64,000 nt of DNA from Galaxea fascicularis (lineage: Eukaryota > Cnidaria > Anthozoa > Scleractinia > Euphylliidae): the NCBI GenBank assembly GCA_948470475.1, contig OX419344.1:18188225-18252224 (forward strand), read 5' to 3'. Positions 1 to 64,000 of the stretch are shown one piece after another. Within the stretch, counting starts at the first letter, position 1. The number at the start of each line of letters is the position of its first letter. The position numbers were made by a program, and so were the translations under genes. Under the pieces are notes generated by a model, which ran no database searches, was not told the origin of the DNA, and saw only the letters and a program-made list of their open reading frames with translations.

Positions 1-1074
1 CCACGGGCGAAACATGCTGTAAAATCTGATCAAACACACCTCCATCCTTCACCTCGACCAGGGGCTGGGGCTGGTAAGTGAAGTGCATTATGGGAAAAGT
101 GTTCTGTGAGTTCACAGCTACTGACGCCCTTTTTAATGTAATGTCTATGATAATGTTTACACGCAGATTGTATGCTGTTTCACTCTTTCCGATGTATTGA
201 AGCTTGCAGATATTGCATTTGATGATATAAATAACCCACGACGACTGGCAGTGCATAGAATGAAACATGGTTTAAATCTTTTTATCACTCGTACTAGTGA
301 ATGCTGTGGTATTGTTTATCTGTTTGCCCTAGTTGCATTTTGTTTTAAGGCATGCTCTACAACCTCTTGGTGTGAGAGTAATGCCAATTGTCTTGCTCGT
401 GAACTTTGCAATTGCACTCACAAGTCTATCTCTGAGACTTTTGTGGCGCCTGTATGCGACCAGGGGTGGCTTGCTTTATATGAGAGCCAGTCTCTCTTTT
501 TATCGGAGAAAGCTCTCATTCCTTTTTTTCTATTTCCGTTATAATGTGGTGTGTGGGGGTATACGTGGTCACTAGAGGAATACGATCAGTCGGTTGTCGT
601 AGACTTGTTTGTAAACATTCCTCTTGGGTCAGTGCGAGAACTTTCTGAATTTCGTGAAGCACTTTACTACGTTTGTAACCACACGCCACAAAGAAGTGAA
701 ATATGAGCAGGGCAACATAAATACAGATGTTTATCAGAGATTGTAGAATACCAAGAACAGATTCAACTAGATGAGCCAGATTAAACACAACGAAAGACTT
801 TAATATCGAACGTCGCTCACACGCTCCCCGTTTTACACTGCTCTCCAAGACTTCCCGAAGTATAACAACACATTGTTCATGTAACCTACACGAAATATCC
901 CATAGAAACCAACTGATACTCATCCATACTTACATTGGACCTCAGCGCATCTACCCCATTTTAATTAAACGAAGCATCCCGTATAGACAGGCGTTGAGGT
1001 TGACGCATATACGCTCTTCTACAGACACACTAAAGAACGGTTATACAATAGGCCATATTCGTATTCTCGGTATT
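1..1074. other. No supportable gene; weak hydrophobic frames
   Basis: Open frames exist on both strands (about 115 aa on + at 197-544; about 135 aa on - at 516-923). The minus frame has two hydrophobic stretches that vaguely recall a transmembrane protein, but I see no family motif, no convincing splice sites and no start context. I do not call a gene here. Confidence 0.4.
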
Positions 1075-1174
1075 GAACTGGATCTAGCATGAAGTGGAGG
1101 CTATTGCGGGGGAATACATTTACATATGAAAAGATTCCCCCGCAAGAGCCTCCACTTCATGCTAGATCCAGTTC
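1075..1174. repeat. 100-bp near-perfect foldback (hairpin)
   Basis: Two 41-bp arms (1075-1115 and 1134-1174) are reverse complements with one mismatch and flank an 18-nt loop. The arm, starting GAACTGGATCTAGCATGAAG, recurs near 43,975-44,015, where its continuation (about 44,015-44,035) matches the sequence just left of this foldback (about 1050-1074) in reverse. It is therefore a dispersed repeat family present here as a head-to-head pair. Confidence 0.85.
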
Positions 1175-1200
1175 TTAGGACGTGCTCCAGGAGGCATGAT

Positions 1201-1453
1201 CATAGGCGTACGGGCCGGGGAGGCTGGGGGAGGCTGCAGCCCCCCAAAAATTTTGGGCAACCTAGATTTTTTGGGCAGCAAGAGAAATTTGGGCAAAGCC
1301 ATTATTTATTTATTCATATGTAGGCCATTGTTAGTGCATCGTATGATCCTCGTTTCCTTTCGACCGTTTCGTAAAATTTGGGCAACTTGTAAGAATTTTT
1401 TGGGCAAATGGTTCACCCCCCCCCCCGGCAAAAAAAATGCCCGTACGCCTATG
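1201..1453. mobile_element. 253-bp MITE with 15-bp TIRs and 8-bp TSD
   Basis: Perfect terminal inverted repeats CATAGGCGTACGGGC / GCCCGTACGCCTATG bound the element. The 8-bp direct repeat GGCATGAT flanks it at 1193-1200 and 1454-1461. The interior holds repeated TTTGGGCAA words and a C-run and has no coding capacity. An 8-bp duplication fits hAT- or Mutator-type mobilisation (inference). Confidence 0.9.
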
Positions 1454-1461
1454 GGCATGAT

Positions 1462-2211
1462 ATTGTTTCAGGTGATGGCCTGTTCTGGTTAGTTTTCAGT
1501 GGCTCTTGCTCAATAATAATGAGTACCTCATCAATGTCTATTTTATTGTCAGTAAAGGGTAGCTCAATAGCAATTTTCGGGTAGCCTACCCAAGTCCCGC
1601 ATTCGTTTGATCACTTCACTTCTGTGAAGTCTGTGGTATCTTGAATCTGGTATGTTCTTGTAAATGAATTATTTTCTCCTGTATTAGCTATTAACACAGA
1701 GAATGGAATGAATATATAAATATACCGGAATTCAAGAAACAAGAAATATGAGTGATAGGAACCGACGTTTCGGTGCATCTTGCGCCATTACCGGAATTCA
1801 GGTCAAGAATAAAGCAAGACGAAATGCGACGTGCTGATATATGAACAAGAGGCCATATTGGCCTGCCGAAACATATTTTGTAGTTGCCTGTACGTGGCAA
1901 GCACTATGTAACGGAACAAAGAAAATCTTAAAGCGTTTTGTAAGACGCGACGGAGGTCAAACAATAACAGGTAATAATAATGAACATAAAAAAATGGCGC
2001 AAAATTAACTGTCGATTGTTTGTGTCTTTTGGGGCGTGTGATGTGATGTTTTGTACTATTAAAAAATGTCGTTTCCTTTCTTTTAGTGTTACTAGATGTG
2101 GCGAAATTTGCATCTTTCCTTTCTGAGCCATTTTAAAACACAAACAAGTAGTCTGTACGAGAAGAAGAATTCTGTTTACTACATTGAAATATCTCTTTTT
2201 GTTCAAGAGAT
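1462..2211. other. No gene seen
   Basis: AT-rich sequence with only short frames on both strands; a GGAATTC-containing motif occurs twice around 1727-1800. I see no exon with credible splice sites. Confidence 0.4.
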
Positions 2212-2772
2212 ATTCAAGTTTTTTAAAATATGCAAATTAGCCAAGCGATGACGTCATAAACTCAACCAAATTTTAATCAAATATGATGAAAACAGATATC
2301 TCTGTCAATTTGTATCAGGCCTGCTTGATCTTTTACAGTAAGATTCTACCAGATGTGTTCCACAACATGAGCTTACAATTTTTGTTACCACGGCAACATA
2401 CTGGGTTTCCTGATATTAAAGACTTTTCTGGCAACCTTTGGCATTCTATTTTAATATTTGCCAATGGTGCCTCATTTGCGTGATAAGCAAGCATATAGAT
2501 ATGTTAAGTAGAGTTTGTGGCCTTGTTGAATTTTTTTGCAAGCTGAAAATCACTAAAATATTTAAATCAGGTTGGAGGTACTGGAAGAGAGAGTTGCCAT
2601 GGGAACCGATTTTTTTTTATAGCCGTAAGTGTGTTACCTGTAGAACAGTTGGACTGCCAAGTTTCAATGGTCTCTGCTTCAAATTGACCGGGATAGCTCT
2701 ATTTATATATTGATGTAAATTTTAGGTTGAGTTTATGACGTTTATGTCATTTGCATATTTTAAAAATTTTTC
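2212..2772. mobile_element. ~560-bp MITE with long imperfect TIRs
   Basis: The left end (about 2220-2275: AAATATGCAAATTAGC, then GACGTCATAAACTCAACC) is the imperfect reverse complement of the right end (about 2715-2765: GGTTGAGTTTATGACG, then TTTGCATATTT). The interior carries frames of 66 and 91 aa without recognisable similarity. Exact ends and target duplication are not resolved. Confidence 0.7.
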
Positions 2773-4098
2773 AAACTCAAATTATCTCCGGAACCAATGC
2801 AGATATTTGAAAACGGTAAACGGCGCTTTAAATCTTTCCTGGAATTCTATGTGATAAACCTAAAAATTCAAGGGTTAAAAATTTGATCATAGTAGCATTT
2901 TAAGATCACTTTCCTGAATGATGAGTATAATAAATGCCAGCAATAATAAATCCTACTGTTAAAATGAATGACATTCAATTTTCAGACAGCAGCGATTGAA
3001 TCAAAAGCCCTATCCATTGGCGTTGCGAGAGTTGTTTTCACCGTATTTTAGCTCATAATTTTGCTCTAGCAATGTAATCATTGATGGTAATTCCTTTAGC
3101 ATTAAAATTACTGTCTCATCGATTGTCACCATTTTCCCTGAGATTCTCAATTAGTAGTTGAAAAGATTTTAATAAAACAATATTCTGTCGGCCGGCTTAC
3201 TAAATACTACGAAATGATCATAACCAGCTCGCTCTCGTAGAATAATTGTTAAATAATCAATCAAGTGTTTTCGCTTGCACGCAATTGGTCTAAACGCATA
3301 GCGTGCTCAGTGAATATGCCCTAGCTAAACCTGTGATATTCCCCCAAAACATATTGCGAAAAACATTTGAGAGGACCATAGAGACAATAGCCTCTACTTG
3401 GCTTTAAAAAAAAAATGCTCGGCGGATATTTTTCCTTAAGGGGTCTCAATAGGGGTCAGCAAATCCGTCGATCCGTGCTAATTTTTAGAAAAATCCGCCA
3501 ATCCGCAGATATTTTTTCGTAAATCAAAATGCACAAAGTTGTTTTTTCTCTTGCAGTACTGTTAGAGACGTAAGCACATTAGAACATTCACATAACTGAC
3601 GTTAAATAACTGTTAATTAAATGTTAATTTTGAAATTTTTAACTTTTATTACCTTTTCCTTAACAAATTGATTTTTTATTGAAAACAAGTGAGCAACACA
3701 CAGCAACAGATCTTGTCACAGAGCTCTCTAGTTGATTTGTTGCAAAATAGTGGGATTTTTGACGGCGAAGCCCTGTATTGTGACCCTGAAGGCATCACCT
3801 TTCTGTTGAAGGAGGGGGGAGGTGGAGGGGGGAGGGTCTGGGGTACCGTCCCCCAGAAAATTTTGAAAACTTGAAGTAGCTAAGACGTGTTTTTCTTTAG
3901 TCTGAGAGGAAAGGTGGCCCTTCAAAAGTAACCATGTAGACCACCTTGGAGAGCAATGACCAGAACTAGGTTGTGGTTGCTAACCAGCGGCTTTCGTTAA
4001 AACAATGTTTGGGTGAGGGTGCTCATTCTTGCGGGCTCAGAAAACATGGTTCTTCTCATTGTTATTATATTTAAAGATTTTTAAGAGAGTCAACGATA
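2773..4098. repeat. Repeat-like AT-rich segment, no gene
   Basis: The words AATCCGTCGATCCG near 3462 and again near 4745 are in the same orientation, so 3430-4775 is probably one repeat unit of about 1.3 kb interrupted by the MITE at 4099-4314. A G-rich run at about 3812-3850 lies inside a 61-aa frame. No gene supported. Confidence 0.45.
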
Positions 4099-4314
4099 CC
4101 GGGGGCCGTTTCTCGAAGCTCCCGGTAATGACCCGGCCCGTTAAGCTGTTTTAAATTTCAAAAGTTTTGAAAATTAAGTAGTAAAGTTATCAGCTAAAGA
4201 AACAAAATTGACTTCATTAGAGGTCAGAACAAACCCTACTTTTATGAGATTTTGGGTTCAAAATGTGGTTTGTGGGCCGTTAAGTTACCGGGACGTTCGG
4301 GAAAGGGGCCCCTG
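4099..4314. mobile_element. ~216-bp MITE, imperfect ~30-bp TIRs
   Basis: The left end reads CCGGGGGCCGTTTCTCGAAG and then CTCCCGGTAA. The right end, read on the other strand, begins CCAGGGGCCCCTTTCCCGAA and continues CGTCCCGGTAA. They match over about 30 bp with several differences. There is no coding capacity. Confidence 0.75.
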
Positions 4315-4779
4315 GTCTGTGATTTGTATGTGAGCATGTGGAATAGTCAGTAAACCCACTGGCCAGTGGAAGGTTGCCTTTGAACGAGAATTTCCACAGC
4401 TATTGGAAAGCGTTCGAAGCTGATACAAAGGGAACATGGAGTTCCAGAATGATGGTCCATATGGTAGTTACTTTATTTAAGGAGCAATTTTCTACGTGAC
4501 AATGAACTGTTGAAATCAAAAACCTTTCAGCGTGAGGACTTGAGACGTGAGAACTCTTGTGTCAAAAAAACATTAAAAATTTGAAAGAAATGTCTAAGTT
4601 CCACGATTCGTACTTCAAAACAAATAACATTCATAATCCATGCTGAAATATTGAAGAAATCCGTGATCCACTGAGCTTTTTAAAATCCACCACTCCGTAA
4701 AGTACATCCTCAAAATCCGAAAACCGAGCAACGTTTTAAGCCAAATCCGTCGATCCGCGAACGTATTCACCCCCCTCTT

Positions 4780-7500
4780 CCTTGAACATTATTAGTTCCT
4801 CGAAGCTCACGGTTTTCCTCTAGCCTCGCTCTCGGAACAAATAATGTCCGCGGACAAATATCCGAGCTTCCTGGTACAGAGACTATTGTTTAAAACGCGA
4901 GTTTCTTATGTTATTCTGGAAATGAGCTTTGTGGATGATACACGACAAGGACGACAAAGACGAGGACGAAGAGGAAGAAAAAGGAAAAAAATAATAATAA
5001 AAGGGAAGGTAGCCCGTATAATAATTCGACGGAACAGATAAATGTTTTTTTATCAGCCACTGTGTTGTCAGCTGTTACAAGCGATCAAAGCCATTACCGG
5101 CTTTTCAGACAGTCGACCAAAGTTATGTACTATATCTTGAAATCACTTCGCACACACACGCAAGCAAGCTGAAAAGCTAGGAAGACGATGCGGAAGGTTA
5201 TAACAGGCTTATATAATTATAATTATTTTTTTTTCATACAAAGGAAAACAAAACAAAACAAAAAACAACATCTTTATGCAATTCTGATCTGCTCGCTCTT
5301 TCCTCTGAAAATCACTTCATGTGGTTGTCGCGCGTTGTAAAAGGTTATTTAATTTTTTTTTTTTTTTAGTGTCTCTGTCTGGAAAGCTTGAAAGCACGAA
5401 TATTAATTCAACTGACTTTCTTTCTTTTCAGTTTCCCTCGGGCAGAAAAAAAAATTATCTATATTATTAAAAGTTGTCCCACAACATTAACATAACCTGT
5501 GAGCGCGTCCAAGTCCTTGTATTATAACTGAATTTATGCCTTTAACTTCCGTGATAAATTTTATGCGGAACTGCTGGTGACTCTATCCAAGGGGTAAAAA
5601 AAAAAAATGAAAAACTTTAAAATGCGGTTTGTTTGATTATTGCCCTGCTGATTACCATATTTCCTTAGCCAATCAGACAGCGAAAAGGGTTGATTAAGGC
5701 TGTTTGAAATCGTGTTAACAAATTCAAATGTAGATGAATCATTATTTGTGGCATCTAAATTAGCTGTGAAAAAGCAAAGACTACAGGAGAGAGTTTCAAA
5801 ACATTTACAACAGCATTACCTGCGCTGGAAGGGCTGGACATCACTGCTCGCGGCAGTGGAGTGGTTAGCGTAATAGTAATACGGATTAATGTTATTAGAG
5901 AAGCACAGAGTCGAGCAGAGACAAGCTAATCTAAAATATAATGAAGTGTTGCAAATACAAAAAAGAACCGTTTTCGAAACTCGATTTATTGTTCACTTTC
6001 AGGTGAATATTGCCGGGAAGACGTTTTGCTCGTCCGAATGGAATCCTTTTCTTGTATATGGAAATTTGTGGTAGGTTTGACAAATATCTTAAAGCAATAT
6101 CTTGTTTATTTCAATTAACTAAGTAGGTCTTCGATCACAAACGGTGCTCTTCTCAAATTTTCACTGAACAGGTAGTGCTATGCGGACTTCAACCGCTTGC
6201 AGCTAAGACGAAATGCAGTTACCCTAAAGGTACGGCATTAACGGATGAATAAAATCGTTTAGTACATGATAATTTAACATTATCACTCTTTAGTGGTAAG
6301 TTGAGACGTCTGAGTCATAGATAAGAGCAGTTTGGTTGCTTCCGATATTTTCTGCTAAGATGAAGGATGGAAAAAATCTTTCACTTGTCAATTTAGAAAG
6401 ATTACGTGCAACCTTTTTTTTTTCCAGCTGAAATTTGGACCGACTTAGTTAAGCTTTCAGCTTGTCGCACATCTACATGATCTGTATCTTAGAATACTAA
6501 AGATTGGAGAGGAATGCAAAATGTTTGATGAAATTTTCTATCCCACGTGTTTATTGCCAATTTCTCATAACCGGTGATAACAAAGAGCGGTTTATTTTGT
6601 CAAAATATTGCGTCCAGCGCAGTTGGCAAGTTAAATTACGAATAATTATAACTTGAACCACACGAATGGCTTTACGCAACACCTGGTTTAGGAACACCTG
6701 ATTATAATTTAATGTCTCCGTCTTGTTTACGGTTTGTCCCATTGTCGTTGCACTAATAACATCGACTTTGAAGCTTTAGGACATGGAAATGAAACATGGT
6801 TAACCCACATAAAAAAATCAAACAAAACAAAAAATGAAAGCAAAAGCAAAAGAAACAAGGATGGATAATTTCTTAACCACAAGAAAGCTACGCATAATCT
6901 ATTACCTATTTTCGGTAGAAGGCAACAGAAAAGCCTTAGGGAGAGACAGTCTTTGCATGTGAGCTAATATTCTTAGTTTCCAGTTCCTCTCGCTGTCACC
7001 ACAATCATCTAAAATTAAAAGTAAACCAGTTTTGAATTAAGAGTACAGTCAGTATGCTGTGTGGGGCGGGCTTCACAAACTCTCTGATACTGCTTATCAG
7101 TCCCCCGCCTGGTAAACTTTTATTCATTCACTTCCGAAATCACAAGACGGTTATATTGCTCGCACCTTGAGACAAGTTCTTCTGCTTTGAATTCCTTTGT
7201 TTACAGGTTGGCTATTTCATTTTAATTTTAGAAATGGCCAAACTGAGTTGGTTTAGGTCAATGTCTTGTTAAACGCGCCTTCTAAACGTTGCTTAATAAA
7301 GATGTTTCCAATCTCAATAGAGCGCTGTTCAATTGAGTGTCGAAATTACTTTCCATCAATCGATGACTGGATGGCAAAATTCGAGTCCCTTTCTCAACCA
7401 ATGAGAAACAAAGTCAAGCCAATCGCGACTTGTACGCGCGCGTTTCAGCATTGGTAAAGATGTCCAGGATTTGTGAATGGGAATACAATATGAAATCATA
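4780..7500. other. Long non-coding stretch
   Basis: AT-rich DNA with homopolymers and simple A/C-rich runs (5240-5270). Frames of 60-65 aa occur without splice context. This is where the missing 5' exons and promoter of the downstream receptor-channel gene could lie, but I could not identify them. Confidence 0.4.
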
Positions 7501-7740
7501 TATTTGAACTGCGGATTAAATAATGAAGATTTACGTGACCGTCGTAGTTATGAACACCACCTGAGCAGAGTGAAAATAAAGCCTGAAAAAATTCTGGCTT
7601 GTGCGAGAGCCTAACCCATGAACTTTGCGTTCAACAAACTGAGCGAAAAAAAACAGCTGGGAGCTCAGTTGGTAGAGGACTGCACCGACATCGCAGAGGT
7701 TTATGGGTTCGACTCTCGCACAAGCCTGGATTTTTTTTTT
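7500..7740. repeat. tRNA-derived SINE-like repeat
   Basis: About 7655-7727 resembles a tRNA, with a box A-like AGCTCAGTTGGTAGAG and a box B-like GGGTTCGACTC, followed by a T-run. The flanking text (CTGGCTTGTGCGAGA at about 7593 and TCTCGCACAAGCCTGG at about 7715) forms an inverted repeat. The same TTTGAACTGCGGATTAA word that ends the MITE at 18,086-18,224 occurs at 7505. It is a pol III-type repeat, not a functional tRNA gene. Confidence 0.65.
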
Positions 7741-8080
7741 TTTTTTAGGTTTCGTTTTCACTGCTGGTCGAGTAGTGTTCAAAACTGTGGTGACCCCGTA
7801 CGTGCAACTCCATGTCCAGTATTTGACCCACGAGATTCCGAGTATTTCATATTAAATTAAATTTGCATGTATTTGGGTGAGGATTAGGGCGTCAAAACGA
7901 ATCTAGTAATGGCATCGCTTCGTATTCTGATTAGTTTATTGTGTCGTTTTGAGTCTGTTATGATTGGTTAGAGTTAAGGCTTTAGTTTTAGTTTCACGAC
8001 GCTCAATTAAAAAGCGCTCCACCTCCTCTGGATAAATTGCCATTATCACAAATCTCATAAATAGTTTCATTTTGAATATA

Positions 8081-11000
8081 GAGATTCTTGGCGTCCAGGT
8101 AAACAAAACTCCCTCCAGTACGAGTTTCATTGATTCACTTGATATACCAGAAAATCAGAGGTCGGAGGCCTTTGTTAAGCGTTTGCGAACCCACTTCCTC
8201 GCACCAGAGAATGGAACCTACACATTTTACCTTGCTTGCGACGACAATTGCCAGTTCCTAATGAGTACAGACTGGAAGCAGGAGAATTTGAAGACTTTAA
8301 TATCTGTCGAGACGTTCACTCGTTACAGAGAGTGGACAAGGTATTTGAATGTTTTCACTTATTGTTTCTGTAGTGTGAATATATAAGCGCACAGTAGACT
8401 TGACAATCAGTCTGAACTAACGTCCTTGTCCAAACGCCCGTTTTCCAATTGTACGCTCAGTGACCTGCCCTATGAGTGGAAACGAGGGGGCGATTTCGTT
8501 TCACTGCTTTTCGCATGAAAATTATGATTTTCTTATGCATAGAATAGTCTACATTTACATGAGAAGGATAGAGGAGTTTGTATGAATGCCGGCGAGGTCA
8601 CCTCCAGCCTCACTTCTAGTCAAACGACAGATCACTCAACCGACAGCTTCGGCGGTGAAATGGGCTATTACGCGATGATCTAAACTTTGTATTTTCCGTA
8701 CACCTCCTTGAAGTCCCCGTTGAAGCCCTGAATTTTCTTTCAGGCTTTTTTACGCAATTGCGTAGTAGTAAATTGCGTTCACAACTTCTTGGAACATTCT
8801 TCATTTGATTTCATTTCCGCAGTTCATATGGTTAATTTATTTCATATACAGTCACCATTGTTTTTCTAACTGTGCATAATAATTAATTTTGTTACCCCAG
8901 CAGTGTACGAGAGATACCGTGTTAGGGATCAGGTCGTATATCGTGGTTGTCCTTAGTGCAGATGTTTGGCTGTGGAGCCACAGGGGTAGCGCCACTTTCA
9001 TGTTGCTTGCAACCCATTAACTAAGATGCTTAGCAGGACAACCGAAATCGGTCGCACCAGTTATTTTAAGACGCAGTCTGCCTCTACTGAATGCCTATTC
9101 CGAGACAACTTACCAATATATGTTATTTCTTTATTTCAAGACCCTGCCGATCTACAGCTAGCAGGTAGTCGAGATTATAAATGCGGCTTAAAATGAAAAT
9201 TTCCAGTTAGGTCACTTACAGCAAAGTCTGTACATGCTGTGAAAAATTACTTAGAATTAGTCTTCTGAAATTGTAGATACTTTTCTCTAACAGTTTCCAT
9301 GTAAACTTTGAAAGATTTAAAAACACACTGCTTAAAAATGTTAAATTGAGGTAAGTTTGCTATACTTCTATGAGGGTGGTGATTGGAATTTTGAATGCAA
9401 GTACTTTGCAGGGTAATAAAAGGAAAAAAGAATTATCAAATAAACGATGTTTAATATTCTATCTGTGTCTTTGTCTAGAGAGAAACCTATAGAAGTGAAC
9501 CTGTCCGCTGATCACTTCTACCTTATCGAGTCCACTTGGCAGCAAAATAAAGGACGTTATCACTTTTCTGTTGGAGTAAAGTTCCCAACCGCGAATCACA
9601 CTCTGCCTGTTATAATTAGCAAAGAATTTCTGGCCAAGTACACACCGCCTGGTACGAACGGTAATATTACTGTTAAAATAATAGTGTTAGGGAGTAGCAA
9701 AAGGTCGTCCACCATGTCAGTCTGAGAGGGAAACGGGTCTTAGTGACAATAACTGTAGTTTCGACAGCCGGGCGAAAGTCATCATCAGAGTGAAGTGGTT
9801 CTGCTGACGACTTCAGATCAGGCAGCCGAAACGTCAGTCACTGACGACGGCCCTTTCATGGACCCTCATGCTTTGCCAAGCTGATACGACGTCTGCTGAA
9901 TTCAATTCATTGACAAATAGTAACGCTTTTGTTGATATGGCACTTGTAATCAGTCCTTAAGGCCCCTGTTAACTGAATTAATCGTCATGAATAAAGCACT
10001 TTGCGTTGTACACATAGCCTTAAAGCCGGTTACTAAGAGTGCGTTTTTGGGGCTCTTCCAGAATGGGAATGATTAGAATGATGGGAATTTGACACAATAA
10101 AAAAAACTGACTACTATTCTGAAAGCGGAATGAAACCTCACCGCGTTAGACCGGAGAGGGATTACTTGCTCATCCTGTTCATTCAACACCACGCAGTAGA
10201 ATAACAGGAATGGGTTCCAAGGACTCCGGAATTAGACGATAAATAGACAATAAAAAAACGCGCCAAAAATACTTTCCAACTATTCTCATTCAGGAATGTC
10301 TTCCAAAATAACGCGCCCTAAGACTTGATAGGAGAACCTATTCAAAACAAATGTGTCTTCTTGAATGCAGGTTGAACGTTGACACATTCTCTTACTGTAT
10401 TCGTCAATTTAACTTTCAGTTCAACACAACAGTATTAAAGTTCGCAACACTAGTTCAACGTCCCTCTTAGTCAAGTGGAAATTTGAATGCCCAGTCCGCT
10501 GGCCGGATGAACAATTAACAATCTTTTACAAGGCGGTTGGTGAAACAGCCCACAATATAACTGTAAATGCCAGTCTTCAAGCTTATGAAATGAGAGGTCT
10601 TACAGCTTATACAAAGTATTGTGTTAGAGTTCAACTGGCGACCATTGCAGGAATAGGGCAGCAATCACAGTGTGTCTTTGCAATGACAGATCAAGATGGT
10701 GGGTATATATAAAACCGAGAATCTATAGGAATTAGATCACATACTCCTTGCACGTTATTCGTGGGCCTTGACGAAAGCCCTCAACGTCACATATCTCTTT
10801 AGAGTCCAAATTGAAAAGTTTAATCAAACCTAAGAAAAAAATTACATAAAGAGGTCTAAAACATCCGACTAAAAGAGTAATCCTGTAACTCGTCCAGACC
10901 TCTATTTTCATTGGTCCCTAGTGACCTGTAATTTCTTTTGTTATAAGGGCTAGAGTGTCATCTATCGTTTCGTTTTCCAATCACAGACCGCGTCTGGAGA

Positions 11001-14000
11001 GGTACGCGGTCTTTCAACAAAAATGCATCAGCTAAATTCTTGAAACGAGGACGTTTACAAAAGTGCGGTTCGATATGATACTGCGAAGTCAAACAAAAGG
11101 GTGGCCAGATGGCCGCCATCTTTGCACTAATGCAAATTGAGAATTACCAAGAACGGGATTTGATTGCTCGACTGGCTCTCTCTCTCTCTCTTTTTTTTCT
11201 TTTTGTAAGCATGATTTTTTTTAACCTTATGCTATTTGGGGTGTCATTTTCTAACCACATAAACAGATTTAAACCTTTTATTTGCCTTAATTAATTAAGG
11301 TGGGGTTTCTATTTTAGGCCATGTCTACTACTGTTAACGCCTTTTGTCGGCAATTTACAGCTCCCTTTTGTTCTCCTACGAGGATCTCAGCACGGAACAA
11401 CTCTAGCCCTACTAAAATCCGTGTATCGTGGCAGGCATTCCCCAATTCCTGTTGGCAGGGGATTTCAAGAGGCTACTCTATGCTTCTTCAAGTTAACAAA
11501 ACTGCCCACAAGGAAAACAAGACTTGGAGTCGACAATTTTTCCTAGGACCCAGTACAACAGGGTTTCTGATAGAAGGCCTTCAGACATACACGACCTACA
11601 GCCTTCAGGTGGCTGCACGGACCGATACAGGCCCTGGACCTTACAGTGAAGCTTTATATGTAGGTGAGCGTAAAATGTTTAGTTGATTAAAAGAGAACAT
11701 CGTGCTTGTTACGTAAACCATTTGCTGATCATTCATTCCCATCATGACCAAGCATGGGAAGAAATTTCCATGGGGCTTATGCAAACCATTCCATTTATTT
11801 GAATTTTTTCCCTTTTTTGACCCAATTATTCAATATTCATGCACAGTCAATTCAAACGTCTTCCAAAAAACATTTTTACTGTGCAACCGGTTCCTTACAC
11901 GAGTTTGGCATTAGTTTTATTGCCTATAAGAGCAACAAGAAATTGATAGTCATTTAAGATCATCATCGACATCATAATTATCACCAAAGTAATCAAAATG
12001 CAATTATTTTTAAGCTAACCTAACCTATTACCTGCCTTGATTCCTTTAGACACATGCCGATGTCCTAAGAAGTTTATTGTTAACTGGGTACAAGCTTCAC
12101 CCCTGAGTTTCACCGAGAATGATGTAAAAGGGACAAGACCCGCGGGAATATTGCCCAAACTGCTGCATGATATGATACATCACACCTGTGGTGTATGCCA
12201 TGGTCATAAAAGGACAATGATTATCTTTAGAGAGGAGAAGCTCGCCATTCGTAAACTGGCTAATTCATCGAGCGATCACAACCAATTGAATTTACCAATT
12301 AGTATGGAGCGTCATGTACCGTTTGATAGGGAAGAGTATGTGTTTCTTCCCGTACTTGAGGTAGCTGGGATTGCCGTACTCATGCGAAAGCCCAGCTCAG
12401 GAGTGTACGCACTCTACCTAGGATCTGCTGTAATGCATCGCTGGCCTGTTGTTCTTATGATGTTTGCGTTGCATTGCGTGTTTGGTTTGGCAATGTGGAG
12501 CGTGGTAAGTACTTAATCTCTGGTCAAATTGTAGTTTATATCCTGTAAAACGACGCTTAACTTTTGCAAAAAGCAGCATATTATTCCCTGGCTCTTATCA
12601 GAGTGTTCATTGTAAGTCTATTAAATACAACTAAAAGAGCATCAACTGCCAGCTTTATCCGATTGAATATTGGAAATTAATTGAGAAGTAGCCCTTCCTA
12701 AAGAGATCACGATGTTGTATGTTATAGTTAAGTTGCGACGATAGCTCACAAAGTTTTTTTTCGGACGACTAAAATACTTCATGGCTGATATTATGATCTA
12801 CGCCCTACAGTTAGGCAAGCCAAACTGCTGAGCACTAAAATGAACAGTTGCAAAAAAGGCACCTACTGAACATTTAAATCCTCGCCGTGTTGCGGAAAAA
12901 ATTATAAGTACAATAAACCAAAGAAGCAAGCAGAATCAAACAAGAAAGATAACAATGACACAAGCAAAGAGAACAACGAACAAAGAAGCAACGCTAAAAA
13001 AACTTATCTTTTTTCAACAAGTTTAGTATCGGTTAACTTAGTAGTGTTGCATAGGTCGTTGCTTACAACTGGTTCTTGTTTTGCAGGAGAAGTATAAGAA
13101 CCCATCTCAGTTTTCGCCGCTATTTACAAAAGGCTGGTCGCAGGGTATTTGGTGTGCTATTATCACTATGACAACCGTTGGGTAAATAAATTAAATACAT
13201 CATTACTTATAAGACGTCATATAGTGTGGGCTTGTTTGGGACACCGATATCGCGAACCCATAAAAAGTATTGTAATTTTAATTTGAGAGAAATGTTTTCG
13301 CTATTGTTTCGTTTTTGTTTTGTTGTTGTTTTTTTTTCATTGTAAACTTCAATTGTTACAGTTCAACATGGTTGCCACAGGCCAGGAAATGGTCAGGAAA
13401 AAAATTCTTCAAGGTCAGGGGAAAGTCAGGGAATTTCACTCCGAGTCAGGGAAAAATTAAGTCTCTGAGGGAAGTCAGGGAAAAGTGAAATTTTAAGGGT
13501 AATAATTTATTTATTGTCGATGTTTTTGTGTGAACAAGAATTCGAGCTGTCAACTGATGTTGACAGCTCGCATTCTGTAAGGGGAGGTTGGAAGCCATTA
13601 GCAGGCCTAATTTGAATGGTTTCTTTTGTTTATTTTGTTGGTCAGGGAAATTTTACATTTGTCAGGGAAAAGTCAGGGAATTTCAAAATCCTGTGGCTGT
13701 GGCAACCAAGTAAACAAATACAAAAAACTTGATCGTGCAAAAAAAAAAAAAACAATGTTTTCCCGTGTTTTCTAGCACGGCAAACGCAATTACAGGAAAA
13801 CAGATGTTTGCCAGGCGTTCACCGATCATTAAACACTTGGAAATCAGCAAATATTCTGATGTTCTCTTGCGTTTTCTTGGATTTTTTTTAGGACGGAACG
13901 CTCAGAAAACGTGAAATATCTTGGTATTCTTGCTTTTTCTGGGACGACGAACTCCTGCTAATTGAAGAAAATCACGTTTTCCAACGTTTAATGAATCTTG

Positions 14001-15653
14001 CTGGCGTTTTCGAACGCTTACTGATCGGTTACAACTCGAAAAATGGCTTGTATTCTGGTCTTGGGCGATCATTTTGCTCTAAAGTTTATAAATAATTCGA
14101 ACAATGTTTGTCCTAACCCACCACTAATTCTTCGGGAAATATTAGCGCACACCTGCACATAGCTTTTAGCTTTGGCTAGCTGTCCCTGCTTTGGAAGCTT
14201 ATTATTTTCTCTCCCGGAAAGCACGGCAATGATACTTTAGTCGAAATGTTTTGGGTCGTATGTGAATTTAAAACCCTAACGTGCAAATTCTAGTGCAGGT
14301 GGGACCCTCAAATTTTGTGCATTCAAGGTTTTCTCAAGTTATTTTACATCGGGTTCCCATACAAAAGTACTGTCATTTCTGACTCGCTTGCCTACCCGAA
14401 CAAGATGGCGTTAAAAACCGTCTTATGGTAATGGGGAATTGTGCCAACTTATTCGCATACTAAATTGAAGGATGGCGCATGCCTTGAAAGTCTTGGGAAG
14501 GAGGAAAGGGGGAAGTAGCTTTTGCAACCTATTGTATGTGAAAGTTCTGGAGACCCTGATAAAGATATCCACTCACTCAGGTATGGTGATCGTTATCCAG
14601 TGTCAGTACCCGGAAAACTGCTGGTTGTGGTCTCTCTGCTGGTGGGCGTGGTCATGGATACACTATTTATAGCATCAATGACAGCATCCCTTACTGTGTT
14701 TGTTATGGACGAGGCAGCCAACCCCGAGCGAGGAAGGACGGTTAGTAAGACCTGAAAGAATCAATATAAAAATATGATTTCACAAATTCGTTGCTTTAGT
14801 TATAATTGAAGGTTATTCCTCGAGCGATCGTTTGATATGAGATCGTAAATAGCTATTTCCTATTTCAACAATCGCAAATAGGACAATCAATCTTATTTGT
14901 GGGATTTTAAACATATTAGCATTATCAGCGTTTTAGCATCTTTGTATCAGTTTCCTTTTTTACTCTTTTTGTTCGTTTACTCCTTTTCACAGGGTCCACA
15001 CTGATGTCGGTTTAATAACTGAACCGTTACGCCATATAAATATTTCAATTATTATTATTATTCTTATCATTATCATTATTAATCATCAGCATCATCAACC
15101 CCATCATCATCATTATCATCATCATAAATTTAAAACAAGCAAGAAACAGTACTGACTTTGTTCAACCATTTTGCAAGAAACAACAGAGGACGGTTACACG
15201 TAACAACTGATGTTACATAGCAGCTGACCCAATCAAAACCCTGGAGTTTGGTTACGCAAAGGCACTTGTTAAATAAAGCGAGATCATTCACTGATTTGGC
15301 GCTTATTATACATTCACGTAAAAAAAATAATTGCGATTTTGAAGAGTGTAAGTCTGGGTACGTAGGGTCTGATTGGTGGAGCAACAAAAAGGTATGAACG
15401 TAGACGCTGAACGAAATCTGGCCAAGATTGTGAAAACAAAAACATTAAAATTGTTCTCCATATTTGTTCTCGTTACTGATCTCGTTTAAGACTGATTCAC
15501 ACTTGCGAAATAACGACATAATGGGGAAGATCACGCAAACGAAAAAAGTACCTCAGTCGTGTTGATGTTTCATGTCTCTAGTGTGAACAACACATCATAA
15601 TGACATAGTAGGAGGATAAAACTGATCTTTTCTTTACGTGATTATGACTATGT

Positions 15654-15687
<34 letters not shown>

Positions 15688-18600
15688 CTTAGTCGTTTAT
15701 TTTCTAATACACTAACGTCTCTTTATTGGGCTCAGATTGGAGTCGTCAGCGGTTCTGTGGAACAACCTGTTGCCATGCGCATGAATGGAAGCAAAGGGGT
15801 GACGTGTAAGTTGTATGAAACGACGCAATTGTAGATTAGATTACATTGATAAATGTATGTGTTCCCCGGTCCTGTGCACAGGAGCTTGTTGTATACGTTT
15901 ACTTTAAATACCATCAGCTATATTTTGCTTGGAAATAGCGTTAATAGAGTTTTTTTCGGAAATATAAGCAGGAATAAAGTTTAATGTGTTTAAATGTATA
16001 ACTTGGGGCTTCTGGCCCGGCAAAACTATGATCTACCGTTATACGAGAATTTGGTTTAATAGATAACTAAATCAGATAACTAAATGTAAGTTGGCAACCT
16101 TAAACCTGGCGTTGCGAGCGTTAACCATCTGTCAGAGCGAATTCAAATGCTCCACAACACTAAACCTGCATATTGAAATTTAAGGTGACTTTTGCGAATA
16201 TCTGGTATCTGACATTTGTTGTATCTCATCAATGTGGCTTTTATTTGTTCAGCAGGATTTTATTTATAAGACTGATCATGCCAATGAGTTAGTTTGCATG
16301 CAGTATTTCCAAATTATTGTCTCAGAAATGCTTCCTTTAACTTAAATAAAGAGTCTTCAACATTTCGTTTAACTATTTCACGATCGTGACACGAGCACCC
16401 GTGCAATCCCTGAATTGGAATGCCAACAAAAATCATAAGTCAATCAGCGATCTTGGGCTCATTTTTTGAGACGTTTCAAGAAAGGGGCATTCGAAATAGA
16501 CCGTAGTCAGAATTAAAAACTACCGTCTATCCAAAGCGTTCTTTTTTCGGAATAGTAACAAAAAGGCACCCGATATAAACTCCCAGATTCTGAAACACTG
16601 CAACTTAACGAAATAATTCATTTTTTTTTGTCCAGGCATCCCCTACCCGACAAGAGAGGCTGTACTGCAGGGGCTGAAATCTGGGGCTTTAGATGGCGTG
16701 ATAATGGACGTCTTAACAATGGACTCTTTCGTAAAGGACTTGAGTGATTCCAACTTTGAAGTAGCTAAAATCATACCCAAAAAGTTTCACTATGGAATTA
16801 TTCTTAGTGGAGACCTTAGATACCTCATTAAAGACTTTCGGGAATACGTGAAGTCAATACGAATTGAAAGCTTCTCAAAGCAGCTTAAACATGATATACA
16901 AGATATGAAGGTGAGTCTTTTAATCACCGTTACTCTTCAAGAATGCTGTTTTGTTCATCTGCCCTATCCAGAACTATTAGTCATTACCTGAACCCCTGAC
17001 ATTAGGCCGGGCGCCGACAAACGCTCGCTAAACATCAAACATTATTGAACCACCATTCTGGGTGCATTTGAACACCATGTTGGGTATTGCATGGGGAATT
17101 GTTGGTATTATAGTAGATGTGGGATCATATTTAGTAGAGGGGACTAACTGTTGTTCCATGTTGTTGACCGAGGCTTCAAATATTGGAGACAGCAAATCCC
17201 AACATTTCTAGTTGTGATCGTTGACGAGAAGAAAAGTATTGAACGCGATTCAAAATCGTGAAACGTCTTTTTTCTAATGCTACAATCAGTTCAGCTACAA
17301 TCAGGAACTGAACTGGAGAACGGAGAGCAAGTGTTTCACGCAAATATTTGTTTTCGATAAGAGTCTATTTTTTTCCTCATTGTAGATGTCTGTCCGGGAG
17401 TCATTGCATCGCCAGAGTATGTCCAACGGTGTTGGAACCGTTTGAACAATTTCACAAACACTGTCTCATAACTGCTATCAATGTTGCCCAAAGCTGATCA
17501 TTTACGTCGGCTTCAGTTTTCCAGTTGAGGCTTAACGCGTAGACAAATCATAAGCGTGTTTTTCATAACTTTATGATTTTGGTGGTATGCAATAACGTTA
17601 CCTGTGATAACGCACAATTGTCTAGTTTCCAAACGTTCCTACGAAAGCTTCTGTGACAACTGGCAGCACGAATTTAAATTTGGAATATGGGATTGTTGCA
17701 GCGGTAGCAATAGAGAATGACTTACTTTCTTTTCGCTGTGTTGTTTGTTTGTAGGAAAGCCCACGAGACACCAAACCGACCGTGTCTTCCGAGGTAGAAG
17801 TAATTCCATTCTTTGATCCAAGAAATGTACTTTACCAGCGTACTGTCAAAGTCACGGGGATCGCTCTCGTTGGATCTGTGGTTATTGGCTTGCTGTATCA
17901 TATGAGCCGAGAGCGTTTCAAAGGCAAACAAGGCAAGAAGACGGATTCCGTTTGTGTCTCCTCATTGCTTTTACCAGAATGACAACTGTGTTTTAATTTT
18001 CACCGACCATTAGAAAACTGGTTTTTCCGGGTTAAGAAAAGCAGAGGAAAGTATCAAATAAATGTGAATGTATGGAATGGCATATATTTGAACTGCGGAT
18101 TAATTAAACAATGAAGATGGCTGATCATCACAGTGAGAGATGGTCACTTTTTTTATTTCCACCACTGCTCACTGATAAGCTGCGATCTCACTGACATATT
18201 TATTCTTTAATCCGCAGTTCAAATACTGATATGATTTTCATACATTCGCACTCATTTATTCATCACACACGGGTTATTTCGACCAGTTTCCAGTTGACTT
18301 GTTAGCTCAACCGGTAGAGCACACGCGACCTGAATTACCCAATTTGCCTGTTAATCGTCTGCACCAATTTTATCTAAAGTCTGCAATTTTAAATTCAACA
18401 AAACACAGGTAGAATGTACCCAGAAGCGTGTTTGAAAGCAATTATGAATTTTAACGTAAAATAATCATTTCTCTGTCGCGGGCATGGCGACATATTTTTT
18501 GAAGGATATTTCACCGATGTTAATGAATAAGTAGTGAATTGTAAAGAGAATTGCCATTAATTAAGTTTTCTGTTAAGGAAATTTAATTGCTTTGAAGGTG

Positions 18601-18952
18601 GTTCGAGGAGTCAGTATTAGTCATTATTTTTGATTTTAATGTTATTTCACTGTGACTGATTGCCCTTCTAAGGCAATAACAAATCCGCTATTCTCCAGTC
18701 CACAACGAACTCATGGTCATTTTCTTTCTTTACGCAGGTAAACCAAGAGACGCAAGGCCAAACGTAGCTGCCATTAAAGCGGAGATGAAGCAACTCGTAG
18801 ACGAATTTCATAACAGAATGCAGCGAAGATGTTGTGCTCTTAGGATCAAACATAGAAAAGAACTCCTACAATTGAGAGAGAAGCCAAGTGGTGCTGTAGT
18901 TAAACTCAAATCGTATAGACGAATAGGTTCTATCATAGCGGAAAGCGTATAA
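8081..18952 (+). CDS. PA14-FN3-FN3 receptor with iGluR-like ligand domain and K+-type TVGYGD pore (spliced, 5' end incomplete)
   Basis: Inferred exons: about 8081-8340 and 9479-9651 (PA14-like; PENGTYTFYLACDDNCQFL), 10420-10698 (FN3), 11361-11663 (FN3), 12050-12504 (S1 half of ligand domain plus TM1), 13087-13181 (pore helix), 14581-14740 (filter plus TM), 15736-15805, 16636-16910 (S2 half; LDGVIMD), 17755-17932 (last TM) and 18738-18952 (basic tail). All junctions keep frame. The pore reads TMTTVGYGDRYP, the K+-channel signature, and the following helix has IASMTASLT, like the SYTANLAAF region of glutamate receptors. The order S1-TM1-P-TM2-S2-TM3 is that of ionotropic glutamate receptors; prokaryotic GluR0 and rotifer AvGluR1 are known to combine this order with a K+ filter. 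It is predicted to sit in the plasma membrane with an adhesive ectodomain. No signal peptide exon was found. The last intron needs a GC donor at 17933; without it the frame ends at 17982. The ligand is unknown. Confidence 0.85.
13370..13707. mobile_element. ~338-bp MITE inside the receptor intron
   Basis: The ends GGTTGCCACAG and CTGTGGCAACC are perfect inverted repeats. The interior contains many copies of GTCAGGGAAA-type words and a nested 12-bp inverted repeat (CGAGCTGTCAAC ... GTTGACAGCTCG, 13,542-13,570). Non-coding. Confidence 0.75.
15487..15690. mobile_element. ~204-bp MITE with ~35-bp TIRs inside the receptor intron
   Basis: The left end TAAGACTGATTCACACTTGC and onward matches the reverse complement of the right end (TAAGGCCTGGTTCACACTTG and onward) over about 35 bp with few differences. 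TCGTT on both sides is a possible 5-bp duplication. Confidence 0.75.
18086..18224. mobile_element. 139-bp MITE with 18-bp perfect TIRs
   Basis: ATTTGAACTGCGGATTAA and its exact reverse complement end the element. It lies in the last intron of the receptor-channel gene, or just after its stop if the 17,982 terminus is used. The terminal word recurs at about 7505 and, degenerated, at about 20,640. Confidence 0.8.
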
Positions 18953-19089
18953 CGAGAAACTTGTCGATTTCTTCTTATTATTTTTATTTATTTATTTATT
19001 TTTTGCAAAGATCTTTTCTTTCGTGCGACGCTAGGTGTGTCAATGCATTGACAGTGGTAAGCTGGATTTTTAGTAAGCTTCTCTTGCAG

Positions 19090-19345
19090 GCTGATAACGC
19101 AAATTTAACAAGCCATAAAGTAATATATGCGCCGGTGGAAATAAACACTTACCAATTACTGGAAGAGGTTAAGCCTGATAGCGAGACTTAGCGTGGCCGA
19201 AACCGAAGGCTGAGGCAGATAACAAGGCAAGGCCTTGCATTCATTCATCTGGATCGAATTTTGTGTGCTGGCGTTTGTACTCGATTGGCTTGAGTGCCAT
19301 GCTGACCGTTGTCAGTTGTTACTGTTTTCACTGTAATCCAATAAA
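19090..19345 (+). promoter_or_regulatory. 3' end of receptor gene: polyadenylation signal, possible alternative last exon
   Basis: AATAAA lies at 19,340-19,345, about 390 bp after the stop at 18,952, and would end the transcript. A frame opening after an AG at about 19,089 (TTGCAG) and ending at 19,191 could be an alternative 3' exon of about 33 codons, but I see no strong donor to join to it. Confidence 0.5.
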
Positions 19346-19360
19346 ATAGCTGTTAAATTT

Positions 19361-20384
19361 AACATGAGTCTTGTTTTCTGTGTAGTTAAAACCAATTTCC
19401 ACTTCCATGCTTCCGTCTGGCAAAAAAATTCTTCAAAGAAATACTACATCAACATTTTTCAGCAAAAGAGATATCCTCTGTGGATAATGGCATAAAATTG
19501 TAACTTGCGTTCACCAATTCATGCTATACAACTGCTATTCAACAGCGGTTCCAGAATTAATCAGATCTCCCAACCAAGATCTCCGCCCGCACTTTCTAAT
19601 CATTGGTGACTGTTAGTTTGTAACCTTGCAACCTAAAAGTCGCAGCGCAGTCCAAACATTTCCTGCAGTAAGATATTAAAAAAAAACCCAAAGTAAAAAT
19701 ACTAAAAATGGTGAACTTAGACCCGATTTGGCAAAAAGGTTCTATAAACAAATTTATGAGAATTTTCAGCAAAACAAACACGTTTGTCGCGTATGTAAAA
19801 CTATTCACTGTAACATGACGTCACTTCTGCATGTTTAAAACTTATTAAACACTCATCAGTGACTGGTCCCCTTTTGCCAAAGGCAATGGATCACAATCGA
19901 TCCACCTTTTCTGTAAAACTTCGAAAAAAATATGTCTTACTTTAATCAATATAGTTTTTAGATATCCGTTTCCAAGCCATAAATGCAGTTTAGAATGTTT
20001 AGGGCACATTTTCGAAGTGTCTCTCCGTAGCCAGAATTTTCGAACGGAACGCACGTGCGCAATGGGTGTTGACACTTGGAATAAAAATGGCACCCGCACG
20101 AAAGAAGAAAATGTATCAGTTCCAAAGAAAAATGGTTTTTATTGCCTCCAAATCTTGTGCTAGAGGTTTATACCCATGTGGATTTGAAATATGCTATCCT
20201 AAACACCCAGTCACATATAACCTTAAGTTCACCAAGTAAATAACCGTGGCGGTTTTTATCTCGGAATAATCAGGAATCAAAGCTAATAGAAACGATAGTG
20301 ATAATGGCCGAAAGTAGGCCTACCTGGGCAACCACAGTGTAGTCCATATTTGGTACGCATGTGGGTTTTAAAGTTTGAAGATGT
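19361..20384. other. Intergenic, no gene seen
   Basis: Moderately AT-rich sequence with two minus-strand frames of 70 and 84 aa. Neither has a domain or splice context that I recognise. Confidence 0.4.
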
Positions 20385-20667
20385 CACTTGCAGTTCACGA
20401 TAAGAAAAGCTTTGCAAGTGAAGAGTGCTCATCGCAGTAAATTTTCCAATTTAAGCAACTGGAAAGAAGAAGCCTGAAAAAGTCAGGGCTTCAACGGGAC
20501 TCGAACCCGTGACCTCCGCGATACCGGTGTGATGCTCTACCAACTGAGCTATGAAGCCACACATTGGGAGCGAGGTCAATTATTGAGTTCATATTTTCCC
20601 GCACAGAGAAGTGATGTGAAGTATATATGAAATAATTCATATTTGTACTGCGGTTGTAGATGCAAGT

Positions 20668-20698
<31 letters not shown>

Positions 20699-20745
20699 TT
20701 AAGCAACTGGAAAGAAGTGTGGCTTCATAGCTCAGTTTGCTGGGA
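20385..20745. repeat. tRNA-derived repeat: one full and one partial copy
   Basis: Two copies of a sequence containing TGAAGAGTGNTCATCGCAGT lie at about 20,415-20,475 and 20,660-20,720. The first is followed by a tRNA-like body, and the second breaks off inside the tRNA-like box A at about 20,725-20,745. This arrangement is typical of a dispersed SINE family. Confidence 0.65.
20487..20558 (-). tRNA. tRNA-Thr(GGU)-like sequence, probably a SINE head or pseudo-tRNA
   Basis: On the minus strand the 72-nt stretch has a 7-bp acceptor stem (GGCTTCA / TGAAGCC), a D arm with AGCTCAGTTGGTAGAG, and a T arm with GGGTTCGAGTCCC. By position the anticodon is GGT (20,523-20,525 in reverse). Position 33 is C instead of T and the anticodon stem pairs poorly. 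With its repeat context this argues against a working tRNA gene. Confidence 0.5.
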
Positions 20746-21113
20746 AACCAACCAATTTTATCTAGCTGGCTGGGAAATATCTTGTGTGTCTTGCTGGCAA
20801 AAAGGAACAGATATTTTTTTTCCCAGCAATATTAAAAAACACCTGAAAATGCCTGAATAACATTTAGTTTTATTAACTGGGGTATAATAATACATTTTTC
20901 AGCAAATTGGTCGTTTTGTGCCCCTGTCCACATCCAAATTGAGGCTTTTTTTCTTGATGCGGTAAATCACAGCGGGCCCAGACGTTGTTTGTGATTTACA
21001 TACGTGACAGTATTGCGTTACGTTTTGAGCCATTTAAGAGAATGTATGAAAATGGTTCGAAAATCGCTCTAAATTCAACTTGTAGTAAAGGATTTCAATA
21101 AAAGAAGCTTACC

Positions 21114-21350
21114 TCAGTCTGCGCTTGTGTTATTTTGAAGTCTTTGTGGTAGCTGTGTCGTTCTAAAGCCATTTTGACGATTTAAACTTTTCCAGGTTTG
21201 CTTTGCAGTAAAGAGAAACGAAAGGCTAGCGACCTGGTCGGCCGACGGCGAAGCTCCATAAATTCCACTAAAATGCTCGGAGCTCGCCAAAATTGCCTCA
21301 CGACAGCCGTCGATAATTCTTCTTCGTAGTTGCTTCGCCTCGGATTCCAA
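21114..21350 (-). CDS. 78-aa frame in left arm of long-TIR element (unknown)
   Basis: It starts MESEAKQLRRRIIDG. It is nearly identical to the plus-strand frame at 23,619-23,828 because the two lie in inverted arms. The protein is charged at its start and I do not recognise it. It may be the first exon of a captured host gene: the mirror copy is followed by a good donor (GAG|GTAAGC at about 23,858). Confidence 0.45.
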   Translation of the reverse strand: MESEAKQLRRRIIDGCREAILASSEHFSGIYGASPSADQVASLSFLFTAKQTWKSLNRQNGFRTTQLPQRLQNNTSAD

Positions 21351-21811
21351 GGTTTATCTTATCCGCCCGAAAAACACTCCTTTTCGAGCGCCGGCTGCCC
21401 ATTTCTGCTTCGTCTCGATCCGTAACGAGTTATCTTGGCCACGGATTTCATTTCAAAATCGTTGGCTTAGCGACCGCTCCATCCCGACAAAGTCGCCCTC
21501 AACCGTAGGGAGGCACAGGTCAATTTGCTCTATGCAAATTAAACCGTATCATGATCCCTGGAGAAATTACACAGGAAAAGGCGGGAAACTCACACAAACA
21601 TTCCGCTTACTCATTACTTAGTGGGGGGAAGGGCCTACTTACAGCTGATAGAGCGCTTGTAACGATGGGTTCTTATAGGTCCTCATAGCCTAGAAGTGCA
21701 TTTTCTTCCGATTGACGTAATACTTTGGTCAACTGGAAACGATGGGGTAGGGCGTACTGAAAGACTATTGAACATAAAATCTCCGGAATCAAAATTGTTC
21801 GGAACAGGTCG

Positions 21812-23001
21812 CAAGGACATCTGCAAATGGTTAGACTTTCTAGTATTCTCGGATAAGGACAATAAATCGTAGGTCCCCTCTCATAATTGATTCTGTGGGA
21901 CGTAAAAGAACCCCTGTTCGAAAAGAGTAGTAGTTCCCGGTGTGGTGGTCTATCTGTGACGTGAGTCTTTCCCTTGCGCGACAAGATTGAACAAAAGACT
22001 ATACAAAACCCTTCCCGCAAACCCGCAACACACCAAAAGACTAAGTAATGTTACAAATTTAATAAATTTAAAATACATAGAAGATTATTAAACGCAGAAC
22101 TAACAACTCCTAACTTATAATTTAGATATAAAACTAAGCTAACTTAAAAGATAACACTAAATTAATTAATTACTTAACTCTTATATTTACAATTGGACAG
22201 TTTAGTCCAGTTCTTTGATAGTCCAGTAATTCCTTGTCCTTGATACTCTTCCAAAACAAACAAACCGAAAACAACCTACAACCATCAACCTTCTCACAAT
22301 CTTTCTTCACCTTTGGCGCCCTCCTTCTTTACCTTGCTCTATCTCTTAGCTTTCATCTTTCTTCTTCGTACTTGCTTTTTCCAACACCTTCGCGCTCGCC
22401 GCCGCCGACAAAGGGGTTTTGTCTGTGGGACACAGCTGGCTCCTACCAATGGCTCTTGGCAGTGGTATCTTGAGCGTCGTGGCCTTCGACCTTTCAGTTC
22501 GCAAACTTTCCTTCTTCTTGCTTCTCTCCCACTTTCTTTCCTTCCAACTGACAACTGACTGACTGACCACCTTCACCACGAAACTTACATTTTATACAGA
22601 TGCATACTATTAGCAATTAACACTTTACATACATACGCGGTACCTTACAATCGTATGTTATTTTACACTCTTACGTCCTAAACACGATAACTTTACACTC
22701 CTATGATAACGCTTTACAAAATTTACAAGATATTAATTACAGACTAAGTTACAATACATCTCTAATTACAAACCACACTACAACGCTGAATTAACACTAG
22801 ATAATTAACGCTAGGACGATATGAAATACTGAAACCGAAAAACTAACAAAAAGCTAAATAAAAACATGACAAAAAAGACAAAAACAATGACGAAAAATGT
22901 AAATATTAGAAATTCCGTGACACTATCTCATCCGATGATTAAATACTCGGAGATATATCTGCATAAGCTACTCTAAAATCCGAGGCTAAATAAAGTAATG
23001 T
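21812..23001. other. Spacer of the long-TIR element
   Basis: AT-rich sequence with TTAATTAATTA runs and short GACTGACTGAC and TATGTATGTATG simple repeats. Overlapping frames near 22,313-22,580 occur on both strands and look like compositional artefacts. No transposase motif was seen. Confidence 0.6.
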
Positions 23002-23298
23002 ATGTATGTATGTATGAACGAAACTAGCATGTCTAGTGTGCGAATGTTAGAGCTTGCCAATGCCCTGCATCATCGAGCTTACGAATGCGATGGTGAAGAA
23101 AACAAGATGCCTTTCGCGGAAATGCAGCTAATTGTAGTTGGCGAATTTTTGCAGCTACGGCCTGTTCCGAACAATTTTGATTCCGGAGATTTTATGTTCA
23201 ATAGTCTTTCAGTACGCCCTACCCCATCGTTTCCAGTTGACCAAAGTATTACGTCAATCGGAAGAAAATGCACTTCTAGGCTATGAGGACCTATAAGA
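23002..23298 (+). pseudogene. PIF1-like helicase fragment, frameshifted
   Basis: The frame has PFAEMQLIVVGEFLQLRPVP, the PIF1/RecD-family motif usually written GDFxQLPPV, followed by FDSGDFMF. The expected continuation, ALPHRFQLTKVLRQSEENAL, lies in another frame (about 23,213-23,298), so a frameshift near 23,205 splits it. A second partial copy lies inverted at about 21,680-21,807. Only a small middle part of the ~600-aa or longer family is present: no Walker A and no C-terminal motifs. PIF1 genes are common in Helitrons and in host genomes; here it is a captured fragment. Confidence 0.75.
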
Positions 23299-23618
23299 AC
23301 CCATCGTTACAAGCGCTCTATCAGCTGTAAGTAGGCCCTTCCCCCCACTAAGTAATGAGTAAGCGGAATGTTTGTGTGAGTTTCCCGCCTTTTCCTGTGT
23401 AATTTCTCCAGGGATCATGATACGGTTTAATTTGCATAGAGCAAATTGACCTGTGCCTCCCTACGGTTGAGGGCGACTTTGTCGGGATGGAGCGGTCGCT
23501 AAGCCAACGATTTTGAAATGAAATCCGTGGCCAAGATAACTCGTTACGGATCGAGACGAAGCAGAAATGGGCAGCCGGCGCTCGAAAAGGAGTGTTTTTC
23601 GGGCGGATAAGATAAACC

Positions 23619-23828
23619 TTGGAATCCGAGGCGAAGCAACTACGAAGAAGAATTATCGACGGCTGCCGTGAGGCAATTTTGGCGAGCTCCGAGCATTTTA
23701 GTGGAATTTATGGAGCTTCGCCGTCGGCCGACCAGGTCGCTAGCCTTTCGTTTCTCTTTACTGCAAAGCAAACCTGGAAAAGTTTAAATCGTCAAAATGG
23801 CTTTAGAATGACTCAGCTACCACAATGA
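23619..23828 (+). CDS. 69-aa frame in right arm of long-TIR element (unknown)
   Basis: Mirror copy of the frame at 21,114-21,350. It stays nearly identical for ~65 residues and then ends early at CAATGA because of substitutions. That the copies stay this close fits inverted arms kept alike by gene conversion or by recent origin (inference). Confidence 0.4.
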   Translation: MESEAKQLRRRIIDGCREAILASSEHFSGIYGASPSADQVASLSFLFTAKQTWKSLNRQNGFRMTQLPQ

Positions 23829-24575
23829 CTTCAAAATAACACAAGCGCAGACTGAGGTAAGCTTCTTTTATTGAAATCCTTTACTACAAGTTGAATTTAG
23901 AGAGATTTTCTAACCATTTTCATACATGGCTCAAAACGTAACGCAATACTGTCACGTATGTGAATCACAAACAACGTTAGGGCAGCCTGTGGGTAAATGG
24001 GCATCTTGGCACACGGGGCAGCCATCTTGTCACTCAGAATCAAGCGATCATTCACAGTACCAACAACTTGATATTCATACTCACTGGAAGGCTTAGCCTG
24101 AAAGGGACCCTGAGAATTCTTCTTCTCAGCCTTGTTTTGATAAAAAAAAATTTAACTTTTGGAAGATATTACATGAGACCAGGCATTAAACAAACCATTG
24201 CAGAAAAAAAAAAACCATTGTGACAACGACCGCAGGGCAGGATCGCCAGAAGTCTATAATAGTGTAGATATTCGAAATATGATTGGTTATGATATTTTAA
24301 TGTGGATGATATGTATGAAATAAGTTATATATTTTAATGGCCCAGAATAAGGCACAAACATAAAAAAGAATGCCAAGGTTCTACCACTGTCACAATCACC
24401 ATCATCATTAACATTACCCAAAAGTAATGAGAGCACCATTTCGGGTTAAAACACTGTAGGTTTCAATTGGATTTTTGTCCTCAGTATTGTTGGGCCATTT
24501 TTTACATGAGGAAATCTTCAAAGTTGGATTTTTAGTGACGCGACACGAGGAAAAGTGTCTTTTCTAAACACGTAG

Positions 24576-25218
24576 TGTTCCGCGCGTTTTTGTTTTTGTT
24601 CCTTTATTACGCACAATAAAGGAACTTTATTTGCACAATAGGAACAGAGGTTGGCAAATTTCGGAACAATCTGGTCCATTAGTAACAAATTGGAACATAA
24701 AGTTCCTTTTCATGCTAGTCAAAAGGAACAATTGGTTCCTCTCTTATCCTTTCAGGAACAAAAGGTCCTCTTTCCTCAGTTCCGATTTCCTTTCATGTTC
24801 CTTTCAAAAAGGTTGGGGAACAGATGTTCCCAATCTAATTTATCGCTCGACACAGTAAGGAACTAGTCGTTCCTATTCACTGGCATATCCACTGCAGTTC
24901 GGAACGCCTTGTTCCCTTTCGGTTCAAATGGTTCCTATTCATGTCCGAGGTGATTCGCGTATAAATGGGAACAGGCTCCGAATTTGTGACAAAGGAACTA
25001 GCGTTCCATTTTGCGCAAAGTGTAAAAAGGAATAGGCTATCTGTTCGGAACGCCTTGTTCCCTTTCGGTTCAAATGGTTCCTATTCATGGACGAGGTGAT
25101 TGTTTGTTCCTTAAGATGAGTGTTATGTCCGGCGTATAAATGGGAACAGGCTCCAAATTTGTGACAAAGGAACTAGCGTTCCATTTTGCGCAAAGTGTAA
25201 AAAGGAATAGGCTGTCTG
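24576..25218. repeat. GGAAC/GTTCC pentamer array with 146/176-bp tandem duplication
   Basis: By hand count 29 GGAAC or GTTCC words fall in about 640 bp; about one would be expected by chance. Two tandem units (24,897-25,042 and 25,043-25,218) share most of their sequence, and each contains GTATAAATGGGAACAGG. The second has about 30 extra bases. The array lies directly upstream of the recombinase gene and may be a protein-binding or subterminal repeat region. Confidence 0.85.
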
Positions 25219-25495
25219 AAACTACTGTTCATCACCTCATCTATACAAATTTATCAAAACATACATCCTTCAACAATCAAGTTAAGTGTAGGGCTTGCCC
25301 GCTACATGTTTAATCTCGTCCGGGCTGGCCCTGGCAAGTTCAGGCTTGTGCCTTTGTTCCTTTTGATTAATTGTGTACCAAATACGGACAAGGAAACAAT
25401 GAGGCAAGGGGCAAGAATGACCAAGTGTGGACAGAGATGAGCTAAGAAATATCTTATTGGAGAATAGGATGATCTCTTGGGGAACCTTTTGCTAG

Positions 25496-25504
25496 TATAT
25501 ATAT
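25496..25504 (+). promoter_or_regulatory. TATA box of the recombinase gene
   Basis: TATATATAT lies about 40 bp before the first ATG (25,541). This predicts a leader of only some 10-20 nt, so the second Met at 25,550 may also be used. Confidence 0.6.
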
Positions 25505-25540
25505 GCGTGCATTCTTTAGAAATACATCGATTGCAACCAA

Positions 25541-27274
25541 ATGCTTAAGATGAACAAACGAGGCAAGGATGTCAACTGGTCAATGTTAGCAAATGCATCG
25601 CCTAAACCAAAGAGACTTCACTTAGAAGAGGATGACTGTGATGGTCTTTTTCACTGCCCAGTGCAAATTTGTAAGCACGATGGATTCACTACACAAAGAG
25701 GCTGTAGAAAACACGTAAAGAGCAAGCACTCTTGGTACTATTATTTTGACGAGAAGCCAGACAGCGTTCAAATCGAATCGTTTGATGGTCAAGCGCACAA
25801 TAATACAGCCACTGATCAGAAGACTGCGCGCAAAATGAGGACAGTTGCGACTTTTGACAAGACGAGCGACATTGCTAAGAATTTCTTGTCGTGGCTCACA
25901 GGAAGTGGCGGAGGCTGTAAAAGTGATCGACAAGCACAACAAATCGTCAACAGGTGCTTAAAGTTTCTTAAATTTTGTTGCGAAGACGAAGAGGAGCTCA
26001 CATTTGACATTGTCGACTTTAGTTTATGTTCGCCTAATCTCCTATTTAAATTCGTTGATACGATGCAAGATGATTGGGAACTAGGACACGCAGGGCGCAT
26101 TGGCTACTTAGACGCCATTGCAGAATTGGCGGATTTCAGAAAAGTGAATGGTGCATCCGATGTTGTATTGAGGGGCTTGTCTTCTACGGAAACATATCTG
26201 AAAAAGGCCCGTAAAACAGTTTCGAAAATGATGCGGTTGCAATGGATCAATGAACTCGACATCGACACCCTAGAATCCAAGGGACATTGGGCCACGCTAG
26301 AAGAGCTTTTGGAAGTTGTTGCGCGTTACTTGCCTCGCTACGAGAACGTACTTAAAACATGCAAGGATAAACCAGCTACAGTATCACCACTGGAGTTGTC
26401 CTTTGCCACAAAGTTTCTTGCGGTGTATTTGTTTATCAAGGTCAAAGGTTCCCGCCCGATGACCTATCAGTTTTTGACCGTTGATATGGTGCGCACAGCA
26501 AAGACCAACGGGGGATTTATCGATCAGAAAATGTTCAAGACGGCAGGAAAGTATGGCTTTGATTCTTTCTTCCTCACCGACACAAGCATGCAGGTGTTGG
26601 ATGGTTACATCGACCACATTCGCCCTCACTTGAAACCGACTTGTGATTACGTTTTAGTCACGAGGAATGGCGGCCAGCACAACAAACTTGGCGAGCTGAT
26701 GAGCAAGTTAGTGTTTGACGCGATCGGGAAATACGTTCACCCGACTCGTTACCGACAAATAGTGGAGACAGTCAGCTCCAAGAAACTTAGTAGCAACGCG
26801 CAAGGCACGATCTCCGAGGACCAGAAGCATAGCTCAGTTGTGGCAAGAGTGCATTACCAAAAGCAAAGATCGCGAGAAATCGCGACCAAGGCCCACGAAT
26901 ACCTGGAAACCCTTTATGGCGAAAAGGGATCGGCGCTAGAAATGGATGTTCGATCACGACTTTCAGACAAATCAGCGTCTTCGCCAGAACAAGAGGACAA
27001 TGACGATGGGTCGGTCCCCGAACAACACACTGACATTCACATTACGCCCACTAATTCCAAAAGCAAGAATGTTTCGAAAACACCCGATTCTTTTACGGGA
27101 AGGAAAATTCTGCTATTTACTCCAGAAGAGGATCAATATTTGAGGATGGGACTTGAACGTCATGGTTTCGGAAATTGGACAGCTATTCTTAGAGATCCAG
27201 ACTTTCATTTTCAAAAAGGGCGAAAACCAAACTCTCTCTTAAATCGCGCAGCCAGAAAGTTCAAAAAGTACTAA
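25541..27274 (+). CDS. C2H2 - tyrosine recombinase - SANT/Myb protein (577 aa, intronless)
   Basis: In order: a C2H2 finger (C39, C44, H58, H63); a helical region of about residues 105-235 where tyrosine recombinases have their core-binding domain; a catalytic domain with R305 (KGSRPM), H400-x-x-R403 (HPTR), H430 (KHSS) and the candidate nucleophile Y439 (HYQK), spaced as in the phage-integrase/Crypton fold; an acidic linker; and a C-terminal SANT/Myb-like domain (about 525-573, FTPEEDQYLRMGLERHGFGN). All catalytic positions appear present, so the protein may be active. It would cut and join DNA at element ends through a 3'-phosphotyrosine; the finger and SANT domain would supply target or end recognition. 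It converges on the helicase gene, with 280 bp between the stops. No frameshift seen. Crypton-like is the nearest family label; the domain order differs from Cryptons I know. Confidence 0.82.
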   Translation: MLKMNKRGKDVNWSMLANASPKPKRLHLEEDDCDGLFHCPVQICKHDGFTTQRGCRKHVKSKHSWYYYFDEKPDSVQIESFDGQAHNNTATDQKTARKMRTVATFDKTSDIAKNFLSWLTGSGGGCKSDRQAQQIVNRCLKFLKFCCEDEEELTFDIVDFSLCSPNLLFKFVDTMQDDWELGHAGRIGYLDAIAELADFRKVNGASDVVLRGLSSTETYLKKARKTVSKMMRLQWINELDIDTLESKGHWATLEELLEVVARYLPRYENVLKTCKDKPATVSPLELSFATKFLAVYLFIKVKGSRPMTYQFLTVDMVRTAKTNGGFIDQKMFKTAGKYGFDSFFLTDTSMQVLDGYIDHIRPHLKPTCDYVLVTRNGGQHNKLGELMSKLVFDAIGKYVHPTRYRQIVETVSSKKLSSNAQGTISEDQKHSSVVARVHYQKQRSREIATKAHEYLETLYGEKGSALEMDVRSRLSDKSASSPEQEDNDDGSVPEQHTDIHITPTNSKSKNVSKTPDSFTGRKILLFTPEEDQYLRMGLERHGFGNWTAILRDPDFHFQKGRKPNSLLNRAARKFKKY

Positions 27275-27554
27275 ATTAACCATAGCAAAATAGTGTAATG
27301 TTTAACTGGAAGACCACTTACGTTAAACCTCCATCGGATGAAATACTACTAACAACTTCTCTGGAAACACGGGGCTTAAATACAGCAATTCTAGTTATGA
27401 CATTTATTTTCTTCGTTTCAGTCTAAGAGGCTCAAATCAGTTGGCATACAATTGACTGCTTGATACTTTGTCTTTTTAATTAATGTCGATAACTTAGCAC
27501 CCAATATCTACATATTTCTGGAAATATCTGTTTTTCTTATGATAACATCGATTT
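27275..27554. other. Convergent intergenic gap between recombinase and helicase
   Basis: 280 bp, AT-rich, between two stop codons facing each other. No canonical AATAAA is obvious for either gene, so the transcripts may overlap at their 3' ends. Confidence 0.5.
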
Positions 27555-30500
27555 TCATTGTTGGCTAGGTTTGAAAAAGTTCGTTATCCTTCCCTTCTTG
27601 GGTACTGGAGTGCTTGTTTGGGATGGCCGTTTTCTAGATTTTCCTCTCTGAAAGACGTTCCTACTTGTGCTTTTCTGTGTTGGTGTCTGGGAAGAAGAAG
27701 GAGTGATGAAAATATCTTGATCGTCGCATTCGCATTCTTCTCCATTGAATGGGTATGGCATGGGTTCCCATACGCTCGTAATACGTTCGGCCTGTTCCCT
27801 GGATAACCACTTCATATCCAATGCTCTTTTCTTTCTTTCCATGATAACAAGTCTGGAGAGGCCAGGTAACTCATCTCGTTTGAAGTTCAACTTGAGGGCT
27901 TCCACAGTAACTCCAATCATGTAATGCACAGCGCGTTTGACATCGCCATCCCTTGCAGTTTCCTCTTGTTCTTGTAGCTGTCGCAATTCTTTTTCCTTTG
28001 CCCACACCCACTCGTTCTCATAGTAATTGGACGCTTTATCCTGCAAATTCTTCTGCTCTTCTTCTTTCTTTTTCGCGAAGTACTCTTGCCGTGAACGTTC
28101 AATTCTCGGATGGTATGGGCCTTCAACCGTCTCCAGCAAGTGAGCATCTTCCTCTCGAATCATTCCAAGAGATATCCAATGTTGTCTTGTCTCGGCAAGA
28201 ATCCGCGCCTTAGCCCGTTGTGCTTCAGTTTCTCTCTCCTTCGTGGCACGCTTCACTCCAGCTGCAATGAGCCCCAGTTGCCTTTGTCTCAGGCTGTTGC
28301 ATGGCTGCTGCTCTCAAAGCTCAGATATTTTTTCAAGCGTACTCTCCCATCCGTCAGAAAACGTTGATTCGGCATCCGAATTTACTTGGTTGACTTCTCC
28401 TGCAGATAGGTCGTCGTCAGTTTCTACCACGAGTTGCCCTTCTTCAACACTTGCTTCTTGTTCGCTTTCACTGTCTTCCAGGTTCATCGTTGCGATTCTA
28501 TTCCTTTCCTCGTCATCAAATTCATTTGGCTTTGCAGCTGATCCAGGAATTGGAGGGGGAAGCTCATCATCTGGAGTGCGCGCCACTCTGCTTGCCCACA
28601 CGATACAATCCATTGCACTGTCACGCAATGACTGCTGTACTCCTGGAATTGGTCGAGAGTTCAGACTTTTAAAATAGAACTTGCGTAGACGTGCATCCAT
28701 GGCCGCGTTGTGCTCTTCCCCAAAATCCATTTCTGTTTGGCAGGTGATGAACATGGGACATCGAATTTCCTGTTGGCTAGAGCTTCTGTATTTCCGATCG
28801 TGAGCGGTAAGTCCCCCCTGCGTCAAAACTTTCCAGTCATCGGGATCTAAAAGCTTGACGTGTGCTTCATCCATGAAGATGACTTGGGTCCTTTGGTCAA
28901 CGAGACTCTTGTTAAAGGCTTTCTGTTTGGTTATCATGGCGATGTACCTGTGAAGGGAGACATAAACAATTAATTGTACAAAATCGAGTGAACATTCGAC
29001 CTTTGCATGTGCTTTATTTTGGATCAGGGCCCCTCTCAACGGTTGAAAAACACTTCCGAGGTTGCGTTGATATTTTCTACCTGATGAAGCAGTCAAAAAC
29101 AAGAACAAAACAGCAAATACCTAGCAGGAATTATCCGAGTGATCGGCGTGAATAGGCTTGTTTTCCCGCTGTTTGGCTCCCCAATTAAGCACATGACTTT
29201 CTCTTTGTGTTGTTTAATTCCGTGATTTAGAAGACGCAAGTAGTATTCGCAGAAGTGTGTCACACCAGTCGGACTTAAGCTGTTCTCTAGAATTTCTTGA
29301 AAGTACTTGGACTCTGGCTCTTTAGTGTGGGAGTACTGTTCAAATGCTCGCGGACATTCTTTTCCAATTTCTTTAATGGGGTTTTGGACAAATCTTCTTT
29401 GACTTAGCGAGAAACACCAACCATTCAAAACTTCAATTAAGTCGTAGTTGATTCTTAACTGTTTCGTAAATTCGCTCTCGGGGTCGGCCAGTATAGATTC
29501 TAGCTTGTTGAAATTTGTGATGATAATCTCCTTCAATTGATCGTTGTTTGCCAGGACTGACAGGAACTTTTTGATGGAGCAAGCGTGTTCGAAGGTATAC
29601 ATTGAAGCTTCGTTTTTCTTGAAAACGTCGCCTTTGTGTAACGCGTAGCCCAGTTTTGCCATGGCTCTCTCAATTTTGTTTAGTGCAACAATGACGGGAG
29701 ACTTGGACAAGGCCCTTCCAATAGACTGCTGACTTTCCGACTCTTTCACATTTTCTATTCCAAAGACGTCAAATACCAGACCAGCTCTAGTAAGTGCCGG
29801 GATTGCCCTGTTTTGCAATTCCGATGAAAAAACGGGACTTTGAACTTGCAGGCGGACGACACGTTCGCTGCCGTGAATTGATGGAACAGGCTCTTTCAAT
29901 ATCTGCGATTCAAGCGCCTCTAAACAATGCTGAAACGACACATCAACATTTCTTTGCAAGAAGCTGTTATTATGGTCTTTCACTGTTGTGCACAAGGGAG
30001 CGACTGCAATTTCTTCCTTTCCTCTCGAACATTCTTGTACAGATTTAGCTGTGACTTCCATGCCTGTTTCCAGAACCGCTGAGTGAACTGGAATAGTTGA
30101 CATTCTAAGGCCATCTCTGGATTGCAGAGCTATCCAATACGATATTGCAGGCCAATAGACCTTTTTCTTCCTTTGAGAATTACTATTCGGCGTTTCTTCG
30201 TCACCATCTTTGTCTTCTTCACATTCGTTTTCCTGAACTTTCTTCTCCACAACTGCAACTGAAGAAAAGAAAAATGCCATCTCCTTGATTTTCTTCATGG
30301 CTTTGTCGCACGCGTCTCGTTTCGCACATATTTCTAACCATAGCTTGTCTGGGTCTCTTGTCTCTTGCGATGTGTTGTAGGTCACTTTAGCTGAGATCAC
30401 TGAACATTTTTCCTGAACGATTGGTAACACTTTGCTTACAAGAGCACTTCGAATATTCTGCAGGAGAGTCAAACAGAAAAATAGCAACGTTAGCACTCCT

Positions 30501-30611
30501 ACTTGAATTCGATACAAGACTTAACTCTTCACCCTTTGACTAAACACAACTTAAGATAAAGCACAGGATACATACCTTACTGTTGAGCTGCCGAGCAGGA
30601 GCACTTGCCAT
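27555..30611 (-). CDS. SF3-type helicase of the recombinase element (3 exons, one in-frame TGA)
   Basis: Exons on the minus strand: 30,611-30,576 (starts MASAPARQ), 30,457-29,121, and 28,947 to the stop. Donors AAG|GTATGT and AG|GTATTT join in frame to acceptors TGCAG and CACAG. Helicase motifs: Walker A GEPNSGKTS (about residue 438), Walker B VIFMDEAH (about 472), motif C-like CPMFITCQT (usual Asn replaced by Gln), then DARLRKF with the expected arginine. The ~40-residue A-to-B spacing fits superfamily 3, known from parvovirus and other small-replicon Rep proteins. No HUH nuclease motif was seen in the ~430-residue N-terminus. The frame meets TGA at 28,316-28,314 (about 668 residues in) but stays open for 252 more codons, including a charged coiled-coil-like stretch and a tail GRITNFFKP resembling a PIP box. 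Intact product, readthrough or pseudogene cannot be decided from sequence alone. Confidence 0.8.
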
Positions 30612-30657
30612 CACGATTTCAACTTTGCAACTGGTGAGAGCAAGTCTAAGCCTTTCG

Positions 30658-30665
30658 CTTTTATA
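30658..30665 (-). promoter_or_regulatory. TATA box of the SF3 helicase gene
   Basis: TATAAAAG on the minus strand lies about 47 bp before the ATG. The layout mirrors that of the recombinase gene (TATA close to the start, very short predicted leader). Confidence 0.65.
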
Positions 30666-31325
30666 GCATTTCACGTAATAGCTGATTTAAATTCTGTGAC
30701 TCTTTTTTGTTTCAAGGAGTAACCATGATAATTTCAACGAAATAGCGATACTAAAATTCTTTTGGTGTTTCATTCAAAGGCTTTAAAGCTATTGATAGGT
30801 AGCGAATACCGAACGCTGCGTAGTGCACGAATTTTGTTGGCTTTGAAAATTAAATATCAAAACTTTTGTGAGATATCCAATATCTTTAAAAGAAACGCAT
30901 GCTTGCTTTGAAAGCGGTGCAAAAGTATTCTGAGAGAAGAACGATTATATATTGCGTCCGTTTCTTGATATGGATTTTTTTTCGAGGAATTTAGTGATTT
31001 TAGCACATTAGAAAACGATATCCCAAACTTATGCCAAAAAGCGTGCAGTCCAATGCACTCGTAGCAGTTATAATCCTACCCCAAACAATTAAAAATAGCA
31101 AAGAAAGACCAAAGTATGTAATTAGCAATGTTCCAGGAATATTTAAAAGAAGGTGACAACTATCAAACGTTGGTTGTAAAATTATCTTGTAAATATTTGT
31201 GCAAGCAATTTGTCTGGCGGCGAGCAAGGAATTCCGCAAACAGAATTGAATGCGCAAGCACGAGATATTACATGAATATTAAACTACTATTAAAGAACAC
31301 TGAAAGATGATGCTATTCCTAACTC
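30666..31325. other. No gene seen
   Basis: AT-rich flank between the helicase promoter and the palindromic repeat. A minus-strand frame at 31,000-31,257 is hydrophobic but has no family motif. Confidence 0.4.
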
Positions 31326-31656
31326 CAAATGATATAACTGTAAGTGCTGTCTCCATGCATTCGTCATATCAGCCATGTCTGAAAGAAATTCATTCAACTC
31401 CAAATTGTCCGTCACTCAAAATATCTCAAACGGTACTTGACGAAGATGCACTTGCAGTAAGATAGGGAGGCACTATTCAAAGCCCTTATCATGCCATTCA
31501 GAGATGTGGAAGTGCTGTCTCCGTGTATCCGTCATATCCACAGTACTTTAAGAAATTCATTGAAGTCCAAGTTGTTCCCGGCACTAAAATATCTCAGAGA
31601 AGACGGAAACACAGGAGATGACGGAGATACACTTACAGATAAGCTGAAAGGAATAT

Positions 31657-31657
31657 A

Positions 31658-31691
<34 letters not shown>

Positions 31692-31734
31692 TTAATATTG
31701 ATATTAATAACAGTAGTAGTAGTAGTAGTAGTAG

Positions 31735-31769
<35 letters not shown>

Positions 31770-31792
31770 TTACTGTTATTATTATTATTATT
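31657..31792. repeat. Self-complementary trinucleotide tract at palindrome centre
   Basis: (AAT)n, then (AGT)n, then (ACT)n, then (ATT)n runs read as reverse complements about a centre near 31,735, with a short ATTAATATTGATATTAATAAC patch on one side. The tract can fold into a long hairpin. Confidence 0.85.
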
Positions 31793-31856
31793 CCTTTCAG
31801 CTTATCTGTAAGTGTATCTCCGTCATCTCCTGTGTTTCCGTCTTCTCTGAGATATT

Positions 31857-32849
31857 AGGGACCTTTAGCAAGAACGACGGGGACAGATGGCAACGGCTAC
31901 CGGAAACACAAATTGACTTCCGGAAATACTCTGCGCATGACCGGGGTTGTTTGCTCGCGGTCGTCCACTCCGCGCGAACGTGAAACTGGTCATTTTGGCG
32001 TTGTCGGAAAACGTGAGTATTTCATCGGTTATAGCTTACAGATTGTACCTTTGTATTTCATGACATCGATTAGGAACTATCCTGAGTGAACTGTCTAAGG
32101 TTTTTCTGAAAGGCAGAGTTCGTGTTATCTTTGTTATGTGAATAATACTCGTATATTTTGCACACTGATAGTAACTGAGAGAAATGCCTTTTACCGCGAC
32201 AGGACCACCGACTGTAGGAAAAAATGTTTTGATTCCACTGAGTTTTGCGATGGCCATGAATGTCAAATATGTAGTTCAGCGCTTGGTTAGTGACAAGACT
32301 GATGACAGACACTGGTCGGCCGAACAGCGGGATCATGTCGCCGTACCGGCAAGGATACGCAGCACGTTTGAGTAACAAGCATAAGCCCTCGATACCATCG
32401 CATACACTTCGTTGCTCGCATCTGAAGGTTGCAGGAAGTTGTAGCGCTTGAGCAAGACGCGGTATGTGTTCCTTTTGAAAGCGAAAATCTGCATAACAAT
32501 CTGCTGAACTGATGTCATCAAGATCAAAGGCAGGATAGTTTTCGTACTTGAAATCAGGATTTTTAGACTGCAACTTTTCGTACGAAATAAGAAATTCTTC
32601 GTCTGAGATCATCTTACTGTCATAACATATCGCCAGGAGATCCCGGAGTTCTTTAAAACTCGCCATTCATCAACGATAAATTAGTTTTCTTCACTTACGT
32701 TGGTGTTAATTTGTGTTTACTCCGTCACACACGAAGGTGACAGCTAAAGTATTTTGATTTTGGCGGCGACGGCATAAAACTATCCTTAGTCCTTCTCGGT
32801 TAATTACGTCGCCGTCGCCCTCAAATCCCGATGCTAAAGGTCCCTATTT
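31857..32849. mobile_element. ~990-bp truncated PIF/Harbinger element with TIRs
   Basis: The ends GGGACCTTTAGCA and TGCTAAAGGTCCC are inverted repeats; both sides of each end carry TA-rich bases. The host repeat is found uninterrupted nearby (GAGATATTTTAGTGCC near 33,024), giving an approximate empty site. It carries the 5' part of a Harbinger transposase gene but no catalytic domain. Confidence 0.85.
32070..32666 (-). pseudogene. PIF/Harbinger transposase, N-terminal fragment
   Basis: 198-aa frame starting MASFKELRDLL. FRFQKEHIPRLAQALQLP, CEQRSVCDGIEGLCLLLKR and AYPCRYGDMIPLFGRP are typical of the helix-turn-helix region ahead of the DDE nuclease in animal Harbinger transposases. After about residue 150 (QWNQN) the sequence no longer follows the family, and no DDE residues are present, so a deletion has removed the catalytic domain. 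The element could move only in trans. Confidence 0.82.
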
Positions 32850-33479
32850 TAGTGCCGGGGACAACTTGTAGATCAATAAATTTCTCAAAGTATGGTGGAT
32901 ATGACGGATACACGGAGACAGCACTTCTAGATCGTTGAATGGCATAGTGATTAGGGTCTTTGGTTATTACTGCCTTATGTCATTGTACGTGTATCTCATC
33001 CACTTGCTGTGTTTTCGTCTTATCTGAGATATTTTAGTGCCGGGGACAACTTGGTGTTTAATGAATTTCTTAAAGTATGGTGGATATGACGGATACACGG
33101 AGACAGCATTTCCATATCTTTGAATGGCATAATAAGGGTCTTTGAACAATACCTTTCTACGTTACTGCAAGTGCTTCTTGGTCATCTGCAGTGTTTTTTT
33201 AATCAATTTATGTTGTCTTCAATAAAGGAATCATACTCCACATAAAGGGAACAAAAGGGCCGGTTAACTTTAGTTCCTCTCAAGGGGAACACTTTGAATG
33301 GCTTAAGCGCTTTTCAGAGAGCAATTTACTCTTTCAATGAAGACAATCCATATTTTTAGGTTGTAGTCAAGTCCGTTCTACAATATATAGCATTGGATAT
33401 GCAAGTTACGTCGAAATTGTAAGATTTTCTGCTCCTTTTCCAAAGGGAACGGTGACGTTTAGGAAACGATCATTACCAT

Positions 33480-33690
33480 AACCACCATTATCAAAAATAC
33501 CGTAATCTAATCATCGCGCCCCATCACCATCATATCGTCATCATCATCGCAATCATCGTCGTTAATATCAGTATCTCTATCATGCATCGTCATCATCAGC
33601 ATAATCATCACTCATCATCAACATCATCATCAAGACCACTGCCACCATCCTTTATCATCATCATCATCATCGTCAACCGATCATCATCTC
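33480..33690. repeat. (ATC/GAT)n microsatellite
   Basis: Imperfect CATCAT/ATCATC runs. The corresponding intron of the intact BRICHOS gene has a GATGAT tract (about 39,890-39,955), which supports intron homology and marks where the ~9-kb insert lies. Confidence 0.85.
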
Positions 33691-34429
33691 TCCTTTTCTC
33701 GTCATATTTTTATTCTTTTGGCTTTTAATTACTGTGGGGATTTTGACGCAACGAAATACATTCTCACAATTAAACCTTAGCAGGAAGGTTCACTCAACCT
33801 TATAAAGCAGGTTTACCAGTTCGTCAGGTTTTGGTAGGTTTTCAGATGAGTTACTTAGACAACAGGCCTTCAGTTAACCTCAAGTTATTCGGTGCACAGC
33901 TGGTTTTACAGGGATGTCTGCATTTTAGTCATCCCCATCCCCACCCCGCCCCCCAAAAAAATAAATAAAAAATAAAAAACTGAATAGGGTAAAACAAAAA
34001 AACATGAAATTGCATTACCTTTTCTTCTGGTCCACATTTGCAAACAGTCGCAGCTGATGCGGTGAAGACAAACACAGCAAACGACGGATGGAAAGCTTTT
34101 AAGTCCTTCTTAAAAAAAAAAGCACAAAGAAAGAATAAAGACGAAGAAGGTTATGTTAATTTTAGTTTTACTGTAAAGGAAGACAAAAATTAAGTTGTAA
34201 AATTTAAAGGGTATAGAGGTGAAGCACAACGATACATCATTCAGTTCTAAAGTGTTTACAATTGGTCTTCGAGCATAGCAGAGCCAGGAAACTGTTGTTT
34301 TTCTTGTGTAAAGGAACGTTTAGTTTCTGCTTGGACATTGGGTACCTACGCATCGATCAGTCGCTTTTATACTCTCAAGGGCCATTTGATAACATATTTC
34401 TATATTCACGCAATGAACGTGATACTTCC

Positions 34430-35540
34430 TTCAGCACGCCATGTTGCTATAATGCACTACAAAAGGGGAGGTATCGGTGGAACAACACAAAGAGATAAAA
34501 ACTAAACTCATGGATGGAAATGTATCTATTAATTCTCACTTGCCCTTTGACTTCCAGTAAGCTGCCTTAAGCACTTGAACTAATGCGCATATCACAAGTT
34601 TCTTCCTGCTGGAATCTTGGGTATGTAATTCTTAATTAGCGCTAAACCTTGAATTCATGAGATGTGGAACAAACCTTCAAGTCCATGGATATTAATAATA
34701 ATAATAATAATAATAAGTTTTGATTCAAGTCTCAAATCAATTTAGCCGAACACGAGTGTTCTACTAATTGGGGTGACTGTAAACTCCAAATCATGTGTTT
34801 GAGGATAGGGGAAACCGGAGTATCCGGAGAAAAATCACAAGATTTCTATATTCACGGATCGTAACGCTGTGTGGTTTGAGGGGGGTGTGGTGGGGCGTTG
34901 ATGATGTATTACGCTACCGTGATATTTTTCTCACCTTTCATTGCTACTCCATTTTTGCATTTCATTTTCCATGAAAGTTAAACACTTAACAGCCACAAAC
35001 AAAGCAAATAGGATATGATAAAACCTACAATTTTCATTTTCCTGACTTTCATTTTTGTCACGTTCGTGACTTTACAACTGTCGTTGTGGTTCCCAGATGT
35101 GTAAAAAGGGGTTTATTGAGTGTTGATGGCCCACTTGAAATACTGTTCGGACTGTACCGCCTTGATGGCCCAACCTTTTTCCCCGCAACCGCCTGTTTTT
35201 GCTTTGTTTATCTTGATTCCAGTTATTTTTTATCGTATGTTAATCTGAACTCTTGTTTATTGTTATGATCATTTTCGGGCTGGACTTACTGCGATTATTG
35301 CGATGATCACTTGTATCTTCACAGAGCTATGCGTAAAAAGTTGAGTTTCGCTCTGAAGCGTTGCTGATGCTTTGCATCGGCGCTACTATGTAGCCTAGAT
35401 TAACGTAAATTACAGCAGTGTAGAATTCCAAATATTTTTCCTAGCGGATAAATGCATATCAAAATATCACTGTTATCAACTTTCTTGTGTTTGTAGGTCA
35501 TGCAGGCCACCGTCCGTCCATAAACTCTAGTAACGCTTTC
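34430..35540. other. Intergenic, no gene seen
   Basis: AT-rich sequence with an (AAT)n run near 34,692. Frames of 60-78 aa have no recognisable content. Confidence 0.4.
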
Positions 35541-35544
35541 TTGT

Positions 35545-35917
35545 GCAAAACCGTATAACCCCTAACGGGTCTCCACTGGACGAGTAAAATTAGCCACTAA
35601 AGTCACTCTTAGGAGGGAAGGGGTTAAGGGAGATAGTTTTTTAAGGGAGATAGTTTTTGAACCCTTCCAACCCTAAGGGGTCTCTGTTTGACGAGTAAAA
35701 TCGTCTGGCGTTAAACAGAGTAACATCTTTAAAGTCACTCTCAGAGAGGACAGGGTTAAGGGAAATAGTTTTTGAACCCTTCCACCCCTAAGGGGTCTCT
35801 CTTTCGCGAGTAAAATCGTATGGCGTTAGACAGAATAAAATCCATAAAGTCACTCTTAGAGAGGAAAGGGTTAACGGAGATAGTTTTTGAACCCTTCCAC
35901 CCCTATGGGGTCTCCCT

Positions 35918-35953
<36 letters not shown>

Positions 35954-35965
35954 CATCTATAAAGA
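35545..35965. repeat. ~115-bp minisatellite, about 3.5 copies
   Basis: The phrase TAGTTTTTGAACCCTTCCA recurs at about 35,651, 35,765 and 35,881, giving a 114-116-bp period. Each unit also holds GGGGTCTC, GACGAGTAAAATCGT and AAGTCACTCT. A shorter unit starts the array. Non-coding. Confidence 0.88.
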
Positions 35966-35969
35966 GTGG

Positions 35970-37570
35970 AAATCTCCAAGTGCAAAGCCAAACACACTAA
36001 TCTATTTTTCACTAGAGATTTCTTTATTTACACGGTTAATAACGTACTGAATTTGGGACTGTTACTTGTCATCGGTGGACATGCATGAAAACAGGTCTCT
36101 TAAACCTGGGCGTGATATCTGGCCTGTAGAAATATAAGATCGTCACGACATCCCGCAGTAAACCGTGAGAACTAACAATGACCCGTCAAGTACAAATAAA
36201 CGGCAAGGTGATAATTTAACTTCCCAACTTAATGTCAAGCTTTGCATTTTAACAAAGACTGTAGGCTCTCGTCAAGCGTAGAGAGTCGCATCGTGACAAA
36301 AATGTGGCTTATTTATTACGTCAGAATTCTCGCACAGCAAAAGCGATTTTTGTATTTAATTAAATTGGGTCACGTTGACTCATACTAGTTCGCACGGCCT
36401 GACTTTTCAATGGTAAATTTTTAGGCTCTTACTGTAGAACGAACATGTGCAAAAACTGTGTTCCACGAACAGTACTTAGTTTTCCAACTTCAGTATAACA
36501 TGGTGTGAATTAATTTATAAGAAGATCGCCACAGAACAATGGGACATCCAGGAATGACATCCGAGACATGTTCCTGCAACAGGTGAGAATTCCAGCAGGT
36601 AAATGTAGTCATGGTAACTATGGTAACAACGACATGATTCTAGTACAGTGGGCAAGACGTTGAAGGGAGTATCAGAAACTCTGAAGGGAGGTCAAAGATC
36701 ACATTATCCTGCGGTGGAACTAAAGACCTTGCTCTGGGATCTGTTAACATGAAATTCCAAGACGTATTCATTGGTTATGCACAAAAGCACGTTTTTTTGC
36801 TTAAGGAACTGCTAAAACGTAAATTGGCAAAACCCGCTGAAATAAGAGTAACAACATGGAAAAATATCCACGACATGGTGAAGAGTAAACAGCCAAAAAT
36901 ATTTTATGAACATTAGCTTAAAAAAATTCCTTGTGGCGAGGAAGCGAAAAAAGGACACAGTCAGAGAGTAGGATCAGTCAGTCTAAATTTTCGGAAACGT
37001 TTGATCACTCTTTACTTTTCACCCTAAACTTGGCAGAATGTCGCTTAGCAGCCCTTATGCTGAAGGACCACTGGAGAAAGTGTTTGGGAGGGGGGGGGGG
37101 GGGTAGTGGATCAAGCCAAGGGTCAAGTTTAGGGTTGCTCCTTGTTATATATCTCTAACCTGGGAAACGTTGCTGCGTAGCGTCCAGTTCAGTGCTGCGG
37201 TGTCATCGATCCGTGACGACCTGCACAACGACACGACAAGGATCTAGGGTTTGAGTGTCTGTCAACAAGCACTGATCAAAAGCATCGATTGAGAATAACT
37301 ATGCGAGCAAAACACAGATTGTAGTTATACGTTTTAGGGTGTTTTGGGGAACAGAAGAAAAAGCAAACACTTTTTTGTGATCTGGAAAGAAAATATTGAC
37401 CAAATATTCCGATTAGAAGAAACCCATATGGTCTTTTTCGTTACAAAACCTCATGTTTTAATAGAGCTCCCCCAACAATGGTAACTGAAGTTTGAGGTAA
37501 TCGTTTCTTCAAAGAAAATCCTTGTTAGGGGGAAAACAAACTCCTGCCGAGTGGATTTGTTGAGATTGGA
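35970..37570. other. Intergenic, no gene seen
   Basis: Contains a G-run at about 37,088-37,106 and short frames only. No exon with a good splice pair was found. Confidence 0.4.
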
Positions 37571-37618
37571 TGTAAAAGCCTTTCATTTTACCATGTGACC
37601 ACAGTACAATATCTGTTG

Positions 37619-37848
37619 TAGTTGACAACAGTGGATCCGCCCTGCAGTTTACCGATAGTAATAACGAAGAAGAATTACTGGCAAGCAAACTACAGCCTCC
37701 AATAAACGACTGGCTCAGTTTGCCGTTACTGGAAGAGTATATACAGCTAGATTCTGGTTCGATCAGATGGATGTCTGACCATAGTCACGGTACCGGACCC
37801 ATATTGCCAATAGACCGAATAACAAGGCGGTATAAAAGTCATAAATAG
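37619..37848 (+). CDS. Possible terminal exon of an unknown gene
   Basis: A ~75-codon open stretch follows a pyrimidine-rich acceptor (TCTGTTGTAG) and ends at TAG 37,846-37,848. It encodes an acidic part (SNNEEELLASKLQPP) and then a basic end (ITRRYKSHK). No start codon precedes it in frame, so if real it is a 3' exon. I recognise no family, and upstream exons were not found. Confidence 0.25.
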
Positions 37849-38469
37849 ATGCGGCTGTTTGTTGACAAATTAAAAAGTGTTGTTATAGTATGTTGACGTC
37901 GTCTCTTTTTTTTTCTGCTGTACTTTGTTGCGGGTGTGCTGGAATATTCTTCAATGAAGGCTACGGTGAAGAAGAGGGGAGAGGTGGGGAGGACGGAGCT
38001 CTGTAATGTGTCCATTTTACAGGAGTCGAAAGGGGGTAATGAAAACGCAATATTTTTCACTCTGTCTAAAACTTAATTAGAAGTCAGGATGCAAGATTAG
38101 GTTATGAACCGAAGACCAAAAGGTTAGTTCCAGATTTCACGAATTTGAGGTTTTAAAGCTGAAGTTGAAATATCTGAAATTCCTGCATGAACAAAGTGGT
38201 TGTAAATGCGCAGTAGCTCGAGCGCTGAAGGAAGTGTCAAAGAGGTCAAGGAGCACATTTGATATCGACCCTGTGGTAAGAGTTCAAACACATATCACAG
38301 TTGAGTTGAATGTTTCACCTTTTTTCTGTTCTACAGTACCTCCACGCGCATGAGCGTTTCAGCGCGATGGCGCGCTAAAGGAACTGTTGAGTCAGATAAG
38401 AGGATCACTGAAACGGATTTAAAGCGTAAACATGAATATCTTCCGCGTTATAAGATGGCCACTGGAGAG

Positions 38470-38477
38470 TATAAAAG
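38470..38477 (+). promoter_or_regulatory. TATA box of the BRICHOS gene
   Basis: TATAAAAG lies 80 bp before the ATG. The surrounding GAGAGTATAAAAG and following ~60 bp are conserved in the decayed minus-strand copy at 34,364-34,371. Confidence 0.75.
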
Positions 38478-38556
38478 AAGTTGATCAACGCACTGGTATC
38501 CATACTCTAAGCTGAAAGAGAAAGTTCCCCGATACAAGGAGAAAACAGAACTGATC

Positions 38557-40334
38557 ATGGAGAACACAATGGTAAGCATGTTTGAAAATTATTATACCTA
38601 TACACTGACTCTCTGTTTTGTTTTGTTTTTTTTAAGTGATCAGAAGTTTCGTTTTCCAGTGCGATTCAACTCTGGGCAAACTAACGTTTTTAACTTTTCC
38701 CTGTCTTTGTCTTTTCTTTTTTCTAACCAGGAGTTGAAAACTTTCCTTCTGTTGTTTGCTGTGTTTGTCGTCACCGCATCAGCCGCGACTGTTTGCAAAT
38801 GTGGACCAGAAGAAAAGGTAATGCGATTTTTTTTACTTTTCAGTTGTTAAGAAACTAAAACAGAATTCAAAATAGTACTTAACTGATCAGTACAGTAGAC
38901 GAACAAAGGAAAAACTGGAATGTCAGCGTAAAACTGTGTCTGTACAAATCTTTTCAAGCACGAAGTTTGCCTTATGATAGTACATTCGTAAATGTCAAAT
39001 TGTTTGAAATTGGTCATTTTTATTCAGACTGCCGTTTGCCTCTGAAACCTGTGGATAACTAGTAGGTCACAACGACGTGCAACGACTTGCCGATTAAAAG
39101 GATTTTAAACGAAATCCCACGCGAAAACCGAAATGTGTTATGTGCGATGTGAGTGTTAATGGATGTTTTGCTTTGATTCTGTAGGATGCTGTGGCGAAGT
39201 ACACGGTTAAAGTTGATGATGGAGGCAAACTGTACGATGAAACAGTTGAAGTCGATACTAAGGAGAAAATGGAGACCTTCCATATTCCAAACACTGGATC
39301 CGCTGGAGAAGTAGATGCTATTTACGATTTTGAAAAGGTAAACTTTAATATTGGAGAGGAGTAAGTTGGTTATTGCTGCACGAGTCAAAACAATTATTTT
39401 CATTGGTATTCTAAAATAAACTTTTTCCCCCTATTTATCCCCCTTTATTCCGCTTCAAGGTTTTTACTATTATTATTATTTTTTATTATTTACACCTTTT
39501 TTGTTTGTTTCTTATTTGTCATACTGCCTAATCCCTCCCTCCCTCCCTCCACTCCATTCTCCCAAATGACTCAACTCCTCCTCACTGAAAAATATGGCAG
39601 ATTGCACGTTTCTCATCAATATTTACTTATGGAACCCACTCTCTTACCGATGATGTTTACAATTATTTTTTTCTCTCTCTCTCTAGAACCAGGCTATGCA
39701 CCGAATATCGTCACTGAAGGCCTGTTTTCTGAGTGACTCCACTGAAGACCTACCAGAACCTGACGAGCTGGTAAAATTACTTGACAAGGTAAGCGAATAT
39801 CACTTGCCAGCATTTAACTGTTTCCAGTAAAAGTTCTAGGCCACAGTAATATAGATAAAATAGCAAAAATTAGTGACGATGCCGTAGATGATGATAAGAT
39901 GATGCTGATGATGATGATGATGATTACGATGACGATGATGATGCCTGATGATGGTATCGATTGAACAGTCAAGAAAAGTGAAGAACAGTTGAGTAAAGAA
40001 TAAAGGAAAACTCTTAATTAAATAGCCTGAGCTCTTTTAGGTTAGTAACCGGCTCCACATGCACCCTTCAAATTATAAATATATGCACTGTTACACCAGT
40101 TCTACATGGACATTCTTCTAAACATTCAGTATTTTCCTTCGATACAATTTTTGTTTTCAAATCCTTTGTCTCAGTATTTTGGTTTATGTCAGGATTGTCA
40201 GAATATAATACTGCCAAACTTCTTTTTCCGAAATATTGACAGGGAGTAAAAAGTTGACGTGGTTTTCTTTATTATTTCAACAGGAGAAGTCCCATAGTCC
40301 CTCAGAAGCAAAGCGTTCCAGTGAGTATGAGTAA
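38557..40334 (+). CDS. Small secreted BRICHOS-domain protein (5 exons, 135 aa), likely truncated by TAA
   Basis: Exons 38,557-38,571, 38,731-38,817, 39,185-39,337, 39,687-39,788 and 40,284-40,334 all join in phase 0. The protein has a signal peptide (leucine-rich stretch ending TASA), a CKCG motif, and a BRICHOS-like core with METFHIPN, VDAIYDFEK and the first conserved Cys in KACFLSD. BRICHOS domains need a second Cys near their end. That Cys lies just past the stop: after TAA 40,332-40,334 the frame stays open for 45 codons and includes CAKLPIYRI. The paralogue has TAT at the TAA position. So this copy ends before closing the domain, unless the stop is bypassed or polymorphic. BRICHOS proteins act as chaperone-like propeptides in the secretory pathway; the ligand here is unknown. 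Confidence 0.82.
39890..39958. repeat. (GAT)n microsatellite in BRICHOS intron 4
   Basis: Imperfect GATGAT run followed by GATGATGGTATCGATTGAACAG, which is similar to the reverse complement of 24,395-24,420 in the decayed copy. Confidence 0.8.
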
Positions 40335-40472
40335 GAAGTTGTTGGTACAGTGAATGATCGTTCGGTTTTGAGTGACAAGATGGCTGCCCTGTGTGCCAAG
40401 TTGCCCATTTACCGCATCAAGCAAAAAAGCCTCAGTTTGGATGTGGAGAAGCGTAAGTTGACTTGTACATGA

Positions 40473-41815
40473 ACCTCATTACTTCAGCTTGATTAAGAAG
40501 GAGTGTTTGAAGGGCGTTTTGTGAAAATCTGAATCTTGATGAAATCTTTGAAAATATTAGCGTTTTTTTTTTTTTTTTTGGGGGGGGGGGGGGGGGGAAT
40601 TTATGTTTTTTTTTTTCCAGAGTCTTAAAATAAGGCGTGAAACCCAGTGAGCATTTCCTACAATTTAGTCCTACTGTTTCGTTGTGGAGATTTGATTTAA
40701 AGTACTTTTGCGGTAAATTTACTTTAGTAATATACATTTACAACAGCAGTGAAATTTCCGGCAGGCTTCAACCTCTAAAGGGAAAATGTCTATGGCTGTC
40801 TGAAATTACAAGGATTTATATGGAAATTTAATACACCCTTGCCATCGATTCATACTTCAGTAGTTTTCAGTCAAACAAATCCTCCATAAAATCTCTCCAT
40901 TGCGGATTATTGCTTTGACATTTTTCCTACAATATATTTTGGAATTCTATTCCTATCAATTACTATAACATAGCTATTATTTCTTTTTCAAGGAGCGATT
41001 AAAGAACATTGATTTGGATGGACTGAGAAACCTCACCTCGGGACAAAACCTTATATTTTCTTACTGATTCAAATCTTAACAAAATCTTACCGTTCCACAG
41101 CGTTCTGAAAATTGTTGGTATTGCTAATTTACACACACCCCTTCTATTTCTAAAAACCATATAGGCCTAGGTGCATGCTTTCGTTTACGATAAATGGTCA
41201 CGTGACAGTTGTTGCCAACGGTCTTCTTTTTGGTGTAATTGATGTTCAGCAATGTTTGGGAAGACTTTTTGTCGCCGTTTTCTACTTATGTTTTCTTTGG
41301 GACTTGAACGAATTACTTGACTGTTTGCTCTCAATTTTTTTTCAAAGGTGTGAAACGACGCGGGTGTGTTATGGTTTGCTACAGGAAGTGTTGGTCATGG
41401 GGCTGTGCAAACGTTTGTGTGCGACACTGCAATTAGATGAAATGAGTTAAAATATATATATGCATGGCTGGTTTACGAAAGTAATGACACCATTATTAGA
41501 AGCAAGAGCTATTACCAGCCAGCATAGACAAATTATTATTAGTACTTGTTAAAAAGCCTATTTTACTAGATGCGACACGTCAGAGTGGTTTCTGTCTTTG
41601 CTAAAAGCGATAAGTGTACTTCAATGAAACTAACTTTTGTTAGCTACAGAACTTACCCTATTACCAAAATGCGCTTTTGGAAACTTTGAAAGACAAACAT
41701 TATCTTTGACGGACAAAGATGGTGTGCAAACAAACTAAATGACCAGGGCTTACAAAAGCAGTGTCGTTGAACTAGCCGGTACACCAATGTTTTTACGTAA
41801 CTCTGGACCTCTTTC
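40473..41815. other. Intergenic, homopolymer runs, no gene
   Basis: A T-run followed by a G-run (about 40,563-40,600) and AT-rich sequence. A 91-aa frame at 41,175-41,450 is hydrophobic but lacks any motif I recognise. Confidence 0.4.
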
Positions 41816-42008
41816 TTGGGCCCGTTTCTAAAACCGCGATTCGCTTATTCTAAAAAGCTGGTATTTTACAATGATTTCAAGGTACGAAAGGCGAAACTTG
41901 TTGAAAAATGTCATGCCTGTAAACGCCTTCATTTTTAAGATGCGAAGGAAATTATGGCACCCGAAATGTGCCCGAAAAGTTTCGGGAGTTTCGAGGAACG
42001 CGTACCTG
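41816..42008. mobile_element. ~190-bp MITE (family copy 1)
   Basis: It contains CCCGAAAAGTTTCGGGAGTTTCGAGGAACGCG at its right end and GGGCCCGTTTCT at its left. A second copy in inverse orientation lies at 59,085-59,313. Confidence 0.7.
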
Positions 42009-43038
42009 GTCCGAAATAAATTACTGAATTTGCTACTTATAATGAAACATTGATTGTTGGATTTTCACTAAGAAATTAACAGTGACTAAAATACTAGAAA
42101 AGTGAAAACATGTAGGATGGTCTTCTCCATTCCCGTTCCAATTGTCAGCTATAAGTCCTTAATAAGCATAGAATAATACTTTGTAGAACTGTGTTTTGTC
42201 AAGCCAATGTGTGCAATAAAACGTATGTGATGCCTTTGCCATTGTTTTATGTAAATTATTAACCTTAGATTTTCTTTGTTTCTCTGTCATCATTATGTGG
42301 GTTGGGAGAAGGGTACTTCCCCCAGGATCCCCCAGGGGGCTAGTGTTCCTCTTGGTAAATCAATCGAGGCTGATCAACTGTAAATGACAATAGTTGGTCA
42401 AAGGCAAAGTTTTAAGAGTAAATGTCGCTACGCCTGGGGTGAAATAGTGAAAAGAGCAGAGAAACAGTTAGAAATCTGCCTATATCATAGAAAACTTTTG
42501 TCCTTCCTCTCACCTAGCGTCCCCCCCCCCCCTCCCTAGATGGCCCCAGTGCCTTGTCACATACAAGGGGGAGGGGGACTTTTTATTGAAAAGCTGGAAG
42601 ACATGCTGGTATTCAGATTTTGATCAAATTCGAGATTAGACTTACATATTTCACCTTCTATGAATTGTTTGACGTTCAAAACTCCACAGGCACTTAATAA
42701 TCTTTTGCAGACCAAGCTTTATCCAATGTACACCTCAAACAAAGCTATCATTTTTCGCACTTTTTATTCGCAACTAAATTTCTTTTTAACCACGTCATTG
42801 CCGCGATTTCAAACAAGAGAGTTCGAGCGTTTTTTGTAAATAGTATTTCTTTAGGTTTGACAATTATTGTTTTTCTTGGCAAGCAATTTAAATACCCAGT
42901 AAATTTACATACAGTAAATACCCATTTAATTTCTATGCAAAATTGCAAAATCGCTCTAAAGCTCAATGATTTGTAAAAATAATGCTTAAATTAGCAGAAC
43001 AAAACGAAAAAGAAAGCAAAACTATCTAAGGTTTTTGT
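42009..43038. other. No gene seen
   Basis: AT-rich; a C-run at about 42,522-42,534 and a G-rich patch near 42,568. No coding signal. Confidence 0.4.
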
Positions 43039-43318
43039 CAGGGCCGTACAGTAGCTAGCATGAGGCAAGACGAGGCAATTTTCTTGTCTTGATTTTGGTC
43101 TTTTTTTTTTCTTTTTGCCACTACTATAGCTCAGCAATAAAAAAGAGAATTTCTACACTTGCCCAAGATTGACTTCTCTGAAGAAAAATGCCACGGAAAA
43201 TGGTTAAAGGAGCATTTCTGAGCCTCCAGATTTCAAAATTTTCTGGGGGGCATGCTCTCAGACCCCTAGCGGCTCGCGCCTTCGGCGCTCGAAACTCTGA
43301 AGTCTGGCTACGGCCCTG
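43039..43318. mobile_element. 280-bp MITE starting CAGGGCCGTA
   Basis: Ten-base perfect inverted ends (CAGGGCCGTA / TACGGCCCTG). TTTGT occurs on both sides and may be part of the target duplication. The CAGGG terminus resembles hAT elements (inference). Confidence 0.7.
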
Positions 43319-43974
43319 TTTGTTGCCCGGATTTGAACTCGGGCTCTCCTACTGTACTAAGATAGCCGTACCACACTCATATAACGAGGTTAAAATTGGG
43401 TTCAGTTTTTGTTACAGATGACTAAGTACAAATACTATTCTGCCCACGCACTGTTTCAGAAAAGATAGGACTGTTTAGAATTCGACATTTAGTGAAAGAA
43501 ATTTGGTGAAAGAAACCAAAGTGACCGTTCAACCTTGTGGCTACCATTTCCGGTTCCTGTTGCATCACGTGATTCCCCAGGGGAATTGCACTTGCCTTTG
43601 TAGTTTTTTGGTAAAAGAAAATTGTCGCATCCAACGTACAGTCTTTGAAGCACAAGTAAAAGTTTAGGATTGTCTAGTTCGTTGGGGAACTAACAAACCT
43701 ATAAGGGATTTTAGCAACGACGACGGCGACGGCAACGAAACTGTCATTTCAAAATATAACTTCTCGTTTCTGTGACGCTTCAGCAACTGTTGAAATTTGT
43801 TCAACTTGGAAGATGCTGACGAACTGTCCAGGAACTAAATTACTTTGAACTGTGTTTCATGTAAAGCAAGGAAAAAGAAAGACAACTTTGCCGTCATGCG
43901 CTCACGTTCTCGAGAAAACATCAAATTTGGTCATTTGACGTTGTTACTTCGCAGATGACGGCAATAAATTTCCC

Positions 43975-44035
43975 CGCAAGAGCCTCCACTTCATGCTAGA
44001 TCCAGTTCAATACCGAGAATGCGAATATTGTCTAT
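43975..44035. repeat. Single copy of the 1,075-bp foldback family
   Basis: CCCCGCAAGAGCCTCCACTT followed by CATGCTAGATCCAGTTC matches an arm of the foldback at 1,075-1,174, and the following AATACCGAGAATGCGAATAT matches its flank at about 1,050-1,074 in reverse. Confidence 0.8.
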
Positions 44036-44269
44036 TATCGCGCATGCTGACCATCACTGACCATATGCGTTCAGGAACACCTTTAAAACAGGGAATTCGA
44101 TTGGCCGCTCAGGCTTGCTGAAACAATGTTATCTAAAGAAACCTTCATTTCATTGGTTTAAGGCAGAATCATACCACTCATCCATCTTACCACGGAAGAA
44201 TTTCTTGAGCTTCGTGCTCAAAAACTAGATTCTCCTCTAAAGAAAAAAAAACCTAGATAGCTTAGATAC

Positions 44270-44740
44270 ACAACCGAGTGAAAGATGTGGTAAGTTAATC
44301 CGGAATGTTCTCCTCAGCTTATGCTGTTCTGCGAAGTTGGTGTTATCTTGTATTGGCGTTACGGCTGCTTCTTTAAACTCATAATTTACCATTACCCTGA
44401 AAATTACGACAGTAAGTCAGTTCCGTTCTTCAGTATTTACAGTTTATGGAGATTTTCCAAGGGGTAAAACAACCATTATTTTTAATTGACGTACCGCAAA
44501 ACCTGCTTTAATGTTGGATCCCAGACTCAAGAATCTCTTTAACCTTCGCTGGTAACTTTTAGCTTGGTCCGAAATGAAATATGGGACGTGCCACTGGAAA
44601 TATAGCGTACTAGTTTTATGGTCCAGTTAATGGCTATAGCCCAGTGAGCTTTTAATTTTGAATTCTATTCTTTCATGACAGTGATTGAAATAAACTTATG
44701 CTTCGCTTTAAGAGTTGTTTTCAGTAAATGATACTTTGTT
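44270..44740. repeat. Segment duplicated in inverse orientation at 59.6-60.1 kb
   Basis: Markers include GGATCCCAGACTCAA (about 44,515), TTTAGCTTGGTCCGAAATGAAA, TGCCACTGGAAATA and AACTTATGCTTCGCTTTAAG. Each occurs as its near reverse complement in 59,615-60,065. Non-coding. Confidence 0.8.
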
Positions 44741-46380
44741 TATTGCGTTCTGTTGTTGTTGTTGTTGTTTTTTTTCCTGTTTTTCTTTTTTTCGGGGCAA
44801 GAGATAAGTTGACTGAATTCTTCAGGGAGCTTTATTTCCGGTTTGTAATCACCGTTCAAGGCAGGTGATAACGTAGATTACCTGCAATTGACATTGGCCA
44901 AAAGGCGAAACTTCAAAAGCCGATCTTACGGCGGTTATGCCTAAGCATTGCCGTCCAATATCGGCCAGCATGATGTATTCCAAAAGATTTAGTTATTAGG
45001 CAGGATGAAGTCCGTTTCTGTTTTTCTTTCATCGTAACGTCAAATCGACACGTTTTTTAAAACTTGATTATCCAATCAGAATCCACTGACTGTGCACTTA
45101 GGGGGTGCTAGGGAGTCACGTTTTCGTCACCCGCTGGGAAGATTGTATTTCAATTCAAAATAACTTCGTCGTTTATCACGCATGTGGATAGTAGTTAAGT
45201 TCGCCGGTCTGGGAAGGAAAGACCGCCTTTTTACAACTGTAAATCAAAACGCTGACTTGTAAGAAACACTCGACAGCTTGAACGGTGTGAATGAGTTTGT
45301 TCATAGTGAAAGGATATCTCTCCGAGGAGAGCTCAGTAAGTGTGGTTTTCCATCATCCGTGGCATATGGTTTTCGGTACTCCTTGCTAATTATCGATCAT
45401 ACGAAAGGCTGTAGACTTTCCTGAGCGCCTCTGAAAATCCACCTTGCAAAAAATTACAGGTTTGAATGTGAACTTTCACCTTGTGTTTATTTCCAAACAT
45501 CTTTTATCAGTGAAGTTTGTCAAAAACGTGCTCATGAGTTCGAGACAATAAATTCTGTAAATTGTGCTTCAAACTGACTCGCAAATGTTCGCTTGCATTG
45601 CTTTCGCGTGGTTTTGCTTGAGGCGAATGTCTCCCGCACGAAAGATCGCACATTCTTGGATCTTTGCGAGACTGTTTGGATATTCATCTTCTTTTATCTC
45701 TTTGATTCTTGACTTTATTTGTTGAATGGTTTGGATGATGGTGTGACAGTGAAAACCTGCAATTCGGTCTGTAATCACAGAGTGATAACAACATCGGACG
45801 ACCGCGCAGCGAGTATGATTACAGACCGATTTGGACGACACGAAGTCTTATTACCCATTAATCATAAAATAATAATTTCCGAGAAAAGAAGAAGAGCCCC
45901 CACACACGAACAGAACCTACCACGTGCTCGAAATGATCAGCCATTTTGGCTGTTTTGTAGTTACTTTCAATGCAGTTGGTTGATATTATACTTCGCCTTT
46001 TAGTTTGAATTTGTTTGTATTCTTGCTGATGTCAACCCCGCCACACTGTTAAACAATAAATTGACGAAGATGACGAGTAACCTCTCAGTACACACAAGTA
46101 GTACACTATTCGCCAACACCCACCCTTCTGCGTATTACGCTGAGCACAAAGTCGACATCAACCAGAGTGAGAGCCGACAAAAAGTCGTAATCCACATGAA
46201 AGTGATAATTTCGTAAAGCAAATGAGTTGAGAATGGTTTCATTTGAAATCATAGTTTACAATATGAAATTGTAAATGTGGTAGTCTATTTGGCAGTCAAG
46301 AAACTAGTTGTCATTTTTCTATAGCGACGCGAGCATTCTCGGAAAAGATCTCAAGTTCTCTGAAGACGTGAAGAACTAAT
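44741..46380. other. Intergenic, no gene seen
   Basis: Contains a (GTT)n run at about 44,752. Frames at 45,569-46,003 overlap on both strands without motifs. A short inverted pair, TCGGTCTGTAATCA ... TGATTACAGACCGA, lies at about 45,764-45,832. Confidence 0.4.
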
Positions 46381-46582
46381 CAGCCGATTTCTAGTTTACA
46401 TGCTGTACCACTGTGCTACAGGGGGCTCTAGATCTAACTAACTAATTGAACTGGGTTCAGAAGTGACAATGTTGATAGGCCGGGATGTTCTCTATGAGAT
46501 GGTAAGTGTGATAGTATAATTTGGTTTAATTCTTCATCGCTAATCGACTCCCGTCGGAAAGAACTCGCAGGGGAATATTTTT

Positions 46583-46776
46583 AGGGGTGGCGACTGGTAA
46601 AATCCGAGACTCCCCTAGACGCCGAGACCCTCGTTTGAAAATGCGAGACTGAGAAAAAACATGCAAAACTTCGAGACCGAAATAGATGCACTATAAACGA
46701 GACTTCGAGACTCTTGCCAAAGGCTGTCGAGATTTCGAGATTGCAGGAAAAGGTAGAGGTACCATTCGCCACACCT
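46583..46776. mobile_element. 194-bp MITE with 6-bp TSD, only in copy A
   Basis: The ends AGGGGTGGCGA and TCGCCACACCT are near-perfect inverted repeats. ATTTTT flanks at 46,577-46,582 and 46,777-46,782. Copy B (about 60,712) lacks the insert, giving an empty site. Confidence 0.88.
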
Positions 46777-47337
46777 ATTTTTCTGCCGTGCGTGCCACAC
46801 TGAAGAAACATTGCCATCTACGAGAATTAAATGTTTAATAGCGTTGCCGATTTGTTTGTATAATGAAACCATGAACAGGCGTTGATCAAGTCTTCTTTAA
46901 GTGATCAGATATTGACATGGCCTCAGAATATATATACAGAGTACGTGATTCCATGTGATGATCTTTTGTTCAAAGACACAGGACTTAAACAAAAGATGTT
47001 AAGAAAACATACTTGTATTGTTCATGTTGCACTTTCGTTCAAATATCTTAAGACTACAGCATTAATTGGTACTGTTTTTAGTGTGTAGTAGTAACTATAA
47101 AGACAGAGGGTAAAGTTGTCGTAACACAAAAAGCTGGCAATCACTTATTGAGATTGTTTCCGGACAAAAATTGGATTGCTTAGTTATGACCTAACGCTCA
47201 TGCGCAATGACAACCTTTGAGCACCCAGCTGCTTTCCTCACACGCTTGTGAAGTCATTATTTTGCCAGCCTGTCATATCTGGCGTCTCCATTTTACACTG
47301 TTGATAACAAGAAAAAAAATTACATGAGCAGTGACAA

Positions 47338-50300
47338 ATGGCAAACAGAACCTCGTTGGCTTTCTTTGTCTTGGTCTTCACAGTGAATCATGCTGAAAAT
47401 CTGAATTCTTATTTCTCTCTTCACGAGGACCGAGCAATTACGAGTTCTTTCATTAAAAGCGTGTATACAAAGGACATCTTGTCATGTGGTAGGGCCTGTG
47501 CTGCCGAACTGAACTGTAACACAGCAAACTACCTGAAAGCAGAAAACAAATGCGATCTTTCGGAAGAACGAATAATCACTCAGCAAGAACCAGCCACAGC
47601 AATCTTGAAGGGATGTCTTATGATTGAAAAGGTACGAATTAATTTCTATTTATCTGAGCTTGCTTTTGTTAATAAAAAGCAGGATTATATCTGACAAAGA
47701 CTGTCTTTATTTGTGTATAATTCTTTAGTCCCAAGTTAGCTGTTGTTATGACAAAACAGATGAGGAAGACAAAAAAATTGACACATCGCAAGAGATTTGA
47801 AATAATGGTTGGGTGGTAAAGGAGGGTCCCCTATACTTTTCCAAAGTGGTATAGGGGACCCTCGTAAAGCTGTACCACATTGTGCAAAGGTAGTGAGTAC
47901 TTATGACTTTTCACATCCGGAAACTTTCCGGATGACAATTTACAAGTTTAAAGATAATTTCGCTGCTGATATTACAATTTCAATATCACGATTTAGGCAC
48001 AATATTTACATGGCAAATGTGTCTGTTTGATTGACCAAAATTAAATATATATTCTGCAAGCAAGTTAAACAGCAGCTGATCAAATAAGTTCCATTTGGTA
48101 TCCAACCATTTTCATTGGTAGCGTTGAGTCCGTCACAATTTCATATCACTTCATTGACTTAGAATAATTTTCTGCAGGTGGTGCATTTTACATCATGTAA
48201 TTAGATGATTCAGGACTGCGTGTTTTGACTGTGTTCATTAGAATGAGTTTCTCTGAGAGGCGGATTATTGGCCGGTCTTCGCCCTACGAAAACTACGATT
48301 TTCGTAAAACAGATATTCGCTGGAAATGCGATGCCTCAAGCATTTATTAGCATTAAGCACGGAGTGACAATAATGCCAATAAGAAAACACGAAAACAATA
48401 TATTTCTACGAATAATAGCGGAGGGGGATAACTATCTTTTATAATTCGGCTCCAAACGGGGTCATTATTTAAGGGAGGAAAGAAAGAACGGTTTAACAAG
48501 GGGACAATTGTTTTTAAAAAAATATCTCGATAAAAGATCGTTCCCTAAAGATTGCAAAAACTAGCGTTTTATTATCTTTCTTCGGTATCACCCGGGAAAA
48601 GTGATGACAGTACCGCGAGGAATCTCCAGCAGGACTGTTATTCATTTTTAGGGATTGTGTCAATTTGGTGGATAAATTTGTAGGCAAAGTAATCCGATTA
48701 GCTTGCGAATCTAATGGGCAATGTGCTGATCACCTGTCCCCAACAGCCTCTGTCAGTCACGTAAACCTCTTAGCGGGCGCGGAAACGGAATTGAGAGAGA
48801 AAATCTAAAGACGATGAATCACTTTCAAAAGATAGTTACATCTCTCATATCTTTGCCATAGATATATTTTGTATTGCATCCGAACTTGACCAATTGAAAC
48901 TACATTTCAAAACTGGTGGGGAATCTCCGTCTCTTTGTTTCAGATCAAAATGGCTTCTTTTGCACAAGACACACAAAATCTGTTGGGTAAGTATATGTCG
49001 TGCTTTATTAACCAAGAACTGATTAACATGTGACTTCTCCTTATAATATCAATACAAAGTCCAGCAGACAAGTGTTCCGCAGAATAGCTGTATTTGCTAT
49101 CACGAATCCCCACAGTACCCCTAGTTGAGAATAATTTGTATGCGCATGCGTGGGGGCTGCGGGAGCACGAGGTTAAAAAATGTCGGCCATTTTGTTCTGT
49201 TGAAATGTATTCCCGTGAACTAGTAATAATTAACGCATGTTTGAGTTGGAACTTGTTGTTTATGAACCTCAAAATAAGAATATACAAACGTATCAGCCAG
49301 AGGATATTATCTTGATGTACCCCCAAACTAACCTGCTCTACAGATTTTTTTTAAACTTCATATGCTGATTACAATTTAATGATAAAAAATAGAGGTCACC
49401 GGACTCGTTTTTGAGATTAAGGCACATAAAGCTGAAATTAAGGGTGTTCCTAAGAAGCTGTAGTGTTGCTATGGTAACATTATACGTTTAAATGGCCACA
49501 ACTTCTGGAGATAGAATTGGCCACTTTTTTAAAACCATTTTTAAGGAAACAAACAGATAATTGTACAGTAGTATCAATCCATCAAAGTATTGGTGTTTTA
49601 AAATAACGAAATCATTTTGAGCCTTCTTGAGGTCGCGGGGGGCAGGATGGGGCATTAGTATACATTTATGTAAGTAAAAGTGCACGAAGTTCGACGACTA
49701 ATACCGACAATACATGAAATAGTCGCGAAAAAAGTCCCATAGGGTCACGGGGGTTACATGGCCATGGGACATATTCATAAGGCAAAATATTGGTAAGGGT
49801 GCTATCTTTAATTAAAAACTGTGTATCATTTTAAAACCCAATTTTGACTGATCACCGAGTGGCAAAATCACCTTTCTTTGTTCCTCTTGAGGAGAAAACT
49901 TGGACACAAAAGCACGTTTTACAAAAAGATAACTTTAGTGGCTTACAGCATTGCTTTAAAGTGCGATCCATTTAACAAAACAAAAAAAATAATCCTTGGG
50001 CATTTCAATTACTCCCCAATATCTCTGTTAAGTTCAAGCGGAATCGGCTTTTAAATGATTATGATACAAATTTTTGAAAAATAAAAGCATTGCAAATATT
50101 TTTCCTTATGAATATATTCTGAGTGGATTTGCAAAAAGGTGCTTACCGAAAATTGCACGGTTTTGACCAAAATTAGGCCCAAACGTAACGTGTTAATTCC
50201 CACGTGCTCGTCAAGCGCACCGAAGCAAACGAAGTCACCCAATTGTTGAGACGGAGGGGAGAAAGAGAGGAGGAGAAGAGAAAAAAAAATCAACATTTGC

Positions 50301-51014
50301 ACACCTAGTCTTTATATTGGCTACTTTGGAGAGAATATTACTTGCGGTAAACCTTTCTCATAGCTGCACAAGAATTAAATGTTGAATTCCAGTTCTAGAG
50401 CTGCAGCACCGTTCCGCAGCGAAATGATTTTGCTAATAACTGCCGGTTTCGAGAGAAAATTTTACTCAGCTTTCTTTATTTGCTGACACGTTCATTGACC
50501 ATATCTGCGGCACTCGGTATATGAGCTTATAACCTGTGCCCGACTAGCCAATTGAAATTCTGGAAATCTTATATCCTCAACTCAGTTTTTGAGGCTACTG
50601 TTGCTTAGCAACAGTAGACGCCTTGCTAGGACTTGTTAATATTTATAGCCAACTTGGCGCTATGCGCCTCGTGGGCTATCACCATCTCATGTGAAATAAT
50701 TGTTAAATTATATTTTTATGTATGTATCTTATGTACATACGAAACGAACGACTTTTTTTTCCTTGGCAGCTTCCATTATATGGGTACATTTCACACCCCA
50801 ATGGTGTACACATCAAGGACGTCGCTTGTTTGGATTTCAACAAACTACAGAAGAAGAGTGCAAAGAGAAGTGCAAAGAGGGATGCCTCGGTGTTGAGTGG
50901 TGGGAGAAAAACCGCAGTTGTTTTGAATGCACAGACCCATCAAAAAGAACTAATTATACAAACACAAAAGACGCCGGATACCCCCCTCATTTGTTCCTTA
51001 AAAGCAATAATTAG
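47338..51014 (+). CDS. Secreted PAN-like protein, copy A (3 exons)
   Basis: Exons 47,338-47,631, 48,944-48,986 and 50,770-51,014 join in frame (phase 0, then phase 1), about 193 aa. The start MANRTSLAFFVLVFTVNHAE is a signal peptide. Exon 1 carries a PAN/apple-like domain: ILSCGRACAAELNCNTANYL and NKCDLSEER show the usual C-x3-C-x5-C pattern. Exon 3 holds a second Cys-rich module, EEECKEKCKEGCLGVEWWEK, ending FECTDPSKRTN. PAN domains bind proteins or sugars outside the cell; the partner is unknown. Copy B is about 90% alike in exon 1. Both copies appear open, so both may be expressed. Confidence 0.82.
47822..47863. repeat. 42-bp hairpin in intron 1 of copy A
   Basis: GAGGGTCCCCTATA and its exact reverse complement TATAGGGGACCCTC flank a 14-nt loop. 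The corresponding place in copy B lacks it. Confidence 0.8.
50595..50617. promoter_or_regulatory. 23-bp perfect palindrome with RFX X-box-like core
   Basis: CTACTGTTGC-TTA-GCAACAGTAG; the core GTTGCTTAGCAAC fits the general RFX X-box pattern (GTTGC...GCAAC). GTTGCTATGGTAAC at about 49,464 in the same intron is similar. That either is functional is only a suggestion. Confidence 0.35.
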
Positions 51015-51221
51015 ATTTAATTATATTTATTACTTCACATATTAAGCAAAATTAAACATATACAGGCATAAAAAGATTACATAGCAGTCTCATATTGTCG
51101 TTTTGTATTATCCTAGCAATTGAACAACACTAGGAATGAATAGATGTTAAAGTGCCCCCCCCCCCCCCCTCCGCCAAAAAAAAAAAACGAATGCGGCGTA
51201 GGTTAAGGAACGCGCTGTAAG

Positions 51222-52000
51222 TAGGCCTTTTCCGATTATGCTAGTAAAACTGGCATTTCATGCTCCTGGTAATTTGCGTTTTATGCCCAAAAAATGCTCA
51301 AATTATGCTCGATTCTCAAAATAATGCTACTGTAACTTTGGTTCCAGGAGATGGTTGTTTTATTTCATACAAAACGTTCAAACTCGATCATGATGTGTGC
51401 TTATCATTGACTGAATGAAGTAAAAAGTGCTAAATTGCTTGTTTATAAAACTTCTGATGCAGCCATCGTTGAAGGAACTCGTCTATGTGTCAGGAATCTT
51501 CCGACTGCTGGCAACACGAAAGATTTTCCCGATAATCTTCCCGTTAAACCGACCAACAGACTCGTATCGCTTTACTGTCCTTTAATGTCCCAACTCGAAA
51601 ACTACAAAACCCTTGATCACAAGTCCACACGCACATGGTTTTTCTTTCCTTTTTTAGAATCCTAAACTTACATCACGTGATTGCAGCTTATCACTCCGAG
51701 AAGATGGCGTGGCACTGGCCGACGCCATCTTGTTTGAACAAGCACGTGAACGTCCTCTGAAAGTTAACCGCTGACCAGGTTGGCCCAAACTTCTTTCGAC
51801 TCAGTTCAGTTACAGAAATCCTTCTCTCAAACACAAAAGCAAATCATCACAACGCTTTTGAATTCTAAAATTTAGCATTTAAAATATTTTGAGTGGTGAA
51901 ATCTAGATCAAAGTTATGCAAAATGCTAAATAACGCTAGCAATTCTTATCACAGAACCAAATAATGCCAAAAAATGATAGCATAATCGAGAAGGGCCTTG
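51222..52000. mobile_element. ~780-bp element with inverted ends, possible imperfect 8-bp TSD
   Basis: The left end AGGCCTTTTCCGATTATGCTA and the right end TAGCATAATCGAGAAGGGCCT are imperfect inverted repeats. CTGTAAGT (51,214) and CTGTGAGT (52,001) flank it. A 76-aa frame inside (51,435-51,665) is unrecognised. Confidence 0.7.
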
Positions 52001-52179
52001 CTGTGAGTTTCCGGCTTCGTCTACAAGAAGGCGAGAAACTGCAAGTTAGTTCGGTAAGAATCGTAAAGTGTTCGGAAATTCGATCATTCAACGATAACTT
52101 CTAGCAGTGATTTTGGGTTACCGTCGAGCGCAATCATTCGATCAGTAATCGAAATCAAACCATGTACTCTTCGTTTGCC

Positions 52180-53530
52180 TCTCATTCAGAGAGCTGAGAT
52201 ATTCAGGATCATCACTCGGATGGCTCTATATTGACGTCACACCAATTCCTAACGAAACCCGTCGATAGACCTAAAAAAAGGATTTAAGACGTATTTCCCT
52301 TATAACATGTCTTTCTAAACTGGCTGAGGATTTAGTCGGTTACTAACTATGTCAAGCCCGCCGCTCTACGAGTTTTAGACGATCGTCAATACGGCGCTGT
52401 ACCGAAATCCCCTACGACCCTAGCTTTGCTTGAAACGATTCATTGCTGGATGAACGCTACAGATGGCAACGAGTTTGTACCCGATTGATCACAAGCAGTT
52501 CTTATCACTAAGCTAAGTACTTTGAACTTGCCGCACTTCATCATTAATTGGATTATCAATTTCCTTACCAGCCGTTAGCAAAGAACAAAACTTGCCGAAG
52601 GATGTGTATCTGAATGGGGTTCGGTGCCCTCTGGTGTTCCTCAGGGTACCAAACTGGACCCATGGCTCTTCGTCATCATCATCAATGACTTTTCCATTCT
52701 CGATGCATTATTATGGAAGTACGTAGACGACACAACAGTTTCCGAAATCATTCCCAAAGGTCAGTCAAGTAGTGCACAAGAATATGTCGATTTTGTGGCG
52801 GACTGGTCCGTAGATAACAGGTTTCAATTGAACCTCGACAAGTGTAAGGAAATTCGTATATCATTCTCTAAGAGCAATGGTGATCTACCACCTTTATTCA
52901 TTAACGGCAAAGAACTTGAAGTAGTTCAGAATGCCAAACTACTTGGAGCCGTGACTATTACAAACAATTTTTCTTGGAACTTACACATTAACGAAACTAT
53001 CAAGAAAGCGTCTAAACGACTTTATTTTCTTAGACAGCTTAAACGTGCTAAGGTCCCTACATCGGACTTAGTAAGATTCTACACATGATTTATTAGGCCC
53101 TTCTGTGACTTAGAACGTGTGCAGAAAAGAGCTTTATCAATTATTTGCTCTCACTTAAGTTATTTCGAATCGTTAGCGTCCTTAGGCATGGATTCACTTT
53201 TCGATCATCATAATTACTTTTAGTAATATCTTAGACGACACAACACCACTTGCTTCCTGCAAGACATACCCTTAAGTACAACTTTAGGCAAAGCCGAGTG
53301 TTTGATCTAAGTTGTAAAACTAATTGCACAAAGAACAGCTTTATTAACTTTCAGTGTAACTTAATTAACAATAATAAGAATGTATATTAGGTTATATATC
53401 TCAAAGAATATTTTTAGCATCTCATAGCATTTTTCAAAGCTTTTATTCCTTTTAGTATATACCGTCATTGTACGCAATTTAGCCAATGGCTACCATGTAC
53501 TTGCAAATAAAGTATATATCAATCTATCTA
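52180..53530 (+). mobile_element. Decayed non-LTR retrotransposon (LINE), 3' half
   Basis: Reverse transcriptase sequence (next entry) is followed by a broken C-terminal frame (RVQKRALSIICSHLSYFESL near 53,115) and an AATAAAGTATATATC plus ATCTATCTA-type tail near 53,510. Such short-repeat tails are typical of CR1/L2-like LINEs. The 5' part is frameshifted or absent. Confidence 0.8.
52603..53088 (+). pseudogene. LINE reverse transcriptase fragment
   Basis: It contains SGVPQGTKLDPWLFVIIIND (RT palm motif) and YVDDTT (the [FY]xDD catalytic motif), then VADWSVDNRFQLNLDKCKE and LLGAV, as in CR1/L2/RTE-type LINE enzymes. The frame ends at 53,086-53,088. Sequence after it continues the element in another frame with missing bases, so the enzyme is dead. 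Confidence 0.85.
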
Positions 53531-53633
53531 CATTAATTTGTATTCATTTGAACTCACTCAGTGCCCTAAATACTTCATCACAAAGTATTCTTGTGATTTT
53601 ATGGTGGTCTAGTGAGATTGTATCCGGGGAATA

Positions 53634-53823
53634 TATAGACTCTGTGCAAAAATGGCTGCCCTTAAATTATTCTTTTGTTCATGTTCAAAATACGGTAGCC
53701 CAACTAACCTCGTTTTTGAGACAAAATTCTAAAGAATTTGTTATCCCGAGCAAGTTTAGTTGGGTTATTTTCAATATGAACAAAATAATAATTTAAAGGT
53801 AGCCATTTTTGCATAGGGTCTAT
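53634..53823. mobile_element. 190-bp MITE with ~38-bp TIRs
   Basis: TATAGACTCTGTGCAAAAAT at the left is matched inversely by ATTTTTGCATAGGGTCTATA at the right, and pairing continues through the following ~18 bases with few mismatches. Non-coding. Confidence 0.82.
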
Positions 53824-54569
53824 AGGGAAGACGTCGATTGCTACTGAGTCGTGTTTGTTTGAATATTTTGCGAGGGAGGCGTGTTCTCAATTATTTTTGT
53901 TGCGCAATGCCCAAGCCCTTTGTTACCCACAAGTTTAGTTTGCGCGTAGGAACAAGTTTTTGTTTGGTAAACTGGTCATTTTTTGCGTCAAGCACGATTT
54001 CGAATGGGCCTTCTACGTCAAGTTGAACCCTAGATCAAACGTTTTGACTTTTTGAGTGGCAAAGTTGCATGATCTCGTGTGATGATAACGAACAACATAA
54101 ACATTAGTAGCCCTCTCGAATGGCAATTCCAGCAAAGCTTCAAGACCGACAAGAATTCTTTCCCCGTACACTTTCGGGTCCAAGAGAGTAATTTCTGTAT
54201 TCGATATTTCAGCTTAATATTGGCTTTGAGTTCTACGGCTTCTCTGTTTACTTGGGATGAGACCGGAAAGAAGTTTCGACTGTTAACTTAATAAGCTTAT
54301 TTGATAGACGACACACATGTAGCCCAAGCTCTACGGACGACTATGTTGACCTCTGTAATGAAAACACGAGCGTAATGGCGAAATGATAAGGCTTTGTATG
54401 AGGAGGGGGGAGGGGGGGACGTATTGGATTTGAGGGGAAAATTAGTAACGATTTTCACTAAAAAAATCCCCCCCCCCCTCCTTTGTGGTACTTTTTGTGT
54501 CCGGTATGGTTCTTTGGCCGATTTGAAGGGATTTGGTGGAGCTAGTTACAACGGCTTCCCTCTCTTTTT

Positions 54570-55110
54570 ATCCTATCCAAGGTTGGGTAGTCCACCAGAG
54601 AAGCAATCGGATCCGCTGACGGAACAGAGCCGTAAATTTGTTCCAAAGGTTCCAATCGCCTCGAACTCCACGTGGACCACTACAGATAGTAACAGAAGAC
54701 ATTCCTTGTAGGCTTTGGAGGACCATTAACGTGGAGAGGTAATCATTTCTCAATAATGTCCACAATCTTTTCCGTCTGGAGCCATCGAAAGACGCTTGAT
54801 TCAAAACAGTTTCAAAAAAGGCTTAGCGATCCGGCAATTGACCTATGGCCACCGGGTGGGTAAGCAATTTGATTCTTAAGCCGGGTCGCTATGCCAAATT
54901 TGAAACGGTTTTGAGTCAAGCCTCTTTGGCTTCAGACGGAAAAGATTGTGGACATAATTCCCTCTCCGCGTTACTGGTCCTCCAGTTCTGTTACTATCTG
55001 CCGTGGTCCACGTGGAATTTCGAAGCGATTGTAAGGAATTTATGGCTGTTTTCCGTCAGCGGATCCGGTCGCTTCTCTGTTGGACTACCCAACCTTGGAA
55101 AGATACAGTA
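54570..55110. mobile_element. ~540-bp palindromic (foldback) element inside the outer repeat
   Basis: CCAAGGTTGGGTAGTCCACC and the following sequence recur inverted, ending CAACCTTGG near 55,098. Pairing extends through GGATCCGCTGACGGA and CCACGTGGACCAC to a centre near 54,840. The right outer arm lacks this block, so it looks like a later insertion. Confidence 0.85.
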
Positions 55111-55111
55111 T

Positions 55112-56340
55112 GAGGCCTAGTTCTCGGCCGAGCCCAGTTCTCGGCCACTTTTTGTTCAACGTTTATTTTTCGCGCCACAAATGAATCTGAATAACAAGTA
55201 ACTGTTTCCAAAGGCACTGCTTGATTTCCTGTCTTTCGTTCTGCCAAGTTTTGAGTTTACAGCTACTATATACTGTGAGCACGTCGAGGTGACACGAAGG
55301 TAGATGAATTTGGTTTCCCCGAAACGTGTTTGTTTACAGCTACTCGAATTATCTGGTTTAATTCAAGTTTATATTTTATCTGTATAGAAGGCCCAAATGA
55401 GCCAATTCTTGGCATAAAGAACGTAGAGTGATAAAGCTATCTGATTTGCACTTGTGTAGCTGTACCGATTTGGCGCCAAAAATGCAGTCGCAAAGGACCT
55501 GGCGACGAATTAGCATTTTTGTATAAATAGGCGTAACGTATTTTTAATTATACTCGCCTTGCAATCAACCGAACACATCCCTTGAAAGATAATTAAGATG
55601 TGTGGATTACCCAACAGAATTATAAGTAGCACTTCGCTGCGAATATTTCAGCCTTTAAGTGCAATTTCATACTTAAAACGCAAATATAATCTTATATGCT
55701 TTGCACTTTGACTGTTGCCGATTATGTTACTGTTGGCAACCAGTTCAGAAATAAAGTGGTTATCTGTACATCGTTGTAGCCTTCAAATTTAAGTAACGCT
55801 TCGCTACGTAAGCGCCAACCACTATCTGTTAAATGTAAACTTTCGCTGGCCTGTTTTATTCTTCGACTTAAATCCACTCCTTAATATTTCCTCGGTACTT
55901 TGGCGTATTTGCCTGTTCTCGGCCACATTGCTCGCCGTCAACACTAAAAAGACTCGCTTGACTGCACCTTGAGAGTAAAAGTAGGTGTGCAAAAAACTTC
56001 CTTTTCTAACATGAAGCAAAGATCTTTAAGGATAATTAGTGATCGAAATATCAAAACACAAGCCTTATAAGTGATTTAACAGCAAAAACTGGTAATAATG
56101 CGTTGTTTACTCTGAGGAATCGCGCCTACTCTTTAGTGGCCTAGAACTGGGCCAGCTGGTTGCTTTCTGGGCCCGCGAACGAAGCCTCCATTTGCGTTAT
56201 TACTCAAGTGAAAACAGTCGATAGCTTTACATGTGTAAACTGAATGCTGAAGCTAGTTGTGTGTGAAGTTTCAAGTCCTTACGGCTATTCCAAAGTAAGA
56301 AAAACAAGTTTACGTTTCTTGTGGCCGAGAACTGGGCCCC
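55112..56340. mobile_element. ~1.2-kb element with GTTCTCGGCC inverted ends
   Basis: TATGAGGCCTAGTTCTCGGC followed by CGAGCCCAGTTCTCGGCCAC at the left is matched inversely by GTGGCCGAGAACTGGGCCCCATA at the right. The interior is AT-rich with no recognisable coding sequence. Confidence 0.75.
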
Positions 56341-56344
56341 ATAC

Positions 56345-57237
56345 TCCCGGCATAGTAAATCGAACCCAATCGAACTAAATTTCAATCGAACTCAATCGAA
56401 CTCAATCGAACTCAATCGGTGGATTGAGTTCGATTGAGTTCGGCAATCGAACGAAATCGAACTCACCGAAAAGAAAAAAAATCAATCGAACCCAATCGAA
56501 CGTTCGATTTTCGAACTCGTGATTTATGTAAAACAGACGTTGAAAATCCATTACCAGATCTTAGGGCCTGATTACATGAGCCGGGCTGGTTTGAGTTTGC
56601 CGGGATCTCGGCATGTTTGTTAAACGCAACAAAAATCAACTTCGCGATTACATGACAACCGGGCCAGCCCACACCGAATCAGCCCGGCTCATGTAATCAG
56701 GCCCTTAGAAGCTCGAGTTACTTCAGCCCTGAGTGTAGCGCAAGTGTTTTTCGTAAACGAAGAAATTCCGCAGAAATGGCTTCAGACGAGTTGTGGATCG
56801 TAAGCTACAAATGTATAGTCAAAGGCTACCAGGAATGCCGCTTTGACGTTTTTTAGCTTTGTTTTGTTCTGTTCTGTTGCCGTGGACAATTTATAAATGG
56901 GGTTTTGTTATTGAGTAAATAGTAAAAAAAGCGCAACAAAAACTTGCTTTGACGGGCTTGCTTTGGGCTTGCTTTGTATAGGTTCACCAGAGCCAATCGA
57001 ACGAAATCCATTTAATTGTGTTCGATTGAGTTCGGTTTCCGAACTCAATCGAACACGATCAGATGGATTGAGTTCGATTGAGTTCGATTTGTTCGATTGA
57101 ATTCGATTTGTTGGGAAATCGAACTCACTGAAAGTGTGGTGTTCGATTTCGTTCGATTGCCGAACTCAATCGAACTCAATCCACGGATTGAGTTCGATTG
57201 AGTTCGATTTTCGAACGTTCGATTTACTATGCCGGGC
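56345..57237. mobile_element. ~890-bp element rich in AATCGAACTC repeats
   Basis: CCCGGCATAGTAAATCGAA at the left is the inverse of TTCGATTTACTATGCCGGG at the right. Both ends carry arrays of CAATCGAACT decamers in opposite orientations. The frame at 57,045-57,281 is only a translation of this repeat. Confidence 0.88.
56574..56704. mobile_element. 131-bp MITE with 25-bp perfect TIRs and TTA TSD
   Basis: GGGCCTGATTACATGAGCCG + GGCTG and its exact reverse complement end it; TTA flanks both sides (56,571-56,573 and 56,705-56,707). TTA duplication fits the PIF/Harbinger superfamily. It is nested in the element at 56,345-57,237. Confidence 0.92.
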
Positions 57238-57480
57238 ATACTGTATCTATGGGGAAACCGTTGGAACTGAAACTCCACCAAATCCCTTTAAATCAGCTCA
57301 AGAACCACCTGACAGGACACAAAAAGTATCACAAAGGAGTTAAGGTCGAAAGTTGCTAATTTTCCCTTCAAATCCGATACGTTTTTCCTCCCATAAAAAG
57401 CCTTATAATTTCACCATTCCGCTGGTGTTTACATCACAAAGGTCAACATAGACCGCAGAGCTTGGGCTACCTGTGATTGA

Positions 57481-59084
57481 CCATCACGGAAACACTTCAC
57501 AACAAAGCGGGGCGCCCGGTGTGGAAACTGGCCCAAAGCGTGAATAGAGATTGAGACACAATAGGTATACATGATCTAAAGCAGGGAGCTGTGCGGAAAT
57601 GTTACCTCACACTTTTCCACGCATTAGACCTGCTTGCCGCCATCTTGGCTCTTTAAGGCGCCTCTACTTCCGAACTGTTTCTTGCATGTTCGTTTCTTAC
57701 GAAATATTTAGGAAATCTTGCCAATTTTCTACTTTCATCAAATGCGAAACAAAGAAAATCTAAATTAAAATATAGCTTTGTCGCTTCGGTGAAAGGCCCA
57801 AACAAATGAAAAATTGAAAATTCACACCTGATTTTGCTTTTCTGAAAATAAAAAACGAATATTAAGATTTGTGTTTTTTGGTATTCAATTTTTGATTTTT
57901 TTTAAACAGCAGATAAGCAGTGACTTTGATAAAGGATGGAGGAAATTGAAGCAGCCGTATTTGTTATAAAAGATAAACAGCCTATTAACCTAAAGTAACA
58001 GTAGATGTGATGATCATCAAAGGTTATAGGCAAGTCCTTACCTCAACTAAGCTTAGCAATTAATGGGTACCTTTGAAAAACAGTATCAACGGATTATTTG
58101 CCTTCTAAATCTAGTGCGAATTTGCTTCTTAATATAGAATGTGCCTTAGGATTTACTTCTAGAGTCATTGCTACATTTTAAAGAACCTTTGTAGACGCTA
58201 TGAGTCTTGCATGGTGTTGTACGTATAACTTTGGTGTCAGGCAAATATGCACTCATAAAGACCACTGAGAGACATAATTTCCATAGTTAAATAGATTTTA
58301 TAATTTAGAATTAACTTTGTATTAAGAAATAATTATGTGAGGCCCTGAAATTACAATGTAGCAGAATAAAATCAAGATTACATCAGAAAACAACCCTTGA
58401 CAAAAAGGTTAAATAATAGTTCATTTTCAGTGTAATATGGAAATTTTGTGTCATTATTATCATCAAAGTAGAAACTGTTGATTGAAAAAACCGTAATTAT
58501 TATTCGGAAAGGCGGCCCAAAGCAAGAGAAAAAAACGTAGGGACTTCTACTTCGTGGTTCCGAGTGCGTGACATTATTTGAGTAACTGCTGGCTGCATAA
58601 AATATTGCTGTAGCAATTGAGAATCTATGTCATTGTTCTTTATCATTTCTCAATTGAATTATGTAGATTGTTCAGAAAACTCCTCACACTCATAGTGCTC
58701 ATGATTACATATTCTCCTGATACCAAAGTTGAATTCCATGCAAGACTCGGGTCTACAAAGATTCTTTAAAATATAGTAATGTCTGTAGAAGTTAAATCCT
58801 ATGAGAACAATGAAGGCACACTCTATATTTAGAAGCAAATTTGGGGAAGAATTCCACACAGCCCCATACATTAATAATTATACATGCATTTTCTGACTCA
58901 GACTCTATTCGTTTTTGGAACAGTATGACAGTGATGCATGTATAAATAATAATGAGGCTGTACGGAAACCTTTCCGCAAATTTGTACTTAATGTACAGAC
59001 AAAATAATCTGTTGATACCATTTTTCAAAGGCTCCCGCTAACATTGTTCAGCTTGATCGATGGTGTGAACTAGTCTTAAACCAG
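57481..59084. other. Intergenic, no gene seen
   Basis: AT-rich sequence with two overlapping minus-strand frames (58,659-59,028) lacking motifs or splice context. Confidence 0.4.
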
Positions 59085-59313
59085 GCGCGCGTTGCTCGAA
59101 ACTCCCGAAACTTTTCGGGCGCATTTCGGGTGCCATAATTTCTTTGGTATCTTAAAAACGAAGACGTTTTTAGGTATGAAACTTTGCAACAAATTTGCCT
59201 TTTCGTATCTTGAAATCACAGAAAAAGATAAGCTTTTCAGAACAAGCGGATCGCAGGTTTTAAAATGGCTTTTCGGGCCCGAAACGTTAACGGGACTTTC
59301 GAGAAACGTGCCC
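59085..59313. mobile_element. ~229-bp MITE (family copy 2)
   Basis: GCTCGAAACTCCCGAAACTT at the left, and CGGGCCCGAAACGTTAACGG then GACTTTCGAGAAACGTG at the right, form inverted ends. It is in inverse orientation to the copy at 41,816-42,008. Confidence 0.78.
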
Positions 59314-59614
59314 CAGATCTCTGCAGACAATCAATTTGTTGTTTTGGATAAATAGGCTGGATATTATTCAAATAAAAACAAAAGAGGCAACTCGTCTAAA
59401 TACACTGAAAATGACAGCTTGTCTTTGATTTTAGTCACTAAAATTTCAAATAAAGCCTGGCGTTTGGTTTTCCATTTGGCTCTGTTTCGATGTCCACGTC
59501 CTCCATTTTGGATTTTTCTGCGGATTACCGCTGAAAACTCGTTCTCAGACTCCCCTTCCCGGTTCCTCGTTTCCCCTTCCTTGTTCCCGCTTTTAGTAAC
59601 ATCCACCGATTACC

Positions 59615-60065
59615 TCATTCATTGAAAACAACTCTTAAAGCGAAGCATAAGTTTATTTCATTCACTGGCACGAAAAAATACAATTCTCAGTTAAGCTTAC
59701 TTGGAATTATAGCTAATAACTGGACAAGAAAACTATTCCACTATTTTCTTTTCTATTCAATTGAATTGGCAATCCAATTGTAAATGCATAAATTGGTTTT
59801 GTATTTCCAGTGGCATATTTAATGTTTCATTTCGGACCAAACTAAAAGTTACCAGCAAATGTTAAGAAATCGTTGAGTCTGGGATCCAGCATTAGGTAAT
59901 TCAGAGGTTTTGCATTCAGTGTTCTTTAATCTGACTTTCAAGTACGACTTTCCCAATTTAAAAAAGAAATGGTAACAGTATTTACCCTTAAGAGTTTTCA
60001 AATTAGCCGAGGTGGTATTTGAAGAGACGAGGGCGTCCAAAAGCCACCGTTAGTCGTGTCACTCA
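59615..60065. repeat. Inverse copy of the 44.3-44.7 kb segment
   Basis: The order CTTAAAGCGAAGCATAAGTT, TATTTCCAGTGGCATATTTA, TTTCATTTCGGACCAAACTA, GAGTCTGGGATCCAGCATTA is the reverse of that at 44,270-44,740. Divergence is moderate. Non-coding. Confidence 0.8.
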
Positions 60066-61309
60066 CTTGGATTTGAATTACCACGGAAACCATCTACCTT
60101 ATTTGACCTCATCTACTAGTAGACGATAGAATAAAGGCACTGCCTAATGCCTCTGGTTATGCTTCAACAGCTTTTGAAAACGAGACACAATTATTTTGAC
60201 AAGCTCATTTGCGATGCTTTATCTACTTGCAGCCATATCTCACACAAAACCTTCCAGACCCAAGACCAGCACCTCCTGTCGCAAAAATGAATACATCGTT
60301 TCACACCCGCAGGAAATGTAATAAGACACATAATCAGCTGATTGTTTAAGTCGTCAAGGTAAGAAATTGAAAAACAAAAACGCTTGAAACTGTAAACGAA
60401 CTCCCTAATAACTAAAGGTCATCAACGAAAGCATTTAAACAGAAATACTTTCCTCTATTCCCAGACAGATATATGACCATGTTTTTAACTTTCATTATAT
60501 TATTTTTACCGGCTGTTTATTAACACAGTCTTTTTCTAAGGTGTTTTACTGCAGGAGGCTCTAGAGCTCGGTCACTAACTGAACTGGTTTCATCAGTGAC
60601 AAAACGTCCTGCATTCTGCTTGGGTAAAAGTGCCGATTGGTAGATGATTTCGACTGATGAAGTGTGACAGTATATTTTTTGCACTCCCGTTTTAAGAACT
60701 CGGGATAATTTTCTGCGTGGCGTGCCACACTGAAGATAAATTGCAACTTACCAGAAACAATAGTCAATAGCGCTGTCAATTTGTTTCTATGATGAAACCA
60801 TGAACAGGCCTTGATCAAGTATTCTTTAAGTTATCAGATATTGACATAGCCTCAGAATATGTTTACAGAGTATGTAATTCCATGTGACGATGTTTTGTTC
60901 TAAGACACAGGAATTAAACAAAGACGCTATAGATTGGTAAGAGTTAAAAGCTCACAAACTTGGATTGTTCATATTGCACTTTCGTTCAACATCATATCTG
61001 AAGACTGCAATTAATTGAGCAAAGTAACTTCAAAGATACAATTAGTAAAGACGTCGTAACACAAACAGCTAGTAATCACTTATTGAGACTTTTTCCGGAA
61101 ACCTATTTGATCGTTCATTGATTCAATATATATAATAGTTATGACCTAATGCTCATGCGCAATGACAGCCCACCCAGCTGCTTTCCATATTAGTAGGCCA
61201 TCACACGCCGCTTGTGAAGTCTTTATTTTCCCGACCTCTGTCATATCGTCTGGTGTTTCAATTTTACACTGTTGGTAACAAGAGAAAATATTTATATGAA
61301 CAGTCACAA

Positions 61310-64000
61310 ATGGCAAGCAGAACCTCGTTGGTTTCCTTTATCCTTGTCTTCACAGTGAATCATGCTGAAAATCTGAATTCTTATTTCTCTCTTCACGAGG
61401 ACAGAGCAATTACGAGTTCTTTCATTAAAAGCGTGTATACACAGGACATCTTGTCATGTGGAAGGGCCTGTGCTGCCGAACTGAACTGTAACACAGCAAA
61501 CTACCTGAAAGCAGAAAACAAATGCGATCTTTCGGAAGAGCGAATAATCACTCGGCAAAAACCAGAAGCCGCAATCTTGAAGGGGTGTCTCCTGATTGAA
61601 AAGGTACGAAATTATTTCATTTTTATCTAAGCTAATAAAAAGCAAGATAATATCTGAAAAAGAAGAAAATATTTTGTTTATAATTTTGTAGTTCCTAGTT
61701 AATTAGGGACTAGTTGTAGTTAATTTTGTAGTCCCTCAAACGAGGACGAAAAATTTACGCGTCCCAATAAATTTAAAATAATGGGTTAGGAAGGGTAGTG
61801 AATTTGGGCGTCATTGTGCGAGGGCAGTAAATACTAGAGATTTTTACAACCGGAAATTGGAGATGAAGTTCATTCTCACCCTGTTTACAAGTGTGAAGAT
61901 AATTCCGCTGCAGATATGATAATTTCGATATCACAATTACAAGCAATATTAACATGGGAAATGTGTGTGTTATAATCAAATGTGTAGGAAAAGTGCAAGT
62001 TAAAGAGCAGCTGAAAAAACACGTTCCCGTTTGCATCCAACCGTTTTTATTTTCAGCATTGACTCTGTCACCATTTCATATTGCTACGTTTACTCAGCGC
62101 TAATTATCTGCCAGTGGTACATTTTTAGTTGGAAACTGATAAAAAAGAAAAGAGGAAAAACATGGTGCAAGAGAGGATGAATCTGCTCTTGCATGGTGTA
62201 ATTAGATGTGACTCTGTTCATTAGAATGAGCTTCTCTGTCCAGTGGACTATTGGCCGATGGTCGCCCTGCCGAAAATTCAGATGCTCACAAAACAAATGT
62301 TCGCTCAAAATGCAATTCTACAGACCTTTACCAGCATTCTGTTTAAAGAGTCAAGAGGAGTCATAATGTCGCCAATAAGAAAAGGGAAATACCCGCGTAT
62401 TTCCTCGAAAAGTAGCCGCCGCAGAGGTGAATAAGACTTCGTATGTTTTCAGCCCCAAACGGCCGAGTGGTTATTCGAGGGAGGGAAGAGGCTATCGGTT
62501 TAACAAGGGGACAACTATTGCAGAAATAGCCCGCTAGACGATCGACGATGACTGCCTGAAATAAACTGAAATAAATTTTGTGTTGCATTGGAAATGAAGG
62601 ATAACTTCGTTCTCTTAAAATTCCCTACGTTATTTTACATCGAAATATTAAAGTTATTTTTACCGAGTGTTTCTTAGCAACAAGAGACAGTTTGAGCCGG
62701 CTTGTTCAAAACCACAACAGCAAATTCCTTCTGTGAGCTCTCGGGCGTTTTCGGGCGATTTACGACGTTTCTTCGGTATCACCAGGGACGAATGGTAATA
62801 GTACTATGACGCATGTGCAGCGGGACGGTCATTCATGTTTTAGCGATTGTGTCAAGTCTGGTGGATAAAATTGTTGGCAATCTAATGGAATCTAATGGAC
62901 AATGTGCTGACCACCTATCCCCAAGAACCTCTATCGGTCATGGAAACCTCTTAGGAGGCCTCACTGCGCCAGCAGACGCGGAAACGAGACTGAGAGAGAG
63001 AGAATCTGGTCAGGAGCCATTACTAGGAGCGTACAACTGCCCTATATTCCTGTCACGGCATTTCCACAGACCGATTTATTTTTAGATTGCATTTGCCGCG
63101 AATATGGGACTCCCTCGGGAGCCCATTCTCTCGTGCGAAACTTTTCCTCGACCATTCTTTTGTTCTAAAGTTTCTCTGCGAAGCTAAGAAACTTTAGAAC
63201 AAAAGAAAGATGATGAGGATGCGGTATCACGTGTACGTTTTTTCACGGGAAAGATAGTCTAAAAATAAATCGCTCTGTAAAAATGCCGTGACATAGGCTT
63301 AGTATGGGAGTTGTACGCTCCTAGTGATGGGCTCCTGATCTGGTGGAAAGTTAAATTGTAAACACGATTAATCACATTCACAAGCTAGCTATCTCTAGAT
63401 ATCTTTTGTATTGTATCTGAACTTGATCAGTTGAAAGTATATTTAAGTACTTGAAAGGAATATTTGATCTTTCACATCTCCGTCTCTTTTATTTCAGATT
63501 AAAATGGTCCCTTCTGTAAAATACACACAAAATCTGTCGGGTAAGTATAACGGTCGTGCAAATTAATAAAATCGTCTAAAAGATATTTACGCATTACCAT
63601 AATAATAGTCGAAACAGAAAAAAAAAAGGTGCAAAAAGGACAGTTTTAGATTCTACTTATTCAGTTAAAAACTAGATCACTAGATAATGAAATTCTCAGT
63701 ACCATGCCATGATACTATGCTCCGACAAGTATGGCAACTGTATGTGTCAATTCGTTTGTTTTTATAACTGAATGAGGTAGGGAAGATTTATCCATAATTA
63801 AAAGCGTTTTGATAGAAACAAGTATTCCACCCGTACAATCTATTTGAAACGAATGACTTTTTTCGTTACCAGCTTCCATTATATGGGTGCATTTCACACC
63901 CCAATGGTGCACAACACAAGGACGAAGCTTATTTGGTACTGAAAAAACCACAGAAGAGTGCAAGGGAAAGTGCAAAGAGGGATGCCTCGGTGTTGAGTGG
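61310..64000 (+). CDS. Secreted PAN-like protein, copy B (3' end beyond window)
   Basis: Exons 61,310-61,603, 63,498-63,540 and 63,873 to the window edge use the same phases as copy A, and exons 1 and 2 have identical lengths (294 and 43 nt). The start is MASRTSLVSFILVFTVNHAE; an upstream in-frame Met at 61,214 is disfavoured because copy A and the signal peptide both point to 61,310. Exon 1 has the same PAN-like cysteines. Exon 2 differs more (IKMVPSVKYTQN against IKMASFAQDTQN). Exon 3 again has EECKGKCKEGCLGVEW. The stop lies outside the window. Duplicated secreted PAN proteins often bind surface sugars or proteins; function unknown. Confidence 0.82.
63011..63337. mobile_element. ~327-bp foldback element, only in copy B
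   Basis: The ends CAGGAGCC / GGCTCCTG lie between copies of ATCTGG (63,004-63,009 and 63,338-63,343). The two halves are inverted around about 63,183, where GTTCTAAAGTTTCT and AGAAACTTTAGAAC face each other. Copy A lacks it at the matching place (about 48,805). Confidence 0.85.

Follow-up and report, generated by a model that had tools for sequence, protein, structure and literature searches.

Two genes converge in a stretch of 64,000 nucleotides of the Galaxea fascicularis genome (the window; C10:18188225-18252224 in our census contig numbering): a plus-strand gene for a tyrosine recombinase with a C2H2-like finger and a Myb domain, and a minus-strand gene for an SF3 helicase. The question raised by this locus is whether the two belong to one mobile element, as a first-pass annotation had proposed, and, if so, what kind of element would combine them. 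We found that both genes lie in one block, as proposed, and that this block is a single copy of a mobile element, assigned to subfamily A and about 8.1 kb long when a nested 988-bp insert is left out. The extent and parts of this copy are collected in Table 1. The long inverted repeats adjoining the right end are possibly an origin, or possibly secondary insertions, and the 198-aa open reading frame (ORF) of the nested insert matched no Pfam family above the cut-off.

Table 1. Features of the element copy in the window (positions are those of the window).
Feature	Position	Strand	Basis or remark
Complete subfamily-A element; 9067 bp with the nested insert	24405..33471	+	Copy comparison
Left terminus TCATTAACATTACCCAAAAGTAATGAG; putative recombination end	24405..24431	+	Same start, differing flanks across copies
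Iteron array, 31 GGAAC/GTTCC pentanucleotides; putative initiator or recombinase binding region	24577..25485	.	Shuffle test
Direct repeats inside iteron array, with units of 87 bp and 59 bp present in two copies	24897..25218	+	Repeat search
Tyrosine recombinase gene: C2H2-like finger, core-binding and catalytic region, C-terminal Myb/SANT	25541..27274	+	
Helicase exon 3: Walker B, motif C, arginine finger, helical region, PCNA-box-like tail	27558..28947	-	
In-frame stop in helicase exon 3, window copy	28314-28316		
Helicase exon 2: N-terminal region and Walker A	29121..30457	-	
First helicase exon with start codon, 12 codons (predicted)	30576..30611	-	Splice-consistent model; N-terminus of Oculina P0014 similar
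Long imperfect inverted repeats adjoining right end	31339..33184	.	Repeat search; repeated matches in L031-L034 too
Nested 988-bp insertion, not part of the element	31857..32844	.	Missing from L031-L034; ~14-bp terminal inverted repeats
Right terminus GTTTAGGAAACGATC, followed by ATC-rich microsatellite (presumed target)	33457..33471	+	Copy comparison

We performed a census of both genes in the G. fascicularis assembly (416.6 Mb, 170 contigs). After merging, 79 recombinase matches gave 65 loci and 90 matches to helicase exon 2, the only exon counted for that gene, gave 48 loci; both totals are lower bounds. A recombinase locus was present within 15 kb of 33 of the 48 helicase loci, in convergent orientation in all 33, and within 4 kb of 30 of the 48, a repeated co-occurrence in the Galaxea genome of the kind that the annotation had proposed to look for. 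The convergent order was kept with helicases that are 35-100% identical to that of the window. Counted from the other side, 33 of the 65 recombinase loci had a helicase within 15 kb, and the nearest pairs were convergent in 32 of 33 cases. The remaining 32 recombinase loci had no detected helicase within this distance; most are partial, but five match over nearly their whole length in one piece (C10:16016624, C10:16026463, C101:2950, C9:2237333 and C7:2504789). The annotation would have been undermined if the two genes mostly occurred apart, which is not the case for the helicase. Fifteen of the 48 helicase loci lacked a recombinase within 15 kb. Five of these still have a correctly oriented left end of the element no more than 12 kb away, a pattern indicative of internal deletion.

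Comparison of copies showed that the element has common borders. The left border of the window copy is shared with copies L031, L032 and L034 and the right border with L031, L032 and L033; subfamily A starts with TCATTAACATTACCC and ends with GTTTAGGAAACGATC, beyond which the flanks diverge between copies. The last 271 bp of subfamily A were found at eight genomic places, and these adjoin eight subfamily-A recombinase loci (at least 88% identity; compared by eye). In a second subfamily, B, a 19-mer from the left end had 22 exact matches in the genome, of which 19 precede a recombinase gene in the same orientation within 12 kb, mostly at about 1.1 kb, two are accompanied by a helicase only, and one by neither gene. 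When up to three mismatches were allowed, the left-end pattern had 96 forward and 84 reverse matches, and a backward control had 70 and 83; because these numbers are near the control level, only matches with zero or one mismatch carry weight. Neither gene was nearby at 6 of 19 one-mismatch sites and at 13 of 19 two-mismatch sites. Accidental co-insertion of two unrelated elements would be in keeping with the one unrelated nested insert that the window copy does hold. It does not account for the pairing of 33 of the 48 helicase loci, always convergent, or for a right end that lies beside eight recombinase loci, and we therefore rejected this explanation as hardly credible. We conclude that the two genes are parts of one element.

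The insertion sites appear to differ between the subfamilies. Right flanks were ATC-rich in all four subfamily-A copies read, with 20-59 trinucleotide words per 100 bp against a window mean of 0.47. On the left side, counting showed the flank of L032 to be ATC-rich, and inspection by eye did so for L021 and L030; the left flank of the window copy is weakly ATC-rich, and those of L031 and L034 are not. A GAT repeat is also contained in the paralogous intron that is free of the element. Our reading is that subfamily A inserts at the border of an ATC microsatellite or close to it. No preference for ATC microsatellites was seen by eye in 14 left flanks of subfamily B. Subfamily A has a short direct repeat, ATC(A), at both ends, the extent of which is given as 3-4 bp because the presumed target is itself a microsatellite. 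When the two subfamily-A ends were compared for inverted arms, the match was no better than chance (8/11, null fraction 0.08). The left arm of subfamily B matched the right arm of subfamily A at 10/11 positions (null fraction 0.002), which, as a comparison across subfamilies, is only a lead.

The recombinase carries the catalytic set R-K-HxxR-H-Y, whose columns are conserved in 17/17, 17/17, 17/17, 17/17, 15/17 and 16/17 members of the recombinase alignment. A second look at the fold of its model gave matches to XerA and Cre; Foldseek alone returned no significant match (best E 0.26). By sequence, only its Myb domain or similar matched in PDB and Pfam, and a PHROGs search with the recombinase alignment returned no integrase. 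Fungal Starships, like the coral element, have a tyrosine recombinase at one of their ends. They have a DUF3435 captain, large cargo and fungal hosts; DUF3435 was not among the Pfam matches of 17 members of the recombinase family studied here at E up to 1. The closest kind of element is the Crypton, which likewise has a tyrosine recombinase, short repeats at its ends and no reverse transcriptase; in gene content the two differ. By Kojima and Jurka (2011; PMC3212892), Cryptons are described as having a tyrosine recombinase, no reverse transcriptase, a short direct repeat at both ends and no long terminal repeats, and a circular intermediate is proposed for them. The coral element differs in its second, larger gene for an SF3 helicase, in an array of GGAAC iterons and in its size of 8.1-8.4 kb, and the word "helicase" is missing from the main text of PMC3212892. 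Whereas the recombinase is the only mobility gene of a Crypton, here it has a recurrent helicase partner that would share in mobility.

A tyrosine recombinase with a zinc finger could also come from a fragment of a DIRS- or Ngaro-like retrotransposon lying beside an unrelated endogenous helicase, and DIRS-like elements are known in cnidarians (PMC3537659). However, of 30 ORFs, 14 distinct ones were tested with Pfam cut-offs, a set that included every ORF of at least 92 aa, and none matched reverse transcriptase or RNase H, which separates the coral element from DIRS and Ngaro. We rejected a DIRS-like retrotransposon on this result; the recurrent convergent pairing and the shared ends also make such a fragment very improbable. 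We favor instead, with a probability of roughly 70%, a Crypton-like transposon of two genes, with a tyrosine recombinase for integration and a replication initiator of its own.

The alignment of copies L031 (on C8) and L032 (on C9) covers 8467 bases, of which about 100 are in the ATC-rich right flank, and the identity is 99.55%. Both have fixed ends and are about the same size, 8.3-8.4 kb. Their recombinase genes (L002 and L003) are identical with an open frame, and both long helicase exons are open in each copy. Helicase exon 2 is broken in L033 and L034, and the window copy is decayed, its helicase being interrupted by the in-frame stop in exon 3 and its sequence by the nested insert. In subfamily B, dN/dS was 0.20 for the recombinase (45 non-independent pairs from 10 copies) and 0.27-0.54 for the helicase (six pairs from four copies). 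These ratios indicate purifying selection on both genes, which we count in favor of the two-gene transposon. The near identity of L031 and L032 suggests that the element was active recently; if so, its putative circles might be found in living animals.

Further comparison showed that one recombinase half occurs with several helicases. Recombinase halves 91-100% identical to that of L008, over L008 positions 1600-3200, continue in two different ways. In L013, L017, L018 and L019 this half runs on into a like helicase. In L006, L010, L015 and L026 it passes into unlike DNA, with helicases only about 36-45% identical to that of the window; the helicase of L008 itself is 59% identical to it. The break in these four copies is near 3.6 kb, roughly 400-500 bp past the recombinase stop. 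A constant recombinase half with differing helicases can be explained by exchange between elements, and hardly by unequal rates. Helicase swaps behind a near-constant recombinase half resemble the modularity of phage satellites.

The differing helicases could also mean that the helicase is passenger cargo, without a role in the mobility of an ordinary Crypton-like transposon. Extra proteins are known from some Cryptons, for instance a C48 peptidase (PMC3212892), and the recombinase loci that lack a helicase within 15 kb (32/65) would be expected of cargo. Four observations argue against cargo: the helicase is constrained and is open in the young copies, it keeps the same convergent order across its full range of identity, its homologues reach as far as Clytia, and helicase-only derivatives retain an element end, with an identical spacing of 2945 bp at two places. 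The last observation suggests that the helicase part is worth copying. We thus consider passenger cargo unlikely.

To what the helicase is related was examined by structure and sequence. Walker A, Walker B, motif C and the arginine finger are all present in an SF3 fold. This fold matched the SaPI5 primase-helicase and AAV Rep equally (tied, Z within 1), with B19 NS1, NrS-1, D5 and papillomavirus E1 next. The parvovirus-type helicase named by the first-pass annotation is therefore too narrow a label, since SaPI5 tied with AAV Rep and others were close. Searches of PDB sequences gave no match at E 0.1 with the helicase profile and only chance-level matches with a single helicase. No HUH motif was found in six of the seven helicases scanned; the sole match, in Oculina P0014 at residue 688, is C-terminal to the helicase core. 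The absence of the motif in these six would favor a putative melting initiator over rolling-circle nicking. The coral element shares the SF3 helicase core with papillomavirus E1 and parvovirus or AAV Rep, and it is set apart from these and from polyomavirus large T by 6/7 sequences without a recognized HUH motif, by its probable integration by a tyrosine recombinase and by having no detected capsid gene.

Many of the helicases also share a short C-terminal motif. Of 64 helicase homologues, many of which are closely related, 40 have [ILVM]xx[FYW][FY] within their last 16 residues; among internal windows the motif occurs in 44 of 2831, and in shuffled tails its share is 1.3%. The region preceding the motif is poorly conserved. 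Several of the 24 homologues that miss the motif look truncated, and more distant helicase homologues end otherwise. By motif match only, this tail fits what we take to be a PCNA-interacting box.

Phage satellites (SaPI, P4) and integrative plasmids combine an integrase with an SF3 replication protein acting at iterons. The coral element is like them in that the SaPI5 primase-helicase is a top structural match of its helicase, tied with AAV Rep. It differs in its place in an animal chromosome, its spliced helicase gene, the lack of an identified primase domain and the PCNA-box-like tail. Polinton-like viruses and virophages likewise combine a tyrosine recombinase (YREC) with an SF3 helicase (S3H) in one integrating eukaryotic element (PMC4642659 and PMC12220804). 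The coral element could be a reduced relic of such a virus that kept these two genes and lost those for capsid and polymerase, and the closest viral predicted structures are SF3/D5 helicases of algal and giant viruses. However, no capsid, ATPase, protease or polymerase was found above the Pfam cut-off in the 14 ORFs, a sequence-only test that can miss divergent proteins, and IMG/VR viral contigs held no confirmed relative of either protein. L031 and L032, with fixed ends, agree in size, and full-length copies show only two genes at fixed borders, which speaks against a virus as the present nature of the element. It is also about 8 kb long, against 14-40 kb for these viruses, has no detected packaging ATPase or polymerase/primase domain, and has a recombinase with a C2H2-like finger and a Myb domain. 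We consider a viral relic improbable. Weak viral Pfam matches of the ORF at 31535-31801 were set aside, being below the cut-off and in a translated microsatellite.

The left end holds a candidate binding region for the initiator or the recombinase. GGAAC/GTTCC sites in the left 1.1 kb number 31 in the window copy and 33 in the subfamily-B copy L006. In 500 dinucleotide shuffles, the window copy averaged 2.4 sites and never exceeded 9, and L006 averaged 2.1 and never exceeded 8. Five subfamily-B-type loci have 31-33 sites each, and the two subfamilies that share the array are diverged. The window copy and L006 each contain eight inverted pairs, 0-5 bp apart and, in the window copy, 4-5 bp apart. 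The distance from one site to the next tends to fall at 9-10 or 19-21 bp, which corresponds to roughly one or two turns of the helix. Judged by its pattern, the array looks as initiator or recombinase sites would; such pentanucleotide arrays resemble the GAGGC sites of polyomavirus large T. The first-pass annotation had foreseen neither these iterons nor the PCNA-box-like tail nor the recombinase halves with differing helicases.

To our knowledge, it is not clear how tyrosine-recombinase DNA transposons increase in copy number, a question that arises because excision and re-insertion alone add no copies. An element with its own replication initiator would answer it directly and testably, and would tie animal transposons to plasmid-like and viral replicons. 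In a potential model, the recombinase would join the two ends, which share the short ATC(A) core, and so release the element as a circle. The GGAAC iterons of the left end would then direct the SF3 helicase to open the circle, and the PCNA-box-like tail of the helicase would recruit the host replisome, so that the putative replicating circle is copied without a polymerase of the element. The recombinase would re-insert the copies, in subfamily A at ATC-rich microsatellites, and elements would swap halves, as one recombinase half with several helicase types suggests. We put forward this full model, an animal transposon class that amplifies as an integrative plasmid of the animal nucleus and exchanges halves between families, tentatively and at somewhat less than even odds.

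A search of titles and the starts of abstracts in the open-access literature, with Repbase and most subscription journals outside it, found among the papers listed no capsid-less animal element with a tyrosine recombinase and an SF3 helicase. A description elsewhere is possible, and there is a real chance that the element deserves a class of its own. Prokaryote contigs, searched with the helicase only, gave no confirmed relative. The species-named homologues of either protein, among the matches listed (for the recombinase, the best 120 of 880), were all cnidarian: Porites, Oculina, Acropora, Montipora, Desmophyllum, Nematostella and Actinostola, with Clytia for distant helicases. In other assemblies, helicase and recombinase homologues were reported, without coordinates, with longest contigs of equal size (81,048 and 717,496 bases), suggesting that the two genes are linked there too.

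At two loci in the Galaxea fascicularis assembly, on contigs C5 and C8, the helicase gene and the element's left end are separated by exactly the same distance, 2945 bp, and no recombinase was found between the two. The two loci may be copies of a non-autonomous derivative which retains only the helicase and has undergone amplification of its own. The repeated left ends on C2 and C6 are possibly head-to-tail tandem elements, an arrangement that insertion of circles next to copies already in place would produce.

The inverted repeats near the right end reach 155 nt in length with 88% complementarity. Because repeated matches were also found in the corresponding region of other element copies, this region may be functional. 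The nested insert carries a 198-aa ORF on the minus strand, for which Pfam returned no family above cut-off and which we take to resemble the N-terminus of a PIF/Harbinger-type transposase.

Repeated and derived features (G000, assembly; window, this stretch)
Feature	Location	Remarks
Helicase with left end	G000:C5:13422818-13427167	
Helicase with left end	G000:C8:11060628-11064977	
Repeated left ends	G000:C2:18109802-18132159	same orientation, ~10-11 kb apart
Repeated left ends	G000:C6:22347084-22357970	same orientation, ~10-11 kb apart
Long imperfect inverted repeats, several	window 31339-33184	between helicase start and right end
Nested insert	window 31857-32844	988 bp; ~14-bp terminal inverted repeats, beginning TAGGGACCTTTAGC
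Tandem repeats	window 35549-35985	unit ~115 bp; outside element
Inverted near-duplicate	window 20968-23991	a short way left of element

The distant helicase homologues P0189, P0193, P0202, P0205 and P0229 share the tail SQ[ST]YWT..K.W, which differs from the PCNA-box-like tail and is perhaps another partner-binding motif. In the inverted near-duplicate, 23158-23991 matches 21811-20968 at 97% over 844 bp.
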